Assembly (NCBI RefSeq): GCF_000332095.2
Contig: NZ_KI913949.1
Location: forward strand, 2,396,512 to 2,460,511
DNA from: Leptolyngbya sp. PCC 6406
GTDB taxonomy: Bacteria > Cyanobacteriota > Cyanobacteriia > Phormidesmidales > Phormidesmidaceae
Reading direction: 5' to 3'
DNA: 64,000 nucleotides
Part shown: piece after piece, positions 1 through 64,000 of the stretch
How positions within the stretch are numbered: position 1 is the first letter of the stretch
Layout of the letters: each line of letters begins with the position of its first letter
Program-made: the position numbers and the translations under genes
The notes under the pieces: generated by a model
What the model was told of the DNA's origin: nothing
The model's input: the letters and a program-made list of their open reading frames with translations, nothing else
Database searches by the model: none

Positions 1-64
1 CAATACCCCAATACCCCAATACCCCAATACCCCAATACCCCAATACCCCAATACCCCAATACCC
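1..64. repeat. 8-bp tandem repeat CAATACCC x8
   Basis: Eight perfect head-to-tail copies of CAATACCC open the window, so the array may extend further to the left. Short tandem repeats of 7-8 bp are common between cyanobacterial genes. Two other arrays in this window (30409-30444 and 31872-31912) are of the same kind but have different units. No function is implied. Confidence 0.95.
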
Positions 65-274
65 TCCCAGAGCAGGAATTTTTCTGTAAAGACCCTAAGA
101 ATCCACCAAAACTCGTAAGGGGCCAGTTGTTCTGAACTATGCTGGTTCCATAAACGGCAGGGATACTATCCGGCAGCACCCTAGCCCTAAGACAACGGCT
201 CTAAATACTGCTCTAAAATTTAGGGTTTCCCCAACCGGGGTCTACGTACACCATGGTGTGGTGCTTCTGGCGGT

Positions 275-2254
275 ATGATTTCCTGCTTGAATCCTAACTG
301 TTCACAACCTGCTAACCGCGATACGGCAGACGCCTGCCATGCCTGCGGAACGCCCTTGGTCAAGTTACTACGAGGGCGGTATCGTCCTATTAAGCTAATT
401 GGGCGGGGTGGCTTTGGGCGCACCTATTTGTCGGAGGACTGGGACCGCCTCAATGCCCCCTGCGTCGTCAAACAATTTGCCCCCCAAGCCCAGGGCACCA
501 AAGCCTTTGATAAGGCCGTGCAGTTGTTCACCCAGGAGGCGGTACGGCTCCATGATCTAGGGGAACATGCTCAGATTCCTGCCCTACTGGCCTATTTTGA
601 GCATGAGCAGTACCTCTATCTAGTGCAGCAGTTTATCGATGGCAAAACCCTAATCCAGGAGATGGTCCAGAAGGGTCCATTGGATGAGGCGGGTGTTCGG
701 AGCCTACTGAAGGATCTGCTACCCGTCCTTGATTTCATTCACCACCACGGCGTAGTTCATCGGGATATTACTCCCAGTAATCTCATTCGCCGGGAAACCG
801 ATCGCCGCCTATTTCTAATCGATTTCGGCATTGCCAAGCAATTCGGAGAAGCCCTCGCTCTGGAACCCGGTACCCGCATCGGCACTGAGGGCTATGCCCC
901 CATCGAACAATTACGCAGTGGTCAAGCCTACCCCTGTAGTGATGTGTATAGCCTGGGGGCCACTGCTCTGCATCTATTGACAGGGCGCAAACCGGAGCGG
1001 TTGTACGACCCTATGGAGGGCTGCTGGCGCTGGCGAGAATATCTGGCCCAGCAAGATCTGGAGGTCAGTAAAGAACTGGGGCAAATCCTGGATCGCATGG
1101 TGAAGGATGCGGTAAGTGAGCGCTACCAAACCGCCGCCGAAGTCCTGGAGGACTTGACCTACTTGCCCCAACTCCAGGGCAATGTACCGGCATGGGTGCG
1201 CCAGCATCCCACTGGACGACTCTCGGAAAATACCGCCTTGCCGGTGTCAACCCCTCGGGAGGCTCCCGATACCGTAGTGCCGGTCACAACTCCTCCTACA
1301 CCGCCGTCTGCGCCTCTGCCATTGCCCTCTTCTGGCACTCCTGTGCTTAAGGTGCCTCCGGAAAGTGGTTGGCATTGCATTGGAATGCTGCAAGGTCACC
1401 AGTCTTGGGTGACGACAGTGGCCTTTAATCCCCGCACCCCTACCCTGGTCAGCGGTAGTCTGGATGACACCATTAAGGTCTGGAACCTCCAAACTGGAGC
1501 CCTCATGTTTACTCTCCAGGGCCATCCTCGGGGGGTTAATGGGGTCACTATCAGCGCTAAGGGGCAGGTGCTTGTAAGTTGTGGTGATGATGAGACGGTG
1601 CGGGTGTGGAATCTAACGGCGGGGCGACGACTCCACACCCTCAAGGGTCATGTGCGGGACGTGACCAGTGTGGCCATTGGTCATGAGGGATGGCTTTTGG
1701 CTAGTGGCAGCAAGGATAAAACGATTAACCTCTGGAAATTGGATAAAGGCACCCTAATTCGGACTCTGACGGGCTCTCCAGCGGCTATTAAGTCCTTGGC
1801 TATTACTCCCAATGAATCGCTGCTCCTCAGTGGGGGGATGGACAATCGGATTCGTATCTGGGATTTGAAGACGGGGGTGGTGGTGCGGACGCTGGCGGGC
1901 CACCATGGGTCCGTGAACTGTGTCACGGTCAGTCGGGATGGGTTATTTGTTGCTAGTGCTAGTAAGGATCGCACGGTCCGTTTGTGGAGTACGGCTACGG
2001 GGGCTTTAATTCATTGTCTCAGTGGCCATTTGCAGGAGGTTAATTCTGTGGAAATTGCCCCCGACAATCGCACTATTATCAGTGGTGGTACCGACGCTAC
2101 GGTGCGTATTTGGGATGCGAAGACTGGCCATTTACAAACGACGCTGGCGGAGCATACCAATGCGGTGACTTCCGTGGCGATTCACCGGAGCGGTAGGCTC
2201 CTGGCCAGCGCTAGTGCCGATAAAACCATCCGCATCTGGAAGCGAATGGGATAG
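275..2254 (+). CDS. Ser/Thr protein kinase with N-terminal zinc ribbon and WD40 propeller
   Basis: The 659-residue protein begins with a four-cysteine zinc ribbon (C4, C9, C21, C24) and then a eukaryotic-type kinase domain. The glycine loop is at about residues 43-48, the catalytic loop HRD at H162-R163-D164 and the DFG motif starts at D183, so the kinase should be active. After a Pro/Thr-rich linker (about 305-360), seven WD40 repeats run to the C-terminus, enough for one beta-propeller. This domain order is known in cyanobacterial kinases; the propeller probably binds partner proteins. There is no transmembrane segment. The stop codon overlaps the ribosome-binding purines of the next gene, so the two are probably co-transcribed. 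The substrate cannot be inferred. Confidence 0.95.
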   Translation: MISCLNPNCSQPANRDTADACHACGTPLVKLLRGRYRPIKLIGRGGFGRTYLSEDWDRLNAPCVVKQFAPQAQGTKAFDKAVQLFTQEAVRLHDLGEHAQIPALLAYFEHEQYLYLVQQFIDGKTLIQEMVQKGPLDEAGVRSLLKDLLPVLDFIHHHGVVHRDITPSNLIRRETDRRLFLIDFGIAKQFGEALALEPGTRIGTEGYAPIEQLRSGQAYPCSDVYSLGATALHLLTGRKPERLYDPMEGCWRWREYLAQQDLEVSKELGQILDRMVKDAVSERYQTAAEVLEDLTYLPQLQGNVPAWVRQHPTGRLSENTALPVSTPREAPDTVVPVTTPPTPPSAPLPLPSSGTPVLKVPPESGWHCIGMLQGHQSWVTTVAFNPRTPTLVSGSLDDTIKVWNLQTGALMFTLQGHPRGVNGVTISAKGQVLVSCGDDETVRVWNLTAGRRLHTLKGHVRDVTSVAIGHEGWLLASGSKDKTINLWKLDKGTLIRTLTGSPAAIKSLAITPNESLLLSGGMDNRIRIWDLKTGVVVRTLAGHHGSVNCVTVSRDGLFVASASKDRTVRLWSTATGALIHCLSGHLQEVNSVEIAPDNRTIISGGTDATVRIWDAKTGHLQTTLAEHTNAVTSVAIHRSGRLLASASADKTIRIWKRMG

Positions 2255-2262
2255 GGGAATTG

Positions 2263-3303
2263 GTGGTTAAGAAATCTCTCTCGGCTACAGATCCTTCCCG
2301 TCATCTGGTCAAGCTAAGTCAGCAGGTGTTTACAGAGGAGTGCGATCGCACTTCCTTTATCCAGACCCTACAGCATCCCATCTCCTATCCCCCCGCCATT
2401 CTCTGGACCCGCCCTCGCCCTGAGTCCTTGCCGTCGGACCTGACCCCGTTACCGCCCCTGACTTGGCAGCCGACCTGGGTCGATCGACTGCCCCTGGGTA
2501 GCCGTCCGGGAGCCCATCCTCTGCACCAATCCGGCCATTTCTACTGTCTGGACTTTTCCTCCATATTTGCCATTTCAGTACTGGGAGCGATTCCTACCCC
2601 CGTGACTACCTTGGTGGACCTTTGTGCTGCCCCTGGGGGCAAGAGTCTCTACAGTTGGCGGGCTCTCCAGCCCACAACCCTCCTCTGCAATGAGACCGTG
2701 CGTAAGCGGGTCAAAATTCTGATTGCCAACCTCAAGCGCTGCGGGGTATTCCAGGCCCAGGTATTCAACCTGGACCCCGCACTGTGGGCAGAACATACCC
2801 CCCACAGTGCCCAAGTGGTGGTGGTGGATGCCCCCTGTAGCGGCCAATCCCTATTAGCCAAAGGGGGAAAGGTTCCTGGTTGCTTCCATCCGATCACCAC
2901 GAATCGTAATGCCAATCGTCAAAAGCGGATTCTGGCGGGTGCGGCTCAACTGGTGGCACCAGGGGGCTATCTGGTATACACCACCTGCACCTATGCCCCG
3001 GCGGAAAATGAGGAGGTGGGGGCATGGTTACTTCAGCGATTCCCGGAATTCGCTCCTGTCCCTGTACCCTATCTCCAGGGGTTCCAGTCGGCTCTAACGG
3101 ATCTGCCCTGTTATCGCCTGTGGCCCCAGTCGGGGCTGGGGGCGGGCAGTTTTGCCCTGCTGTTGCACAATACCCAGGCGGGCCAATCTGCTTCTCTCAA
3201 TACCGAGTTCCTCGACCCTCGCTGCTATCGCCTGTCGCCAGGAGCGCCCGGTTCAGGTTCAGGGGATTCAGATCCAGGTCTGGATTTAAAAATTCAGGAT
3301 TAG
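2263..3303 (+). CDS. RsmB/RsmF-type RNA m5C methyltransferase (NOL1/NOP2/Sun family)
   Basis: The protein carries the SAM-binding motif DLCAAPGGKS near residue 120, the PCS motif (C192) inside DAPCSG, and the catalytic TC motif (C242) inside TTCTYAPAENE. These are the two cysteines expected in RNA cytosine-C5 methyltransferases, which act on rRNA or tRNA. At about 346 residues it is shorter than RsmB and lacks the N-terminal NusB-like domain. I chose the GTG at 2263 because an AGGGGA at 2253-2258 fits it; an in-frame TTG at 2260 is the alternative. The last base of the stop codon TAG belongs to an inserted repeat element (3303-3440); without the insertion the gene would end in TAA at nearly the same place. 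Confidence 0.9.
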   Translation: MVKKSLSATDPSRHLVKLSQQVFTEECDRTSFIQTLQHPISYPPAILWTRPRPESLPSDLTPLPPLTWQPTWVDRLPLGSRPGAHPLHQSGHFYCLDFSSIFAISVLGAIPTPVTTLVDLCAAPGGKSLYSWRALQPTTLLCNETVRKRVKILIANLKRCGVFQAQVFNLDPALWAEHTPHSAQVVVVDAPCSGQSLLAKGGKVPGCFHPITTNRNANRQKRILAGAAQLVAPGGYLVYTTCTYAPAENEEVGAWLLQRFPEFAPVPVPYLQGFQSALTDLPCYRLWPQSGLGAGSFALLLHNTQAGQSASLNTEFLDPRCYRLSPGAPGSGSGDSDPGLDLKIQD

Positions 3304-3440
3304 GGTATCAACGTAAGCCGAGACAATATTGGTTCCAAGGAATTCAGGAGTCAGGAGTCAGAATCCAGTACTCTCCTAGATTCTGGCTCCTAACTCCTAA
3401 CTCCTCCCCAGAACACTTGTCCCGCTTTGAGTTGATACCC
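3303..3440. mobile_element. MITE-like element with 8-bp target duplication
   Basis: The element begins GGGTATCAAC and ends GTTGATACCC, with the similarity of the two ends continuing inward to GACAA/TTGTC. It is flanked on both sides by CAGGATTA (3295-3302 and 3441-3448), a direct repeat expected from an 8-bp target-site duplication. Its middle (about 3349-3400) is a second imperfect palindrome centred on GTACTC. It has no coding capacity. A partial copy, lacking the left end, lies at about 46522-46605. It sits in the stop codon of the methyltransferase gene. Confidence 0.85.
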
Positions 3441-3480
3441 CAGGATTAAATCAAGTGGGATAGCGGTCTCGGCTTCCCAC

Positions 3481-3501
3481 GGTCAGGCAGGATGCCTAAC
3501 C
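3481..3501. repeat. Palindromic dispersed repeat (GGTCAGGCA family)
   Basis: This 21-bp imperfect palindrome matches the reverse complement of the palindrome at 41704-41724 in all but one position. It lies in the gap between the methyltransferase and zinc-ribbon genes. Confidence 0.7.
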
Positions 3502-3603
3502 TAAAAGACCGGGATTCCTCACCTTGCCATCGATTTCCGCGTGGGAGGGCAGGGGTTAGCGTCACAATAGGATGGAACAGAACCCGACGGCGGCATACCC
3601 ACC

Positions 3604-4341
3604 ATGGCTTACACCTGCGACTTAGGCGGCGGACAGCATCTTTACATTGACAACATTGGTGACCAAACCGCTGTCACCCTAGCTTCGGGGGGGCCGGGGC
3701 AACAGCAGCAGTCCGGTAGCCAGTTCACCACTGGGGCTTGGACCGCACCGCCGGAGCTATTTCGCACCGAACACGGGGTTGTGATCAAGCTCAGTACGAA
3801 CCAGGGCGATCAGCATCTCCAGTTCCAATCGGGGCAATTGGGTTGGATGTCTAGTGGCCATACCCTGGCCCATGCCCAGCAGATGCAGACGAGCCAAGTA
3901 GCGGCGATGCCGAAGGGGACGCTGCCGACGATGGAACCGATGCAGTTTTCCCAACCCGCTTCGTCCCAAGTTTCCCATGCCCCCGGTGCCCAACCGAGTC
4001 CGATGCCCTCGGTGACTCCTGGAATGCAGCCGATGGAACCGATGCGTCCTATGCAGCCTATGGAACCGATGCGCCCCATGCAGCCGATGCAAATGGGGAA
4101 TATGACGATGAATGCCAACCCCATGGAGATGCGGATGGGGAATATGGAAATGCGGATGGGGACACCCCCTTCCAGGACTTCCCCGGATCATGCGTCTGCG
4201 GCGAGTGCTGCGGCGAGTACTGCCTCGGCTAATTCCTCGGCCTCTAGTGGGTCTGCCAGCAAGTTTTGTAGTCAGTGTGGTTCTCCGGTGCAGCCCAGCG
4301 ATCGCTTTTGTGCCAATTGTGGTCACCCATTGGGAACGTAA
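3604..4341 (+). CDS. Cyanobacterial Met-rich protein with C-terminal zinc ribbon
   Basis: The 245-residue protein has three parts. Residues 1-90 form a Gln/Gly-containing domain that I recognise as conserved in cyanobacteria but of unknown function. Residues 134-186 are extremely methionine-rich, built from repeats of QPMEPMRPM and then M-x-M motifs. Residues 220-245 are a zinc ribbon of the type CxxC-x10-CxxC (C222, C225, C236, C239). There is no signal peptide or membrane segment. The Met-rich run could bind copper(I) or silver, or may simply be low-complexity sequence; this is inference. The start ATG at 3604 follows a weak ribosome-binding site. Confidence 0.85.
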   Translation: MAYTCDLGGGQHLYIDNIGDQTAVTLASGGPGQQQQSGSQFTTGAWTAPPELFRTEHGVVIKLSTNQGDQHLQFQSGQLGWMSSGHTLAHAQQMQTSQVAAMPKGTLPTMEPMQFSQPASSQVSHAPGAQPSPMPSVTPGMQPMEPMRPMQPMEPMRPMQPMQMGNMTMNANPMEMRMGNMEMRMGTPPSRTSPDHASAASAAASTASANSSASSGSASKFCSQCGSPVQPSDRFCANCGHPLGT

Positions 4342-4400
4342 TTGTAGTAAGTCTAAATACCGGGTCTAAATACCGGACATAGCGTAACGAGGGATGGGGC

Positions 4401-5678
4401 ATGACCGCGACGGTAGCGTTGGTATTGCGGCGGGGGCGACTGCTAGGGAGCCCTGCGACGGGGGAATTGGTGGATATTGCTATGGATGGCGGCTATATCA
4501 CCGCTATTGGTCCCCGGCTTGCGGTGACTGGAGCCCAGGAGATTGATGTGCAGGGGCAGTTGGTGAGTCCCCCTTTTGTAGAATCCCACATTCACCTCGA
4601 CTCGGCGCTGACCGCTGGCCAGCCCCGCTGGAATGAGAGTGGCACCCTGTTTGAGGGGATTGCCATCTGGAGCGATCGCAAACAGTCCCTAACGCTGGCG
4701 GATGTTCAGGAACGTGCGATCGCAGCTTTGAAGATGCAGGCCCGCCAAGGGGTGCTGTTTGTCCGTAGCCATGCCGATGTCAGCGAGCCCAATTTCACCC
4801 CTCTGAAGGCGCTGCTGGCGGTGCGAGAGGCGGTGAAGGACTGGATCACTGTGCAGGTGGTGGCCTTTCCCCAGGATGGGATCTACAGCTCACCGGGAAA
4901 TGCGGAGCGGATGGAGGAGGCGCTAAAACTGGGGGCCGATGCGGTGGGGGGCATTCCCCACTACGAACTGACGCGGGAGGATGGGGTGAAGTCGGTGCAG
5001 TACGGCTTTGACCTGGCGGAAAAGTACGATCGCTTGGTGGATATCCACTGCGACGAAATTGATGATGACCAATCCCGGTTTCTAGAGGTGGTGGCGGCGG
5101 AGGCCATCCGCCGGAACATGGGTCATCGGGTCACCGCCAGCCACACGACCGCCTTTGGCTCCTATAACAATGCCTATGCCTTTAAGCTGATGGGCTTTGT
5201 CAAGCGGGCAGGGATTAACTTTGTCGCCAATCCCCTGATCAACCTCACCCTCCAGGGGCGGGGCGACACCTACCCCAAGCGGCGGGGCTTGACCCGCGTC
5301 AAGGAACTGTGGCAGCAGGGACAGAATGTGAGTCTGGGCAGCGACTGTATTCAGGATCCTTGGTACAGCTTGGGGACGGGTAATCTACTGGAGGTGGCCT
5401 CTGTGGCGGTCCACGGCTGCCAAATGACGGGCCGGGACCAACTGGAAGCCTGCTATGCCATGATTACGGAGAATGGTGCCCGTACTCTGAATCTGGCGGG
5501 GAATTATGGGCTGGCGGTGGGGCAACCCGCTAATGTTATTACCCTGGATACGACGGATGAGATCGCAGCAATCCGCGATCGCGCCACGGTCTGCACCGTA
5601 ATTTCGCGGGGAGTCCCCCTGGTAACCACGGTACCGGCCCAAACCACCTGGCATCGAGATCCCGGTAACTTGAGTTAA
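4401..5678 (+). CDS. Cytosine deaminase-family amidohydrolase (candidate 5-methylcytosine deaminase)
   Basis: The 425-residue protein aligns along its whole length with E. coli CodA, a cytosolic metal-dependent amidohydrolase that converts cytosine to uracil. The metal and catalytic residues are all present: H63 and H65, Q158, H216, E219, H248 and D315. The residue after the metal aspartate, Asp314 in CodA, is Cys316 here (GSDCIQDPW against GHDDVFDPW). Work on bacterial 5-methylcytosine deaminases reported that loss of conservation at Asp314 marks enzymes accepting 5-methylcytosine, so this enzyme may make thymine from 5-methylcytosine rather than, or as well as, uracil from cytosine. A GAGGGATGGGG stretch lies just before the start. 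Confidence 0.9.
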   Translation: MTATVALVLRRGRLLGSPATGELVDIAMDGGYITAIGPRLAVTGAQEIDVQGQLVSPPFVESHIHLDSALTAGQPRWNESGTLFEGIAIWSDRKQSLTLADVQERAIAALKMQARQGVLFVRSHADVSEPNFTPLKALLAVREAVKDWITVQVVAFPQDGIYSSPGNAERMEEALKLGADAVGGIPHYELTREDGVKSVQYGFDLAEKYDRLVDIHCDEIDDDQSRFLEVVAAEAIRRNMGHRVTASHTTAFGSYNNAYAFKLMGFVKRAGINFVANPLINLTLQGRGDTYPKRRGLTRVKELWQQGQNVSLGSDCIQDPWYSLGTGNLLEVASVAVHGCQMTGRDQLEACYAMITENGARTLNLAGNYGLAVGQPANVITLDTTDEIAAIRDRATVCTVISRGVPLVTTVPAQTTWHRDPGNLS

Positions 5679-5850
5679 GCAGGGGGTGAGGTTCCCGACT
5701 TCCCCAAGAAGATTTCATAAAGGTCAGAAAAATTTGAATATCCGATGAAGAGCAGTTCTACGGGTGCGCGATGATGGAGAGAATCGCCACAATAAGAACT
5801 ATTGAGCTTGCCCTCGGGTAGAGACCTCAAATTAATCGGGTGCAACTGCT

Positions 5851-7647
5851 ATGGCTAGTCAGATTTTGGGTGGTCGTTACCACATTCTCCATCACTTGGG
5901 TGGGGGAGGATTTGGGCAAACCTATCTCGCCGAGGATCGACATCTGCCGGGACATCCCCGCTGTGTCGTCAAACGGCTCCAGCCCCGGACAACGGATCCT
6001 ATCGCCCTAGAGTCGGCCCGCCGCCTCTTCGACGCGGAGGCGGAAGCGCTCTATTCCCTAGGCACCCACGATCAAATTCCCCGCCTGCTAGCCCACTTTG
6101 AGGAAAACACCCAGTTTTACCTCGTGCAGGAATATGTGGAAGGCACCCTGCTGACGGAGGAAATCCACCCCGGTAAACAGCTCTCAGAAACGGCGGTGGT
6201 GGAGCTAATGCAGGATGTCCTCAACACCCTCCGCATTGTTCACCACCATCAGGTCATTCACCGGGATATTAAGCCCTCTAACTTGATTCGCCGCCATCGG
6301 GACGGCAAGATCGTGGTGATTGATTTTGGCTCGGTGAAACAGGTCAGCAGCCAGCCCATTGAGGAAAATGGCCAGATCAGCATTACCGTGGCCATCGGCT
6401 CCATGGGCTACATGCCCAACGAGCAACTGGCGGGGCAACCCAGCCTCAGCAGCGATATCTATGCCGTGGGAATGCTGGCTCTGCAAGCCCTGACGGGCCT
6501 CGATCCCCGCCGGATGCCCAAGGATCCCCGCACCAGTGAGGTCATGTGGCGGGATTTGACTTCGGTACAATCTCCCCTGGCCGATGTGATTGACAAGATG
6601 GTGCGCTACGACTTTCGCCAGCGCTACCACAGTGCGGGCGAAGCGTTCCAAGCTTTGCAGGCAGCGATTTCGCCGACTCCCGTTGTCGTTCCAGCGACTT
6701 CCCTGGCCACAGGGATTACCCCCACCCCTGCGACGTTTTCCGAGAGTCATCTGGCTTGGCTAGAGCGGGCCGATGAGCTATTTCAACAAAATCGCTTTGC
6801 CGATGCCCTGCCTTGGTACGACAAGGTGGTGCAGATTCAGCCCGATGCTGTTACCGCTTGGTTCAAGCTGGCCTTGGCCCAAGAAAACTTGGGTAACCCA
6901 GAGGCGGCGGTGGTGGCCTACGATCGCGTGCTGCAACTCCAGCCCGATGACTACCTGGCTTGGCTAAAGCGGGGCAATGCCCTAGAGCAATTGGGGCGGA
7001 TGGAGGGAGCCCTAGCGGCCTATGAGGAGGTGCTTCGGATTCAACCAGACAACTACTGGGTCTGGAATGATCTGGGCCAGATCCAGGAACGCCTCAACGA
7101 ATTGGATACCGCGATCGCGGCCTACAATCGGGCCATCCAACTCAAGCCCGACTTTCAACTGGCGCTGGAGAACCGCAAGCGCCTGCTGATTGCCCTCAAG
7201 CGGGTGGAAGCCCTCTACACCCTGCACCATTACGAAGAAACCATTACCGCCTGCGACCAAGCCATCCAGGATAACCCTCGCGATGTCGATGTTTGGCTGA
7301 TGCGAGGTATGGCCCTGGAAAACCTAAAGCGGATGCCGGAAGCCGCCATGGCCTACAACCGGGTGGTGCAGTTGCAGCCGGAGGATCATATGACTTGGTT
7401 CAAACTGGGCAGCATTCTAGAAAGCCTAGATCGAGTCCAGCAAGCGGCGATCGCCTTTGGCAATGTGGTGCGCCTCCAGCCGACTAACCACTGGGCATGG
7501 CATCAGCGGGGCCGAATGCTGGAAATGTTAGACCGCTCCCGAGATGCGATCGCATCCTACCAGCAGGCCATCCAAGTCAAACCCGACTACGAAGCCGCCC
7601 GCAGCGCCTACCACCAACTCCTGCGGCAAACCGTCCCCGCCTCCTGA
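5851..7647 (+). CDS. Ser/Thr protein kinase with C-terminal TPR repeats
   Basis: The 598-residue protein starts directly with the kinase domain: glycine loop LGGGGFGQT at residues 16-24, HRD at H137-R138-D139 and DFG starting at D158. It has no zinc ribbon, unlike the kinase at 275-2254. From about residue 305 to the end it is made of consecutive tetratricopeptide repeats of 34 residues (pattern AWF/KLG..L..LGR...A..AY..V..L.P). TPRs bind proteins, so this part probably recruits substrates or partners. No membrane segment is visible. The upstream 170 bp hold nothing I can recognise, and the substrate is unknown. Confidence 0.95.
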   Translation: MASQILGGRYHILHHLGGGGFGQTYLAEDRHLPGHPRCVVKRLQPRTTDPIALESARRLFDAEAEALYSLGTHDQIPRLLAHFEENTQFYLVQEYVEGTLLTEEIHPGKQLSETAVVELMQDVLNTLRIVHHHQVIHRDIKPSNLIRRHRDGKIVVIDFGSVKQVSSQPIEENGQISITVAIGSMGYMPNEQLAGQPSLSSDIYAVGMLALQALTGLDPRRMPKDPRTSEVMWRDLTSVQSPLADVIDKMVRYDFRQRYHSAGEAFQALQAAISPTPVVVPATSLATGITPTPATFSESHLAWLERADELFQQNRFADALPWYDKVVQIQPDAVTAWFKLALAQENLGNPEAAVVAYDRVLQLQPDDYLAWLKRGNALEQLGRMEGALAAYEEVLRIQPDNYWVWNDLGQIQERLNELDTAIAAYNRAIQLKPDFQLALENRKRLLIALKRVEALYTLHHYEETITACDQAIQDNPRDVDVWLMRGMALENLKRMPEAAMAYNRVVQLQPEDHMTWFKLGSILESLDRVQQAAIAFGNVVRLQPTNHWAWHQRGRMLEMLDRSRDAIASYQQAIQVKPDYEAARSAYHQLLRQTVPAS

Positions 7648-7792
7648 AATCCCCAGTCCCCCAGTCATTCTCCTCCTGTAGCGTGGGTCGAAGCATGAGA
7701 CCCACGGCAGGATTGTTTGCCTACCCTAGAGCCGCAGGGAGCTACCCCACTTTGCTCCCTACTACAATAAACGCACTGCACTCTCAGGAGGC

Positions 7793-8239
7793 ATGGTCAT
7801 GCTATCAACCGCGATCGCACACATGGGCAAAGTGGTTACCACAATCAAAGTTGCCAACTTTGTGGACAAAGTTCTGGCAGAGCGGGGCTTTATTCCCCCA
7901 GAGCAGATACGGGCTCTCAGCGTTGATGAAGTCATTGTCGATACCGGAGCCTCAATGCTCTGCTTGCCCAGCAACCTGATTCAGTCTCTGGGGTTGCGCT
8001 ATGCCGGGGAAGTGGGTACGCGCACCGCCACCGGGGCAGGGACCGCCCGTATCTTCCAAGGCGTGTTGCTAGAGATTGAGGGAAGAGAAGGTACCTTTGA
8101 CTGTCTAGAACTCCCCGATGGCGTCGCAACGCTGTTGGGGGTCATCCCTCAAGAACAACTCGGGCTAGAGCCAGATTTGCAAAACCAATGTTTGCGGTTG
8201 CTGCCTATCACCCCCAAAGAGTCCTACATTTCAATGTAA
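7793..8239 (+). CDS. Clan AA (retropepsin-like) aspartic protease
   Basis: The 148-residue protein contains the motif VDEVIVDTGASMLCLP at about residues 43-58, with the D-T-G-A active-site triplet of retroviral-type aspartic proteases, followed by LGL and a second hydrophobic strand set (ATLLGVIPQEQLGL). The length fits a single-domain enzyme that would dimerise to form its active site. The start ATG at 7793 has a strong AGGAGG; a second ATG six bases on (7799) is possible. The gene faces the caspase-like gene tail-to-tail with about 50 bp between them. The substrate is unknown. Confidence 0.85.
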   Translation: MVMLSTAIAHMGKVVTTIKVANFVDKVLAERGFIPPEQIRALSVDEVIVDTGASMLCLPSNLIQSLGLRYAGEVGTRTATGAGTARIFQGVLLEIEGREGTFDCLELPDGVATLLGVIPQEQLGLEPDLQNQCLRLLPITPKESYISM

Positions 8240-8289
8240 ATAACCCTAAGGGATCTGAAACCGCCTTTTTTTCGTCCACCCCGCATCCC

Positions 8290-11200
8290 CTAGAAAAACT
8301 GCCCCAAGTCGAGATCGGGGGCCAGCTTCCGGGCCTCCTCCAGCTTTGCCGCCGCCGCCCCCCGCTCCCCATCCTGGGCCAGCGCCACCGCCTGGGCCTG
8401 ATAATACCGGGCCAAATCCTGCCGCCCCCACACCTGCTGCTGACAAAACGCCGCCACCTGCCGCTCTAGGTCGCTACGGGGCCGGGTCAAGCACCGCTGC
8501 CGCAACAACCGCAAACTACAGGCATACAACCAATCCCGCCACGTCCCTCCCGGCCACAGGCGCACCGTGCCGTCATCCCCCGCCGACACCACCCGATCCC
8601 CCTGGGGGCTAAAGGCCACCGCCAAGACCCTGCCCGCATGGCCCTGCCAGGGCGCGCCGATCTGACCGCCCGCCAGATCCCACAGGCGCACCGTGCCGTC
8701 ATCCCCCGCCGACACCACCCGATCCCCCTGTGGGCTAAAGGCCACCGCCAAGACCGTGCCCGCATGGCCCTGCCAGGGCGCGCCGATCTGAGTACCCGCC
8801 AGATCCCACAGGCGTACGGTGCTGTCCGCCCCCGCCGAGGCGACCCGATCCCCTTGGGGGCTAAAGGCCACCGCCAAGACCGAGCCCGAATGGCCCTGCC
8901 AGGGCGCGCCGATCTGAGCGCCCTCCAGATCCCACAGGCGCAGGGTGCCGTCAGAGCCCGCCGACACCACCCGATCCCCCTGTGGGCTAAAGGCCACCGC
9001 ATAAACCCCGCTAAAGACCCCACCCGAATGGCCCTGCCAGGGGTTACCGATCTGATTACCTGCCAGATCCCACAGTCGCAAGGTACAGTCCTCCCCTGCC
9101 GAGACCACCCGATCCCCTTGGGGGCTAAAGGCCACCGCCCTGACCCATTCCTGATGGCCCTGCCAGGGGTTACCAATCTGATTATCTGCCAGATCCCACA
9201 GTCGCAAGGTACAGTCCTCCCCTGCCGAGACCACCTGCTCTCCCTGGGGGCTAAAGGCCACTGCATTGATATGGCCGTCATGGCCCCACCAGGGTTTGTC
9301 GAGCTGAGTACCCGCCAGATCCCACAGGCGTACGGTGCCGTCCGCCCCCGCCGAGGCGACCCGATCCCCCTGGGGGCTAAAGGCCACCGCTAAAATCGTG
9401 CTGTCATGGCCCTGCCAGAGGTTATCGAGCTGAATACCTGCCAGATCCCACAGATGCACGGTGCCGTCCGCCCCCGCTGAGGCCACCCGATCCCCCTGTG
9501 GGCTAAAGATCACTGCATTGACATAGCCGTTATGGCCCTGCCAGGGTTTGCCGAGCTGAGTACCCGCCAGATCCCACAGGCGTACGGTGCTGTCCGCCCC
9601 CGCCGAGGCGACCCGATCCCCCTGTGGGCTAAAGGCCACCGCCAAGACCGAGCTCGAATGGCCCTGCCAGGGCGGGCCGATCTGAGCGCCCTCCAGATCC
9701 CACAGGCGCACCGTGCCGTCATCGCCCGCCGAGGCGATCCGATCCCCCTGGGGACTAAAGGCCACCGCCCTAACCCATCCCTCATGGCCCTGCCAGGGGT
9801 CGCCGATCTGATTGCCTGCCAGATCCCACAGGCGCACCGTGCCGTCCGCCCCTGCGGAGGCCACCCGATCCCCCTGTGACCTAAAGGCCACCGCATTGAC
9901 CCATCCCTCATGGCCCTGCCAGGGTTTGCCGATCTGATTGCCTGCCAGATCCCACAGGCGCACCGTGCCGTCCGCCCCTGCGGAGGCCACCTGATTCCCC
10001 TGTGGGTTAAAAGCCACTGCCTCGCCGCCCCCGCCAAGGAATATATCCGAGTGGGCTTGCCAGGGGTCGCCGATCTGATTGCCTGCCAGATCCCACAGGC
10101 GCACCGTGCCGTCCGCCCCCGCCGAGACCACCCGATCTCCCTGTGGGCTAAGAGCCACCCCCCTGACCTCATTCCCATGGCCCTGCCAGGGTTTGCCGAT
10201 CTGATTACCTGCCAGATCCCACAGGCGCACCGTGCCGTTACGCCCCGCTGATACCACTCGATCCCCTTGGGGGCTAAAGGCCACTGCATTGACAGAGCCC
10301 GAATGGCACTGCCAGCGCATGAAGTCGCAGGGGTGGGTGAAGGCCCGATGCAGCACGTCTTGGACAGGGGAAATTACTTCCCCTTGGAACTTGACTTGGC
10401 TGATGGTTACAGCTTGGATGGCCAAGAGGTGTTTTTCCAGGGGATTGGTGTTGGGGGCAGTATTGAGGCGGGTACAAGTTTCCCTCAACTGAGCCTCAGC
10501 CAAGGCTTTTTCTAACGCCGCCACCCGCCCCTGTTCCTGGGCATCGCTGTGGTCAAAAAAGTCCCGCAGCGGCCCCGCTGACACCGCCAACGCCCCCCAC
10601 TGCTCCCGTAGCTCTGCTAGCAGACCCCCCTGCACCAGATAGGCATCATCCTGCCCTTTCTCTTCCCACTCCTGCTGGGCATCCTTCAGCCGTTGCACCA
10701 ACAGGTGCTGAGCCCGGTTTTCCTGCCGCCACTCCACAAACCGAGGCCACCCCCCCATCAGCGCCTCATGGGCCAAATCCAATAGCTCCCCATTTTTTCC
10801 ATCCCGCACCAACAGCCGCCCCGCCACCAATGCCTCCTGCACATCAACCCAGATTTGCTGATCTGGCCCTGCTGCCTGCTGCGCTAGCAACCGCTGCCAC
10901 TCCTGGCGACAGCGGGTATCCACCCCCTCCGGCCCAATCCGCACCAACGCCACACACAGATCCCGACAGATCTGCCGCTCCCGCTCCGTTTTAAGATCCC
11001 GTTGATAAAGGGTCTCCGCCCGCTGGGCCAACGCCCCCTGCAACCGCCCCATGGCTCGATAGGCAGCAACGGTAAGCTGGTGCTGGGTGCGATCTCGCTG
11101 CTGCCACAACTCCGCCAGGGCAAACTCCAGCAACGGCAAACAATTGGGCTCCGTCGCCCCATCATCCAAAATCAACCCCAGCAACTCCCCCGGCACCTGG

Positions 11201-12570
11201 TAGTTGAGACAGGCCGCTGGCCCCGTAATCGCCTGCTCCAGATCCGCCCCCACCAGCGGCCCCAACCACACCGCCCCCTGCTGGATCATCGGCATCAACT
11301 GGTGACAGGCCAACCACTGGGGGACAAAATCCGCCCGCATCGTCATCACCACCCGCACCACTGGCTCCGGCCCTTGCCACACCGCCGCCAACCAATCCAG
11401 CACCCGCCGCCGCCCCGCCCCATCCCGGCAGACCGTAAACAGCTCCTCAAACTGATCCACCACCATCAACGTCGGTGGCCCCGGTGGCCACATCGCCACC
11501 ACCGCCCCCCAGTCCCCCGCCTCCAGATGGCCATACACCGCCCCAATATCGCGGTTGCCAAACACCTGTCGAAAGCTGCGCTTCACCTCCCCCCAGGGCT
11601 CCAGCCCCGGCATCCACGGCTCCAACACCCGCCACCCCTGTTCCTGCGCCCAGGGCACCACCCCCGCCCGCACCACCGAGGACTTGCCACTACCCGATGG
11701 CCCAATCACCGGCACCACCGCCCCCCGGCCCAAGTGCTGCACGATTTGGACAATTTCGCGATCCCTACCAAAGAAAAACCGCCGCGTCTCCGGCGTAAAC
11801 GCCCGCAACCCCTGGTAAGGTTCACTGGTTTCGTCCTCCACAGGTGCGATCGGCTGGTGGCGCGATCGCACCACCACCACATCCGTCCCCGCATTGAGCC
11901 AAGTTGGTTCCTGCCCCACCCCCCGCAACTCAGCACTGATCCGCTGAAATAATCCCGAAGTGGTGATGTCCCCGGCCTCAGGCGGTGACTGCAACCCCGC
12001 CACCAACGCCCCCGTAAACAAACTATGGCGATCCTCCCGCTCCGCATAGGCTTGTTCAAATCCCCGACAGGCGGCAATCAGGCAATAGTTGCGATCGATG
12101 AAGGCTGACAACCCGGCCTGAATCGTCCCCTGCTCTAGGGCATAGCCACTGTGGCAACAATCCAAAAACATCACCAGGCTGGCCAAATTAGCCCGCTGCA
12201 CCAACCCATTCAAGCGCCGAAAGGATAACCCCCGCCGCTGATTCAGTACCCGATCCCCCGCCAGTTCCACCTGGCAGTCCGCCGTAGCCAAGTACCCCTC
12301 CTGGTCGTCCTCCGTCTCCCCCGCGATGAACCCATGGCCCGTGAAGTAGATCACCACGTCATCCCGGTTGGCCCGCTTCAGGAGTAGGGTTTCTAGGGCG
12401 GAGCCTAGGCAACCGAACGTGACCCCATCTATAAGTAGCTGGATATCCTGAAAATCTCCCCGCTGCTTCAGCAGGTCATGCACCCTTTGGGCATCCCCTT
12501 CCGGTTTGGTCAGCCGAGATAAATACTGGTACTGCTGGCCAATGCCAACAATCAGGGCATAACGGGGCAT
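8290..12570 (-). CDS. Caspase-like peptidase fused to STAND ATPase and 14 WD40 repeats
   Basis: The N-terminus (about residues 1-240) is a C14 caspase/orthocaspase domain with catalytic H79 (YFTGHG) and C139 (LDCCHSG). It is followed by an nSTAND-type ATPase with Walker [10 protein letters not shown] and Walker B-like LMVVDQFEELFT. The C-terminal part has 14 WD40 repeats of about 42 residues, enough for two seven-bladed propellers, then a short helical tail. Such proteins are thought to be sensors that oligomerise on a signal and turn on the protease, for regulated cell death or anti-phage defence; that role is inferred here. I chose the ATG at 12570 (MPRYALIVGIG) over a TTG 30 bases upstream because homology begins there. 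Confidence 0.95.
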   Translation of the reverse strand: MPRYALIVGIGQQYQYLSRLTKPEGDAQRVHDLLKQRGDFQDIQLLIDGVTFGCLGSALETLLLKRANRDDVVIYFTGHGFIAGETEDDQEGYLATADCQVELAGDRVLNQRRGLSFRRLNGLVQRANLASLVMFLDCCHSGYALEQGTIQAGLSAFIDRNYCLIAACRGFEQAYAEREDRHSLFTGALVAGLQSPPEAGDITTSGLFQRISAELRGVGQEPTWLNAGTDVVVVRSRHQPIAPVEDETSEPYQGLRAFTPETRRFFFGRDREIVQIVQHLGRGAVVPVIGPSGSGKSSVVRAGVVPWAQEQGWRVLEPWMPGLEPWGEVKRSFRQVFGNRDIGAVYGHLEAGDWGAVVAMWPPGPPTLMVVDQFEELFTVCRDGAGRRRVLDWLAAVWQGPEPVVRVVMTMRADFVPQWLACHQLMPMIQQGAVWLGPLVGADLEQAITGPAACLNYQVPGELLGLILDDGATEPNCLPLLEFALAELWQQRDRTQHQLTVAAYRAMGRLQGALAQRAETLYQRDLKTERERQICRDLCVALVRIGPEGVDTRCRQEWQRLLAQQAAGPDQQIWVDVQEALVAGRLLVRDGKNGELLDLAHEALMGGWPRFVEWRQENRAQHLLVQRLKDAQQEWEEKGQDDAYLVQGGLLAELREQWGALAVSAGPLRDFFDHSDAQEQGRVAALEKALAEAQLRETCTRLNTAPNTNPLEKHLLAIQAVTISQVKFQGEVISPVQDVLHRAFTHPCDFMRWQCHSGSVNAVAFSPQGDRVVSAGRNGTVRLWDLAGNQIGKPWQGHGNEVRGVALSPQGDRVVSAGADGTVRLWDLAGNQIGDPWQAHSDIFLGGGGEAVAFNPQGNQVASAGADGTVRLWDLAGNQIGKPWQGHEGWVNAVAFRSQGDRVASAGADGTVRLWDLAGNQIGDPWQGHEGWVRAVAFSPQGDRIASAGDDGTVRLWDLEGAQIGPPWQGHSSSVLAVAFSPQGDRVASAGADSTVRLWDLAGTQLGKPWQGHNGYVNAVIFSPQGDRVASAGADGTVHLWDLAGIQLDNLWQGHDSTILAVAFSPQGDRVASAGADGTVRLWDLAGTQLDKPWWGHDGHINAVAFSPQGEQVVSAGEDCTLRLWDLADNQIGNPWQGHQEWVRAVAFSPQGDRVVSAGEDCTLRLWDLAGNQIGNPWQGHSGGVFSGVYAVAFSPQGDRVVSAGSDGTLRLWDLEGAQIGAPWQGHSGSVLAVAFSPQGDRVASAGADSTVRLWDLAGTQIGAPWQGHAGTVLAVAFSPQGDRVVSAGDDGTVRLWDLAGGQIGAPWQGHAGRVLAVAFSPQGDRVVSAGDDGTVRLWPGGTWRDWLYACSLRLLRQRCLTRPRSDLERQVAAFCQQQVWGRQDLARYYQAQAVALAQDGERGAAAAKLEEARKLAPDLDLGQFF
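8540..10320 (-). repeat. Coding tandem array of about 126-bp WD40 units
   Basis: Fourteen units of about 126 bp encode the WD40 repeats of the caspase-like protein. Many are nearly identical in DNA (for example the stretch coding AFSPQGDRVVSAG and the stretch coding TVRLWDLAG), more alike than protein selection requires. This points to recent duplication or gene conversion inside the array. Units 3 and 11 carry small insertions of 4-5 codons. Confidence 0.9.
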
Positions 12571-12847
12571 AGTTAGGGGTCGCTGAGGTTCGATTACCAA
12601 GGATTGGGCGGCGACGGTTTATCCCGGTGCCCTGAAAACGGGGCATCGCTGGCGCGGGTGCATCCTACGACCTTGATGCTGGGGGTGTTGACATCATATT
12701 CCCTGCCCCACTGTTCATCCAGTGCATCGTCGTCTCCTCATCTGCTTTTCTTCACCGTCTCCCCATAATTCAGTGCGCCGGACTGCGCCGGACTGGGTCG
12801 GGACAGGCTATATGTAGTCTGGTGCCCAGATTTCCCCGAGGTAAGCC

Positions 12848-14329
12848 ATGTCAACGTCTACACCCCTGCCCCACTACCCCATGGTGATTGGGGCCGACAC
12901 CGTTGCCAGTGGCAGCCAAACCCTGATCGATCCAGCCACAGGCCAGAGCTTTGCCACCGTAGCAGTGGGGACAGCAGCAGACGTGGATCGCGCCGTGGCA
13001 GCGGCTAAAGAAGCCCAACCCGCCTGGGCAGCGCTATCCGTGGGAGAGCGCAGCACCGCCCTCTGGAAACTGGCGGACGCCCTAGAGGCCCACAGCGATC
13101 GCCTCGCCCGTCTAGAAAGTCAGAACGCGGGCAAGCCCCTGAAATTAACCACTGGCGGCGACATTCCCTTTGCCATTGACAACCTCCGCTACTTCGCCTC
13201 AGTCGTGCGCCGCCAAGAAGGATCCGCCGCCGGGGAATACGTCGGCGGCTACACCAGCTTCACCCGCCGCGAACCCATCGGCGTCGTCGGAGCCATCGCC
13301 CCCTGGAACTACCCCTTCATGATGGCGATTTGGAAACTAGGGCCAGCCCTAGCAGCGGGGAATGCCGTAGTCATCAAGCCCGCCCCCAATACCCCCATCA
13401 CCACGATCGAACTGGCCAAAATTGCCCTAGAGGCGGACCTGCCACCAGGGCTCATCAACGTCGTCACCGGCAATGTAGAAGTCGGCGAAGCCCTCTGTAC
13501 CCATCCTGATATCGGCATGATCACCTTCACGGGCAGCACCCGCACCGGGCAGCGGGTCGCGGCCCTCGCCACGCCCCTGGTGAAGCGGGTAACCCTGGAA
13601 CTGGGGGGCAAAGCGCCCTTTGTCGTGTTTGCCGATGCCGACATCGAAGCCGCCGCCCGAGGCGCTATCCCCGCCGCCTACATGAACACAGGACAAGATT
13701 GCACCGCCGCTACCCGCATCTATGTGCAGGATGCCGTCTTTGACGCCTTCCTAGAGCGGTTCACCGCCCTGACCCAAAAAGTGCGGCTGGGTCATCCCTT
13801 TGAGGAGGGGACAGACCTGGGTCCCTTGGTCAGTGAGGCCCAGCGCCAAAAGGTAGACGGCTACGTCCAAGCCGCCCGCCACCAGGGCATCACCATCGCT
13901 ACCGGCGGCGTCCTGCCTGAGGGACCCGGATTTTTCTATCCGCCGACGATCCTCGTGGAGCCATCCCAGGCCGCAAGCTGTGTCCAGGAGGAAATCTTTG
14001 GCCCGGTGGTGACGGTAAATCGCTTCCAGGACGAAGCGGAGGCCATTCACCTCGCCAATGACGTACCCTACGGCCTCGCCGGGAGTGTCTGGACCCTAAA
14101 TGTGCAACGGGCCATGCGACTGGCCGCCGCCCTGAAGTGCGGCACGGTGTGGATCAATGACCACCTACCCCTGGGCAGTGAGATGCCCCACGGTGGCTTC
14201 AAGCAGAGCGGCATTGGTAAGGATATGTCCCACTACGCCCTAGAGGAGTTCACCGTCGTCAAGCACGTCATGCTGGACCTCAGCGGCGACCAGCGCAAGG
14301 ACTGGCATAGCGTAGTTCTAGAAGATTAG
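12848..14329 (+). CDS. Aldehyde dehydrogenase, aminobutyraldehyde dehydrogenase type
   Basis: The 493-residue NAD-dependent aldehyde dehydrogenase has the catalytic cysteine C285 in NTGQDCTAATRIYVQ and the general base E251 in LELGGKAP. The cysteine region and the C-terminal stretch SEMPHGG-K-SGIGKDMSHYALEEFT resemble E. coli PatD (gamma-aminobutyraldehyde dehydrogenase), which oxidises 4-aminobutanal from putrescine breakdown to GABA. Betaine aldehyde or another amino-aldehyde remains possible. The start ATG follows GAGGTAA. No aminotransferase or amine oxidase gene is next to it, so the pathway partner lies elsewhere. Confidence 0.9.
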   Translation: MSTSTPLPHYPMVIGADTVASGSQTLIDPATGQSFATVAVGTAADVDRAVAAAKEAQPAWAALSVGERSTALWKLADALEAHSDRLARLESQNAGKPLKLTTGGDIPFAIDNLRYFASVVRRQEGSAAGEYVGGYTSFTRREPIGVVGAIAPWNYPFMMAIWKLGPALAAGNAVVIKPAPNTPITTIELAKIALEADLPPGLINVVTGNVEVGEALCTHPDIGMITFTGSTRTGQRVAALATPLVKRVTLELGGKAPFVVFADADIEAAARGAIPAAYMNTGQDCTAATRIYVQDAVFDAFLERFTALTQKVRLGHPFEEGTDLGPLVSEAQRQKVDGYVQAARHQGITIATGGVLPEGPGFFYPPTILVEPSQAASCVQEEIFGPVVTVNRFQDEAEAIHLANDVPYGLAGSVWTLNVQRAMRLAAALKCGTVWINDHLPLGSEMPHGGFKQSGIGKDMSHYALEEFTVVKHVMLDLSGDQRKDWHSVVLED

Positions 14330-14553
14330 CGGGTTCTCTTCAGCGGTGGTCATCACAGCCACGGGATGCCATACCGGGAAAAGTGCTCAGAGCTGGAGGG
14401 GCATGGGTTGCAATTGTACGACTCCACGCCCTGGCCCCTCAGGATTTGCTTCGTGAACAGGACGACAACACTGAAATACCCCCTGCCACAAGTTTGTCAC
14501 AACCTTCCACTACCTTTAGGTTGGGGCTAAAAATAGTTGCTATCTTGGTGCGT

Positions 14554-14752
14554 CTATAGAACGATCCTGCATGACACTTGAGCAAGCGTTTTCGTAGGTT
14601 TCCTCCTAATGCAGATCCTATCCATACCAAGTCCAGCTCGAAATCGGGAGTTTCCCCACCGGGAAAACTCCACTTCTGGACTTGGGCAAGGTCTAAAACG
14701 CGGCTCAACCCACGCTGCGATGGCTTTCAGAAATTAAATGGGGTTGCTCTAG
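14554..14752. repeat. Dispersed repeat copy interrupted by an insertion
   Basis: The outer parts match the shorter element at 61069-61170: both have a left part with GAGCAAG followed by TTTTCGT, and a right part with CCCAC followed by CTTCAG and CAAATG-like sequence. The copy here is longer because about 95 bp, including the palindrome at 14627-14685, is present in its middle. Confidence 0.6.
14627..14685. repeat. Nested inverted repeat inside a dispersed repeat
   Basis: CCAAGTCCAG (14627-14636) pairs with CTGGACTTGG (14676-14685), and inside this GGGAGTTT pairs with AAAACTCC across a short CCCCACCGGG loop. The structure would fold into a two-part hairpin of 59 bp. It could be a very small insertion in the surrounding repeat. 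Confidence 0.75.
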
Positions 14753-14848
14753 GGCCTTCAAGGCAGATAGGCATTAACTCTATTGATTTCCCTGAAGGTA
14801 GAAAATCAAAAATATTTAGATTGATCTGGATAAATCTGGATAAACATT

Positions 14849-16057
14849 ATGGAAGCTTCATTCTTTAAAGAGGTGCCTACATTCTTAATTCTAGCTGGCA
14901 CGATCACCATGATCGTATCCATCCGAAAAACTCAGAATCTACTACTTCTATTTCCCCCGGAACACATTCCTCGCAATTGGAAGATTCTATACTCTCTGAT
15001 GATTATGTTTTTGGGAGGCTATTCCTTAGCTGCCTGGTTAACTTGGGAGCAAAATACTAATTTAGTTACCTTGCTGACCGGAATGGTTTTCTTTGGTGGC
15101 TCCTTCTTTGTGCTCTTTAGTGTTACCACCTATCATCAAACACTACAACATCTGATTCATTCAAAACAGGAGCTAAGTCAGGCCAAGCAATGGGCAGAGG
15201 AATCTCTGGCTCGATTACAGCAGGTGCCCACACTTATTCAAACAGAGAAAATGGCTGGATTAGGTCAAATGGTTGCTGGGGTTGCCCATGAAATCAACAA
15301 TCCAATCAATTTTATTCATGCCAATATCCACCCCGCCAAAAATTACATCCACGATTTGATTAAATTGATTGACCTCTACCAAGAGGTTTTACCCCATCCC
15401 AATCTTAAAGTTGAGCACTATCGACAAGTAATCGATTTTGATTTCCTCAGGGAGGATGTATCCCGCCTGTTGAATTCCATGGAAAATGGTTCTCAACGAA
15501 TCACAACTATTGTCAGCAGCCTCAAACATTTCTCACGTATGAATGAGGCGGTCATCAAGTCGGTGGATCTACATCAAGGCTTGGACAGTACCCTGATTAT
15601 CCTAGAGCATCGGTTGCGGGCTCATGGCCACCGATCGCCCATTCAAGTTATTCGTCGCTATGGGGATATTCCCTCCATAACTTGCTATGCCGGGGAAATC
15701 AACCAAGTATTCATGAATATTCTGGTTAACGCTATTGATGCCTTAGAAGAAGCAATGGTCAACCAGAATCTCCAAGATGCCTACATAGAAATTGAGACGC
15801 GCTGCCATCAGCAATGGATTCAAGTTGTAATTCGAGATAATGGCATTGGCATTCCGACAGACGTTCAAAAGAAACTATTTGATCCTTTCTTTACAACTAA
15901 AGCCGTTGGCAAAGGGACTGGATTAGGGCTCTCCATCAGCTATCAAATCATTACCCAAAAGCACTCTGGGTATCTTAAATGTGACTCAAAACCGGGCAAA
16001 ACAGAATTCATTATTGAGTTGCCCTGTAACGAGTTTGAGCAACTAATCGCGGTCTAA
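14849..16057 (+). CDS. Membrane sensor histidine kinase
   Basis: The 402-residue protein has hydrophobic helices at about residues 9-25, 45-65 and 72-95, with no large extracytoplasmic domain, then a short coiled coil. The kinase core follows: H-box GVAHEINNPINFI with the phosphoacceptor near residue 147, N-box NQVFMNILVNAIDAL, G1 box DNGIGIP and G2 box GKGTGLGLSIS. The core closely resembles the C-terminal kinase of the next gene. The next start lies 56 bp downstream, so the two are probably one operon. No response regulator is adjacent. The signal is unknown; it may sense the membrane state or work as a partner kinase of the giant sensor. Confidence 0.93.
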   Translation: MEASFFKEVPTFLILAGTITMIVSIRKTQNLLLLFPPEHIPRNWKILYSLMIMFLGGYSLAAWLTWEQNTNLVTLLTGMVFFGGSFFVLFSVTTYHQTLQHLIHSKQELSQAKQWAEESLARLQQVPTLIQTEKMAGLGQMVAGVAHEINNPINFIHANIHPAKNYIHDLIKLIDLYQEVLPHPNLKVEHYRQVIDFDFLREDVSRLLNSMENGSQRITTIVSSLKHFSRMNEAVIKSVDLHQGLDSTLIILEHRLRAHGHRSPIQVIRRYGDIPSITCYAGEINQVFMNILVNAIDALEEAMVNQNLQDAYIEIETRCHQQWIQVVIRDNGIGIPTDVQKKLFDPFFTTKAVGKGTGLGLSISYQIITQKHSGYLKCDSKPGKTEFIIELPCNEFEQLIAV

Positions 16058-16113
16058 TTTTACTTGATAATTCTAATCCTCTGGCTCCACAATTCATCCT
16101 TGATATTTATCCT

Positions 16114-19100
16114 ATGACGAGTTTGATCCTCTCTCAATTGGCTGGCTATACCGCCTTGGAATCCATTTACCAGGGCAATCGCACCACCGTATATCGCGGG
16201 CGCGACATCGCTAGCCAACAGAGCGTCATCATTAAAGTTCTGTCTCAGGAATATCCCAGCTTTGGCGAGCTGATTCAGTTTCGCCACCAATATGCAGTCA
16301 CCCAAAACCTAGCGGTGCCAGGGATTACCTCTCCCTTGGGTCTAGAACCCTGGGGTAATGGCTACGCCCTGATTATGGAAGACTTTGGCGGGGTCGATTT
16401 AGGGCAATATGCCCAGCAACACCCCCTGACCCTGACGGATACCCTCAGCATTGGCCTGCAATTGGCTACGATCCTCCACGACCTGCACCAAGCGCGGGTG
16501 ATCCACAAAGACATTAAACCTGCCAATATTCTGATTCATCCAGAAACCAAGGAGGTGACACTGATTGACTTCAGCATCGCCTCCCTCTTGCCCAAAGAAA
16601 CCCCCACCCTCCAAAGTCCCCAGAGCCTAGAGGGTACTCTGGCTTATCTGGCCCCAGAACAAACCGGACGCATGAACCGGGGCATCGACTACCGCACCGA
16701 TTTCTATGCCCTGGGGGTCACCCTATATCAACTGCTCACGGGTGAGCTGCCGTTCTCCAGTGATGATCCCTTAGGGATGATTCATAGCCATCTCGCTCAA
16801 ATGCCTACCCCGGTTGATCAGGTGAACCGGGCGGTGCCTGCCATGGTGGCGGCGATCGTGGCCAAACTGATGGCTAAAAATGCTGAAGACCGCTACCAGA
16901 GCGCCCTGGGACTTCAGCAGGATCTACACCAATGCCTGAGTCAATGGCAAGACCGGGGTGAAATTAGCGCGTTTCCCTTGGGCCAGCGAGATATCAGCGA
17001 TCGCTTCCTCATTCCTGAAAAACTCTACGGTCGAGAAAAAGAAGTCCAAACGCTGCTGCAAGCCTTTGACCGTGTAGCCGAGGGTAGCTCAGAGTTACTA
17101 CTGGTGGCTGGCTTCTCCGGCATTGGCAAAACCGCCGTTATTAACGAAGTTCACAAACCCATCGTGCGGCAACGGGGCTACTTCATCAAAGGCAAATTTG
17201 ATCAGTTTAATCGCAATATTCCCTTCTCTGCCTTTGTTCAAGCTTTCCGCGACCTCGTGGGACAGTTACTGTCAGAATCTGATGCTCAATTGCAACTCTG
17301 GAAAGTGCAAATTCTAGGAGCACTGGAGGGAAATGCCCAGGTAATTATTGATTTAATCCCTGAACTAGCACGCATCATTGGGCCACAACCACCCGCCCCG
17401 GAACTATCGGGTGAAGCTGCCCAAAACCGCTTTAACCTGCTGTTTCAAAGCTTCATTCAGGTCTTCACTACTCCAGAACATCCCCTAGTCATCTTCATTG
17501 ATGACCTCCAGTGGGCAGATCTCGCCTCTTTGGGCTTAATGCAGTGCCTGCTTACAGAGGCTCAATGCAAATATCTGTTGGTCTTGGGAGCTTATCGAGA
17601 TAACGAAGTGTTTCCCGGACACCCCTTCCTCATAACCGTGAATGAGTTACGAAAAACGGAGGTATCTCTCCAGACGATCGTTCTGCGACCCTTGGATGCC
17701 GACAGTCTAAGCCACCTGATTGCCGATGCCTTTCATGCTCCACAGGCAATTGTGCAACCGTTGACGGAACTGGTGATACAGAAGACCCAAGGTAACCCCT
17801 TCTTTGCTACCCAGTTTCTCAAAGCATTATACCAAGACAGCCTGATTACCTTTGACCAGAACGCTCGCCATTGGCAATGTGACTTGGTGCAGGTGCACAG
17901 TGCCGCATTGACCAATGATGTGGTGGAATTTATGGCGTTGCAGTTACAAAAACTGCCCGCAGCCACCCAAGGCCAGTTGACATTTGCTGCTTGTATTGGG
18001 GCACAGTTTGACCTCAAAACTCTCAGCATTGTCTCGGAACAATCTCAAACTGAAGTAGCTACAGCCCTATGGTCAGCCCTCCAAGCGGGAGTCATTTTAC
18101 CAACCAATAAGATCTATCGGTTTTATGGGAACGATAGCCAGTCGGATTACAACTCAGCCCCGAAGGATGATTTTTCTGGACAGGTTAACTACCGTTTTCT
18201 CCATGATCGGATTCAGCAAGCTAGCTACTCTCTGATTCCAGCAGAGCAAAAGCAACAAACCCATTATCGCATCGCTACCTTACTTCAGCAAAACCTGACA
18301 GAATCGGAGCAGGAAGAGCGGCTTTTTGCCATCATCAACCATGTAAATCTCAGCCGTACCCTGGTGACAGCAGCCACCCAACGGACTGAGTTATCCCAGT
18401 TTAATTTGCGGGCTGCTCGTAAGGCTAAAGCCGCAACCGCTTACGGTGCGGCCCTTGAGTATCTGAGCATTGGTATCGAGCTATTACCTACGGATGATTG
18501 GCAGCAGGAATATGCGCTAACGCTAGCTCTACATCGCGAAATGGTAGAGGCTTGCTACCTCAATGCTGACTTTGAGCAGATGGAACAGTGGGCTGAAATC
18601 AGTCTGCAACAAGCTAAAACTGTGTTAGATCGAGTCCCCATCTATGAGGCTAAGATTCAAGCCTGTGTGGCTCAAAATCAACTTGGCTTAGGCATCGAGA
18701 CAGCCCTGGTTATTCTGGGTGAATTGGGGATTGACTTGCCGGATAATCCTACGCCAGAAGATGTGGGGGCAGCTCTGGGTGGAACCCATGCTCTATTAGC
18801 GGAAATTTCGCCCCCGGACTTGGTTGATCTGCCGCTGATGACTGATGACTGGGCTCAGGCAAAAATGCGAATTTTGTCTAGCATGTTTGGAGCTGCATAT
18901 AATGGGCGTCCCTTACTTTTGCCTTTGACCATTTGTCAACAAGTTGAGTTGTCTTGGCAGTATGGTAATACGGAATTATCAGCCTTTGCCTATGCCAGCT
19001 ATGGCTTAATTCTTTGTGCCTTTACTGGGGTTGTTGAGCGCAGCTATCAGTTTGGAAAACTGGGTTTGGCCTTAATGGATAAGCTGAATGCGCCACAACT

Positions 19101-22100
19101 CTGTGCCAAAATTGAAGGCATCTTTAATAACTGCATTAGACATTGGCAAGACCCGTTGCAGATGACGCTCAAGTCTTTTTTGAAGGGCTATGAGACTGGG
19201 TTAGCCACGGGTGATGTGGAGTGGGCTGTATGGTGCATCTTTGGTTATGGCTTTTATGCCTATTGCTCTGGGAAAGAACTTCTTGACCTAGAAAAGGAAT
19301 TGGCTAGCCATGGAGCCGCGATCACTCGTCTGAAACAGACGACTGCCTTGCGCTATCACCAGATGTACCATCAAGCAGTTCTGAACTTAATCGGTAATAG
19401 TGAAAATCCGGATTGCTTGGTGGGCTCTAGCTATGATGAAACACAAATGCGGGCTCAACATTTACAAGTCAATGATCGCCCTGCAATTTACCATCTCCAT
19501 GTTAATAAACTGATTCTCTCTTTCCTATTTGGCAAATACGATCAAGCCATTGCTGAAGCTGCGATCGCAGAACAATACCTAGATGGTGTGCCCGGTTTGT
19601 TTGTCAGTGCTTTGCTGCCTTTTTATGATTCCCTAGCACAATTAGCGGGTACGCAGCGGACTGATGATGATGAGTCGCCTGCCATTCATCAGCGGCTGCA
19701 ACGCCACCTAGAGAAGCTTCAAGGGTGGGCAGATCTAGCCCCCAGCAATTATTTGCACAAGTTAAGACTGGTAGAAGCAGAGCATTGTCGGGTGCTGGGT
19801 CAACGCTATGAAGCTCTAGAAAAATATGATCAGTCCATTGCTGCTGCAAAAGACAACGGCTACCTGCAAGAGGAAGCAATTGCCAATGAACTTGCAGCCA
19901 AGTTTTACCTAGCCTGGGGTAAAGAAAGAGTGGCGGCAGGCTATATGCAAGACGCCTATTATTGTTATTCCCGCTGGGGGGCAAAGGCCAAAGTATTGGA
20001 CTTGGAGACTCTCTATCATGACTTATTACGTCCCATCCTAAAGCCCTCCGCCCCTGTCTCTGATGTGTTTTCTAATCTGATGACGATTACACAGCAGAAA
20101 ACTTCTTTTAATTCTGAGTCTGGCTCTGATACAGGGCAACACAACTTCAATCAAACTTTTGACTTTGCTAATATTTTACAGGCTTCCCAAACTCTTTCTG
20201 GCACACTCAAGTTAGATGAGCTCCTGCATCAGCTTACCCAAATTATTTTGCAAAATTCTGGGGGCGATTTATGTGCTCTAATCCTTCCCAAGGATACAGG
20301 TATTTGGCAGGTACGGGCGATTTCCACCCAGCAGGAAACTCGTCTTTGTACGGAAACACTCGATCACAACACCACTCTGCCTACCAAGCTAATTCAATAT
20401 GTCAGAAATACTCAAGAAGTAGTTGTCATCGACAATTTAGAAACTAATCTGCCAGTCTTAGATGACTATCTGCAAACGCAACAGCCTCAAAGCATATTGG
20501 GTTTACCAATTCTAAATCAGGGTCGCTGTATCGGTATTTTATATCTACAAAATTCCCTAACTCGTGGGGTTTTTACCCATGAACGCACTGCGGCTCTTAG
20601 CTTCCTCTGTACCCAAGCAGCTATTTCCCTGGAAAATGCTCAACTGTATCAAGAGGTGGATAACCTAGCCCAGGCTTTAAGGCAAGCATTAGACTTCAAT
20701 ACTCAAGCGTTAAATAAGACTCAACTCCAGCTACAACTGGCCCTTGACTCCTCAAATATTGGCCTATGGGATTGGGATATTCAGAGCGATGAGATGCTCT
20801 TTGATGAGCAGTGGAAACAGTTACTGGGTCATATCCACGAATATGAGCCTCAGCCTAGCGTCACCGAGTGGGAGAGTCGTGTTCACCCTGAAGATTTGGA
20901 AATTGCCAAGATGGGTATGGCACAACATCTGCAAGGCAAAACGTCGATGTATGAAAATGAACATCGCATCCGCTGCAAAGATGGCCTCTATAAATGGATT
21001 TGTGCCAAGGGGCGGGTAGTGGAATGGGATGAGTCAGAACATCCGCTGCGATTTATTGGTACATTTACGGATATTAGCGATCGCAAACAAATCGAACTTG
21101 CGCTCACGGAGGTCAGTGCCCAACTCAGAAAAGCCCAAGATATTGCCCAACTCGGTCACTGGTCCTGTGATCTGGTGAATCAGACGATTAGTTGGTCAGC
21201 AGAAGTGTTTCAGATCTTCGGTCGTTCATTAGAGCAAGGAGAACCAAACTTCGAGGAATATGTTGATTACATTCATCCCGAAGATCGAGCCCAGGCTGTA
21301 GACCAGCTCACTATTGCTAGCCAAGGTGTGTCCCAGAACTTTGATCACCGCATTGTTCACCCTGACGGCACAGTTCGCCACATCAATTGCCGGACTGAAC
21401 TAGAGTTGCAGGGAGGCCAAGCAGTGCGACTCTTTGGGGTCGTCATGGATATCACCGACCGCCGGGTGGCCGAGCTAGAACTGGAACGCTTTTTTACCAT
21501 TTCCCTTGACCTCCTTTGTATTGCCGATACTGGCGGTCATTTCCGTCGCCTTAATCAGGCATGGCAAGATATTCTGGGTTATCCATCTGCGGAATTAGAA
21601 GGGCAAGTCTTCCTGAATTTTGTTCACCCTGAGGACATTGACGATACCCTCGCGGCTGTTTCCACCCTAGATGAAGGGCAGACTGTGATTAAGTTCACCA
21701 ATCGCTATCGCACCAAGGCAGGAACCTATCGCCATATTGAATGGCTGTCTGTGCCCCAAGGTGAGCTGATTTATGCCGCAGCGCGAGACATTACAGAGCG
21801 GGTTGAAGCCCAGGCTAAACTAGAAGCCCTCTTAAGCAGCACGCAACTCCTCAACGATCTCAGCCATCAGATTCGCCAGTCCCTAGACCTCGATCAGATT
21901 ATTGAGACCGCAGTAGATGCTGTCTTCAACCAAATTGAGGTGGATATTTGCACCTGTGTCCGCTACTGGAAGGAGAATGGTCATCCCTACTCCGAAGTAA
22001 TACGGGAAAACCGTCGCCCAGAGATGGCAAGTTGGCTGGGAACTTATGATCTAGCGGAATTCCCTGCTTATCATCAAGCATTGCTCAGGAATCAAGTGTT

Positions 22101-23226
22101 CACCTTTGATCGGGAAAACCTTGGAGAAGTCTATGATCCGGGCATTGACCGCTTCTGTGAATCAGTAGGCATTACCCGGTACTTGATGGTACCCATTCAA
22201 ACGTCTGGTGAACGGCTGTGTCTAGAGCTAGGGCGAGTTGCAGGGAGGCCAGGATGGCAAGCCGATGAAATTGACCTGTTAGAAAGTCTGGGGACGCAAA
22301 TTGCGATCGCAGTTCAACAGGCTGACCTCTACCAAACTGCACAACGCCAAACTCAGGAACTCAAAACCGCCTATCAAGAGTTGCAAGAGACGCAAGTGCA
22401 ATTGATTCAAGCCGAGAAAATGTCTAGCTTGGGGCAATTGGTCGCTGGTATTGCCCATGAGATCAACAATCCCGTGAGCTTTATCTATGGCAATCTAGAA
22501 CCCCTGGCAGGGTATGCGAATAATTTATTGGACATTATTCGGGCTTATCAAAATACCTACCCACAGCCGACCCCAGAGCTAATCGACTTAGTGACAGAGT
22601 TGGATCTGCCCTTTATTGTCGATGATTTGCCGAAAACTCTCGAATCCATGAAAACAGGAGCTTCTCGAATTCGAGATATTGTTAAATCTCTGCGGACGTT
22701 CTCTCGGTTGGATGAAGCCCAACTCAAAGCGGTTGATCTTCATGAAAATATTGACAGCACCCTAATGATTTTGCAAAACCAGCTAAATGGCCGATCAGGG
22801 AATGCGGAAATAAAGATTATCAAAAACTATGGCAATCTGTCTAATTTTGAATGTCATATTGGTTTGCTGAATCAAGTTTTCATGAATTTGTTGGTGAATG
22901 GGATTGATGCCATTGAAGAACGTCAACAAATTGAAAGAAATTCAACCTATCAAGGAGTAATTGTAATTACCACCCATCAGGATGAGTCTGGAATGGTTTC
23001 AATTTCGGTGCAAGATAATGGCATGGGTATGACGGAGCGGGTCAAGACCAAGATTTTTGAGCCGTTCTTTACCACTAAATCTGTGGGCAGCGGTACTGGT
23101 ATGGGGTTGCCCACTAGTCATCAAATTGTTACCAAATATCACCAGGGCGAAATCAACTTCGACTCAACCCTGGGGGAAGGTACAACCTTTAACGTGCGCT
23201 TGCCTCCAGGGTTGATAGGTCAGTAG
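16114..23226 (+). CDS. Giant multisensor Ser/Thr kinase - AAA ATPase - GAF/PAS - histidine kinase
   Basis: This 2370-residue protein joins two kinase types. Domains in order: Ser/Thr kinase (about 1-275, with HKD in place of HRD and DFS in place of DFG), AAA-type ATPase (Walker A near 330-342, GFSGIGKTAV; Walker B IFIDDLQWAD near 460), a long TPR-like helical region (about 700-1300), GAF (about 1350-1510), three PAS domains (about 1540-1660, 1670-1780, 1790-1900), GAF (about 1920-2070) and a histidine kinase with the H-box histidine near residue 2115 and intact N, G1 and G2 boxes. The architecture is known from filamentous cyanobacteria. It presumably integrates several signals; the altered HRD and DFG motifs leave Ser/Thr kinase activity open. 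Confidence 0.95.
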   Translation: MTSLILSQLAGYTALESIYQGNRTTVYRGRDIASQQSVIIKVLSQEYPSFGELIQFRHQYAVTQNLAVPGITSPLGLEPWGNGYALIMEDFGGVDLGQYAQQHPLTLTDTLSIGLQLATILHDLHQARVIHKDIKPANILIHPETKEVTLIDFSIASLLPKETPTLQSPQSLEGTLAYLAPEQTGRMNRGIDYRTDFYALGVTLYQLLTGELPFSSDDPLGMIHSHLAQMPTPVDQVNRAVPAMVAAIVAKLMAKNAEDRYQSALGLQQDLHQCLSQWQDRGEISAFPLGQRDISDRFLIPEKLYGREKEVQTLLQAFDRVAEGSSELLLVAGFSGIGKTAVINEVHKPIVRQRGYFIKGKFDQFNRNIPFSAFVQAFRDLVGQLLSESDAQLQLWKVQILGALEGNAQVIIDLIPELARIIGPQPPAPELSGEAAQNRFNLLFQSFIQVFTTPEHPLVIFIDDLQWADLASLGLMQCLLTEAQCKYLLVLGAYRDNEVFPGHPFLITVNELRKTEVSLQTIVLRPLDADSLSHLIADAFHAPQAIVQPLTELVIQKTQGNPFFATQFLKALYQDSLITFDQNARHWQCDLVQVHSAALTNDVVEFMALQLQKLPAATQGQLTFAACIGAQFDLKTLSIVSEQSQTEVATALWSALQAGVILPTNKIYRFYGNDSQSDYNSAPKDDFSGQVNYRFLHDRIQQASYSLIPAEQKQQTHYRIATLLQQNLTESEQEERLFAIINHVNLSRTLVTAATQRTELSQFNLRAARKAKAATAYGAALEYLSIGIELLPTDDWQQEYALTLALHREMVEACYLNADFEQMEQWAEISLQQAKTVLDRVPIYEAKIQACVAQNQLGLGIETALVILGELGIDLPDNPTPEDVGAALGGTHALLAEISPPDLVDLPLMTDDWAQAKMRILSSMFGAAYNGRPLLLPLTICQQVELSWQYGNTELSAFAYASYGLILCAFTGVVERSYQFGKLGLALMDKLNAPQLCAKIEGIFNNCIRHWQDPLQMTLKSFLKGYETGLATGDVEWAVWCIFGYGFYAYCSGKELLDLEKELASHGAAITRLKQTTALRYHQMYHQAVLNLIGNSENPDCLVGSSYDETQMRAQHLQVNDRPAIYHLHVNKLILSFLFGKYDQAIAEAAIAEQYLDGVPGLFVSALLPFYDSLAQLAGTQRTDDDESPAIHQRLQRHLEKLQGWADLAPSNYLHKLRLVEAEHCRVLGQRYEALEKYDQSIAAAKDNGYLQEEAIANELAAKFYLAWGKERVAAGYMQDAYYCYSRWGAKAKVLDLETLYHDLLRPILKPSAPVSDVFSNLMTITQQKTSFNSESGSDTGQHNFNQTFDFANILQASQTLSGTLKLDELLHQLTQIILQNSGGDLCALILPKDTGIWQVRAISTQQETRLCTETLDHNTTLPTKLIQYVRNTQEVVVIDNLETNLPVLDDYLQTQQPQSILGLPILNQGRCIGILYLQNSLTRGVFTHERTAALSFLCTQAAISLENAQLYQEVDNLAQALRQALDFNTQALNKTQLQLQLALDSSNIGLWDWDIQSDEMLFDEQWKQLLGHIHEYEPQPSVTEWESRVHPEDLEIAKMGMAQHLQGKTSMYENEHRIRCKDGLYKWICAKGRVVEWDESEHPLRFIGTFTDISDRKQIELALTEVSAQLRKAQDIAQLGHWSCDLVNQTISWSAEVFQIFGRSLEQGEPNFEEYVDYIHPEDRAQAVDQLTIASQGVSQNFDHRIVHPDGTVRHINCRTELELQGGQAVRLFGVVMDITDRRVAELELERFFTISLDLLCIADTGGHFRRLNQAWQDILGYPSAELEGQVFLNFVHPEDIDDTLAAVSTLDEGQTVIKFTNRYRTKAGTYRHIEWLSVPQGELIYAAARDITERVEAQAKLEALLSSTQLLNDLSHQIRQSLDLDQIIETAVDAVFNQIEVDICTCVRYWKENGHPYSEVIRENRRPEMASWLGTYDLAEFPAYHQALLRNQVFTFDRENLGEVYDPGIDRFCESVGITRYLMVPIQTSGERLCLELGRVAGRPGWQADEIDLLESLGTQIAIAVQQADLYQTAQRQTQELKTAYQELQETQVQLIQAEKMSSLGQLVAGIAHEINNPVSFIYGNLEPLAGYANNLLDIIRAYQNTYPQPTPELIDLVTELDLPFIVDDLPKTLESMKTGASRIRDIVKSLRTFSRLDEAQLKAVDLHENIDSTLMILQNQLNGRSGNAEIKIIKNYGNLSNFECHIGLLNQVFMNLLVNGIDAIEERQQIERNSTYQGVIVITTHQDESGMVSISVQDNGMGMTERVKTKIFEPFFTTKSVGSGTGMGLPTSHQIVTKYHQGEINFDSTLGEGTTFNVRLPPGLIGQ

Positions 23227-23260
23227 GATGATTGCTCTAAATTATGGTCTAGGGCAAGGT

Positions 23261-23674
23261 TTAAAGGGCCTTGGCTCCGATCTTGACAAACCGCCACAGG
23301 GCGGTTTGGTCTAGCCCCCAGGGTAAATCGCCTGCTCCATAACGGACCCACAGCCGTAGGAGGTAGTAACCCAAGTAGGTGGCTGTGATTAGCACGAGGC
23401 CGCGCCAGTTGAGCAGAAAGGCGTAGATCTTCATCAGCGATCGCCGCGATCGCAACTCCAGCACCGCTGTCGTGAGAATGGTGAGAAATCCTGCAAAGAT
23501 CAGCGGCCCAAAGGCGTGGAATTGCATTGCTGTCTTCAGATCTCCCCGAACTAGAGCTAGAAAGGAGCGAGTGAGACCGCAACTGGGGGAGGGAAAGCCA
23601 AAGTGGACTTGGAACTGGTAGGGGGGGGTGTCACCCTGTAAGCAAATCGGCGGTGGCAGACAAAATTTGAACAA
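23261..23674 (-). CDS. DUF2752 family membrane protein
   Basis: The 137-residue protein has the DUF2752 signature SCGLTRSFLALVRGDL followed by QFHAFGPLIF, and about three hydrophobic helices after it. The function of the family is unknown. The only in-frame start is a TTG at 23674, so the true start may differ. The gene lies 42 bp downstream of the ABC ATPase gene on the same strand and may be co-transcribed with it. An overlapping open frame (23220-23582) looks like a shadow. Confidence 0.75.
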   Translation of the reverse strand: MFKFCLPPPICLQGDTPPYQFQVHFGFPSPSCGLTRSFLALVRGDLKTAMQFHAFGPLIFAGFLTILTTAVLELRSRRSLMKIYAFLLNWRGLVLITATYLGYYLLRLWVRYGAGDLPWGLDQTALWRFVKIGAKAL

Positions 23675-23716
23675 GTCTGTATAAGGATCAGGGCGAGCCG
23701 TAATCCATCGATTTCC

Positions 23717-24451
<735 letters not shown>

Positions 24452-24886
24452 TGGGGTTCCCCCATGAAATTTAGATTTGTAGCCAGTGTGGGCGGCGACC
24501 CAGTAACGACTCTGGCGCTCAATCAAGGTCAGCCTCCACCCTTATGACGATGAGGGGGGAAGGCTTCGGCGTGATCTCAGACAAACACGCAACCGCAGGG
24601 TTCTCGCGAAACTGTCACCCTTTAAGCCATCAGTTCAAACATCTGTACCCCTATTGTAGATGCCTATAGCGATGCAGCCGCCTCAGGTAACACCAAATTC
24701 TCTCAGCCCTGCCACTGCGATCGCGGCGTGAGATTTTGGGTGGGGCGATGGCCTTGGGCCGGTCGCAGACCATCGCGTCTACCCATCTCGCTCAATACCG
24801 CCACTGGGGATGTGGATGTGTGGGATTGAAAAGTGCGATCGCTGACTAAAACTGCCAGGTGGGCAATGCTCACCTGGCACTATCTA
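24452..24886. other. Non-coding gap, terminator at the right end
   Basis: No gene is recognisable in these 435 bp. There are two HIP1-type GCGATCGC-like sites, and a terminator hairpin for the protease gene lies at 24854-24878. Confidence 0.6.
24854..24878 (-). terminator. Hairpin terminator after the subtilisin/CHAP gene
   Basis: GCCAGGTG (24854-24861) pairs with CACCTGGC (24871-24878), and the stem is extended inward by GC and GU pairs. On the minus strand the hairpin is followed by AGTTTTAG, and it starts 8 bp after the stop codon of the 1256-residue protein. Confidence 0.7.
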
Positions 24887-27800
24887 CTATGCTCTCGGCA
24901 CCGTGATGAACTTGCTAGGCCATTGAGATGAGCCAGGTTGGATAGTCCGCACGTTATAGCGTTGCCCGTTCCAATTGGACTCGGAAATCACAATGGAACC
25001 ATCCGCATTAATACGCTCAACAACCGCAACGTGGCCTACCGAACCAGCGCCGCCGACCCTTGCTTCCCAGAGTGCAATTGAGGGTGCCTGTGGACTGCTT
25101 ACCACTCGCGCTCCTCGACTAGCTGTGTTGTCCCAAGTGCCAGCGTTGCCCAGCATACTATCCAAGGCATGTTTGCTATACCCCAGTTGCAACATCCGGC
25201 CATGGGCGTACCAGGTACAGTTCATTCCCTTAGCTGGGAAAGGATTGCGAGAGGTATATTCAGGCCGGTTCCGCCACTGATCAAACTGAGCCAAGGACAT
25301 CACAGTAGCAGGCTGGCCACTTGATGGAGAGGGACCAGAGTTCTGATGACCGGAACCAATGTAGTAAGCAGCCACAAAGCCGGTTTGATTGCCCACTCGC
25401 ACCTCATGCCAGTCAGAGCGAGTATCGTTTGGTGTAGAGTAGCTACCGCCGCTCACAGTTCTCAGAATGGTCAGATTCGTTCCCCGAGGCAATGTCCGAA
25501 TCACACCATGGCCAGTAGATGCCCCCCGCCGCATATTCAGAGACAAATTCCCCACATTGGCATTGACGTGACCAGGCCGGGTCTGGACTGGGGCAGGATT
25601 AGGCGTCGGTGGTGTCGGAACCACAGGCTGCCCAGTTCCCACCTGTTGGGTGACAGGAATATAAACCGTACGGCCAATTTGCAGAACTCTGGCCTCAGCA
25701 TCCGTGAAGCTAGCGCCTCCTGGAGATTTCACGATCTCACGCCAGCGATTACCATTGCCCAGATAGCGCTGAGCAATGCCCCATAGGGTATCCCCACGTT
25801 GCACCACATATTGCTGGTACCGTCCTGGTGGTGGGGGAGGAGTGACGGGTACTGTAGGAGTCGATGCATTTTCCAACTGGACAAACTGAAGTCCGTTGTA
25901 CTGAGCCGGAGTCAGAATCCGGCTACTCCCAGCCGGTCGTCCGGCCCAGTTGGATTCAGAAATACGGATGCGGCCATCGGGATAGACCTCCTCCAGGAAA
26001 GCCACATGTCCAAAGCGAGCATGACCGCCTTGGACACCAGGGGGCCAGACGACGATGCCACGGGCTCCGGGTGTCGGCGTTGAGGTAACAGGTAATCCCA
26101 AAGTACGAGCATCCTGCGCCCAGTTAGCAGCATGGCCCAGGAAACGATTCCCAACATTGGCGGGCAGCAACCCCGTTTCCCGCATCCGCCCATAGGTGTA
26201 CCAGGTACATTGACCAATCAGCGCCGAATTCCAGGCAAAGGGATTCAGGTTGCCGTTGCGGTAATTAGCAGACCCCACATTAATGGGCACATTTACAGGC
26301 TGCGGGGAGGGGTTAGGGTTCGATGCTGGAGGCGCTAGTCGAGGGGGGTTGCTGGCTGGGGCACCCGCAAGGTAAGCCGCAGGCATCCAGTAGTTTGTAC
26401 CGTTGTAGTTAATGCGATACCACAGTTCGTTGGGTGGGTTGTTATTCCAAGTGATTCGTTCGCCATAGGTCCAAGCGTTGAATGTCAATGACTTACCGAT
26501 TGATTCTGCAAGGTAAGTAGCCCCAGGAAAAGGACTAGGCACCCGATTGTTATGTACGGGGGTGTAGCGATAGGCTGTCCCAATGCTGGGAGTGGGAGAA
26601 CCCGTAAATGTCTCGGCCACAATGGGATGTTGGACGGCCCTTTCAAAGGGAGTGACAATCCCATCGCCACTCCAGGTTTCAGGAATCAGAGAGGCTGGGG
26701 CATGGTGACTCTGGGGTGCGGCTGCCTTGGCCATGTAGACGGCGGCGGCCATATTCACCAGTCCAGCACCCGTTTCGGGGTTCCAGTTGGGGGTGCCCAG
26801 ATCCCGCGCCGTCTGTTGCAGAATTTCAATCACCTGGCGATAGCTCAGCTCTGGGTTCGCCGCCCATACTTGCGACACCACCCCAGTCACCTTAGCCGCA
26901 GCTACCGAGCTGCCATGCATAGAACCGAGACCATCGCCAACGGTGGAGAGCTTAGGATTATCTAGGGTGCCCCCAGGGGCCAAAATACTGAGGCCAGCAC
27001 CATAGCTGGAGTACTCTGCCCGGTCAAGACCATCGCTAGCCCCAACGGTAATAATGTTGTCAAATTCTTGGGCGGCCTGCCCTAGGGCAGACATGACCCC
27101 ACCGTCATTACCCGCTGCGACGACGACAACGACATTATGCTGGCGGGCAAATTCCAGTGCCATCCGTTCTTGAGGTGTGAGTTCATAACGGGTGGTCATG
27201 CTGCCATCAGCATTGATTTGGGTCAGATCCAGGCTGAGATTAACAATGCCATTGGGCTGATCAGACTCAATAAACTGGGTTACAAACTTAGCCAGAGAGT
27301 CAGCCCACTGTCCCGACCCAATAGAACGCTCTAGCCAAAGCGGGGCTTGGTCGTTGATACCGTCAATGCCGAGGTCGTTATCACGGGTAGCGCCGATGAT
27401 ACCCAGAACATGGGTGCCATGCTCATTGCCTTCGCCTGGGGACAACAAGGGGTTATTATCACCACCTATCAAGTCACGTCCATGGACAATTCGGGAGTAG
27501 TCAATGTCAGGATTATCGCCGCTGAAGCCCGTGTCAATAATGCCTATGAGGGGCTGCTGCTCTAGGGGGGCGGTGAATCCCAGGGAGAAGTCTGCGTCAG
27601 CCCAGGTCACTGCTGCATCGGTATAAGCCCTAATGGATTGTCCGATATCCGTAGTGCGCCAGTCCAAATCAGTATTAACCACATCACCCATGTAGATCGC
27701 GGTGCCGGTGGCTCCCCGCACTTGGAACACAATGTCGTTGTAGTCCAGATCTGATTTGCCATCGACGCGCATGTCTTCAAAGACAAAAGTGTTGCCATCA

Positions 27801-28657
27801 CCGAAGACATCAGCGATTTGGCCCATGGCGAACATATCATCGGGGTTCGCCGTGGACATCGAGAACAGCGGTGTGCCGCTGCTACCAACACTCGGGTTAT
27901 TGAAAGCGCTCCAGACCCGGCCCCTGGGCACCAGCATGAGGCCGAATTCATCCCCCGCCTTCATCTGAAAGGTCTTGGCTCCCAGGTAATCCCCCGAGTT
28001 CCACTGATCCAGCTTGGGATTGTATTCCCCAAAGCGGGCACCTTCCAGGCGATCGCGGATGACGATGTGGCCTTCTTCGGTGCCAGTGAGGGCGCGGCGG
28101 GCGGCTTCGCGGATGAAGTCCTCAGAGCCCAGTTCAAACTCCTCCATCCCCTCCAGGCTAAAGATGGCTAGTTCGCCCTGGTAGCTGCCGCCGTCGAAGA
28201 GATAGTCGATGGTGACTGCGCCGCTGTCGCCGACGATGAAGACACCGGACTCAAACTGGGGGCTATCAAAGTCCAACGGCAGATCGCTGCCGGGGAAACC
28301 AAAGCCATAGTCATCGTCGCCATCTGGGACAAAACCGTCGCTCAGCTCGCCATCATCGCCAATACCTTCTGAGGTCACAAAGGGAATGTCAGCGTCTTCG
28401 GCGGCGACATCACGACTGGCAAAGGCGAAATCATTATTCAGGCCAGTCAGGTCACCATCGCCATCAATCTCAGGAATTGGGATCGTATCTAGATCGCTGA
28501 GCGCATCATTATCGCTGCCGGTATCTAGGAGGCCGCTGGGGGTGAGGATGGGCTCTAGGATGAAGGTTTGGCCCAGCAGAGACGTAGGGGCTGAGGTTTG
28601 GGGGCCGAAGCCTTGAGGTGCGGGACGCTTTTTAGTCGGAAAACGAAAGAAGGCCAT
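24887..28657 (-). CDS. Subtilisin-like protease fused to two CHAP hydrolase domains, LysM and SH3
   Basis: The 1256-residue protein has an acidic N-terminal region, a DUF4114 domain (about 230-315, ending DLDYNDIVFQV), then a subtilase (S8) domain with D375, H413 and S584 as the catalytic triad. After it come an SH3-like stretch (about 690-775), a CHAP domain (about 800-940; cysteine in GQCTWYTYG, histidine in GHVAF), a LysM domain (about 985-1045; QRGDTLWGIAQRYLG), another SH3-like domain and a second CHAP domain at the C-terminus (GMNCTWYAHG, GHVAVVERI). CHAP and LysM domains act on or bind peptidoglycan, so the protein should work at the cell surface. There is no ordinary signal peptide; an unconventional export route is inferred. 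Confidence 0.92.
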   Translation of the reverse strand: MAFFRFPTKKRPAPQGFGPQTSAPTSLLGQTFILEPILTPSGLLDTGSDNDALSDLDTIPIPEIDGDGDLTGLNNDFAFASRDVAAEDADIPFVTSEGIGDDGELSDGFVPDGDDDYGFGFPGSDLPLDFDSPQFESGVFIVGDSGAVTIDYLFDGGSYQGELAIFSLEGMEEFELGSEDFIREAARRALTGTEEGHIVIRDRLEGARFGEYNPKLDQWNSGDYLGAKTFQMKAGDEFGLMLVPRGRVWSAFNNPSVGSSGTPLFSMSTANPDDMFAMGQIADVFGDGNTFVFEDMRVDGKSDLDYNDIVFQVRGATGTAIYMGDVVNTDLDWRTTDIGQSIRAYTDAAVTWADADFSLGFTAPLEQQPLIGIIDTGFSGDNPDIDYSRIVHGRDLIGGDNNPLLSPGEGNEHGTHVLGIIGATRDNDLGIDGINDQAPLWLERSIGSGQWADSLAKFVTQFIESDQPNGIVNLSLDLTQINADGSMTTRYELTPQERMALEFARQHNVVVVVAAGNDGGVMSALGQAAQEFDNIITVGASDGLDRAEYSSYGAGLSILAPGGTLDNPKLSTVGDGLGSMHGSSVAAAKVTGVVSQVWAANPELSYRQVIEILQQTARDLGTPNWNPETGAGLVNMAAAVYMAKAAAPQSHHAPASLIPETWSGDGIVTPFERAVQHPIVAETFTGSPTPSIGTAYRYTPVHNNRVPSPFPGATYLAESIGKSLTFNAWTYGERITWNNNPPNELWYRINYNGTNYWMPAAYLAGAPASNPPRLAPPASNPNPSPQPVNVPINVGSANYRNGNLNPFAWNSALIGQCTWYTYGRMRETGLLPANVGNRFLGHAANWAQDARTLGLPVTSTPTPGARGIVVWPPGVQGGHARFGHVAFLEEVYPDGRIRISESNWAGRPAGSSRILTPAQYNGLQFVQLENASTPTVPVTPPPPPGRYQQYVVQRGDTLWGIAQRYLGNGNRWREIVKSPGGASFTDAEARVLQIGRTVYIPVTQQVGTGQPVVPTPPTPNPAPVQTRPGHVNANVGNLSLNMRRGASTGHGVIRTLPRGTNLTILRTVSGGSYSTPNDTRSDWHEVRVGNQTGFVAAYYIGSGHQNSGPSPSSGQPATVMSLAQFDQWRNRPEYTSRNPFPAKGMNCTWYAHGRMLQLGYSKHALDSMLGNAGTWDNTASRGARVVSSPQAPSIALWEARVGGAGSVGHVAVVERINADGSIVISESNWNGQRYNVRTIQPGSSQWPSKFITVPRA

Positions 28658-28781
28658 GGGTGTGGTTCTCCCAGAAAGAGGCGCGATCGCGCCCTGAGTA
28701 CGGATATGTACCTTTCCGGGAAACCCTGGGGATTTTATGCGATCGCACTTTGCCCTGACCTAGACTTCTCAACACCTAGCC

Positions 28782-30125
28782 CTAACCTTCACCCGTAATA
28801 GACAGAGCCTCCACCCAAATTCGAGGACAGACACCACCGGGGGTAATCTCCGGTTCCGCTTCGATGTGGACAATGGACTTGAGCAGATCCCGGAAGTCCC
28901 CGGCTACAGTAGCGGACTCAATACTGACCTTTTCCCCCTGGTTCACCAGCCAACCATCAAAGGGCAAGGAAAAAGATCCCTGGAGGGCATTGACCCCCGC
29001 ATGGAGTGCCTGCACATCGTCGATGTACACCACATTTTCGGCGGTCTCTAAGCTCAGGGAAGAGGTCGAGGGTTGGGCTGCCAGCACATGGTAAAAACTG
29101 GGGCCGACACTCACCTTGGCTCCAATGGAAGCGTGGCCCGTCGGCTGGGTATTGAGCCGCTTGGCAGTACCCGCACTGTGGAGAAAGTGGGTCAGCACCC
29201 CCGCTTCAATAATGGGCAAACGCCGCGTGGGGGTGCCTTCGCCGTCAAAGGTTTCGATGCTGATGTTGTCGGGGTGGAGGGCATCATCATAGACCGACAG
29301 CAGGGGAACTGCGATCGCAGTTCCCAGAGACTCCACCGTAGAGAGACTGCGGTTATCCAGAATGCTCTGGGCATTGAAGAGATTAGAAAAGGCATCCAAC
29401 AAACTCAGAAAAGCTTCAGCGGAAAACACCACCAGATACTTGCCCGACTCGATGCCACGGTAGTCCAGATGGCTAATGGTTTTTTCCTGGGCTTCCTGGA
29501 GGCAACCCTGCACATCCAGAGAATTCAGCCCCGGTTGCACCCGCATGGCCCCCGCCGATCTCGGCTTACGCCCCTCCTGCTCCGTCTTGGTATAGAGGTA
29601 AATCGAAGCGTAGGAGCGGCTATCCTGTCGCAGGGCTCCGGCGCTGTTGAGATAGAACTTATCCACCTGGCGCTGGGCCAGACCATTATAGGGAACCGCC
29701 GCGATCGCAGGATGGGCCGCCAAGAGAGCCGCCTCCGCCGCCACCAGGGTTTCCACTAGGGCCGGTACTGGAGCCGCAGGCACCTTTTCCACCATCACCT
29801 CAGCCAAGGGAGCCGTAGCCTCAGGACTAAAGTCGGGAATATGTTCCTTAGCCCCAAAGGCACTGGCCTCCTGAGCCGTTTCCAGTGCTAGCTTCAAACC
29901 CGCCCCATCCACATCAGTCGTAGTGGTCACCCCCAGTAATCCCTCATCATTCCAGACCCGCACAATCACGCTGGAGCGCTGAGACGCCTTAACCTGCTTG
30001 GGTTCCCCCTTATCGACTTGCACACTGGTCTCGTCTACCGCCGACCCATACACGTCGTACTTGCTAATGCCGAGGGTTTTAGCAGCCTTCTCAGCGGCGG
30101 TGGCAATGTCCTGAATGGTTGGCAT
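28782..30125 (-). CDS. PmbA/TldE-like protein
   Basis: The 447-residue protein matches the TldD/PmbA family over its full length (for example GLLGVTTTTDVDG, IETFDGEGTPTRRLPIIEAGVLTHFLHS, and ISPGGVCP-like C-terminus). It lacks the HExxxH zinc motif of the active subunit TldD, so it is of the TldE/PmbA type, which pairs with TldD in a peptidase that trims peptides such as microcin precursors and antitoxins. No tldD gene is present in the window. It is divergent from a second TldE-like gene at 30555, with about 430 bp between the two starts. Confidence 0.88.
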   Translation of the reverse strand: MPTIQDIATAAEKAAKTLGISKYDVYGSAVDETSVQVDKGEPKQVKASQRSSVIVRVWNDEGLLGVTTTTDVDGAGLKLALETAQEASAFGAKEHIPDFSPEATAPLAEVMVEKVPAAPVPALVETLVAAEAALLAAHPAIAAVPYNGLAQRQVDKFYLNSAGALRQDSRSYASIYLYTKTEQEGRKPRSAGAMRVQPGLNSLDVQGCLQEAQEKTISHLDYRGIESGKYLVVFSAEAFLSLLDAFSNLFNAQSILDNRSLSTVESLGTAIAVPLLSVYDDALHPDNISIETFDGEGTPTRRLPIIEAGVLTHFLHSAGTAKRLNTQPTGHASIGAKVSVGPSFYHVLAAQPSTSSLSLETAENVVYIDDVQALHAGVNALQGSFSLPFDGWLVNQGEKVSIESATVAGDFRDLLKSIVHIEAEPEITPGGVCPRIWVEALSITGEG

Positions 30126-30554
30126 GGTTGGTTTACTGCGGTCCTACTGGTCTACTGTCTAGGTCTAGAATCCGAATCCACGATGGTCTACTGGGGCCGG
30201 TCTAGCCCCCTAGGGGCGGCTACACCAATGACCATCGCGGCCCTTGCCCAGTCTAGCGCTGTCACCGGACCCTGAGGTAAGACCAGGGATTTTCACCAGC
30301 TCCCCCACTCCCCCAATCCGGGTCACCCGGCGACAGCAGGGCGGGTTTTGAGCCTCCCATCCCGGATTCCCCATTAGATCCGAGCCAAACCCGCCCCTAC
30401 GGGATTTACCCCATCACCCCATCACCCCATCACCCCATCACCCCTGAGACCAAACTTGTCCCCAGACCTGCCCCAATTTTTTGTCGGAAATGTCACCCTT
30501 TCCGAGATGATGGGGAGGTGTAGAGGTGTGACAGGCGGAGCAATCAGGAACCAC
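30126..30554. other. Intergenic gap between two divergent TldE-like genes
   Basis: These 429 bp hold a short-repeat array (30409-30444) and otherwise no recognisable feature. The promoters of both genes must lie here. The open frame of the second gene can be read back to 30456, but homology starts only after 30555. Confidence 0.6.
30409..30444. repeat. 8-bp tandem repeat CCCCATCA x4.5
   Basis: Four full copies and a half copy of CCCCATCA lie just upstream of the second TldE-like gene. The repeat could vary in copy number between strains. Confidence 0.95.
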
Positions 30555-31862
30555 ATGGGGGCAGCAACGCACTGGGAAACCCTGCCAGAACAACTCTTGG
30601 ATCTTGCCCACCAAGCAGGGGCAGAGGCCGCCGAAGTCTTCCAGTCTCGGGCCGCCTCCCAACCCGTGTACTTTGAAGCCAACCGCCTCAAGCAGCTAGA
30701 GAGCAATCAGGTCGAAGGTACCGCCCTGCGCCTATGGCACCAGGGTCGCCCCGGTATTGCCGTAGCCCACGGCCCAATTCAACCCCAAGCCCTGGTAGAA
30801 AAAGCCCTGGCCATTAGCCATCTCAATGTTGCCGAGGCGATTGAAATGCGGGCAGGGCAGATCCAGCGCTATCCCGACGTGGGCACTCCCGTAGCGGTGG
30901 CCCAGCTTGTGGACTGGGGCCAAGAGGCCATCGCCCAAATCCGCACCGCCTACCCCGATGTAATCTGCGAAGCGGAGTTGGAATGCGACGTGGAAACCAC
31001 CCGCATCGTCAATTCCCGAGGGCTGGACTACAGCTATGCGGATACCACCCTGAACGGCTATCTCTCGGCGGAGCGGGTGCGGGGCGACGATTTCCTTAGC
31101 GTTGGAGATGGTCAAACCCGACGGGACTGCCTTGACCCCCACGCCCTAGCCCAGCAGGTCTTGCAGCGGCTGGCCTGGGCCGAAGATAACGTCTCCGCTC
31201 CCCAAGGACGAGTCCCCGTCCTCTTCACCGCCAAAGCCGCAGACATGCTGTGGGGGACGGTGCAGGCGGCCCTCAGTGGCAAGCGAGTCATCGAAAGTTC
31301 TTCCCCCTGGAGCGATCGTCTAGGGGAAGTGGTCACCGCCCCCGCCCTCACCATTTCCCAAGATCCCGAATCTGGCCCCTTTAGCTGCCCCTTCGATGAC
31401 GAAGGCAACCCCACCCAATCCCTGGTGTTTATTGACCAGGGCACCCTGCGCCTGTTCTATACCGATTGCACCGTGGGCCGCGCCTTGGGTGGCGGGTCTA
31501 CGGGCAATGGTTTTCGCCCCGATTTAGGCAGCTATCCCACACCGGGGCTGTTCAATACTTTGGTCGCCCCAGGAGATCAATCCCTGGAGCAGTTGATCCA
31601 GAGTCTAGATGAGGCCATCATCGTGGACCAAATGCTGGGGGATGGAGCAGGTATATCCGGCGACTTCTCCATCAATGTGGATCTGGGCTACCGCATCCAC
31701 CACGGCACCATCCAGGGACGGGTGAAGGACACCATGGTCGCGGGCAATGTCTACACCGCCCTACTCAATCTGCTAGCCCTAGGCAATGATGGCGAATGGA
31801 ACGGCGGTTGCTATACCCCGTCTGTGGTGGTGGCAGGGCTATCAGTCATTAGTCGGACTTAG
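30555..31862 (+). CDS. Second PmbA/TldE-like protein
   Basis: This TldD/PmbA family member has the family pattern in QPVYFEANRLKQLESNQVEGTALRLW and in the C-terminal GDFSINVDLGYRIHHGTIQGRVKDTMVAGN. Like its divergent neighbour it lacks the HExxxH motif and so should be a non-catalytic subunit, or have another activity. I chose the ATG at 30555 because AGGA precedes it by 5 bases and the similarity to the family begins there; an ATG at 30456 gives 33 more residues of doubtful sequence. The two proteins are only distantly alike. Confidence 0.88.
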   Translation: MGAATHWETLPEQLLDLAHQAGAEAAEVFQSRAASQPVYFEANRLKQLESNQVEGTALRLWHQGRPGIAVAHGPIQPQALVEKALAISHLNVAEAIEMRAGQIQRYPDVGTPVAVAQLVDWGQEAIAQIRTAYPDVICEAELECDVETTRIVNSRGLDYSYADTTLNGYLSAERVRGDDFLSVGDGQTRRDCLDPHALAQQVLQRLAWAEDNVSAPQGRVPVLFTAKAADMLWGTVQAALSGKRVIESSSPWSDRLGEVVTAPALTISQDPESGPFSCPFDDEGNPTQSLVFIDQGTLRLFYTDCTVGRALGGGSTGNGFRPDLGSYPTPGLFNTLVAPGDQSLEQLIQSLDEAIIVDQMLGDGAGISGDFSINVDLGYRIHHGTIQGRVKDTMVAGNVYTALLNLLALGNDGEWNGGCYTPSVVVAGLSVISRT

Positions 31863-31871
31863 GTGGGGGAA

Positions 31872-31912
31872 TTTTGAGTTTTGAGTTTTGAGTTTTGAGT
31901 TTTGAGTTTTGA
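31872..31912. repeat. 7-bp tandem repeat TTTTGAG x5.9
   Basis: Five full copies of TTTTGAG and a sixth with one changed base. Two further copies of the unit lie just downstream at about 31968-31979. This is a typical cyanobacterial short tandem heptamer. Confidence 0.95.
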
Positions 31913-31928
31913 ATTGAATATCTCGTAG

Positions 31929-31947
31929 GGGCGCGGTTTCCGCGCCC
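31929..31947. repeat. GC hairpin GGGCGCGG-TTT-CCGCGCCC
   Basis: A perfect 8-bp stem with a TTT loop, embedded in CGTAGG-GGCGCGG-type sequence that recurs between genes in cyanobacteria. It may be the terminator of the TldE-like gene, although no T run follows. Confidence 0.7.
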
Positions 31948-32174
31948 AATGTAGTGGGTTGCAGAAAGTTTTGAGTTTTGGCTCTTCCGGTCTGGCTATG
32001 GGAAGCCAAGACCCAAGATACCTAAAATCCTCTCATACCAATGCTTGTAAGCTTTAGCCCCATAAAAGGAGCCTTGAAGAATTATTTTAAGCTAAAAGCC
32101 TTGTATAGCAATGCTTTCAGGTCATCGTGGAGCAGTTTTGCATACTTAAGCCGCAAGAGCCCAAAAGGAAAATC

Positions 32175-32495
32175 ATGAAGAAACTTCATATTGCAATATC
32201 AACAGATAAAATCGACGAAACTGTTGCCGACTATTCTGTACGCTTAGGAAAGCAGCCGTGTTCATTTATTCCTGGCGAATATGCACTGTGGAGAACGGAT
32301 TTTTTGAATGTTTCTGTGCGTCAAGACCTCACTTGTGAGGCTGGTGCCCTAAGGCACTTGGGTTGGGAAGATCCTACAGCGCCTGAGTTTACACAGGATA
32401 CTGATGTGAACGGTATTATCTGGGAGCGATTCACTGCCCAGCATCAAGCTGATGAGATTAATGAAATATGGCCAGAAGCCAACTACCAGCCTTGA
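32175..32495 (+). CDS. Small conserved hypothetical protein, possibly VOC-like
   Basis: The 106-residue protein (MKKLHIAISTDKIDETVADY...) looks conserved. Its start resembles the first beta-alpha unit of a glyoxalase/VOC fold (hydrophobic strand, then DKIDETVADYSVRLG), and the middle has YALWRTDFLNVSVRQD. The metal ligands of VOC enzymes are not obvious, so I do not assign an activity. The ATG at 32175 has AAAAGGAAAA in front of it; an in-frame upstream start exists at 32127. Confidence 0.7.
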   Translation: MKKLHIAISTDKIDETVADYSVRLGKQPCSFIPGEYALWRTDFLNVSVRQDLTCEAGALRHLGWEDPTAPEFTQDTDVNGIIWERFTAQHQADEINEIWPEANYQP

Positions 32496-32626
32496 ACTCT
32501 AACAATCGGCTGCACAGCGATCGATTGTTCGCTGCTTCGCAGCTCCAAACCGTTGCGTGAGTCGAGCATTATCCTGCAATCCTGGCTTCTGAGATAGTCT
32601 CATAATGCAACTGATGGCGAGGTGAT

Positions 32627-33463
32627 ATGAGTTTTGATTTTTCCACTGTCTCCGATTCGATAACAGACCCGTTGAGCTATTTTTCTGATCGAGGCGAAGA
32701 TTACGAGAAGTATCGTCCGATTTATCCAGCTTCTGCGATTGACACAATTTTGTCAGGTTTGGAATCTCTGACTCAGATTACTGCTGTTGATGTTGGAGCA
32801 GGAACAGGGATTGGAGCAAGATTGTTGGCGAATCGAGGTGTTCGAGTTGTGGCGATTGAACCCAACGAAGAGATGAGAACGGCAGCGACACCACATGAAG
32901 GAGTAGAGTTTCTAGCCGGAACTGCCGAGCAGATTCCTCTCAAGAATGTATCGGTCGATTTAGTGACCTCATTTCAAGCATTCCATTGGTTTGATTTTGA
33001 TAAAAGCCTCCAAGAGTTTCGCCGTATCCTCAAATCTGGTGGACGTTTAGCATTAATATGGAGCTTTTGGGATCAAAGCGATCCTGTGTCCAAAGAATAC
33101 ACTCGCTTGCTTTTTGAAGCATCCAAAGATCGAGAGCCTCAATCCCAATCTCGAATACAGCTAAAAACATGGTTCAAAGGCATACGTTATCAACTTTTTT
33201 GGCAAGGGTTATGGCTACCTTCCTTTACACGCTTACAGCGACATGAGTTTATGTCTAACCAATATCTAGATTTCTTAGGGTTAATAGGTTTAGCCCGAAG
33301 CCAAGGGTTTACACCCTCTGGAGGGGAAGATTTGGAAAAGCTGATGTCAGACTTAACCGTATTTCATCAACGCTTCTGCGATCCTCAAAACTCTGTACGG
33401 TTGATTTATCGCACGCGCTTATATATTGCAATTCCAGAGGCTCTTCCGGATCCAAGGTGGTAA
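32627..33463 (+). CDS. Class I SAM-dependent methyltransferase, 3' end in ISL3 element
   Basis: The 278-residue protein has the SAM motif I VDVGAGTGIGARLLA, the acidic residue at the end of strand 2 (VVAIEPNEEM), and the strand 4 motif VDLVTSFQAFHWFD, as in type 11 methyltransferases. The substrate is unknown. The last eight codons (from about 33439) lie inside the left terminal repeat of the ISL3 element, so the original C-terminus has been replaced by codons from the insertion sequence. Most of the domain is intact and the protein may still work. Confidence 0.88.
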   Translation: MSFDFSTVSDSITDPLSYFSDRGEDYEKYRPIYPASAIDTILSGLESLTQITAVDVGAGTGIGARLLANRGVRVVAIEPNEEMRTAATPHEGVEFLAGTAEQIPLKNVSVDLVTSFQAFHWFDFDKSLQEFRRILKSGGRLALIWSFWDQSDPVSKEYTRLLFEASKDREPQSQSRIQLKTWFKGIRYQLFWQGLWLPSFTRLQRHEFMSNQYLDFLGLIGLARSQGFTPSGGEDLEKLMSDLTVFHQRFCDPQNSVRLIYRTRLYIAIPEALPDPRW

Positions 33464-34680
33464 TTGTATAATGAGTCACATTTAGGGGGGCTAGCATCAT
33501 GGACTTTCACCTAGATACGCTGCTCAATTTTCCTAATGTAACCGTTGAACAGTGCATTCAGGAGGCCGGAGAAATATTTCTGACATTGCGATTACTCAAC
33601 GATGCAGCCGATTGTCCTCACTGTGGGAAAACGACTGAAAAATTGCACCAAAGTCGCCCCGTATTATTGCGCGATTTATCCATTTTTGGTCAAGCCACTC
33701 ACTTGAAGGTTCCGCGACGTCAGTTTTATTGCCGTTCTTACCAACGGTACTTTACGGAATCTCTGCCATATGTAGACAAAGGGCGGCAGTATACTTTTCG
33801 ATACAAAGAGTATATCTATCAGCAAGTATAATTGACGACTATTGAGCAGGTTAGTCGCATGGAAGACTTAACCTATGACCGTGTTCAAGGTATTTTTAAT
33901 CATCAATACGAATTAAAAAAAAGAGTTGGACTGGAGCGAAACGAATCGCAATTGATGAAGTCAGTCACCGTAAAGGACATCGGAACTTTGCCACTGTTGT
34001 CGGAGACCTTGAAGCTGGGCAACTCTTGGAGGTGATTGACAGTCATCAGCAGATGGATATCATTGAAGCCCTTGAGCAGCAACCGATAGCGGTGCGTGAG
34101 CAGATTGTGGAAGTGAGTGTTGACATGTGGGGTGGCTTTCCCAAAGTTGTCGAAAAAGTGTTTCCCAATGCCACCCTTGTGATCGATCGGTTTCATGTGA
34201 TGAAAGCGGCGAATAAGGAGCTAAATAAGATTCGCAGACAAGTGCGTGTTTTTGACCGAGGTAGTAAGTTTATCCTGTTGAAAAATGGTGTTGATTTAAC
34301 GGAGGATGAGAAACAGACACTAGAGCAGCTTTTGAATCGGTCTAAACGACTCAGGAAAGCCTATGAGTCGAAAGAAGAACTTCGTGCTATCTATGAGAGT
34401 CCGTTAACGGTTGAGACAGGGAGACTGCACTTTCAGGAATGGTTAAATCGAGCCCAAAAGATTTTCAGTGAGATGACGACGACCATTCGTAATCATTTAG
34501 ATGATATTTGCAACTACTTTCGTACTCGAACCACAAGTGGGTCAATGGAAGGAATCAACAATCGAATCAAGGTGATTAAGCGCCAAGCTTATGGGTTTGT
34601 AAACTTTGGAAATTTCCGCAAGCTTTTGCTAGCCTGATTTTCTAATTGGAAAAACTTATCACTATGCTACCGGAAGAGCC
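33439..34680 (+). mobile_element. ISL3-family insertion sequence, decayed
   Basis: The element is bounded by GGCTCTTCCGG at 33439-33449 and its reverse complement CCGGAAGAGCC at 34670-34680, in the form expected of ISL3-family ends. It contains one transposase gene with a nonsense codon and a frameshift. The eight bases on the two sides (ATTCCAGA and TGGATAAC) do not match, so no target duplication remains; the element may have been rearranged after insertion. Confidence 0.9.
33499..34637 (+). pseudogene. ISL3-family transposase, interrupted
   Basis: The N-terminal piece (33499-33831) has the zinc-finger region CPHCGK followed by further Cys residues and ends at an in-frame TAA (33829-33831). 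The same frame continues after it (TIEQVSRMEDLTYDRVQGIFNH), then shifts at a run of eight A (33915-33922) into the frame of the C-terminal piece. That piece has the DDE core: AIDEVSHRKGH, SVDMWGGFPKVV, VIDRFHVMK and TSGSMEGINNRIKVIKRQAYGF. All parts of the transposase are present, but two lesions separate them, so it is probably inactive. Confidence 0.9.
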
Positions 34681-34764
34681 TGGATAACACCCCCAGCATC
34701 GGACTTATCTATCACTTTTGATGCTCAATACAATAGTTAGGCTTTACATAATATTCGAGGGAAA

Positions 34765-35715
34765 ATGAAATACCCAGGGCAACCAGAATCACCCCCAAGT
34801 TGGTACAGGGATCGAGGTCAATCTTACATCGAGAAAGAGTTTAGTAGAGAATTGGGTGATTTGGCTGACACCATTGAAAGTGAACATTGGTTTGGAGACC
34901 CTGAAAAACACAGTAGATTTAGAGTTGATTTTATTCTTAAAGATGCTCGTTTAATCATTGAGTTAGATGGATATGATTACCATTCAACAAAAGATCAGCT
35001 TGAAGAAGACGCTATTAGACAGCGATATTTATCACGAGCTGGTTATACCGTAATTAGATTTACCGGCAGAGAAATCAACAGAAATCCCAAAGACTGTGTC
35101 TTAGAAGTCCGTCAAATTTACAGTGAGCGCATGCAAAGATCTCCAGTAAAATATCGTGTGATGTACATTGATTACCCATTTGTCCGTAGGGAGGCAGCTA
35201 AAGCGATTAGTTTTTTCAAGCAGTTGCATCCCAACAAAAACTTGTCAGCAATAAATTTAGAAGAGTTAATTCCTCATGCTATTGAATGGCTGCATGAAAA
35301 ATCTTTTATTACTGTTTTTGTATTTCATCCAGAAGAAGACTCTCATAAGGTTAAGCATTTGGATGGATATGTTAAAGAATACGAGAAGGGCGAAGTTCGT
35401 ATAAATACTATTGCTGAGAAATGGTATAGTTCTGAGCTTGGCAACCATATGGTCGCATTCTCACATCTATTTGATGAGTTTTTTTTAGTCGCGGACGACC
35501 CTGTATATTGCAATCCCCTAAGAATTGTACTGCCCAAAGAACTTAGCCCTAGAAAGATTGGTTCACTCGAGAGCAAGTATTTGGCGAACGGCAAGCTATT
35601 AAGGAAAGGAAATGAAGAAACAGCTTATGCAGGGACGGATTTAGCCTATGTACTATGGCAGGACATATGGTACATCATCGGTGCTTCAGTGGGGCTACAT
35701 CTCTATGAGATGTAA
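34765..35715 (+). CDS. DUF559/PD-(D/E)xK nuclease-like protein with unrecognised C-terminal domain
   Basis: Residues about 10-120 form a Vsr/DUF559-like nuclease fold: D55 in RVDFIL, E66-L67-D68 in LIIELDGYDYHST, then QRYLSRAGYTVIRFTGREI, which is the characteristic end of the domain. Residues about 125-316 are a separate domain that I do not recognise (VMYIDYPFVRREAAKAISFFKQLHPNKNLSAI and further). The gene is AT-rich compared with the chromosome and sits between an IS and a MITE, which suggests transfer. Stand-alone DUF559 proteins are often linked to DNA defence or repair, but that role is inference here. Confidence 0.8.
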   Translation: MKYPGQPESPPSWYRDRGQSYIEKEFSRELGDLADTIESEHWFGDPEKHSRFRVDFILKDARLIIELDGYDYHSTKDQLEEDAIRQRYLSRAGYTVIRFTGREINRNPKDCVLEVRQIYSERMQRSPVKYRVMYIDYPFVRREAAKAISFFKQLHPNKNLSAINLEELIPHAIEWLHEKSFITVFVFHPEEDSHKVKHLDGYVKEYEKGEVRINTIAEKWYSSELGNHMVAFSHLFDEFFLVADDPVYCNPLRIVLPKELSPRKIGSLESKYLANGKLLRKGNEETAYAGTDLAYVLWQDIWYIIGASVGLHLYEM

Positions 35716-35727
35716 GCCTAATCGGGA

Positions 35728-35874
35728 CAGGGTAAGCGCAAGAAAAAATGTACCAAAGTATGGTGTGTAGCCGTAAAAATTATCGATAGTTAAGCTCTAA
35801 TTTCAATAGTGCTGCTATCAGTATTGGGCTTATTGCGAATACTCCCCTTCTTATTGGTTCTTGCGCTTACCCTG
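35728..35874. mobile_element. MITE with perfect 17-bp ends and 10-bp target duplication
   Basis: The ends are CAGGGTAAGCGCAAGAA (35728-35744) and its exact reverse complement (35858-35874). They are flanked by CTAATCGGGA on both sides (35718-35727 and 35875-35884), a 10-bp target duplication. The 147-bp element codes for nothing. CAGGG ends with 8-10 bp duplications fit the ISAs1 family, whose transposase would be needed to move it. Confidence 0.92.
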
Positions 35875-35954
35875 CTAATCGGGATAAAAGGTGCGATTCG
35901 TTGCAGACGAATAACGGTTAGAGTCCGTAAATAACTCTACCAGCTTAGCTTCCA

Positions 35955-36200
35955 AATATGAAGCCCTCTAAAAAGCTGAACTGTCCTCTTGATGAGGTGA
36001 AAGTCCCTCCCATCAAACTCGGATGTGGCTCCTGACCTGCCCACGATGGCCCGACTCGGAATTCGGGAGGTCGAAGCTGGGAGCAGGGCGCAATCAGACA
36101 CTCATTGCAAGTGACACTGGCGCTAATAGGGAGTTCCCATGGTGAAACAGAGCCTAGAAAAGCGACTTACCCGAAAGCAGACGCAATCCAAAAGTCTGGC
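35955..36200 (+). ncRNA. Group II intron-like structured RNA fragment (tentative)
   Basis: This stretch has no open frame but contains CTTGATGAGGTGAAAGTCCC (about 35988-36008) and a run of GC-rich paired segments that resemble the 5' part (domain I) of a bacterial group II intron. No reverse transcriptase gene or 3' domains V-VI follow. A related GGGTGAAAGTCCC segment lies in the opposite orientation at 37100-37400. The identification rests on pattern memory only. Confidence 0.4.
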
Positions 36201-36324
36201 TTTGCCAGAGATTAGTATCCCGCTGCACCCTATTTTGAAGTTGTCAGAGAAGAAATTTAGAAGAAAGTGATGCCTGTCTAAAAAATTACTGCTAGAATAC
36301 CTGTACTCATTTCAACCTCTCAAT

Positions 36325-37083
36325 ATGCAACCTTTGAATTTAACTGAAACCCAGAAAAACCTTTTACAATGGCTAGTAGAACAAGTACGTGCTGGGATAC
36401 TTAATGAGGAGGAAATTTGGTTTATTTGGATTTCTGGCCGTACAAGTTTAGTTGGTTATCAGGAGAATGTCCCTGAAGTAAAGTCGACAACTCTCGACGC
36501 TTTGCAGAGTGGTGGTTGTCTATCATGTGACCGAAGTCGTCAACATCAGTATAAGTGCGCTCTAACCAGCAAAGCCTATGAAGCCGTTGACTCTAATTTT
36601 AGTGCTCCCAACTTGTCTGCTATTCCTCACTTGATTCCTCTAATTGAAGTTAAGCATTTGGATCCTACACTATGGGAGAGATGCCGTTTTTCGTTGAGTG
36701 TTGGTGGAGATGATCCAAAAGCTTGGGACCAGGCAGTCCGCACAGCAATGGTGGTGCTAGAAGAACGTTTGAGGGAACTTGGAAGAACTGAATCTATCAA
36801 CCCAGGTGCTACTGGTGAAGGCATAGTTAACCTCATTTTTGCTGGTAAGAACCCAGTACTAGCTGGCAAGCTTGATGAGAAGCAACGCAAGGGATATCGT
36901 GATTTATATGCAGGTATGATGGCTGTTTTTCGTAATCATTATGCACACCGGATTATAGATCCCAGTCCAGAGGTTGGTGGAGCAATCATCGCATTCATCA
37001 ATTTATTACTAAAAATATTGAATGATGTTGACTGGGATTCAATCTGTGACGAAAGAGGCAGATCTCCCCAGATAAGAACGTGA
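36325..37083 (+). CDS. TIGR02391 (Hypoth_Ymh) family protein
   Basis: The C-terminal half (about 130-245) fits the TIGR02391 family: a helical domain with GEGIVNLIF, then GYRDLYAGMMAVFRNHYAHRI. The segment R203-N-H-Y-A-H208 has the Rx4H spacing of HEPN ribonucleases, which act in toxin and anti-phage systems; whether this is a true HEPN active site is unproven. The N-terminal 100 residues hold a helix-turn-helix-like segment and a few cysteines (C65, C68, C78). The gene is flanked by intron-like fragments and followed by a VapBC pair, and its composition is AT-rich. Confidence 0.75.
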   Translation: MQPLNLTETQKNLLQWLVEQVRAGILNEEEIWFIWISGRTSLVGYQENVPEVKSTTLDALQSGGCLSCDRSRQHQYKCALTSKAYEAVDSNFSAPNLSAIPHLIPLIEVKHLDPTLWERCRFSLSVGGDDPKAWDQAVRTAMVVLEERLRELGRTESINPGATGEGIVNLIFAGKNPVLAGKLDEKQRKGYRDLYAGMMAVFRNHYAHRIIDPSPEVGGAIIAFINLLLKILNDVDWDSICDERGRSPQIRT

Positions 37084-37099
37084 ACTGTCGATGCGCGAT

Positions 37100-37400
37100 C
37101 GCCTCATTTACCGTATCTCCTGAGCCAACGGGCTACCCTGCGGGAAGGCTTCGCCTATGTTGTGTTGTGCCAACTCGCCCCAGAGACTCGGCCTTCTGTC
37201 CGTCGGCTCGGACTTTGGCCGCTGGACTTCGGTGTGAGCTCAGTCGAACGCTTCTGACCGACCCTCCCTCGCGGAAACGCCCTTGCCTTAAGCTAGTGGT
37301 TGTCCATCTCTCGGCTCCTACGACTTGCGAGCATTTGGATGGCTGGTTCTCCCACAGGGGACTTTCACCCCATTAGTTCACGCCCATGCTGGGCGTGAAC
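37100..37400 (-). ncRNA. Second group II intron-like RNA fragment, minus strand (tentative)
   Basis: Read on the minus strand, this region begins with a perfect hairpin (37376-37400) and then has CTAATGGGGTGAAAGTCCCC (about 37351-37375), AGAACCAGCC and many GC-rich paired segments. An open frame on the plus strand (37080-37376) has no recognisable protein features and looks spurious. The region faces the fragment at 35955-36200. Confidence 0.4.
37376..37400. repeat. Perfect 11-bp hairpin GTTCACGCCCA-TGC-TGGGCGTGAAC
   Basis: GTTCACGCCCA (37376-37386) and TGGGCGTGAAC (37390-37400) are exact reverse complements with a 3-nt loop. It caps the GTGAAAGTCCC-bearing segment on its minus-strand 5' side. 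Confidence 0.85.
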
Positions 37401-37574
37401 AATTCACTTGGAGCGGACTGACGAAAGATCTGGGTATGTAGCGAAGTTTTTTCGCAGCGGCTCAAGCGAACCGTTAACTTGCTGAAATCCGAATACTCTT
37501 ATCCTATGTCTTGTCTCCTGCGTCCTGCGCCCTAAATAATAGTCTCGCATCTATCCCAGAGAAAGAGGTCACTT

Positions 37575-37814
37575 ATGCAAAACTCGCGTCATGTTTCTTT
37601 ACTAAAAAGTGGACAAGACCAAGTCCTAACCATTCCCCATGAACTTGCCCTGTCGGGCACAGAAGTTTTGTTACGCAAAGAAGGTCATCGCTTAATCATT
37701 GAACCCATTTCTTCTAGTTCTCTACTTTCTTTGCTGACTACGTTGCAAGACGTTACGGATAGTTTCCCTGATATAGATGAGGGTTTACTTCTCCTTGATG
37801 ACATCACACTTTAG
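37575..37814 (+). CDS. vapB: VapB-type antitoxin
   Basis: The 79-residue protein has an AbrB/SpoVT-like N-terminus (SLLKSGQDQVLTIPHELALSGTEVLLRKEGHRLIIEP), a swapped-hairpin DNA-binding fold that should both repress the operon and bind the toxin through the acidic C-terminus (SFPDIDEGLLLLDD). An AGAGG lies upstream of the ATG. The toxin gene starts 10 bases after its stop. The pair is expected to be autoregulated; I see no clear operator palindrome. Confidence 0.88.
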   Translation: MQNSRHVSLLKSGQDQVLTIPHELALSGTEVLLRKEGHRLIIEPISSSSLLSLLTTLQDVTDSFPDIDEGLLLLDDITL

Positions 37815-37823
37815 TGCTACCCA

Positions 37824-38228
37824 ATGTCCTATCAGTACCTGCTTGATACCAACATCCTGTCAGATTTGGTCAGACATCCTCAAGGTCGGGTTTTTCAGCA
37901 TATTGTAGATGTCGGGGAAGATAGCGTTTGTACTAGCATCATTGTGGCGTGTGAACTACGATTTGGAGTGGTTAAGAGCGGTTCCTCACGCTTGGTACAG
38001 CAACTAGAACAAATTCTTGAAGTTTTGACAGTTTTGCCGTTGGAATCACCTGTAGATGAACACTACGCTGCAATTCGTACATATTTGGAGCAAGCAGGAA
38101 CCCCGATCGGTCCAAATGATTTACTGATTGCTGCGCATTCTCTAGCTCTCGATCTGACTCTTGTCACAGCAAATACCCGTGAATTTGAGCGTGTGCTTGC
38201 CTTGAAATTAGATAATTGGTTGCTCTGA
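37824..38228 (+). CDS. vapC: VapC-type PIN-domain toxin
   Basis: The 134-residue protein has the PIN nuclease acidic residues D8 (LLDTNILSDL), E44 (ACELRFG) and D99 (GPNDLLIAAHS), and the conserved TANTREF near the end. VapC toxins cleave tRNA or rRNA when freed from VapB. The full-length domain and intact residues suggest a working toxin. The pair lies in the accessory island next to remnants of another VapBC-like pair. Confidence 0.92.
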   Translation: MSYQYLLDTNILSDLVRHPQGRVFQHIVDVGEDSVCTSIIVACELRFGVVKSGSSRLVQQLEQILEVLTVLPLESPVDEHYAAIRTYLEQAGTPIGPNDLLIAAHSLALDLTLVTANTREFERVLALKLDNWLL

Positions 38229-38244
38229 AAATACAAGATTTGGC

Positions 38245-38502
38245 GTAATTAGTCACCGCAACAAGCGAGGCTTATTGAGAATAGTGCAGGCTGAAACCCT
38301 TGAACATCAGGCATCGCTAATTTGCGCTCAATGCCCTAATTCATTTGAACTGTTAGCTATTGTCAACTAGGTGAGAAAATTGCTACTTATTGAGGACAGG
38401 CGCAACTAGAGCGTATGAACTATTTCTTGTGGAATGCCTATGAATTAAGGGTTCTAGGATTTTTTTTCTCAATAGTGACTCACTATTGCGGTGACTAATT
38501 AC
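38245..38502. mobile_element. MITE-like element with perfect 17-bp terminal inverted repeats
   Basis: GTAATTAGTCACCGCAA (38245-38261) and its exact reverse complement (38486-38502) bound a 258-bp element. Similarity of the ends continues inward (TTATTGAGAATAG on the left, CTATTGAGAAAAA on the right after reversal). No long coding frame is inside and no clear target duplication is visible. It begins 17 bp after the vapC stop. Confidence 0.8.
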
Positions 38503-38703
38503 AAACAAAGTAGCTTGTGTATCAGCTATGATCGGTTTTGTTAGGCAGTTAGTGTAGGAGTGGATAGTGAACGTCAGCATAGAGCGGCCTTCTGATCTAA
38601 AAAATGAACTCTCTACTGAAGCATCCCAGCTTAAATTTCGCCGATTCTAGAATGAAGTGCATCACCTAGAAGCGTCCCGTAGAGGGGCTCATAGGATAGT
38701 CTG
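38503..38703. other. Gap with no recognisable feature
   Basis: About 200 bp between the MITE-like element and the antitoxin-like remnant. I see no gene, hairpin or repeat here. Confidence 0.5.
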
Positions 38704-38841
38704 ATGTTTCCTACAACCGGGGTGGAGTTGGTTACTTACTGGGAAAGCGTTGGGATGATCAACTCTCGACCCGATATTGATGATAGCCAGGAGCATGCCC
38801 GCAGATTGCGTGACCAAGCTGAACACCGTGAGCGGGCTTAG
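38704..38841 (+). pseudogene. Antitoxin-like C-terminal remnant
   Basis: A 45-codon frame reads MFPTTGVELVTYWESVGMI and then NSRPDIDDSQEHARRLRDQA ending EHRERA. The acidic-then-Arg-rich helix (RPDIDDSQEHARRLRDQAEHR) looks like the toxin-binding end of a small antitoxin, and the next ATG, 8 bp downstream, begins a PIN toxin. The DNA-binding N-terminus is missing. The identification rests mainly on this context. Confidence 0.55.
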
Positions 38842-38848
38842 GTGACAA

Positions 38849-38926
38849 ATGTATCTAGTTGATACTGATGTCATGATCGACATGTACGTTCAACGTGAAG
38901 CACTATCAAATTATTTCAGGCTTTAG
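38849..38926 (+). pseudogene. VapC-like PIN toxin, N-terminal remnant
   Basis: The frame MYLVDTDVMIDMYVQREALS has the opening of a PIN domain, with the first catalytic aspartate in LVDTDVMID, but stops after 25 codons. The rest of the toxin is absent. With the upstream antitoxin-like remnant it forms a degraded second VapBC-like module. Confidence 0.6.
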
Positions 38927-38986
38927 TCTGGAGCAACCTTATAGTCGCTGAAGCCACTTAATCGGGTAGGTTACTAGAGGGCTAGA

Positions 38987-39296
38987 ATGACTTCTTTAAT
39001 GATTGACTTACTAGATATACCTACAATTCAATCAATTGAGATCACAGACGACACCTTATCTGTTGATTTGTCAGATAGTCATACTATTTCCGTACCGTTA
39101 GCGTGGTATCCACGTCTATTACACGGTTCTACAGAAGAGCGTCAAAATTGGCGATTAATTTAGTAAGGGTGAAGGTATTCATTGGAACCAGTTTGACGAA
39201 GATATCAGCGTTAAAAATATGATTTTGGGTCAACCATCAGGGGAAAGTCAGAAGTCATTGCAGCGATGGCTTACACACCGTGCAGAAGCAGGCTAA
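38987..39296 (+). pseudogene. DUF2442 family gene with a frameshift
   Basis: The first frame (58 codons) reads through SVDLSDSHTISVPLAWYPRLLHGSTEERQNWRLI and stops at TAG 39161-39163. The next frame continues the family sequence with GKGEGIHWNQFDEDISVKNMILGQPSGES to 39296. Removing one T near 39160 (ATTTAG to ATTAG) restores a single frame of about 102 codons. DUF2442 proteins are short and often accompany DUF4160 genes, which have been linked to toxin-antitoxin pairs; no DUF4160 gene is left here. Confidence 0.8.
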
Positions 39297-39462
39297 TAAA
39301 TGGTTGCAATGGCAGGCGAAATACTATTGCAAATAGCCCAAGCTTTCTTGCCGCTGTTGAACTCAATTGTTATGGGGTGGCTACAACTCCTAAATTGATT
39401 CATGAGAGCGGGCGTGGTCGTGCCTACCCCGCAAGGGTTTCCTTATTAATTGCCCACCTGCC

Positions 39463-41550
39463 CTAGCCTAGCGTCAGCGTCAACTGCCACCACTGCAATC
39501 TCCCCGTGTGGCCGGGGGCATGGTCTACCACCCGCAGTTGCCAAGTCCCCGCCGCCGCCCCGCCCAAAAACCATCGCAATGCCGGAGTCGTTGCTAGGTC
39601 GTAGTGGCTGCGTAGCTGCTGCTGATTGCTCAGGGTACGACCCTGAATCGTGACCGTTTTCCCCGCCGGGGAACTGAGGGCCAGGGTCAGATCCCCTAAG
39701 TATTCATGGTCGATGGCGACATCTACTCGCACATCTTGCACCGTGCCGCTGCCCGTCACCGCCAGCATTCGCACCAAGGGCGTCGCCCGATTATCGGGAA
39801 TGCCCACCGCTGCCTCATCACGAGGGGTCACCTGTTGCCCAGAAGTCCCACGGCTCCAGGCTCGCCGTCGTGCTTCCGCCACCGCCCGGTAGGCATTGAC
39901 CCGGCCATAGCCAAACCATTGGGAATGACCATTTTGGTCATAGGAGCCATAGCGGTTGCCGAGCTGGGGGTCGGGGTTGGCATCGGTGATCTTGTCGGCG
40001 GTCTGTTCCAGAATTTGCCGCACCTCGCGGGCGGTCAGATCCGGATTGGCCGACAACACTAATCCCGCTACCCCCGCTGCCACCGGGCAGGCGCTCGACG
40101 TACCGCCAAAAGTGTGGGTAAAGGCCCCTCGATCGTAGCCCCGATCATCGAGGCGATCGCTGGTGACCATGCCCCGTCCTGGTAGTCGTTGGTTGATTGT
40201 TGGTCCTGTGGCGACGCTGCCCACCTGGGGTAGGGCCATGCTGGGGGCGGCATTATTGCTGGGGGCGCTGACGGCGATATGGGTGCCCCAATTGCTGTAG
40301 GCTGCTTTGCGATTGAGACTGGTGCAGGCGGAAACTGCGATCGCATCGGGATGGACCGCAAAGCCGCTGAGCCAAGTGGTGGAACCGCGTAGGGTATTTG
40401 GAGGCCAGCCCTGTTCCTGCACCGTACCGCTGACGGGACGATTGGCATTTCCCGCCGAGAACAGCACCACACAGCCCTTGCCGTCCCGTCCCTGGGTGGC
40501 GGCCCGAGTCAGGGCATGGCGCTGACGTAGGGATAGGGGAAAATACACGGCGGCGGGGGACCAGCTACAGGACACCACTGCTGCCCCTTGGGTGATTACC
40601 CAGTCAAACAACATTTCAATGGAGGTGTCATCCAGGTAGCCCGTGGTGCGGATGGGCATGAAGCCACAACCGGGGGCGACCCCGACAATGCCCGACTGAT
40701 TTTCTTCGCCGATGGCTAATCCGGCGCAGGCGGTGCCGTGGTTTTCATCGGTCCCCATGGGTAGGGGCACGGCATTCCGTGATTTCAGGTCGCGGGGGGC
40801 CACTAGCTTGCCCCTGCCCTGCAAATCGGGATGGTTTAGGTCAAAACCATCATCTGCGATCGCAATCACTACCGACCGCGTCCCTCGGGTGATATCCCAG
40901 GCCCGCTCTACAGAAATGTGGGCATCCGCCAGCACCTCATTACCGCCACTGGTGGCCAAGTGCCACTGCTGGGAGTAGAGGGTATCCACAGGACGGTATA
41001 GCCCCTCAGTAGCCACCACCACATTGGGCTCCGCCGTCAACACCACCGAATGGGCCATGAGACGATTCGCCAGCTTGATCGGGTTGGCGGTGGCAGTAGG
41101 ACCGACGCGGTAGACGGCGGTATTGGATATTCCCAAGAGGGGATGATCCAACACTAACCCCAAGGGTTCCGTGATCGCCCCTTGCTCTGGGCGGGTCAGG
41201 GTGGGGGTGAACTGTACCGTGATCTGGTCCGTTAGATAGACCCAGGTTTGAGAACTCGCAACCAATCGATAGACATGGCTGGCAAACTGCACCGCCTCTA
41301 GACTTCGGGCCTGCTCTAAGGTCGTCTCTAGGCGTTCCGGCTCCACCTCCCACACCACCAGTTGACCCTGGGCAACGGGATGGCGAGATCTGGGTTGCAA
41401 GATCGACTCTAAAACTGCGATCGCATCGGGATCAGTAAGCTGAGTTGTGAAGCGATCTCGCCCCTTCTCCAGCAGCAATTCTTCCCCGCCCCGCTGCAAT
41501 ATCAAGCCCTCACTAGGGGCAGGTCCATTCATCCCCGTGGCGTTCGTCAT
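39463..41550 (-). CDS. prcA: Subtilisin-family serine protease with P-domain (PrcA-like calcium-dependent protease)
   Basis: The 695-residue protein has an N-terminal extension (about 1-180), an S8 peptidase domain with D233 (IAIADDGFD), H271 (ENHGTACAG) and the serine in GGTSSACPVAAG, and a C-terminal proprotein-convertase P domain (about 590-695). This order matches PrcA of Anabaena, a calcium-dependent protease linked to proteolysis in nitrogen-starved cells. The gene symbol is by similarity of architecture. No signal peptide is visible, as in PrcA. Its start faces that of the TPR protein gene, 287 bp away. Confidence 0.9.
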   Translation of the reverse strand: MTNATGMNGPAPSEGLILQRGGEELLLEKGRDRFTTQLTDPDAIAVLESILQPRSRHPVAQGQLVVWEVEPERLETTLEQARSLEAVQFASHVYRLVASSQTWVYLTDQITVQFTPTLTRPEQGAITEPLGLVLDHPLLGISNTAVYRVGPTATANPIKLANRLMAHSVVLTAEPNVVVATEGLYRPVDTLYSQQWHLATSGGNEVLADAHISVERAWDITRGTRSVVIAIADDGFDLNHPDLQGRGKLVAPRDLKSRNAVPLPMGTDENHGTACAGLAIGEENQSGIVGVAPGCGFMPIRTTGYLDDTSIEMLFDWVITQGAAVVSCSWSPAAVYFPLSLRQRHALTRAATQGRDGKGCVVLFSAGNANRPVSGTVQEQGWPPNTLRGSTTWLSGFAVHPDAIAVSACTSLNRKAAYSNWGTHIAVSAPSNNAAPSMALPQVGSVATGPTINQRLPGRGMVTSDRLDDRGYDRGAFTHTFGGTSSACPVAAGVAGLVLSANPDLTAREVRQILEQTADKITDANPDPQLGNRYGSYDQNGHSQWFGYGRVNAYRAVAEARRRAWSRGTSGQQVTPRDEAAVGIPDNRATPLVRMLAVTGSGTVQDVRVDVAIDHEYLGDLTLALSSPAGKTVTIQGRTLSNQQQLRSHYDLATTPALRWFLGGAAAGTWQLRVVDHAPGHTGRLQWWQLTLTLG

Positions 41551-41671
41551 GGCCGCAGGGGAACCGATGATCGGGTAAGACGGTCTCTGCTCATACTTAG
41601 GAACCCAGATCCTTCAATGTGCAATTTTATCTGCAATTTTTGTGGATCAGGCATCTTGCCTCTTGGTAGGA

Positions 41672-41724
41672 CAGGCATCCTGCCTGTTTTGTAGGGTCTT
41701 GTAGGTCAGGCATCCTGCCTGACC
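41672..41724. repeat. Palindromic repeats CAGGCATCCTGCCTG, two copies
   Basis: One copy lies at 41672-41686 and a longer one, GGTCAGGCA-TCC-TGCCTGACC with a perfect 9-bp stem, at 41704-41724. A degenerate third copy begins near 41647. The same palindrome, reversed and with one change, is at 3481-3501. These are dispersed intergenic repeats in the gap between the divergent prcA and TPR genes. Confidence 0.85.
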
Positions 41725-41837
41725 GTGGAGTTAATCTGATCGCGACTCCCTAGGGAAGGGCGAAGAAGATTAGCCAAAGTGGTAGTATACTCCAGAGCTT
41801 TTTCTGTCCTACGTTTGTCAACACCTTAGGTTACTTT

Positions 41838-42842
41838 ATGGCTGTGCTTCAGTTTCCTCGAACAGCGTGGTTAGCGAGCTGGCTGGGCAGTAGCGTTATT
41901 GCAGTGAGCAGCTTAGGACTGGGAATGCAGTCCGCCCTAGCCCAAAACCCTGCCCCTGAAGCCGAGGTCACCTCCCCCTCCCAAGTCCGCCCTGCCAATG
42001 TGGGGGGGCGCTTAAATGTGGCCACCGCCGATCGCCTTGTCGAAGAAGCCACCCAAGCGATCGCGGCCCAAGACTACCCCCGTGCCATTGAACAACTCCG
42101 GACGGCACGGGAACTCTACAACCAGCTCTCCGGCTACCACCAAGAACTGGCGGCGATGTTCATCGGTGTAGACACCCGCCAAACCAATAGCAACCGTGCC
42201 CTGGCCCTAGCCTCAGCCCAAAAGCGCGACCAGACATCCTACCAGTTAGCCCTGGTCTATCGCACCCAAAACCGTCCCCAGGATGCTGTCCCCCTGCTGA
42301 TGGAAATCCTCCGCAGCCAGCAACCCACCCGCGAACTGGGGCAACGGGCCTACCAGCAACTTTATGAATTGGGCCTAGTGGAAGCGCCCTTTGGCCCCGG
42401 CAGTTCCCCCGCCGAAGTCAGCCCCGCCAATGATGGCAGCTTTAGTGTGGCCGCCGCCGATCGTCTGGCCGAAGAAGCCCGCCAAGCGATCTCGGCCCAA
42501 GACTACCCCCTCACCATTCAACGCCTCCAGGCAGCACAGACACTCTACAACCAGCTCTCCGGCTATTACCAAGAACTGGCGGCGATGTTCATCGGCGTAG
42601 ATGCTAGCCAAACCAATAGCAACCGTACCCTGGCCCTAGCCATAGCCCAAAAGCGTGACCAGACCTCCTATCAGTTGGCCCTGGTCCATCGCACCCAAAA
42701 CCGTCCCGAGGAGGCCGTCGCGCTATTGATGGAAATCCTCCGCAGCCAGCAACCCACCCGCGAACTGGGGCAACGAGCCTATCAGCAACTCTATGAATTG
42801 GGCCTAGTGGAAGCGCCCTATGCCCAAGGCAGCGACAGATAA
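41838..42842 (+). CDS. Exported TPR-like protein with internally duplicated domain
   Basis: The 334-residue protein has a signal peptide (hydrophobic residues about 11-30, likely cut after A35 in SALA-QN). The mature part consists of two copies of a domain of about 130 residues (about 60-185 and 203-328) joined by a Pro/Ser-rich linker. Each copy contains helical TPR-like pairs (DYPRAIEQLRTARELYNQLSG, DQTSYQLALVYRTQNRPQDAV). The copies are offset by 429 bp and are highly similar in DNA as well. Single-domain relatives occur in cyanobacteria with no known function. It is probably periplasmic. Confidence 0.85.
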   Translation: MAVLQFPRTAWLASWLGSSVIAVSSLGLGMQSALAQNPAPEAEVTSPSQVRPANVGGRLNVATADRLVEEATQAIAAQDYPRAIEQLRTARELYNQLSGYHQELAAMFIGVDTRQTNSNRALALASAQKRDQTSYQLALVYRTQNRPQDAVPLLMEILRSQQPTRELGQRAYQQLYELGLVEAPFGPGSSPAEVSPANDGSFSVAAADRLAEEARQAISAQDYPLTIQRLQAAQTLYNQLSGYYQELAAMFIGVDASQTNSNRTLALAIAQKRDQTSYQLALVHRTQNRPEEAVALLMEILRSQQPTRELGQRAYQQLYELGLVEAPYAQGSDR

Positions 42843-42932
42843 GTCCCAGATACCCCCAGGGCAAAAGGGCCGGAGTCGGTCAATAATCTTGGGGGTATCT
42901 TATGTTATGCTTTCAAAGCATCATTAATAAAC

Positions 42933-43006
42933 CGGGGCGTAGCGCAGCTTGGTAGCGCACCACTTTGGGGTAGTGGGGGTCGCAGGTTCAAATCCTGTCG
43001 CTCCGA
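42933..43006 (+). tRNA. tRNA-Pro (anticodon GGG)
   Basis: The sequence folds as a full cloverleaf: acceptor CGGGGCG/CGCTCCG with one G-U pair, D-stem GCGC/GCGC, anticodon stem CCACT/AGTGG with loop TTGGGGT and anticodon GGG (42967-42969), and T-arm GCAGG-TTCAAAT-CCTGT. The discriminator base is A (43006) and no CCA is encoded. It reads proline codons CCC and CCU. Confidence 0.97.
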
Positions 43007-43010
43007 TAAG

Positions 43011-43041
43011 GCGAAACCTCCCAGCAATGGGGGGTTTCGCT
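43011..43041 (+). terminator. Rho-independent terminator after tRNA-Pro
   Basis: GCGAAACCTCCC pairs with GGGGGGTTTCGC (one G-U pair) across an AGCAATG-like loop, followed by TGTTTT. It starts 5 bp after the tRNA. Confidence 0.85.
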
Positions 43042-43083
43042 GTTTTCGGAATTAGCCCACTGGAGTCAAGTTAGGTGCTTGTT

Positions 43084-43896
43084 ATGTCTCAGCCCGTTGC
43101 CCCCGCCGTGCTGGCGGCCCTAGAGCGGTTAGTCGCTATCGTGGCCCAACTGCGCCATCCCCAAACGGGGTGCCCTTGGGATTTGCAGCAGACGCCGGAG
43201 ACCCTGATTCCCTATGTGATTGAGGAAGCCTACGAAGTCGTAGATGCAATTCGGTCGGGGGACAAAGGTGCGATCGCGGAGGAACTGGGAGATTTGCTTC
43301 TGCAAGTGGTGCTTCAGTCCCAGGTGGCGGCGGATGCTGGGGCGTTTGATCTGGCCACCGTGGCGACGGGCATCAGTGAGAAGCTAATCCGCCGCCATCC
43401 CCATGTCTTCGGGGATGTGCAGGTAGAGGGGGTGGAGGAAGTCCACCGCAACTGGGAGGCGATCAAGGCCCAGGAAAAGGGCGAAGTCCCCGATCCCCAT
43501 CGTCTGACGCCTAAATTGCAGCGGGATAGCCGCACCCTGCCTCCCCTCATGGCCGCGAGCAAGATTTCCCATCGGGCTGCGCAAGCTGGGTTCGAGTGGG
43601 ATACGGTGGAGGGGGTCTGGGCCAAGTTTGAGGAGGAGCTGGGGGAATTTCGCACTGCGATCGCAGCGGAACCCCGCGAGAACCAGGAGGCAGAATTGGG
43701 AGATGTTCTATTCACCCTTGTCAATCTGGCCCGTTGGTATGGATTGGACCCCGCCGCTGCCCTCCAGGGCACCAATCGTCGCTTTATTCAGCGCTTCGAG
43801 CAGGTGGAAGCTTCTGCTGGAGGATCCCTGGGAGACTTGTCTGTAGAGGAATTGGAAGTGTTTTGGCAGCGGGCTAAGCAGGCTTTACAACCCTAG
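43084..43896 (+). CDS. mazG: Nucleoside triphosphate pyrophosphohydrolase MazG
   Basis: The protein of about 270 residues has two MazG domains. The first contains the start LRHPQTGCPWDLQQTPETLIPYVIEEAYEVVDAI and the EExxE metal site in EELGDLLLQVVLQSQ; the second repeats the pattern in EELGEFRTAIA and ELGDVLFTLVNLARWYGLDP. MazG hydrolyses NTPs and dNTPs to monophosphates and clears aberrant nucleotides. I chose the ATG at 43084 with TAGGTG upstream; a GTG at 43075 is the alternative. Confidence 0.95.
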   Translation: MSQPVAPAVLAALERLVAIVAQLRHPQTGCPWDLQQTPETLIPYVIEEAYEVVDAIRSGDKGAIAEELGDLLLQVVLQSQVAADAGAFDLATVATGISEKLIRRHPHVFGDVQVEGVEEVHRNWEAIKAQEKGEVPDPHRLTPKLQRDSRTLPPLMAASKISHRAAQAGFEWDTVEGVWAKFEEELGEFRTAIAAEPRENQEAELGDVLFTLVNLARWYGLDPAAALQGTNRRFIQRFEQVEASAGGSLGDLSVEELEVFWQRAKQALQP

Positions 43897-43930
43897 TGCT
43901 CAGTCAAGCCTCAATTTGTAGCTACGGGAA

Positions 43931-44728
43931 CTAAGCGCTGGGTAATACCTCATGCACCCAAGCTTGATCAGCCACCGTCAGGGCCGGTGGTGGCACGGGG
44001 GCTTGATAATCTATCCGTAGGCTGTAGCCACTGCGCTCATAAATCCCGTGGATTAGGGGCTGCAAATCCACCATCACCTGTTCCCCTTCTGCCTGGAGCG
44101 GCAGCGAAAACTCAGGGATGGGTTCCCACAGCGTAAATTCGTACAGGTCAGCCCGAGGGCGACACTCTGACCGACTCACCAAAATACGATACCGATCCGC
44201 CGAGGCTGACTCTGTCCCTAGCGATCGCCTCGCCATGGGTTCATCGGCCCGCAGCAGGTCGATTTCCACTAAATAGGAGGCGCTGCCCAGAATGGTTTGG
44301 CGCTTAGTGCTATAAATTCTGCGCCCTTGGCCCTGGCGCTTATTTGTCGGCGACAGGACCTCAACCAGGGTGATGACTGCGTCACTACCCGCCTCCCGAA
44401 TCTCCAGATAGCGTTCTTTAACCGCTAGCGGCATGGGCAAAATCACTGACTGGGGCCGTACCGTAGTGGCTACCCCAGCGCTAGACCTCTCGGCTTTGGC
44501 GGGGGGCAATGGCACAGGGCTAGACAACACAATCGCATCTGGAATCCCCACCAGAAGCTCTTCACTGGTGCCATCTAGGTAGGTCCGAGTCTCCACCGCC
44601 ACGTAGTATTGCGGCAGGAGGCTGGGGGCCAGGGCATCGGCGATCGCCACAATCAAGTGGCTATGAAACTCAGACCAGAAGGTGCTCTGTTCTAAATAAG
44701 GATCCATACCCGGAAATGGGGATGCCAT
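43931..44728 (-). CDS. DUF4058 family protein
   Basis: The protein begins MASPFPGMDPYLEQSTFWSEFH, the typical opening of DUF4058, and continues with AIADALAPSLLPQYYVAVETRTYL and LVEVLSPTNKRQGQGRRIY. The family is abundant in cyanobacteria and may be related to restriction-endonuclease-like folds, but its function is unknown. The start at 44728 is set by homology; an open frame extends to 44785. At about 265 residues it is full length. Confidence 0.9.
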   Translation of the reverse strand: MASPFPGMDPYLEQSTFWSEFHSHLIVAIADALAPSLLPQYYVAVETRTYLDGTSEELLVGIPDAIVLSSPVPLPPAKAERSSAGVATTVRPQSVILPMPLAVKERYLEIREAGSDAVITLVEVLSPTNKRQGQGRRIYSTKRQTILGSASYLVEIDLLRADEPMARRSLGTESASADRYRILVSRSECRPRADLYEFTLWEPIPEFSLPLQAEGEQVMVDLQPLIHGIYERSGYSLRIDYQAPVPPPALTVADQAWVHEVLPSA

Positions 44729-44790
44729 TAAAGTCGTCCACCCCACTGCTGCAACCCCGCGCCGGAATGGAATTCCGCCGCTCATAGCAA

Positions 44791-44839
44791 CCGTCCTCTA
44801 AAGAGGATTCCTGAGCTTTGAGTTCTCTTTAGAGAACGG
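44791..44839. repeat. Long imperfect hairpin upstream of DUF4058 gene
   Basis: CCGTCCTCTAAAGAGGA (44791-44807) and TTCTCTTTAGAGAACGG (44823-44839) pair with two mismatches over 17 bp around a 15-nt loop. It lies 60 bp before the DUF4058 start. Confidence 0.7.
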
Positions 44840-44950
44840 CAGCGATTAGCCCGGTCATTTGAATGCCGGGCGGTTGGGGATCGTAGCGATCGCTCTGACT
44901 GAGCAAGCCTTCTCCTCAGTAATCCGTAACCCTTGTTGGACAAGCTCTTG

Positions 44951-45122
44951 GTAGGGTGGGCATTGCCCACCATCCCTGGGCCGGAAAATGCACGACGTTT
45001 ACGCTATGCCATGGCTACCATCAAAGCCAATATGCCTTTTGGGGATGTGAGAATGTTGAGTGTTCGGGGAGGTGCTTGGAGGTGGGGGAGCGAGTTTGAG
45101 CGGTGGGCAATGCCCACCCTAC
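44951..45122. repeat. Inverted pair of a GGTGGGCA-TTGCCCACC palindromic repeat
   Basis: GTAGGGTGGGCATTGCCCACC at 44951-44971 recurs in reverse orientation at 45102-45122. Each copy is itself a near-palindrome. This is a REP-like dispersed repeat frequent in cyanobacterial gaps. Confidence 0.85.
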
Positions 45123-45304
45123 GACTGAGGTAGAAGCAGAACTAGCCCGCTACCAAGAGCGGTTCGGCGACCTAACTACTGAGTCACTTAATGCAATTTA
45201 ACTAAAGCGGATTGACATTTTGATGATTGAAAGGTTACACCAGTAGTTACGTACCTCGAAAAATCCAGCGTTGTTCTAGCTGTTTCAGTGAACATGCTTT
45301 AGAA

Positions 45305-45516
45305 CCCTTGGCATATTTATGCCCCAAGCAGCAACTACTCCCTTAGTGGAGCGGATCCCCTGAATGCTAGGGACAAGATGCGCTTTTAGAAAGCACACCT
45401 TGCTTGGTTTGACTCCTCGCTGTTCGGTTCTACCGAATGCTCTGTTTTATGGAGATTAGCTAGCTAAAGCCTTAGCGCTTTAGCAGTCGCGAGCTTGAGG
45501 CATAAATATTTCAAGC
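45305..45516. other. Structured AT-rich leader-like region with 24-bp inverted repeats
   Basis: The segment CCTTGGCATATTTATGCCCC... (45305-45329) is matched in inverted form by GCTTGAGGCATAAATATTTC... (45493-45516). Between them are perfect small hairpins: TTCGGT/ACCGAA (45423-45437) and GCTAAAGC/GCTTTAGC (45463-45484). It could be a small non-coding RNA, a leader of the RNase III gene, or a decayed MITE; the sequence alone does not decide. Confidence 0.5.
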
Positions 45517-45623
45517 GTTCCCATTTTTGTTTATTAAGCCTTTAGGCAACGTCCTAGTCCACATTTTCGTGTGGGCTGATTTGGACTACTCGTGGCGCGT
45601 GTTTTTACACGTATACGGAGGCC

Positions 45624-46028
45624 ATGATGGCTAAATTACCCAAATTCAACAATGATGATCTACGCCGCCAAGCACTGACCCATCGTTCTTTACCCAATCA
45701 TAATGAGCGCTTAGAGTTCATTGGGGATGGCATCCTTCAAGGTGTGGTGACGGCGCTGCTTAGTCAGCGTTATCCCAACTATCGAGAAGGGCGCTTAACG
45801 CGAGAGCGATCCAAGCTTGTGTGCAACGCTGCGCTAGCCAAAGTTGCCAAACACCTTAATCTGGGCCAACAGCTTTACCTAGCTGAATATGCCATTAAGC
45901 AAGGATGTCGAAAAAGTTGCAAGGTCCTCAGTGGTGCCCTTGAAGCCTTGATCGGTGCTTATTTCATCGACACGGGCTACAACTATGCGGCGGCAGAGCA
46001 GTTTATTCAGCAACTACTCAACCTCTAG
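45624..46028 (+). CDS. Single-domain ribonuclease III-like protein
   Basis: The 134-residue protein has the RNase III signature HNERLEFIGDGIL, with E28, E31 and D35 matching E38, E41 and D45 of the E. coli enzyme, and the second motif LSGALEALIGAYF with E107 matching E117. The aspartate equivalent to D114 is Gly104. There is no dsRNA-binding domain. It therefore resembles the stand-alone (Mini-III) enzymes in size and in the second motif but has the canonical first motif. It is probably a dimer acting on structured RNA, perhaps rRNA. An ACGGAGG precedes the ATG (45624); a second ATG follows directly. Confidence 0.88.
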   Translation: MMAKLPKFNNDDLRRQALTHRSLPNHNERLEFIGDGILQGVVTALLSQRYPNYREGRLTRERSKLVCNAALAKVAKHLNLGQQLYLAEYAIKQGCRKSCKVLSGALEALIGAYFIDTGYNYAAAEQFIQQLLNL

Positions 46029-46030
46029 CT

Positions 46031-46521
46031 TTAACCCACATCTGGCCAGATCGCACTGTTGATCTCGGCCAGTAGGGTCTCTAGCTGACCTTCAAACACC
46101 TTGTCGATGCGCTTAAAGCCGCCCTGGGCCTTGAACTGTCCTTGATCCAGGGCAGCTTTATCCACCACCGTTTCCTGCTTCATCTGCTGGCCAATGCGCT
46201 CTAGCCACTGCCGTTGCGGGGTCGTCCAGGGCTGACTGGACAGAATCGTCTTCATGGCGCGATCAACCCGTTCCCCATAGGGCACCAGCGCATCGCCCAG
46301 CGCCGCCTGCCCAATGTAGCCCACAATCGACGCGGCAATATCTTCATTGGTGGCATCGCGCCACGCCGATCGCAGCATGGTTTCCGAATAGCCTGCCCCA
46401 TCCAGCGCCGCCCGCAACGCCTTGATCTGGGCGCGGGTCAGATCGCGGGGACGCTGGGTCACCACCAGCAGGGCCGGTACCAGGTTCAGGTTGGTCTCAA
46501 TGAACTGCTTAAAGCTGGCCA
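46031..46521 (-). pseudogene. hsdR: HsdR (type I restriction subunit) C-terminal remnant
   Basis: The frame codes for a C-terminal EcoEI_R_C-like segment: ASFKQFIETNLNLVPALL, then VTQRPRDLTRAQIKALRAAL, GYSETMLRSAWRD and SIVGYIGQAALGDALVPYGERVDRAM. In full HsdR proteins this follows the helicase part, which is missing; no hsdM or hsdS is near. The frame is cut at about 46521, where sequence of the MITE-like repeat begins. The only possible start in frame is at 46465. It is a fragment and unlikely to work. Confidence 0.8.
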
Positions 46522-46605
46522 GTCAGAAGTCCGAATCCAGTACTCTCCTAGATTCTGGCTCCTAACTCCTCCCCACGAGAGTTGTCCCGCTGTGAGTTGA
46601 TACCC
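46522..46605. mobile_element. Partial copy of the 3303-3440 MITE-like element
   Basis: The sequence from TCCAGTACTCTCCTAGATTC through the right end GTTGATACCC (46596-46605) matches the element at 3303-3440. The left terminal repeat is absent. The junction with the hsdR remnant is abrupt, which suggests that element insertion or recombination cut the gene. Confidence 0.8.
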
Positions 46606-46648
46606 CACATGGACTACCGATGAGCCCGCAATATTTGCAAGGGAGTAG

Positions 46649-47221
46649 CTACAGGATGCTGCAAACCTTGGTCGCTTCAGCAGATGTAATCATCGCTTGC
46701 CAGTGATTGTCCCAAGACACCCTGTCCGCAGGAGACATACCGCTTGCCTGGGCAAACTCATCCACGTCCCGTAAGAATTCCGCTTGACTTCGACCTTGAA
46801 TCTGGGCCTCGCAATAAATCAGAAAGTTGAGCAATAAATCCCAGCCTAGGATTTCCTCAGGGCGGAGTCCCACTAGCCCCAGGTACATGTTGGCAAAATC
46901 TTCAAACAGGGCCATAGCCACTGGGTCTTCAAAGAAATCGGAGTTGCCATCCGCTGCGGTAGACCCCTGTGAATCGAAGTTGTAATCATCAATGAAATAG
47001 CCGCTAGCCCCATAGTCGAATAACCCTGGTCCCAAGGCTGCTCCGCCGCATAGGCCCTCTAGGGTATAGGTACTATTGCCAGGAGTTTCAATCCAGCACA
47101 AATAATCATTGGTCATATCTGCGGCGGCAGGGAGGGGAGCTAATCCTGCTACCACTGCGATGGGTAAGGCAATGGCCCAACCCCATCCAAGGCGCTCATA
47201 GGCAAGGGGAGAACATGTCAT
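46649..47221 (-). CDS. Exported cyanobacterial protein of unknown function
   Basis: The 190-residue protein has a signal peptide (hydrophobic residues about 15-31, cut near A34). The mature part starts with NDYLCWIETPGNSTYTLEGLCGG, a pattern I recognise from small secreted cyanobacterial proteins, followed by a charged helical segment. It has four cysteines in the mature part. No function can be assigned. Confidence 0.7.
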   Translation of the reverse strand: MTCSPLAYERLGWGWAIALPIAVVAGLAPLPAAADMTNDYLCWIETPGNSTYTLEGLCGGAALGPGLFDYGASGYFIDDYNFDSQGSTAADGNSDFFEDPVAMALFEDFANMYLGLVGLRPEEILGWDLLLNFLIYCEAQIQGRSQAEFLRDVDEFAQASGMSPADRVSWDNHWQAMITSAEATKVCSIL

Positions 47222-47350
47222 GGAGTCAGGACGGTATAAAACTGTTCAAACGAATAGGTTGTTCGTCCCTCAGCATACTCTAGGCCACTCTAATTGGCCC
47301 CTCACGCAGTGGTGAGGGTGTTGTAGGGGAGGCTTTTAGCTTGTTACCTT

Positions 47351-47607
47351 TATCGTTACACCAGCCCAACATTTTCCGGTCCCCTCTCCCCGTGGGAGAG
47401 GGCTAGGGTGAGGGGCCGAGTGTGCCACGATGGAACGGCCAGGATATTTCCGCCGCAGAGTACTAGTACCGTAGGGCGTAAATCAGTCCACTATCGTTAC
47501 ACCAGCCCAACATTTTCCGGTCCCCTCTCCCCGTGGGAGAGGGCTAGGGTGAGGGGCCGAGTGTGCCACGATGGAACGGCCAGGGTATTTCCGCCGCCCA
47601 GTACTAG
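47351..47607. repeat. Direct repeat of about 116 bp, two copies 141 bp apart
   Basis: Copies at 47351-47466 and 47492-47607 are almost identical. Each contains the dispersed motif CCCCTCTCCCCGTGGGAGAG, followed by GGCTAGGGTGAGGGG. The second copy ends in the stop codon of the DUF2949 gene. The open frame 47408-47668 across the repeats is spurious. Confidence 0.9.
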
Positions 47608-47810
47608 GCACTGGGCAGCGGACGTTGTTCTAGCCAGTCGAAGATTTGCTCTAGCTCTGCCAAGGTGACCAAGCCGTACTGCCACAACACCATCGGCAGC
47701 AGGGTGGGGGTATCGGTCGTGCGTTCTAGGCCGAGGGCGATAGCGCTTTGAGGAACGGCGAGATCTTGATGAAGGAAATGGAGTAATTCGGGGAGTTCGG
47801 CGGTAGTCAT
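47604..47810 (-). CDS. DUF2949 family protein
   Basis: The 68-residue protein has the DUF2949 pattern: LLHFLHQDLAVPQSAIALGLE followed by LPMVLWQYGLVTLAELEQIFDWLEQ. The family is small, cyanobacterial and of unknown function. Its end lies in the dispersed repeat, but the full domain is present. Confidence 0.88.
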   Translation of the reverse strand: MTTAELPELLHFLHQDLAVPQSAIALGLERTTDTPTLLPMVLWQYGLVTLAELEQIFDWLEQRPLPSA

Positions 47811-48037
47811 CGACAGGAAAATAGCAGTAGTGCCGATAGTTTAGTACAAGAGATCCCAATTGCCAGGGGGGGATACCCCACTCTCGATCAGCACCAACCC
47901 CACGGCAACCCGCGTCCATCTGGTGATCTGACCAGAAATGCCGCTCAACAGCGCATAAAGGACGCACAAGCTGAGCATCCAGAAAATCAGCGTATGGACA
48001 CATTTGATCTAGAAATATCGCTGCTCATGCAGGATTG

Positions 48038-48565
48038 CTATACATACATGAAGTAGTCGGTTACACCAGGAGCACACCCGAGTTGATGCATCAAGGTTGT
48101 GACTTGACCGCGATGGTGGGTCTGATGATTGAACATGTGCGCCACTGCAATCCAGACGGGATGACTGCGGAGATGGCCCTGGGAATTTTGATAGCTCATC
48201 GTTGCCGCAAGCAGATCGTCCGAGAGTTGCTCAGCCCAGTTTGAAATGACCTGGTCGGTGGCACGCCGCTCGGCATACAGCTCATCAAACTCAGTACAGA
48301 GCTCTTGGCGCAATGACGAGAACTCCTGTACCAGGGCTGCCCCAGTCAACGACGATAGGCTAGGGATTGCCACCGCAAAACGGCCAAGCCAGATTCGGTC
48401 CGCAAGCAGGATGTGGTTCAGAGTCCCATGAATCGAACCAAAGAAAGCGCCCATATCCTTTTTGCGCTCGGCATCGGCCAACCCTGAGAGTTTGTCAAAG
48501 AGCCTTCGATTGAGCTCGATGTTGTACTTAGCGAATCCTCGAACCTGATCTTGATGTGCGCCCAT
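48038..48565 (-). CDS. DinB family protein
   Basis: The 175-residue four-helix protein has the three histidines of a DinB metal site: one in GTLNHILLADRIWLGRF and two in AHMFNHQTHHRGQ. DinB relatives include thiol-transferases that use bacillithiol or related cofactors; the activity of this one is unknown. TAGGAGGT stands in front of the ATG. It has no functional link to its neighbours that I can see. Confidence 0.92.
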   Translation of the reverse strand: MGAHQDQVRGFAKYNIELNRRLFDKLSGLADAERKKDMGAFFGSIHGTLNHILLADRIWLGRFAVAIPSLSSLTGAALVQEFSSLRQELCTEFDELYAERRATDQVISNWAEQLSDDLLAATMSYQNSQGHLRSHPVWIAVAHMFNHQTHHRGQVTTLMHQLGCAPGVTDYFMYV

Positions 48566-48975
48566 GAGACCTCCTACGCAAGGAACCTATCGAAAGGTAT
48601 AGGTTGATGGCATTAATAGACCCATGATCTATATCTTTTGTTCAAGATTTTGGCTCTGCTGTGATCAAGACAAGAGCCCTGTGCCAGCATAGCTATAGGG
48701 TTAGTTATTCAAACCTATTCCATCTCGAAAGCCATCCTGTGGCTCAATTAAGCCGGTCGTCTTAGGGATTTTTTCTCTGTATTGTGGCTGGCAATACTGG
48801 ACAAGTCCTGAACTGTAACAGGCTAAACATGGGGACGTTTCAATGTTTCCCTTTGTCTTTTTAATTGCGGGAATGAACTCCGAAGCTGAGCCCCAGAGGG
48901 GATCGCTCTTGGAGACCAGTTAGACGATGGCTACCCCGGTCTTACATCAGATTTCAATAGATAAAGGGGGACCTT
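48566..48975. other. Gap of about 410 bp without a recognised gene
   Basis: The gap is AT-richer than its surroundings. It contains the divergent promoter regions of the DinB and pentapeptide genes. The short open frames in it show no conserved features. Confidence 0.5.
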
Positions 48976-49416
48976 ATGCAAATAATCAAACGTATCCCAT
49001 GGGTGGCATTGTCTGTGGCGATTCCACTGGCGATCGCGGTTCCGGGTCAAGCCGAAAATCCGTTGCATGTAGAGCAGTTGCTCACCACTGGAAGTTGTCC
49101 CCTGTGTGATTTGAGCGGGGCGGACCTGACCCAGGCCCACCTGATTGGGGCAGACCTACGATTTGCCGATCTCCAAGGAGCCAACCTGACGGAAGCCAAT
49201 CTAGAAGGAGCCGACTTGGAGGGAGCCAATTTGGCAGAGGCCAATCTGACCAGCGCCTTTTTGACCCATGCCAATTTCACTGACGCTAATCTAGACGGGG
49301 CTAACCTGACCCAAGCCAGCCTCTACTTTGTGGAGGTAGCGGGGGCGTCGATGGAGAATATTGATTTAACCTCTGCGGAAGTGGTGGGCACCCCCATCAG
49401 TATCGGCGGCAACTAG
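48976..49416 (+). CDS. Exported pentapeptide repeat protein
   Basis: The 146-residue protein has a signal peptide likely cut after A26 (GQA-EN). Residues about 45-130 are pentapeptide repeats of the A(D/N)LXX type (for example GADLTQAHLIGADLRFADLQ), which form a right-handed beta-helix. A CPLCD motif precedes the repeats. AGGGGGA stands before the ATG. Such proteins are abundant in cyanobacteria; the location suggests periplasm or thylakoid lumen. Its stop overlaps the end of the convergent ribokinase gene by 4 bp. Confidence 0.92.
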   Translation: MQIIKRIPWVALSVAIPLAIAVPGQAENPLHVEQLLTTGSCPLCDLSGADLTQAHLIGADLRFADLQGANLTEANLEGADLEGANLAEANLTSAFLTHANFTDANLDGANLTQASLYFVEVAGASMENIDLTSAEVVGTPISIGGN

Positions 49417-50345
49417 GGTTCCGTAGATCTCTGCGCGGCGAGGAATGCCTCTAGTTGCGATCGCAATGGCAACGAGGTCTGGGCTCCGGGTTGGGTGACC
49501 GCCAGCGCCGCTGCACCTGAGGCCCAGCGCACCGCCGCTGACAACGGCTGTCCCTCAGCCAGGGCCACCGCCAGCGCCCCATTAAAGGCATCTCCAGCGG
49601 CGACGGTATCCACCGCCCTTACCGTAAAGGCAGGACAATGAAACATTTCAGCGCCCTGGGCACAGACTGTGCCTAGGGCGCTGAGGGTAATGAGCACCGT
49701 CTCTACACCCCGCCCCCGCAGGGTCGCGGCTGCCGTTTGAGCCTGGGCCACCGTCTCTACCGGATGCCCCACCAGTTGGGCCGCTTCCACCTGATTGGGC
49801 GTGAGGATGTTCACCAGGGAATACAGCTCGGGGGGAAAGGCGTCTGGGGCCGGGGCCGGGTCGAGGATGACCGCCACTTCGGCGGCACGGGCGGCGCGGG
49901 CCGCTGCCAGTACTGCCGCCAGAGGAATCTCTAGCTGCATCAGCAAAAACTGGGCCTGGGGCAATAGGGGCTGCAAGCGGGCGACATCGTGATGGTCCAC
50001 CCGGCCATTGGCCCCTGGCACAATCACAATATGATTTTCGCCGGTATCGGCTACTGCGATCGCAGCGATGCCCGTAGCGGTTGAAGCATCGATATAGAGG
50101 CCATTTTCCTGCACCCCCGCCGCCGCCAAGCCTGCGCCCAGGGCGCGACCAAAGCTATCATCTCCGACCCGACCCACTAAATAGGTGGTGGCCCCCAACC
50201 GCGCCGCCGCAACGGCCTGGTTGGCTCCTTTACCCCCCGCTACGGTGGTGAATTCACTGCCCACCAAGGTCTCCCCTGGTTGGGGCAGGTGGTGCGATCG
50301 CACCACCAGATCCATATTTAGGCTGCCCAAAACAAGCAGAGTCAT
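49413..50345 (-). CDS. rbsK: Ribokinase
   Basis: The 310-residue PfkB-family kinase has the first signature GSLNMDLVVRSHHLPQPGETL, the ribokinase motif GGKGANQAVAAARLGA and the second signature VDTVAAGDAFNGALAVAL with the catalytic base aspartate. It phosphorylates ribose to ribose 5-phosphate. Its start overlaps the stop of the upstream zinc-ribbon gene (ATGA), so the two are translated together. A CNT nucleoside transporter lies 450 bp away, which would supply ribose through nucleoside breakdown. Confidence 0.95.
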   Translation of the reverse strand: MTLLVLGSLNMDLVVRSHHLPQPGETLVGSEFTTVAGGKGANQAVAAARLGATTYLVGRVGDDSFGRALGAGLAAAGVQENGLYIDASTATGIAAIAVADTGENHIVIVPGANGRVDHHDVARLQPLLPQAQFLLMQLEIPLAAVLAAARAARAAEVAVILDPAPAPDAFPPELYSLVNILTPNQVEAAQLVGHPVETVAQAQTAAATLRGRGVETVLITLSALGTVCAQGAEMFHCPAFTVRAVDTVAAGDAFNGALAVALAEGQPLSAAVRWASGAAALAVTQPGAQTSLPLRSQLEAFLAAQRSTEP

Positions 50346-50620
50346 ACATCCTCATCCTCATCCGCCTCGCCATGCTCATCACTGAGACCGGGGGTGGGCG
50401 GGCGATCGCTGTTCCAGGCCCACCACGGGGTCTGGCATTCGCCGCAGTGGTAAAACTCTTGCCACTTGCGGCGGTGATTGGGGGTATAGACCGGGGTACG
50501 ACGGTTGATCCACACTGCTTGGGCCTGGGCAGTGCTGGCTCCACAACGGGGACAGCAAAACTGGAGCGCGTGGGTAGCCGATTCTGCCCAGGCGGGAGGG
50601 ACCGGAGAAAAGGCATCCAT
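50342..50620 (-). CDS. Conserved small zinc-ribbon protein
   Basis: Starting at MDAFSPVPPAWAESATHALQ, the protein of 92 residues has CPRCGAS and HCGECQTPWW, a four-cysteine zinc ribbon, and the conserved AVWINRRTPVYTPNHRRKWQEFY, a pattern I recognise from cyanobacteria. The C-terminus is acidic (DEHGEADEDEDV). An open frame extends upstream to 50647. It overlaps rbsK by 4 bp. The function is unknown. Confidence 0.8.
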   Translation of the reverse strand: MDAFSPVPPAWAESATHALQFCCPRCGASTAQAQAVWINRRTPVYTPNHRRKWQEFYHCGECQTPWWAWNSDRPPTPGLSDEHGEADEDEDV

Positions 50621-50796
50621 GGTGAAACCTAGCAAGGCTTTCCCCATTATGGGTTGGGCCGGGAAATGCCACTATCCTGCGTATCAAAGTTTGAAGGATA
50701 ATACTGACTTTCCTGCCACATTCGGCGTCAGGGCGTTCTATTGGCCATATCTGCTTGTAAAATCGTGGCGACCCCTAGGGAAATGGATGGCGCTGA

Positions 50797-52209
50797 ATGC
50801 TCAACTTACTCTCACTGGTGGGCTTGGGAGGATTGTGTATGGTGGCCTGGTTAGGGTCGGAAGACCGTCGTCAGGTGCCGTGGAAAATTATTTTGTGGGG
50901 CATCGGCCTCCAACTCGTTCTGGGGCTATTCATTTTTCGGTTTCCCATCACTCGCGAGGTGGTGGTTTGGTTGAGTACGCTGCTCAACGGCCTAATTGAC
51001 GCTTCGGAGGCGGGGGCGAAGTTTTTGTTTGGCCCCATTCTGGTGCCAGATCTGGGCCAGCAGGTGGGGCCACAGGGGGCGGGCCGCTGGATTGCCCGCG
51101 CCTTGACCCCGCCCTTTGTCCCCGTAGCGGGAGATCGGCTGGGGGAGAGCAACCTGAATTTGGGCTTTATCTTTGCCCTGCGATCGCTGCCCCAGGTGAT
51201 CTTTTTCGCGGCTATTTTTGCTCTGCTCTACAACCTGAATCTGGTACAGCCCGTGGTGCGGGTATTTGCCAAGTTCTTTCGCTCCATCATGAACATCAGC
51301 GGGGCTGAGTCCTTGGCGGGGGCAGCCAATATCTTTGTGGGCATTGAGTCAGCGGTGGCGATTAAGCCCTTTTTGCTGAAGATGACCCGTAGTGAGCTTT
51401 GTGCGGTTTTGGCCTCCTGCTTTGGCTCTATTGCCTCCACGGTCTTGGGCCTCTACGCCGGCTTTTTGCGAGGGACTTTTCCCGCGATCTCAGGTCACTT
51501 GATGTCAGCTTCGGTGCTGACCATTCCCGCCGCCTTTATCATGGCCAAGATTTTGGTGCCAGAGAAGGGGGTGCCAGAGACCCTTGGGGAAGTGCCAGAC
51601 CTAGCCATGGCGGATGAAGAGCAGAAGGGGCCGATGGATGCCCTCATCCTCGGGGCACTGGACGGGGTGAAGCTGTCGGTGGGCATCTTCGCCTCCTTGG
51701 TGGCCATTCTAGGTATGGTGGCCCTGCTCGATCAGCTTTTCATCTTCCTGGCCAATTTGCAGGGCAGTGACTTTATCGTCTTCCGAGGTATTGGCACTGT
51801 CTTTAGCGTCATTACCCTAGACAACCTCACTGGGATTCTATTTCTGCCCCTCACCTTCTTGACGGGAGTTTCTCTAGATTGGACCGAACTCTGGACCTCC
51901 TCGGTGCTGATCGGCCAGCGGCTATTGAAGACGGCGATTCCCCCCTACGTGGCTCTGGCCAATTTGTCAGCAGAAGGGGCAATCAGCGATCGCGCTTTGG
52001 TGATCGTCAGCTATGTGCTCTGCGGCTTTGCCCACATTCCTTCGGTGGGCATCTTTGTGGGGGGTCTGGCGGGGCTGGTACCAGAGCGCCGTCGAGACAT
52101 TAGCTCTGTGGGTTGGAAAGCCCTGTGGGCTGGTACCCTGGCCACCCTGATGACAGGGTGTATCGCTGGAGTCTACTTCTACGAAGGCACCGCTGTTCTA
52201 GGCCGCTGA
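50797..52209 (+). CDS. nupC: CNT-family concentrative nucleoside transporter (NupC-like)
   Basis: The 470-residue membrane protein has about ten hydrophobic segments and the CNT motifs GNFVGIESAVAIKPFL-like (IFVGIESAVAIKPFLLKMTRSE), FGSIASTVLGLYAGFL, and GFAHIPSVGIFVGGLAGLVPERR near the end. CNT proteins import nucleosides with protons or sodium ions. The ATG at 50797 fits the family. With the nearby ribokinase and the deaminase at 4.4 kb it could belong to nucleoside and nucleobase salvage, although they are not one operon. Confidence 0.95.
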   Translation: MLNLLSLVGLGGLCMVAWLGSEDRRQVPWKIILWGIGLQLVLGLFIFRFPITREVVVWLSTLLNGLIDASEAGAKFLFGPILVPDLGQQVGPQGAGRWIARALTPPFVPVAGDRLGESNLNLGFIFALRSLPQVIFFAAIFALLYNLNLVQPVVRVFAKFFRSIMNISGAESLAGAANIFVGIESAVAIKPFLLKMTRSELCAVLASCFGSIASTVLGLYAGFLRGTFPAISGHLMSASVLTIPAAFIMAKILVPEKGVPETLGEVPDLAMADEEQKGPMDALILGALDGVKLSVGIFASLVAILGMVALLDQLFIFLANLQGSDFIVFRGIGTVFSVITLDNLTGILFLPLTFLTGVSLDWTELWTSSVLIGQRLLKTAIPPYVALANLSAEGAISDRALVIVSYVLCGFAHIPSVGIFVGGLAGLVPERRRDISSVGWKALWAGTLATLMTGCIAGVYFYEGTAVLGR

Positions 52210-52273
52210 GGGGGAGGGCAGTTCAACTCCCTAATAGATGAGGTACAGCTCAACTTGATGGCAATTCGGGGAA

Positions 52274-52293
52274 CAAGGGGCTTAAGCCCCTTG
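52274..52293. repeat. Perfect 20-bp palindrome after nupC
   Basis: CAAGGGGCTTAAGCCCCTTG is an exact palindrome 64 bp after the nupC stop. It may act as terminator for nupC and the convergent kinase gene, although no T run follows; a similar palindrome is common between cyanobacterial genes. Confidence 0.7.
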
Positions 52294-52343
52294 CCTGTAC
52301 TTAACCCGAGTGAGAACCGCTATAGATTCAAAAGTTTTGCAAG

Positions 52344-53465
52344 TCAACTCGCCACGTCACGGAGCGTAAAATAAAAATCTGTTCCCACGCCTAGTTGAGA
52401 GTCTGCCCAAATTTGACCTCCATGGTTTTCGACAATCTTTTTGCAGGTTGCCAAACCAATTCCTGTGCCAGGGTAGCTGCGAGCTGACTCCGTTCTTAGG
52501 AAAATCTCAAACACCTGCTTTAGATTCTGGGAATCAATGCCGATACCATTATCATGAACGCCAAACAACCAATATTTACCCTCCTTAACAACGGTAATAT
52601 TGACCTGTGGCGTCACCTCAGGCTTTACAAACTTGATCGCATTACTAATCAAATTTTGCACGAGCTGAATCAGTTGGGTTTCGTACCCCATCAGGGTAGG
52701 TAAGGAATCATGGGTTAGGGTAACATTCTGATCTGCGATCGCAATCTCCAAATTCTCCATCACTTGCTTCAGAACAAGATTAAAGTCCACCACCTGAAGC
52801 TCCCGATCCGCCTTGCCAACCTTCGAGTAACTCAGCAGATCCTGAATCAGCATCTGCATGCGACCACCCGCATCATGGATGCGATTCAGGTAATCCACCG
52901 CCACATCATCCAGATGCTCCTGATACTTCAGATGAATAATCTTGGCAAACCCTGTAATACTCTGCAATGGCTGCTGTAAGTCATGGGAAACCACATGGGC
53001 AAACTGCTCCAACTCTTGGTTAGAACGTGCCAGTTCCTGATTGTGCTGGACAAGTTGCTGCTGTAATCGCTGAATGCAAAGCTGATGCTCTATCCGTGCC
53101 AAGACCTCCATTTCCTGAAACGGCTTAGTGACATAATCTACCCCCCCCGCCGAAAAAGCCTGCACCTTATCCAAAGCATCATCCAAAGCACTGATAAAAA
53201 TTACAGGAACATCCCGAGTTCTAGCGTCAGATTTTAGGATTTGGCAGACCCTATAGCCATCCATCTCAGGCATTTTAATATCGAGCAAAATTAAATTAGG
53301 TAAATCTGCCTGTACAGAAGCCAAGGCCCGCTTGCCATTCAATGCCTTTCGCACCTCAAATCCGTGGTTGCTCAACATTGCAGACAAAACCCGCAAATTG
53401 TCTGGTGTGTCATCCACCAGCAAAATGTCACCTTTTACCCCATTAGTCATCGAGTTATTCATCAT
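52344..53465 (-). CDS. Response regulator-histidine kinase hybrid
   Basis: The 373-residue protein begins with a receiver domain (about 15-130; DDTPDN, phosphoacceptor in LILLDIKMPEMDG, lysine in VTKPF), then a coiled coil and a complete kinase core: H-box AHVVSHDLQQPLQSI, N-box LIQLVQNLISNAIKF, G1 VHDNGIGID and G2 GTGIGLATCKK. The H-box DLQQPLQ form is that of phytochrome-type kinases. This is the last gene of the four-gene minus-strand cluster and the only one without the shared C-terminal domain. It lies 42 bp after the gene upstream. Confidence 0.93.
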   Translation of the reverse strand: MMNNSMTNGVKGDILLVDDTPDNLRVLSAMLSNHGFEVRKALNGKRALASVQADLPNLILLDIKMPEMDGYRVCQILKSDARTRDVPVIFISALDDALDKVQAFSAGGVDYVTKPFQEMEVLARIEHQLCIQRLQQQLVQHNQELARSNQELEQFAHVVSHDLQQPLQSITGFAKIIHLKYQEHLDDVAVDYLNRIHDAGGRMQMLIQDLLSYSKVGKADRELQVVDFNLVLKQVMENLEIAIADQNVTLTHDSLPTLMGYETQLIQLVQNLISNAIKFVKPEVTPQVNITVVKEGKYWLFGVHDNGIGIDSQNLKQVFEIFLRTESARSYPGTGIGLATCKKIVENHGGQIWADSQLGVGTDFYFTLRDVAS

Positions 53466-53507
53466 GTTTTGCAGCTAAGAATTGCCATGATTACAAACCT
53501 CCACCGC

Positions 53508-55358
53508 TTATTCTTCCACCTGCTGAATGAGAACAATTACTTGATCAAACTTAAAATCCTTCGCCCAGGCAATCAAACTGATGGCCAAAGGGGCAAACTT
53601 TGTCGAGATCTGACTCGCCAAATCAATAATTTCTTGATCATAACCCCTGATCGCCGCCTGTTTCAGTGCCGTTCTCCAGGCTAGTGGCATCTGAGCCAAA
53701 GCAACCGTCAGAGACTGATCCAAAGTCTCCTCCCCTGAAGGCAATTCATCACTCAACAATAACCAATCCAGATCCCATTGCAGATTCTCCGTAGAGCCCT
53801 CAGGCACCCCAGCCTTAGCAATCTCCAGTAGATTGTTAATCAACCCTAAGAGCCGGTTTCCATTGCGGTGCAGCACCATCAACTGCTCTTGATGCTCTGG
53901 TGACAACGCCAGACTCGTCTCAAATCCCTGGGCGACCCCAAGAATAGCATTCAGCGGCGTTCTTAATTCATGGCTCATAGCCGCCAGAAACTCACCCTTA
54001 GCCTGATTAGCAGATTCCGCTAGCGTTTTCGCCTCATAAAGATCAGCGGTTCGTTCAGCAACCCGATCCTCTAATTCCAGAAAGACCCTATTAAGTTGAA
54101 TCGCCATCTGGTTAAAAGATTCTGATAAATCCTCAAACTCCCGAATACCCTGAATATCAATGCTTGAATCTAGTTCACCTTGAGCAATCTCCTGACTGAT
54201 CTGAACTAAACATTGAATTTGGTGAGAAATCCAGCGTGATGTAATCAGCCCTAAAAAAATAGCCGATGTTAACGACAGTAAACACAGCAGAATCGTCATG
54301 CGAGTGTTTGCATTAATTTGTTCCATAAAGTCAGACTCTGGAACCACCACGACAACTAACCAGTCTAAGCCATAGTTATCTTGCCAAGGCGTAATCTGTA
54401 CGAATTGCTGTTGTCCAGCTACAGAAAAGCTCAGTTGCTGAGTCGTTTGAATTTGGGTTAAATCCGTAAATTTACGGGTAATATAATCAGCAGTCTCCTG
54501 AATCAAGGGATTTCGACTTTTGCTAGGATACATGCGTTCAATATTATTGTCTGCATCTAGCTCAAAAGGTAATTCAACATCCGAACTAGCCACGAGCAAT
54601 CCATTGCGTTCAAGAATAAAAATTTCTCCCGTAGGACTCAAGTCTAGAGCTTGAAGAAAATCTCTGAGATTTGATAAAATTAAGTCAACACCAATTACTC
54701 CCCATAGTTGTCCTTGTTCATTATAAATAGGATAGCTAGCAGAAATTGAAAGTACCTCTGGCTTATCAGACCACTGGTAGATATTACTCCAGATGGGTTG
54801 TTGGGCCTCAACGGCATCGGCATACCACTCCTCTTTAATCACCGACACATCATTCATAATGATTTCCCTCAGCCCAGCCCGATCGCCCGCATCATTAGGT
54901 TCATAAATTGACATTTGATCGAGATCAGGCTGACGAGTTTCATTAATAACCAGTTCATTCTCTTCTAAACGCTCAACCCCAATAAACTCACCTTGGGGAT
55001 TAGCAAAATTAATATAATCCACACCAAAAATCTGCATTTCCCGATGGAAAGTACGTCCTAAACTATCAAAATCTTGCAAATCCAGAATCCCAATTTGAAT
55101 GGCATCCATATTAAGTTGATTGATTTGATGGGGGATCAGCAGTTGATCTTCTAAGTGATGAGTCACTTGATCACTGGTTTTACTACGAAGCTGGGTTGCT
55201 AAATCATGGACAGCTTTATGGCCATTACGCAGGGAAATCCAGCCTGTTATACCTACAGCAGCTAGAACTTGCAAGACAAACGGAACCACTAAAATCAGGC
55301 GTAGAGGTATCCCACGAAAGACTTGATAAATGAGTGGCCGGGATACAGGTAAACGCAT
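53508..55358 (-). CDS. Cache-HAMP-HisKA membrane protein lacking the ATPase domain
   Basis: The 616-residue protein has a transmembrane helix (about 19-42), a large extracytoplasmic dCache domain (about 45-340; contains WGVIGVDLILSNLRDFL), a second helix (about 350-375), a HAMP linker and a HisKA domain with H-box [16 protein letters not shown]. Where a HATPase domain is expected there are only about 75 residues, followed directly by a C-terminal domain (about 545-616) shared with the next two genes upstream. It cannot autophosphorylate alone; it may receive phosphate from, or act as a sensor for, the co-transcribed kinases. It begins 1 bp after the preceding gene. Confidence 0.92.
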   Translation of the reverse strand: MRLPVSRPLIYQVFRGIPLRLILVVPFVLQVLAAVGITGWISLRNGHKAVHDLATQLRSKTSDQVTHHLEDQLLIPHQINQLNMDAIQIGILDLQDFDSLGRTFHREMQIFGVDYINFANPQGEFIGVERLEENELVINETRQPDLDQMSIYEPNDAGDRAGLREIIMNDVSVIKEEWYADAVEAQQPIWSNIYQWSDKPEVLSISASYPIYNEQGQLWGVIGVDLILSNLRDFLQALDLSPTGEIFILERNGLLVASSDVELPFELDADNNIERMYPSKSRNPLIQETADYITRKFTDLTQIQTTQQLSFSVAGQQQFVQITPWQDNYGLDWLVVVVVPESDFMEQINANTRMTILLCLLSLTSAIFLGLITSRWISHQIQCLVQISQEIAQGELDSSIDIQGIREFEDLSESFNQMAIQLNRVFLELEDRVAERTADLYEAKTLAESANQAKGEFLAAMSHELRTPLNAILGVAQGFETSLALSPEHQEQLMVLHRNGNRLLGLINNLLEIAKAGVPEGSTENLQWDLDWLLLSDELPSGEETLDQSLTVALAQMPLAWRTALKQAAIRGYDQEIIDLASQISTKFAPLAISLIAWAKDFKFDQVIVLIQQVEE

Positions 55359-55359
55359 A

Positions 55360-58300
55360 TCACCGAGAACCGCTATATAGAAAGGTTTCGGTCAGATGAA
55401 TAATATCATCAAACCGAAAATGGTCAGTCCAAGCCGTTAAAGCTTGAGCTAGGGGAGTACAATCTGGGGGGATTTTCTCAATCAGTAGGGCGATCTGGCG
55501 ATCCGATCCCCTCACCGCTAGATGATGAAGTTGTCGAACCCAGTCCCTGGGCATTTGAGCAAGGTGAATCCTAAAATCCAGGGAATCTGATGGAATCAGG
55601 GAACCCTGAGCGGAGACTTGTCCCGGATAGGAAGCCTCTGTGTAGAGGTAAACCACGCCGAGATGTTGTGCCAATTTCAGCAGCAGTACATTTTCCTGAA
55701 TCGGCTTACGTAAAAAGTCATCACAGCCAATCGCCGTCGCATTGAGTTTGGTCTCCTCAAAAACACTGGCCGACAAAGCGATAATTTTTGTCATAACCCC
55801 AGAGTCTTCGTTAGAAGATAATGCCGCCGCAGTTGGCAGTTCGGAGTGAGGCGGGCTAGATTGCTCCAGAGCTCGAATTACTTGAGTTGCTTCAATACCA
55901 TCCATAACTGGCATGCGGATATCCATCAGGATGAGGTGAGGATGCCACTGCCGCCATATATGGATGCCCTCTTTCCCGTTTCTCGCTTCACGCACTTCAA
56001 ATCCTAGAGGGACTAATAAGCTGACTAACACTTGACTGTTTTCCCACTGGTCTTCAACAATCAGAAGACGATAGGTGGGCTGATTGGGGGCTAGAGAGAT
56101 CACTACTTGCGGCCCGTTGCCTAGGGCTAAATCCGTGGTGGAGGCTACCGTTGCCTGGATATCAAATGAGAAGTGGCTGCCCCGATCAACCGCGCTATTA
56201 ACCTGAATCTCTCCCCCCATGAGATGAACAAACTTACGGCTGATTGCCAACCCTAAGCCAGTCCCTTCATTAGCCCTCTGTCCAGCCCGAGCTTGGGCAA
56301 AGGACTGAAATAGAGAGTTGAGTTCCTCTGGAGCAATACCAGAACCAGTATCTTTAACCTCAAAGGTAATCGGGAGCACAAGCAATCCCCCATCCTCTCC
56401 TCGTTGCTGATCAGCCTCGGGAGAAATACTAACCCGCAACGAGACCTGCCCCACATCCGTAAATTTAATGGCATTGTCGAGAAGATTAAGCAGCACTTGA
56501 CGTAATTTCCCGGCATCGGTGATGATATATTGAGGAACTGTCGGAGCACAGTCAAAGATCAACTGAAGCTGCTTAGCTTGCGCTTTAATATAGAGCATGG
56601 TCTCTAGCTCATCCAGAAGATTGTAGAGATCAAAGCTAGAGGAATTAAGGCAGACTTTGCCTGCCTCAATCTTAGACATTTCCAAGACATCATTAATTAA
56701 TTCCAGTAAATTCTGACCGCTGCGGTTAATAATCGCTAGATGATTTTGACTTTCTAGGCTTAGACTCTGATCATGACCCATGACCTGAGTAAACCCAAGG
56801 ATTGCATTGAGAGGTGTTCGTAACTCATGGCTCATGTGAGCCAGAAATTCACTCTTGGCTCGGTTAGCAGCCTCCGCAGCATCCTTCGCCTTTGCCAAAG
56901 CGAGAGACTGTTCCTGGGTTTGAGCTAAAAGCTGAGCGAGTATAATCTGAGCCTGCTGGCGCTCTTGGTATAAAGACAGGGCAGAAACCGCTGCCCAAAG
57001 TAGACTAATTTCTAACTCATCCCAGTCCTTAAGAGTTTCGCAATTGTCAAAACTAATACATCCAAAAAATTCTCCTCTGACCATTATTGGAAAAATCAAA
57101 ATGGCTAAAATCCCCTGGGATTCTAATATCAATCGTTCTGACTCTGGCAGATCACTGGCCATCTCATAAACGCTTTTCCCCTGGGCTAGGGGCATCGTCC
57201 AGCGTGGAACTAAGTCTTGACAAGAGAAATCATACTGGGCGAAATTGCCAGTCCTAGGTGAAATTCCTGGGGCACACCACTCTACGCGCTGACTCCCTAG
57301 CAGAGTGCCCGCATCATCTCGATAATTTTCAAACAAATAAACTCTAGAAGCCCCAGAAGCTAGCCCCAATTGTTTCAGAATTTCATCATACTGAACTTGT
57401 GTACTTTGGGAAGATAGTAACAATTGCTGGATTTTAACTAGCATTGCTAGATATCGCTCTCGTTTTGCCAAAGAAGATTCTGACTTCCTAACATGGGTTA
57501 TATCTGTACTGATTCCGAGAACCAATCTTGATTTACCTTCTACATCTTGAATAGGCTTTTTGATTGTTTGAAAATAACGTATCTCACCAGAAGTGGAGGT
57601 AACTATCTCCTCAAACAGACTGGAAATACCAGTGCTGATTACCTTGCGATCGTCTCGTAAGAAACGTTCGACTTCAGCCAGATTTGGATTAAAGTCCGCA
57701 TCGGTTTTGCCAATTAAATTTTCTACAGTGGTGCCATAGATATCGGCAACTGCTTGATTAGCTAGAACAAATTGCCCTTGCCAGTCTTTTGCAAAGATTA
57801 AATTAGGAGGACTGTCAATGATGTTCCGTAAAAACTCCTGCTGCCTTTTCAAGGCTGCTTCAGTATATTTGCGACTGGTGACATCCCTTTGGATTCCAAA
57901 ATGGCCTGTAATTCTACCTTGATCATCATAAAGACAGATGTAATCACCTTCTATCCAGATGGGAGTACCATCTAGCTTTCGCTCCTGGGTTTCAATGTGC
58001 AAATGGCCCTGATCGAAAAAACGCTTCCATATTTGCCGACCATTGGCTAAATCATGGGCGAATAGATCATTAGGTGTTAGGCCGATAAAACCTTCCAAAC
58101 TAGCCCCATACTGTTGGAGCATTGAATCGTTAACTTTCGTTATATGCTGATGCTCAAATACATAGTCTAATAGGGCATCCTGATCGATAGCACCCTCCCA
58201 AGCAATGGGCTGATCTATCATCATAAAGAAAAAACCATCTAGGGACTGAGAAAAGAATAGTTCTAGTTGCTGCTCTGCTTTTTGGAGATCTTTCATGACC

Positions 58301-58788
58301 GCTTTATAGTGGCCAATTTCCTGTTTTATAATCAGATTTTCTTGCTCTATCTGTTGATATGTAGAATTATTCTCAACGGGCTCATGAAACTGATTGAGCT
58401 TCCAACTTAGTTTGGCTAAGCACTGGGATGCGGTCAGAACAGCAATCGGTTGCTCGTAATTATTTAGAATAAGTAGAGTTGTGATGTGGTAACGATTAAA
58501 TAGAGGGATTAAGGCTTCTATATTAGTGAAGTCACTTTCGTGTAATACTAATTCAGGGTAGGTGAGAACTGTTGATAGATCCAGGGTTCTGAGATCCTGT
58601 TCAGAGGTTAGTAATCCCACTACGGTGTGACTATTTAGGCACCCTATGAATTGACCATTCTGGGGTTCAACAATGAGAATATAATCTTGCTTGACTTGGT
58701 ATAAATAAGCAATTGCGTCTGTTAATTTTGCATCTACTGGGAGCGTATAAAATTGACTTTGAATGCCATCAAAAAGTGAATTTTTCAT
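55360..58788 (-). CDS. CBS-PAS-PAS-GAF hybrid histidine kinase with receiver and shared C-terminal domain
   Basis: The 1142-residue protein has, in order, a CBS-domain pair (about 5-125), two PAS domains (about 185-310 and 315-435), GAF (about 445-610), a coiled coil, HisKA ([17 protein letters not shown]) and HATPase (N-box [12 protein letters not shown]2 [13 protein letters not shown]), a receiver domain (about 905-1050; phosphoacceptor in [13 protein letters not shown]) and a C-terminal domain (about 1065-1140) shared with the two flanking genes. The protein is cytoplasmic. Its ATG overlaps the stop of the upstream gene by 4 bp (58785-58788). The CBS pair suggests nucleotide or redox sensing. 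Confidence 0.93.
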
Positions 58789-60386
58789 AGTCTTGGATCA
58801 CTTTTTTGCCTTAATGCCTGCTGTGTTATGGCGACAATATTATCGAACTGAAAGTTTCGATTCCATTCCACCAACACCCTGACTAAGGACCGATGACGAG
58901 CTGGGACAGTCTGAAGCAAAGTAACAATCTGATGATCAAATCCTTTAGTGGCTGCTTGATGAAGCTGGAAAATCCAATCTGCAGGTAGTTCTGACAGCTC
59001 TGTTTGGATAGCAGACAGAATTGGTTTTTCAATGAGAGTGGCAGAAAAATCAGAGCCGGGTAATGGCATCTGGAGTGAAAGGACGGGTTGTGTCTTGCTT
59101 AGATCTATTTCTGGGCTCAGATCTGACATGTTTTTCGGGAAAGTTACCAGAACATGGAACCGTACAATCGTGCCCTGATTGAGTACACTATCGATGGTGA
59201 TATCGCCTCCCATTCTCTGTACAAACTGACGACTAATGAAAAGTCCTAACCCTAACCCTCGTTCCGATTTTTGCCCTGACTCAGTTTGGGAAAATGCCTG
59301 AAATAGCTGCCTCATTTCATGGGCAGCAATACCAATGCCTGTATCCTCAAGTTCAAAATACAGGGCTATAGGATCAGATAAGTCTGGACTATTACGACTA
59401 TTACCCTGACTAGAGTTTGAATGTAGATTGTCCTGAGATCCTAGACTTACTCGCAGATTAATGTGCCCCGCCGAGGTAAACTCCACTGCGTTTTCCAACA
59501 GATTCATCAAAATCTGTCGAAGTTTGCTGTCATCGATATGAATATATTGAGGTGAGCTAGGGGCACAGATCAGATTAAGTTTTAGTCCTTTTTCTTGGAC
59601 TTGTGGATACCATTGATAGATGATTTCAGATAGAAAATTATGAAGATTAATGTCTCTCTCATTCAGGGAAATTTGACTAGAACTAATATGAGTCACCCTG
59701 AGAATATGGTTAATTAATTTCAGTAAGCGTCTAGCTGCTGTACTAATGCTGCTGGCATAATCTTGGTGCTCTCCAGATAGGGCGTGATCGCCCTCCATGA
59801 GACCAGCAAACCCAAGGATTGCATTTAGGGGGGTGCGTAGCTCATGACTCATCTGGGCTAGAAATTCACTTTTGGCATAGTTCGCAGCTTCTGCGATAGC
59901 CTTAGCATCTTCTAGGAATACTTGAGTTTGTTTGTGCTCTTTGATCTCCTGCTGAAGAGATTTGTTTTTCTCTATGAGTTGATTTTGAAGTTTGCGAATA
60001 GTAATTTGATTGTTAATTCGTGCGAGAACCTCCTCAATTTGAAAAGGCTTAGTAATATAGTCTACCCCCCCCATTTCAAAGGCTTTGACCTTGCCAGCAG
60101 CATCATCTGCGGCGCTGATAAAAATAACGGGAATTTCTTTTGTTACGACATTGGCTTTTAACTGCCGACAAACCTCGTAGCCATCCATTTCAGGCATCCG
60201 AACATCGAGCAGAATTAGGTCGGGCAATAAATGGTTAAGGCTCACGAGGGCCATTTCACCATTGGTGACACAACGAACCTTATATCCACACCCAGTCAGA
60301 TTCATCGATAATATCCGCAGATTGTCTGGGGAATCATCAACAATCAGAATATTTCCTGTAGCAAGATTGCTGGGGTTAGTCGCCAT
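58785..60386 (-). CDS. Receiver-HisKA-HATPase hybrid with shared C-terminal domain
   Basis: The 533-residue protein has an N-terminal receiver (about 12-128; phosphoacceptor in [13 protein letters not shown], lysine in ITKPFQ), a coiled coil, a kinase core (H-box [18 protein letters not shown]-box [12 protein letters not shown]1 DTGIGIA, G2 [13 protein letters not shown]) and the cluster's C-terminal domain (about 470-530). It is the first gene of the four-gene cluster. Its upstream region is occupied by a truncated IS630 transposase gene in the same direction, ending about 50 bp before its ATG, so transcription may start in the IS. Confidence 0.93.
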
Positions 60387-60438
60387 TGTAAATAGACTTG
60401 AATGTGACTTTCAAAACATCCTCTTAAGTCGTCTGTCT

Positions 60439-60954
60439 CTAGCTCTTGGCTATGGTGCGCCAAGAAGCTCTTGATCTTTGCTTTTTTGCAGCTATCGCCT
60501 CAACATCAGCTTTGGGGTTTACCTTGCTGGTCTTTTTCCAACTGATGCCTGCGGCTTCAAAGAGGTCGTAGTAACTTTGTTTGGATTCATAGGCCACGTC
60601 ATAGGTTTCGGCGAGATGGAACTCTAGTTCGCCCAAGGTCCAGATATCTTTGCTCTGCAACCACTTCAGCACGCTATCGCGTTGCTCTGCTGTTAAGTAA
60701 CTCTGACGTCCTTTGTGGCGGGGCTTGAATCCAGTCACCCCTTCGCTTTCATAGGTCTGACGCCAGTTGCTCAATGAGCCTAGGGAGACATCCAGGATGT
60801 TCACTACTTGCTCGTAGCTATACCCTTGATAGAGCAGTTTAACTGCTATGGCTTTTCTGACTTGGCGACCATCCCGCTCTTGACGAATAAAGTCTTGCAG
60901 CTCTTCTATGGCAGTCCTATGGGGAGACTCTTTTAGGGGGCTGGGCAGTACCAT
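60439..60954 (-). pseudogene. IS630-family transposase, N-terminal part only
   Basis: The 171-residue frame has the IS630 helix-turn-helix (AIAVKLLYQGYSYEQVVNIL and SLGSLSNWRQTYESEG) and the end of orfA (SWKKTSKVNPKADVEAIAAKKQ). A run A-AAA-AAG near 60485 is the typical slippery site; in the shifted frame the family sequence goes on as KIKSFLAHHSQELETDDLRG and then stops matching near 60415. The DDE catalytic part is missing. It cannot transpose by itself. Confidence 0.85.
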
Positions 60955-61068
60955 GGCGTCTTCCTCTGCATACAGTTGGGTTGCTTTTCTGTAATTCTAC
61001 TTTCTCTACTTCATCATTCAATCTGGATTGTTATATTTTAGTTGATATTTTAGTTGTTTTCATTCCAT

Positions 61069-61170
61069 TTATAGTGATCCTGTATGAGCTTTGAGCAAGC
61101 CTTTTCGTGGCTGAAGCGAAGCGTAACCCACCCTACGAAGGTCTTCAGCAATCAAATGAGATTACTATAG
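61069..61170. repeat. Dispersed repeat copy (same family as 14554-14752)
   Basis: The ends TATAGTGATC (61069 onwards) and GATTACTATAG (to 61170) are near-inverted repeats. Inside are GAGCAAG, TTTTCGTGG and CCCACCCTACG. The interior matches the outer parts of the longer copy at 14.6 kb. Non-coding. Confidence 0.65.
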
Positions 61171-61173
61171 AAA

Positions 61174-62235
61174 CTAATATGCGACAGGAACTTTGCTGGA
61201 CTGTGGCGATAGTAATGCAGTTACGGATTGGCTATCAAGGGGTTTAGAGAAGTAATAGCCCTGCATTTTAGTACAGCCTGCCCTCTGTAAAGCCGTCAGC
61301 TCTTCAGGGGTTTCAACGCCTTCGACAATTACATCTAAGCCTAGATTCCGGGCTAGCAAACAAATTGTCTTACTAATTTGCCATTGTTGGCTTTGGACAA
61401 AAGAACGATCAATCTTTAGTCCGTCAATGGGTAATTCTTGAAGGCGGCTTAAGCAAGAATAACCCGTACCAAAGTCATCAATATAGAGCTGAATTCCCAT
61501 ATCTTGAAGGGCCAACAAAACTGGAATAGCAGTTCGATTGTTATTGATCAAGGTACTTTCTGTGATTTCGATTTTCAAGGTGTTGGGGAGAATTTTTGTG
61601 GTTTCCAGGATTCTCTGAACTTCTGGAATTAAATCGGGTTGAAAAATTTCTGCTACTGAGAGGTTAACACTCATAGATAGGGGTGTCTGATTGGCATAGG
61701 CTTGCTGCCAAATATGGAGCTGATGACAAGCTTGCTCCAGGATCCAAATGCCCAATTTATGGATGCATCCCAGCTTTTCTGCCAGAGGAATAAAAACACT
61801 AGCTGGAATGGAAGTTGTATCGGATTGAGGCCAGCGGGCTAGCGCTTCAAAGCCAATAATGTGATTGTTTTTCATTGAGACGATGGGCTGATAAGCCAAT
61901 TCAAACTCTTGATGAGTTAGGGCTTTGTATAAATTATTCTCAAGCTGTAATTGGTCAACCATTGTCCTTGACAAAATTGTCATGGGTAAGGTGGGCTTGT
62001 CTTCGAGGGTTTGGGCAAGACGGCTGAGGCGATTTACGTTGTTAATTGCGATCGCCAATAATTGTTGTCCTTCATGAGATAAAGATCCTAGTTGACCTGT
62101 ATGGAGCAGACCTAATGCTCCTTTAATGGACGTGAGTGGTGTCCGGATTTCGTGGCAAATAAATAAGGCACTATTCCCTGATAAGTCTGTCAATTGAGGT
62201 TGCTCACGGTTGGGTTCTTTAATATCTTCAGACAT
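61174..62235 (-). CDS. HisKA-EAL fusion, c-di-GMP phosphodiesterase
   Basis: Residues about 20-75 are a HisKA-like domain with an H-box FICHEIRTPLTSIKG (H28). Residues about 100-345 are an EAL domain with all catalytic residues: E130 (FEALARW), N191 (SVNLS), E223 (KIEITES), D253-D254 (DDFGTGYS), K274 (LKID), the glutamate in VEGVETP and the glutamine in MQGYYFSKPL. There is no HATPase, GGDEF or receiver domain. The protein should break down c-di-GMP and may be switched by phosphorylation of H28 by another kinase, perhaps from the adjacent cluster; that is inference. Confidence 0.92.
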   Translation of the reverse strand: MSEDIKEPNREQPQLTDLSGNSALFICHEIRTPLTSIKGALGLLHTGQLGSLSHEGQQLLAIAINNVNRLSRLAQTLEDKPTLPMTILSRTMVDQLQLENNLYKALTHQEFELAYQPIVSMKNNHIIGFEALARWPQSDTTSIPASVFIPLAEKLGCIHKLGIWILEQACHQLHIWQQAYANQTPLSMSVNLSVAEIFQPDLIPEVQRILETTKILPNTLKIEITESTLINNNRTAIPVLLALQDMGIQLYIDDFGTGYSCLSRLQELPIDGLKIDRSFVQSQQWQISKTICLLARNLGLDVIVEGVETPEELTALQRAGCTKMQGYYFSKPLDSQSVTALLSPQSSKVPVAY

Positions 62236-62383
62236 GGGTATGGTTGATGTCCTGATGTTACTTGATAAGGGGTAGAATTCTGATATTTTTGATCTTAAAA
62301 CAAGTCAGGTCGTGTATACATTTTGGACTTATTTTAGGGGAGTAAGATCGAAAATATTGTGCTGCTGTGGCAGTATGCTAGGT

Positions 62384-62833
62384 CTACTTGAGTGTAGTGG
62401 AACTACGCTCTGCATGAGCATGGCTAAGGGATCGTAAACTCAGCCAAACTGTGTAGTGATACTCGGATACGGTGATACAAACTTTCAAGCCTTGCTCAGC
62501 TTTTTCGTTGGCGATTTCATAGGCTTTTAATCGCTCAGTTAAGGTATAGGAATTGAGGTAAGTATAAAGTTCATTGCTGTAACTGAGCCCCTTGCAGATA
62601 TCCTGATCCCAGTAGGTAAAGGGTTGGGTCAAGTCTTCGTTAACTAGGAGGGGTAGAGTCATCTCTACGGTATGTTGTTGGCTAGAGTGAGATGGCTGGG
62701 GCGTAGAGCAAGCTGGCCCCGATGACAGAAGGTGTAGGGCGGGCTGGGATGAACTGGGATGCCCGATAAGGTTGAGATGCCTGTGAGGGAGGTGACCTTG
62801 AGCTTGGAGATGGTTTAGTTGTGCCAACATCAC
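62384..62833 (-). CDS. Small hypothetical protein
   Basis: The 149-residue frame has a low-complexity, His/Ser/Gln-rich N-terminal half and a more protein-like C-terminal half (about 60-140), including VNEDLTQPFTYWDQDICKGL and LKAYEIANEKAEQGLKVCITV. I do not recognise a family. The true start may lie further in, for example at the methionine of MTLPLLVNEDL. It shares a strand with the HisKA-EAL gene, 150 bp upstream of it. Confidence 0.5.
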   Translation of the reverse strand: MMLAQLNHLQAQGHLPHRHLNLIGHPSSSQPALHLLSSGPACSTPQPSHSSQQHTVEMTLPLLVNEDLTQPFTYWDQDICKGLSYSNELYTYLNSYTLTERLKAYEIANEKAEQGLKVCITVSEYHYTVWLSLRSLSHAHAERSSTTLK

Positions 62834-63130
62834 ACTGAGAAGGTTAGGGGGCTTGATGTGCTGGGCTCAAATTTTTCGGGATGAGCCGATATATGCGCTC
62901 ATTCATAAAGGTAGTTAGGGAATATGGCAAACTTGTGGCGGGTTGGTGTGGAAATCCGGCTTACTGACTCTGCTTCCTTGGATTCCTGGACAAGAGGGGT
63001 CCGCCATCGCTTTGGACTTGCATCCTGCAACCGCTACAGATGGGATTAAAGTAAGCCTGTACACCCTGGCCATGGAGTCGTTCACGGGGTCCACTTCAGA
63101 TGTGTGTACTTAGTAGGGTCTGGAGGGGGT
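62834..63130. other. Divergent intergenic gap
   Basis: About 300 bp separate the small hypothetical gene (minus) from the oxidoreductase (plus). I see no RNA gene or repeat; promoters of both genes must be here. Confidence 0.5.
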
Positions 63131-64000
63131 ATGAACCACGCGGATGTGATCATTGTCGGGGCGGGGGTTGTGGGTTTGGCCCTGGCCCGAGCGGCGGCGC
63201 GGCAAGGGTTACGGGTGATGGTGATGGAGCGCCATCCCCAGGCTACGGGGGCATCGATTCGGAATTTTGGCATGGTGTGGCCCATTGGTCAGCCTGAGGG
63301 GGTGCTGCGCGATCGCGCTTTGCGATCGCGGCAAATCTGGCTAGAGACAGCGGCGGCGGCGGGCTTCTCGGCGGATCCCATGGGCTCCCTGCACCTGGCC
63401 TATCGAGAGGATGAATGGGCGGTGCTAGAGGAATTTGTCGCCACCCACCCCGATCCGGAAACCCTGCGGCTACTCACTCCCGCAGAAACCTTAGCCAAGA
63501 GTCCGGCGGTGCGTCCCCAGGGCCTACTCGGTGCCCTCTGGAGCAGCACCGAAGTAATCGTGGATCCCCGTGAAGCCATTGTTAAACTGCCGGACTATTT
63601 GACGGACACCTATGGCGTTACCTTTCAGTTCAACACCGCCGTCACCCAGGTCAGTACCGGGCAGGTGGTGGCTGGGGGTAAAGTCTGGACCTGCGATCGC
63701 GTCCTGATTTGCAGTGGTGCAGACTTTGAAACCCTCTACCCAGACCACTATGCCGCCAGCGGCATCACCAAGGTAAAGCTGCAAATGCTCCGCACCGTTC
63801 CCCAGCCTCCGGGCTGGCGACTGGGGGCCGCCCTCTGCGGTGGTCTCACCCTCACCCACTACGGCTCCTTTGCCCATTGCCCCAGTCTCCCCGCCCTGAA
63901 GCAGCGCATCCAGGCAGAAACCCCCGAATTTCCCCGCTGGGGCATCCATGTCATGGTCTCCCAGAACGCCACGGGGGAACTGATTCTGGGGGATTCCCAC
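63131..64000 (+). CDS. FAD-dependent oxidoreductase (TIGR03364-like), incomplete at window end
   Basis: An uninterrupted frame of 290 codons runs from ATG 63131, after GGAGGGGG, to the end of the window. The N-terminus has the FAD-binding dinucleotide fold VIIVGAGVVGLALARAAARQG (G10, G12, G15) and then ASIRNFGMVWPIGQPEG, a pattern of the TIGR03364 group of D-amino-acid-oxidase-like enzymes that often accompany phosphonate metabolism genes. The substrate cannot be told from this part. Competing short frames on both strands are shadows. Confidence 0.88.
   Translation, partial: MNHADVIIVGAGVVGLALARAAARQGLRVMVMERHPQATGASIRNFGMVWPIGQPEGVLRDRALRSRQIWLETAAAAGFSADPMGSLHLAYREDEWAVLEEFVATHPDPETLRLLTPAETLAKSPAVRPQGLLGALWSSTEVIVDPREAIVKLPDYLTDTYGVTFQFNTAVTQVSTGQVVAGGKVWTCDRVLICSGADFETLYPDHYAASGITKVKLQMLRTVPQPPGWRLGAALCGGLTLTHYGSFAHCPSLPALKQRIQAETPEFPRWGIHVMVSQNATGELILGDSH

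Follow-up and report, generated by a model that had tools for sequence, protein, structure and literature searches.

In E. coli CodA, Asp314 is the residue that excludes C5-substituted bases and keeps 5-methylcytosine out. A passage of PMC6186785 reports that CodA gains activity on 5-methylcytosine when this aspartate is changed to alanine (the residue is numbered 315 in a figure of that paper), and that a 5-methylcytosine deaminase of Klebsiella has serine at the same position. A stretch of 64,000 nucleotides from Leptolyngbya sp. PCC 6406, hereafter the window, encodes a relative of CodA with cysteine there, and its preliminary description raised the question pursued here: does the cysteine mark an enzyme for 5-methylcytosine, and can the organism use the thymine that such an enzyme would release?

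The gene is an intact open reading frame (Table 1). In a PDB search, a match with E. coli CodA covered residues 23-419 (E about 1e-130; 53.0% identity in 398 aligned residues), and Kpn00632 of Klebsiella pneumoniae also matched the product (E 2.5e-128; 54.7% identity over 360 residues); CodA and the Klebsiella structure 4R7W are its nearest solved relatives, with almost equal matches. The window protein passed the Pfam thresholds of both Amidohydro_3 and Amidohydro_1, as well as the curated cut-offs of NF006685 (cytosine deaminase; 523.7 bits, cut-off 483) and NF005748 (479.5 bits, cut-off 438). The NF005748 score does not discriminate because CodA passes too (490.9 bits), and NCBIfam was rejected as a means of telling CodA from the PRK07572 group, given that the window protein, CodA and, narrowly, Kpn00632 pass both cut-offs. 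Since Kpn00632, which has no aspartate at the site, scores 602 bits on NF006685, Asp314 was taken as a marker of substrate range and not as a criterion of membership.

An AlphaFold2 model computed from the window protein and 26 cyanobacterial rows has a mean pLDDT of 85.8, with stretches 251-255 and 286-296 below 50. It adopts the amidohydrolase barrel fold, and its best structural match is CodA 1k6w (Z 55.6, rmsd 1.9, 405 aligned). Wild-type and mutant CodA structures gave Z scores of 55.3-55.6 and the Klebsiella structures 4r88 and 4r7w 54.5-54.6, which are effectively tied, so the structural search was likewise rejected as an arbiter between CodA and Kpn00632. A search of the own genome (5.78 Mb, 3 contigs) revealed a 28% identical paralogue elsewhere, with Asn at the Asp314 site.

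Table 1 Coding sequence and active-site codons of the window gene (window coordinates).
Feature	Position	Strand	Evidence
CodA-family amidohydrolase CDS, ATG 4401 to stop 5678	4401..5678	+	425 aa, stop included; PDB and profile matches, model
Metal ligands His63 and His65 (HIH), codons	4587..4595	+	CodA alignment
Gln158 codon (CodA Gln156)	4872..4874	+	Gln in 96/96 cyanobacterial and all tabulated reference rows
Metal ligand His216, codon	5046..5048	+	CodA alignment, cyanobacterial loci
Catalytic Glu219, codon	5055..5057	+	CodA alignment, cyanobacterial loci
Catalytic His248, codon	5142..5144	+	CodA alignment, tabulated rows
Metal ligand Asp315, codon	5343..5345	+	CodA alignment, cyanobacterial loci
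Cys316 codon (CodA Asp314 position)	5346..5348	+	Alignments; Cys in 96/96 cyanobacterial loci
Gln318 codon (CodA Phe316 position)	5352..5354	+	Tabulated rows

The metal and catalytic residues of CodA had been said to align with the window protein at an offset of two, and this was borne out: CodA His61, His63, Gln156, His214, Glu217, His246 and Asp313 correspond to His63, His65, Gln158, His216, Glu219, His248 and Asp315, all of them kept. We take the HxH pair, His214 and Asp313 of CodA to be metal ligands, Glu217 and His246 to be catalytic, and Gln156 to serve in base recognition. Part of these roles is supported by a passage of PMC6186785. The window protein is a metal-dependent CodA-type amidohydrolase in which the set of metal and catalytic residues is complete.

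The alignment also confirmed that CodA Asp314 corresponds to Cys316. The specificity motif reads SDCIQDPWY in the window protein, HDDVFDPWY in CodA and DSIQDPWY in Kpn00632; CodA thus has Asp314 and Phe316 where the window protein has Cys and Gln. Of the 96 cyanobacterial loci, 91 likewise have glutamine at the Phe316 site, as do 3 of the 4 Kpn00632-type rows. Both positions are important in the engineering of CodA: its mutants in the PDB include D314A, D314G, D314S and V152A/F316C/D317G, and a mutant with F316C is 3g77; according to a passage of PMC4282525, the V152A/F316C/D317G changes give CodA a higher affinity for 5-fluorocytosine.

The best relatives of the window protein in the contig collection are 80 cyanobacterial loci, and all 80, together with the copy in the own genome, have Cys at the Asp314 site. 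When 16 loci from a genome search were added, every one of the 96 cyanobacterial orthologue loci, in addition to the window, had Cys, the two sets coming from overlapping species and so not being independent. The 80-locus set had been drawn partly with a peptide pattern that contains the Cys. We checked this search bias on 78 rows, leaving out L014 and L019, which show stops in tblastn: 41 were found without the Cys pattern and 8 solely by it, and all have Cys. The cysteine is real, neither chance nor an oddity of a single genome, and is common to the cyanobacterial clade.

The gene is widespread but patchy, since an orthologue of at least 61% identity occurs in 17 of 292 genomes of an even sample of the cyanobacterial phylum, the own genome included. 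One further genome holds a 48% identical relative of the proteobacterial-type group with a BMP-like ORF adjoining, and in one (L102, genome G229) the orthologue survives only as broken pieces with several stops, a decaying copy. No relatives were found in the viral contig collection; nine phage records had matches, the best of which look like bacterial DNA within phage records. Among the papers listed by literature searches on cyanobacterial cytosine deaminase with 5-methylcytosine or 5-fluorocytosine, none studied this clade.

To follow the history of the site, we masked the specificity motif and built a maximum-likelihood tree from 53 rows. A first tree, which included long outgroup rows, was only weakly supported at its root; because of these long branches, the 53-row tree was built without those rows, and duplicates and long-branch rows were removed between the two. 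Rows too short were dropped (L113 from the first tree, L134 from both). In the resulting tree, which draws its non-cyanobacterial rows almost entirely from plasmid records and has a long outgroup branch, the 25 cyanobacterial rows, all with Cys, form one clade (support 100/99). Its sister (99/93) holds both CodA, with Asp, and the Kpn00632 group, with Ser. The Asp rows of the sister clade are CodA-like rows, one actinobacterial row and one from Levilactobacillus, with the Kpn00632 group nested inside (95/92 at the inner fork). Outside both clades lie haloarchaeal rows (Ser, with one divergent Asn), a transporter-linked proteobacterial group (Cys) and one Ser row, so that Cys or Ser is the usual state at the site in the other groups sampled. 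Placement in a tree with characterised enzymes had been proposed as a check, and here, in both trees, the window clade falls outside the clade of CodA and Kpn00632 and hence does not group with the latter.

For the node at which the cyanobacterial and CodA clades meet, a simple equal-rates reconstruction gave Cys 0.65 (0.50-0.76 over three rates) and Asp 0.25 (0.16-0.37); lowering the rate to 0.3 times its fitted value raised Cys to 0.76, and tripling it brought Cys down to 0.50. At the root of the group, Asp received about 0.03. With moderate support, Asp was thus probably derived inside the CodA clade and probably lost secondarily in Kpn00632. The description of the site as an Asp replaced by Cys then probably reads the change backwards, tree and reconstruction both favouring Cys as the older residue, and the cysteine would be no telling loss in the cyanobacterial lineage.

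The gene neighbourhood gives little guidance to function. In a clustering of ORFs around the 80 cyanobacterial loci and the window, no conserved neighbour appeared in more than 20 loci, and the widest-shared one belongs to a common type of Ser/Thr kinase. Nor did any conserved neighbour in the clustering or around the 96 orthologue loci tie the gene to 5-methylcytosine. Downstream of the window gene lies a Ser/Thr kinase with TPRs that has matches near 23 loci; in six of these (L001, L004, L005, L007, L045 and L087) the kinase follows by 255-469 bases, a pattern suggestive of local synteny among close relatives. Operon logic was rejected, as neither the upstream nor the downstream neighbours are conserved. 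Promoter and terminator scans of positions 3250-5950 yielded about as many sites as shuffled sequence, and Rfam detected one tRNA in the window, away from the deaminase.

Several other genes of the window deserve mention. Two genes upstream of the deaminase, positions 2260-3303 (+) encode an NSUN/RsmB-RsmF-like RNA cytosine-C5 methyltransferase whose NCBIfam matches all fall well short of the curated cut-offs (at best 130 bits where 690 is required, and 122.8 where 210.45 is). It was rejected as a source of 5-methylcytosine, having a relative near only 1 of the 96 orthologues, at 33% identity. A 245-residue protein (3604-4341, +), encoded 59 bases upstream of the deaminase, is rich in Met, Pro and Gln in its middle part and resembles a zinc ribbon at its C-terminus (CxxC...CxxC); it had no NCBIfam match and no relative near the 96 orthologue loci. 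On the other strand (8290-12600, -), a protein of 1436 residues has, judging by its translation, a caspase-like N-terminal region, an ATPase-like central part and numerous WD40-type repeats that are nearly identical to one another.

The own genome was also searched for enzymes that could supply or use the bases concerned. Three C5 DNA methyltransferases, each scoring above the cut-off of TIGR00675, support the earlier remark that this genome methylates its DNA, so 5-methylcytosine is likely made. Uracil phosphoribosyltransferase (Upp) is present, and uracil from cytosine is therefore re-usable. There is one PF02133 cytosine/purine permease, 75 kb from the deaminase gene, and one PF00860 permease. 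A profile search for a PF00265 thymidine kinase was negative, and nothing exceeded the cut-offs for pyrimidine-nucleoside phosphorylase or PreA-type dihydropyrimidine dehydrogenase, so thymine has no visible use here; salvage of 5-methylcytosine as thymine, as first proposed, finds no backing in these searches. With Upp present and no visible thymine route, conversion of cytosine to uracil fits at least as well. According to a passage of PMC10654061, every Prochlorococcus genome likewise lacks thymidine kinase, and Prochlorococcus releases thymidine.

With moderate confidence, we favour the view that the window enzyme is a CodA-type deaminase of cytosine, probably also of 5-methylcytosine and 5-fluorocytosine, that serves general pyrimidine-base salvage. 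It would hydrolytically remove the 4-amino group from cytosine-type free bases. Next to the C5 edge of the base, where CodA has a carboxylate, the window enzyme would present a small neutral cysteine, so its pocket may tolerate a C5 substituent. Cytosine would yield uracil, to be re-used through Upp, and the enzyme would probably also convert 5-methylcytosine to thymine and deaminate 5-fluorocytosine. Its everyday role would most likely be pyrimidine-base salvage and ammonia recovery, 5-methylcytosine being likely accepted but not necessarily the main substrate. From the sequence, a C5 pocket admitting 5-methylcytosine is plausible, although the cysteine alone is no proof. Clear activity on 5-methylcytosine is, in our estimate, likely; that this base is the main substrate is improbable; and a physiological use in thymine salvage is not supported by the genome. 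The original reading as a 5-methylcytosine deaminase thus holds in part: the changed site, the intact fold and catalytic set and the example of Kpn00632, also without the Asp, speak for it, but the pocket is otherwise CodA-like and the Asp is probably derived.

A dedicated enzyme, preferring 5-methylcytosine and having it as physiological substrate, as claimed for Kpn00632, seems unlikely to us. Like Kpn00632, the window protein lacks the Asp and has Gln at the Phe316 site, which would agree with such an enzyme, as would the three C5 DNA methyltransferases and the RNA methyltransferase-like gene two genes upstream; however, the rest of the pocket resembles CodA, none of the thymine-related enzymes sought exceeded its cut-off, and the upstream gene is hardly ever found near orthologues. 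We are equally doubtful of an ordinary cytosine deaminase whose Cys would simply be the older residue, with little effect on 5-methylcytosine. The reconstructed preference for Cys over Asp, the CodA-like NPLIN stretch and the presence of Upp are all consistent with it, but a missing Asp probably does affect activity on 5-methylcytosine, because the Asp-to-Ala change reported in the passage of PMC6186785 confers that activity on CodA.

A deaminase for some other base or heterocycle, such as isoguanine, isocytosine, creatinine, triazine-type amines or N4-methylcytosine, is very unlikely. The amidohydrolase superfamily is versatile, and AtzC is a structural neighbour of the model (Z 52.4), but AtzC is only 28-29% identical, with Asn at the Asp314 site and a different motif, against 53% for CodA. 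Rather speculatively, the favoured CodA-type deaminase may have kept an open C5 pocket as the older state in cyanobacteria, Asp314 having arisen in the CodA clade and been lost again in Kpn00632; these cyanobacteria would then make thymine that the usual route does not let them re-use, and may excrete it.

If this is true, 5-methylcytosine deamination would extend to a cyanobacterial enzyme clade. A site without Asp314 would then be the rule, E. coli CodA would be an exception with Asp314 itself as the novelty, and a criterion of lost Asp314 would over-call dedicated 5-methylcytosine deaminases in annotation. Cyanobacteria carrying the gene may also have a natural sensitivity to 5-fluorocytosine. 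This would be of practical relevance because 5-fluorocytosine serves with codA as a counter-selection marker, as described in a passage of PMC9313322.

Among known systems, the transporter-linked proteobacterial amidohydrolases of NF005748/PRK07572, labelled cytosine deaminase, share Cys at the Asp314 site with the window protein in 7 of 7 tabulated rows (six proteobacterial and one cyanobacterial, L101). They differ from it in having Met or Leu at the Phe316 site, where the window protein has Gln, and in their transporter neighbours, ABC genes or, at L101, a BMP-like ORF, present in six annotated or read loci (the seventh, from Cupriavidus, is unannotated). The window gene lies outside their clade, and its adjoining genes encode an unnamed protein and the Ser/Thr kinase, with no ABC or BMP gene. 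In L101 (cyanobacterial genome G177), a proteobacterial-type Cys deaminase stands beside a BMP-family lipoprotein-like ORF and falls in the tree among rows from Azospirillum and Cupriavidus, which looks like transfer between phyla. Cytosine deaminase-labelled proteins of haloarchaeal plasmids (L145, L150 and L155) have Ser at the site, two of the three beside codB, and may be further candidates for 5-methylcytosine activity. Plasmids of Klebsiella (L115) and Acinetobacter (L143) carry a Kpn00632-type deaminase with Ser, together with codB, a PucR-type regulator and nearby insertion-sequence genes.

The paper that described the discovery of bacterial 5-methylcytosine deaminases reportedly also covers enzymes of R. 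sphaeroides and C. glutamicum. It is cited in a passage of PMC6186785 as Biochemistry 2014, 53, 7426. Kpn00632, titled 5-methylcytosine deaminase in the PDB (4R7W, 4R85, 4R88), is the only structurally solved one of the family and lacks the Asp; the K. pneumoniae locus in our set (L130) is identical to 4r7w in 412 of 412 residues. Like the window protein, it has IQDPWY after the site and Gln at the Phe316 site, but it has Ser in place of Cys, and its gene adjoins codB and a PucR-type regulator, neither of which accompanies the window gene. Stretch 277-281 reads CPTES in Kpn00632-type proteins, NPLIN in the window protein and NPLVN in CodA. In the numbering of the window protein, position 314 is Gln in the Kpn00632 type, His in CodA and most cyanobacteria, and Ser in the window protein; position 313 is Ala in 3 of 4 Kpn00632-type rows and Gly in CodA and the window protein. 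At these positions, picked from sequence around conserved motifs rather than by contact with the base, the remainder of the pocket stretch resembles CodA and not Kpn00632. With CodA itself, a cytosine/isoguanine deaminase (PDB 1K6W, 3O7U; NF006685/PRK09230), the window protein shares the fold, the metal ligands, the catalytic Glu and His, Gln156 and the NPLIN-type stretch; in E. coli, codB directly precedes codA, whereas the neighbours read around the window gene include no codB-like gene.

Follow-up and report, generated by a model that had tools for sequence, protein, structure and literature searches.

The proteins encoded by three consecutive genes in the analysed window (i.e. the whole 64,000-nucleotide stretch of Leptolyngbya sp. 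PCC 6406) share a C-terminal domain that is new to naming, with no entry in Pfam or NCBIfam, and that, judging by the phylogeny of the kinase core, is a stable hallmark of one hybrid kinase family. Our preferred reading, which we hold tentatively and at close to an even chance, is that this domain (hereafter CTD, the last ∼65–70 aa common to P1, P2 and P3) may be a five-helix docking arm for a cognate partner receiver (REC) domain of the type carried by a fourth protein, P4, on which the inputs would converge. Somewhat more doubtful is the wider proposal that such a docking domain would pair hybrid kinases of cyanobacteria, some Chloroflexota and Burkholderiales with a dedicated REC subfamily, as a wiring device at the place of a phosphotransfer (HPt) domain, and that in the window several inputs, including that of an ATPase-less kinase, would lead to one output.

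The four genes are co-directional, in the order P3, P2, P1 and P4 (Table 1); the CBS-like N-terminus of P2 is a weak match. As the initial annotation had placed it, the CTD follows a kinase or receiver, i.e. REC in P2, HATPase in P3 and directly HisKA in P1. P4 orthologs (57–75% identity) are kept at the same operon position, and orthologs of P3 and P1 are 51–58% and 46–63% identical, respectively. Stenomitos frigidus has a run of five CTD genes followed by P4, the Scytolyngbya version of the operon contains several more CTD genes, and the operon is shorter in Phormidium sp. LEGE 05292 and others; the terminal placement of P4 is kept in Stenomitos frigidus, Scytolyngbya and others. Going by these orthologs, the operon arrangement is old.

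Table 1. Operon genes and their domains, with positions in the window.
Feature	Position	Strand	Basis
P3: REC-HisKA-HATPase-CTD, 533 aa	58785..60386	-	Pfam scan; operon's first gene
N-terminal REC of P3	59994..60350	-	Same REC subfamily as REC of P4; A9 profile 207 bits, whole-genome search
CTD of P3, aa 459-528	58803..59012	-	Profile matches
P2: CBS-like-PAS-PAS-GAF-HisKA-HATPase-REC-CTD, 1142 aa	55360..58788	-	Pfam scan
CTD of P2, aa 1075-1139	55372..55566	-	Domain layout; AlphaFold2 model
P1: dCache-HAMP-HisKA-CTD, 616 aa, without HATPase, without REC	53508..55358	-	Pfam scan; orthologs
HisKA of P1, H-box intact	53814..54008	-	Pfam scan; orthologs
CTD of P1, aa 548-615	53514..53717	-	Profile matches
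P4: REC-HisKA-HATPase, 373 aa, without CTD	52344..53465	-	Pfam scan; last gene
REC of P4 (P4-type)	53073..53426	-	Partner REC subfamily member; 209 bits

HATPase is absent from P1 not only in the window but also in Stenomitos, Cyanobacteria bacterium RM1_2_2 and Phormidium LEGE 05292, with the H-box kept, while the Scytolyngbya ortholog retains HATPase. The same DHp-CTD layout also occurs in other CTD proteins at three loci (L095, L082 and L109). A conserved membrane sensor with only a DHp domain suggests trans-phosphorylation inside a complex. A second DHp-only protein is encoded just upstream of the operon (window positions 61174–62235), namely an EAL protein that carries a HisKA segment (FICHEIRTPLTSIKG) at its N-terminus and lacks HATPase. 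The 171-aa ORF between this gene and the operon (60439–60954) has HTH_33, HTH_32 and HTH_23 matches and resembles the beginning of an IS630-type transposase. At locus L178, the CTD of a P1 ortholog lies past a stop, on a separate overlapping ORF (7944–10034 and 9983–10396).

We then compared the CTD copies with one another. The initial annotation had described a common terminal pattern in the three proteins; the relationship holds, and the pattern as written is only approximate. The copies of P1, P2 and P3 share 29–41% pairwise identity, and a whole-genome search with the P2 CTD finds the P3 copy at E 4e-12 and the P1 copy at E 3e-9, so that on these scores the homology is real and far beyond chance. 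Deviations from the pattern are (i) MP instead of LP in P1 and P2; (ii) AW and LK in P1 where DW and LH were given; and (iii) LHxxA in P2. The W of 'L-x2-W' is characteristic of a subfamily (12/42 sequences of a diverse set). By contrast, the first W (the Trp of MPxxW) is invariant in all 42, and the three window copies are among its carriers. The remaining conserved positions are mostly hydrophobic or small, and none of the invariant residues in these 42 sequences is polar, which argues that the CTD may act by binding rather than by catalysis or phosphotransfer of its own.

AlphaFold2 (58 sequences; P2 copy) predicts five helices (pLDDT 89, pTM 0.78), in agreement with the short helical bundle expected earlier. 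In a REC-CTD model (pTM 0.67) both domains are confident, the linker is unstructured (below 50) and no fixed REC-CTD packing is predicted; we read the CTD as a probable independent domain on a flexible tether. Pfam and NCBIfam scans found no family match for the CTD of P1, P2 or P3, which bears out the absence of an assigned domain, and searches of the open-access literature found no description of it. At E≤0.001, the CTD model matched neither a PDB structure (Foldseek) nor an entry of a viral fold library, and the weaker PDB hits did not include an HPt.

HPt domains (PF01627) resemble the CTD in being small, all-helical and located at the C-terminal end of hybrid kinases, but the CTD has no phospho-histidine motif and the two never occur together in our set. 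The Pfam Hpt model matches neither the three proteins nor any of 58 CTD members, the best His column of the CTD alignment contains His in 17/42 sequences (Lys at that place in P1) without an HxLKG motif, and hhalign against real HPts from four of these genomes gave probabilities of 0.5% (type I) and 1.1% (type II; both types are described below). We therefore rejected HPt identity for want of profile similarity, a conserved His and a fold match, and a known domain such as HPt, the outcome that would have overturned the initial annotation, was sought with Pfam, hhalign and Foldseek and not found. Ankyrin identity was also rejected: the LHxAAxxG helix pair weakly matches designed ankyrins, and more weakly with a fuller profile, but the five-helix topology differs from the tandem helix-turn-helix repeat fold and the TM-score to DARPins is 0.31–0.33. 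There are only two HPt matches in the source genome. One of them belongs to a REC-HPt-REC protein near CTD kinases at L245 (5051–6607); in two other genomes, a REC-HPt-REC protein also lies near CTD kinases, at L177 (9027–10634) and L247 (5612–7186).

The CTD is C-terminal without exception, on DHp proteins. The domain preceding it in 112 proteins is REC in 95, HATPase in 8 and HisKA in 7, i.e. the CTD persists without a cis REC or a cis HATPase. Within an 80-locus set, DHp (HisKA) is present in 77/77 untruncated CTD carriers, six apparent exceptions being split ORFs, and no carrier has an HPt. A tree of the DHp-ATPase core of 110 kinases from three genomes, a quick search with support by SH-aLRT only, places all CTD kinases in one clade consisting of sister type I and type II clades (SH-aLRT 92 for type I+II, 96 for type I and 99 for type II), and this clade contains every CTD in the tree and no kinase without one. 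On the strength of this strict co-inheritance with one kinase clade, the CTD is better described as a family hallmark than as a freely shuffled module.

Homologues outside the operon do exist. Profile searches reveal nine type I copies in the source genome, all terminal on DHp proteins, and the CTD is present in 53 of the 59 relatives sampled, in 87/292 genomes sampled across the phylum and in 15/301 genomes of a Chloroflexota sample, for which a Chloroflexia contig was the entry point. The CTD is thus not particular to the three proteins, but a trait of a whole kinase family and mostly encoded singly. Plasmid records carrying type I CTDs are all cyanobacterial. Three further hybrid kinases of the source genome, initially chosen as controls, turned out to terminate in a diverged CTD, type II, which is also found in two Paraburkholderia plasmids; an approximate consensus of the proteobacterial version had no match in plasmids. 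Because the iterated type II HMMER profile drew in type I and may have drifted, homology of the two types rests on a separate hhalign comparison (96% probability, E 1e-9). Phyla beyond these were sampled unevenly, and the true range of the CTD is therefore probably wider. Irregular forms include the following: (i) overlapping ORFs for HisKA and for HATPase-REC-type II CTD at L183 of the source genome (3974–5404 and 5254–6495), apparently a split kinase or a frameshift, precede a P4-type REC gene; (ii) a 90-aa ORF at L177 (5792–6061), in which the beginning of a P2-like CBS region is joined to the end of a CTD, is a remnant of P2 after internal deletion; and (iii) the CTD kinase of a contig labelled Candidatus Gracilibacteria (L117) is very similar to a Hydrococcus one (L110) and is probably cyanobacterial contamination of the metagenome-assembled genome.

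We also analysed the genes downstream of CTD kinases. A gene starting with REC often follows immediately, and the ORFs frequently overlap. We rejected the idea that a REC gene of whatever kind comes next more often after CTD kinases than after other hybrid kinases, as the difference is not significant (17/36 vs 8/28, p 0.2). Scored with a profile of the P3/P4 REC, however, the 57 distinct RECs encoded immediately after CTD kinases all reach 129–244 bits, compared with 65–106 bits (n=10) after other, CTD-less hybrid kinases and 17–84 bits for 12/13 RECs after non-hybrid kinases; we take the remaining one, at 159 bits, to be itself the beginning of a CTD kinase. By this measure it is the kind of REC, not the rate of REC genes, that sets CTD kinases apart. 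Two whole genomes contain 22 such P4-type RECs and 119 others, separated by a score gap (143 vs 125 bits); the P4 type has a DDTPDNL motif. By our own tally, 12/22 P4-type RECs but 0/119 others lie directly downstream of a CTD kinase (Fisher 8e-12); of the rest, four are N-terminal domains that we assign to CTD kinases, one is encoded divergently from a CTD kinase, and five lie in other places. Their outputs include histidine kinase, GGDEF, GGDEF-EAL, PAS and nucleotide cyclase. In Paraburkholderia, too, the gene that follows a kinase with a type II tail encodes a P4-like REC-kinase. Mirror-tree statistics on 27 non-redundant type I pairs of neighbouring genes give a partial r of 0.36 (p 0.001, n=27) between CTD and partner REC distances with the kinase core and cis REC removed, while kinase core and partner REC give r 0.01. 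This is suggestive of co-divergence of CTD and partner REC beyond that of the core and cis REC.

These patterns are consistent with a mechanism in which the CTD, on its flexible linker, would hold the cognate P4-type REC of a neighbouring protein (REC-kinase, REC-GGDEF/EAL or REC-cyclase) beside the DHp histidine, and the phosphoryl group would pass from DHp to this REC with no need for an HPt. In the window, the P4-type REC of P4 (and that of P3) may be the docking site for P3, P2 and P1, so that several inputs would join on P4. With a DHp but no ATPase domain of its own, P1 would depend on phosphorylation in trans inside such an assembly. Three counterpoints should be weighed: (i) as CTD kinases form one clade, the DHp could by itself determine REC specificity, and the CTD could be no more than inherited along with it; (ii) the genes for CTD and partner REC are neighbours, and their co-divergence could stem from recombination at the junction between them; and (iii) a REC gene lies downstream of only about half of the CTD kinases (17/36).

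The initial annotation had suggested that the tail docks the three proteins to each other or to a common partner. A common partner fits best, given the REC subfamily and the co-divergence, while docking among P1, P2 and P3 cannot be the general role of a domain that is mostly encoded singly and is a hallmark of the whole family. We accordingly favour docking of the partner REC, followed by assembly through CTD-CTD contacts and then by intramolecular control. An assembly domain binding other CTDs, by which the operon kinases would form a hetero-oligomeric multikinase complex in which P1 would provide the membrane anchor and P2 or P3 would phosphorylate the P1 DHp in trans, is rather unlikely. 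It would explain three adjacent CTD gene pairs in the source genome against 0.5 expected (p 0.014), the runs of 4–6 CTD genes in Stenomitos and Scytolyngbya, and P1-type proteins with DHp and CTD but no HATPase in at least four genomes. However, the majority of CTD genes are solitary, the adjacency test is driven by one operon and explicable by tandem duplication, and CTDs within the operon (29–41% identical) are no closer to one another than to their orthologs (about 47–61% for P3).

Control of the CTD's own kinase, e.g. by folding back on the DHp/ATPase domain, with the P4-type REC link reflecting clade ancestry, seems improbable. The strict co-inheritance with one kinase clade and the constant presence of DHp would be expected of such a regulator, but the CTD is kept where HATPase or REC is missing, the model (of REC and CTD only) has no fixed packing, and the co-divergence of CTD and partner REC exceeds that of the kinase core. 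A degenerate HPt, or another known domain below the reach of sequence searches, is very improbable: the CTD occupies the HPt site and does not co-occur with HPt in our set, but hhalign gives 0.5% against HPt and 96% between the two CTD types, no His is invariant and the PDB search found no fold match at E≤0.001.

In CheA, the P2 domain is a tethered, non-catalytic receiver-docking domain that holds the receiver for the kinase. Docking of the partner REC by the CTD would work likewise by analogy, although we found no sequence or fold relation and the CTD is all-helical and C-terminal. In the GacS/RetS/LadS network, several hybrid kinases act on one output, and co-evolution predicts partners (PMC8175716, PMC5992135). 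The CTD operon is similar in that several hybrid kinases may serve a single output, but differs in its DHp-only member and dedicated REC subfamily. To our knowledge, no such tail has been described for the GacS, RetS or LadS kinases.

Cyanobacterial hybrid kinases are numerous and their partners mostly unmatched so far. As a mark of one kinase family from which the REC subfamily could be predicted, the CTD would allow orphan kinases to be matched from sequence to orphan REC-GGDEF, REC-cyclase or REC-kinase proteins; deletion of the tail would be a single test of pair recognition without an HPt. The CTD merits a Pfam entry, as present annotation ends before it. Elsewhere in the source genome, P4-type RECs also occur on GGDEF/cyclase proteins with no CTD kinase nearby (L339, 7146–8810 and 8923–10449; L340, 5969–8422), and these proteins are candidate orphan partners of orphan CTD kinases.
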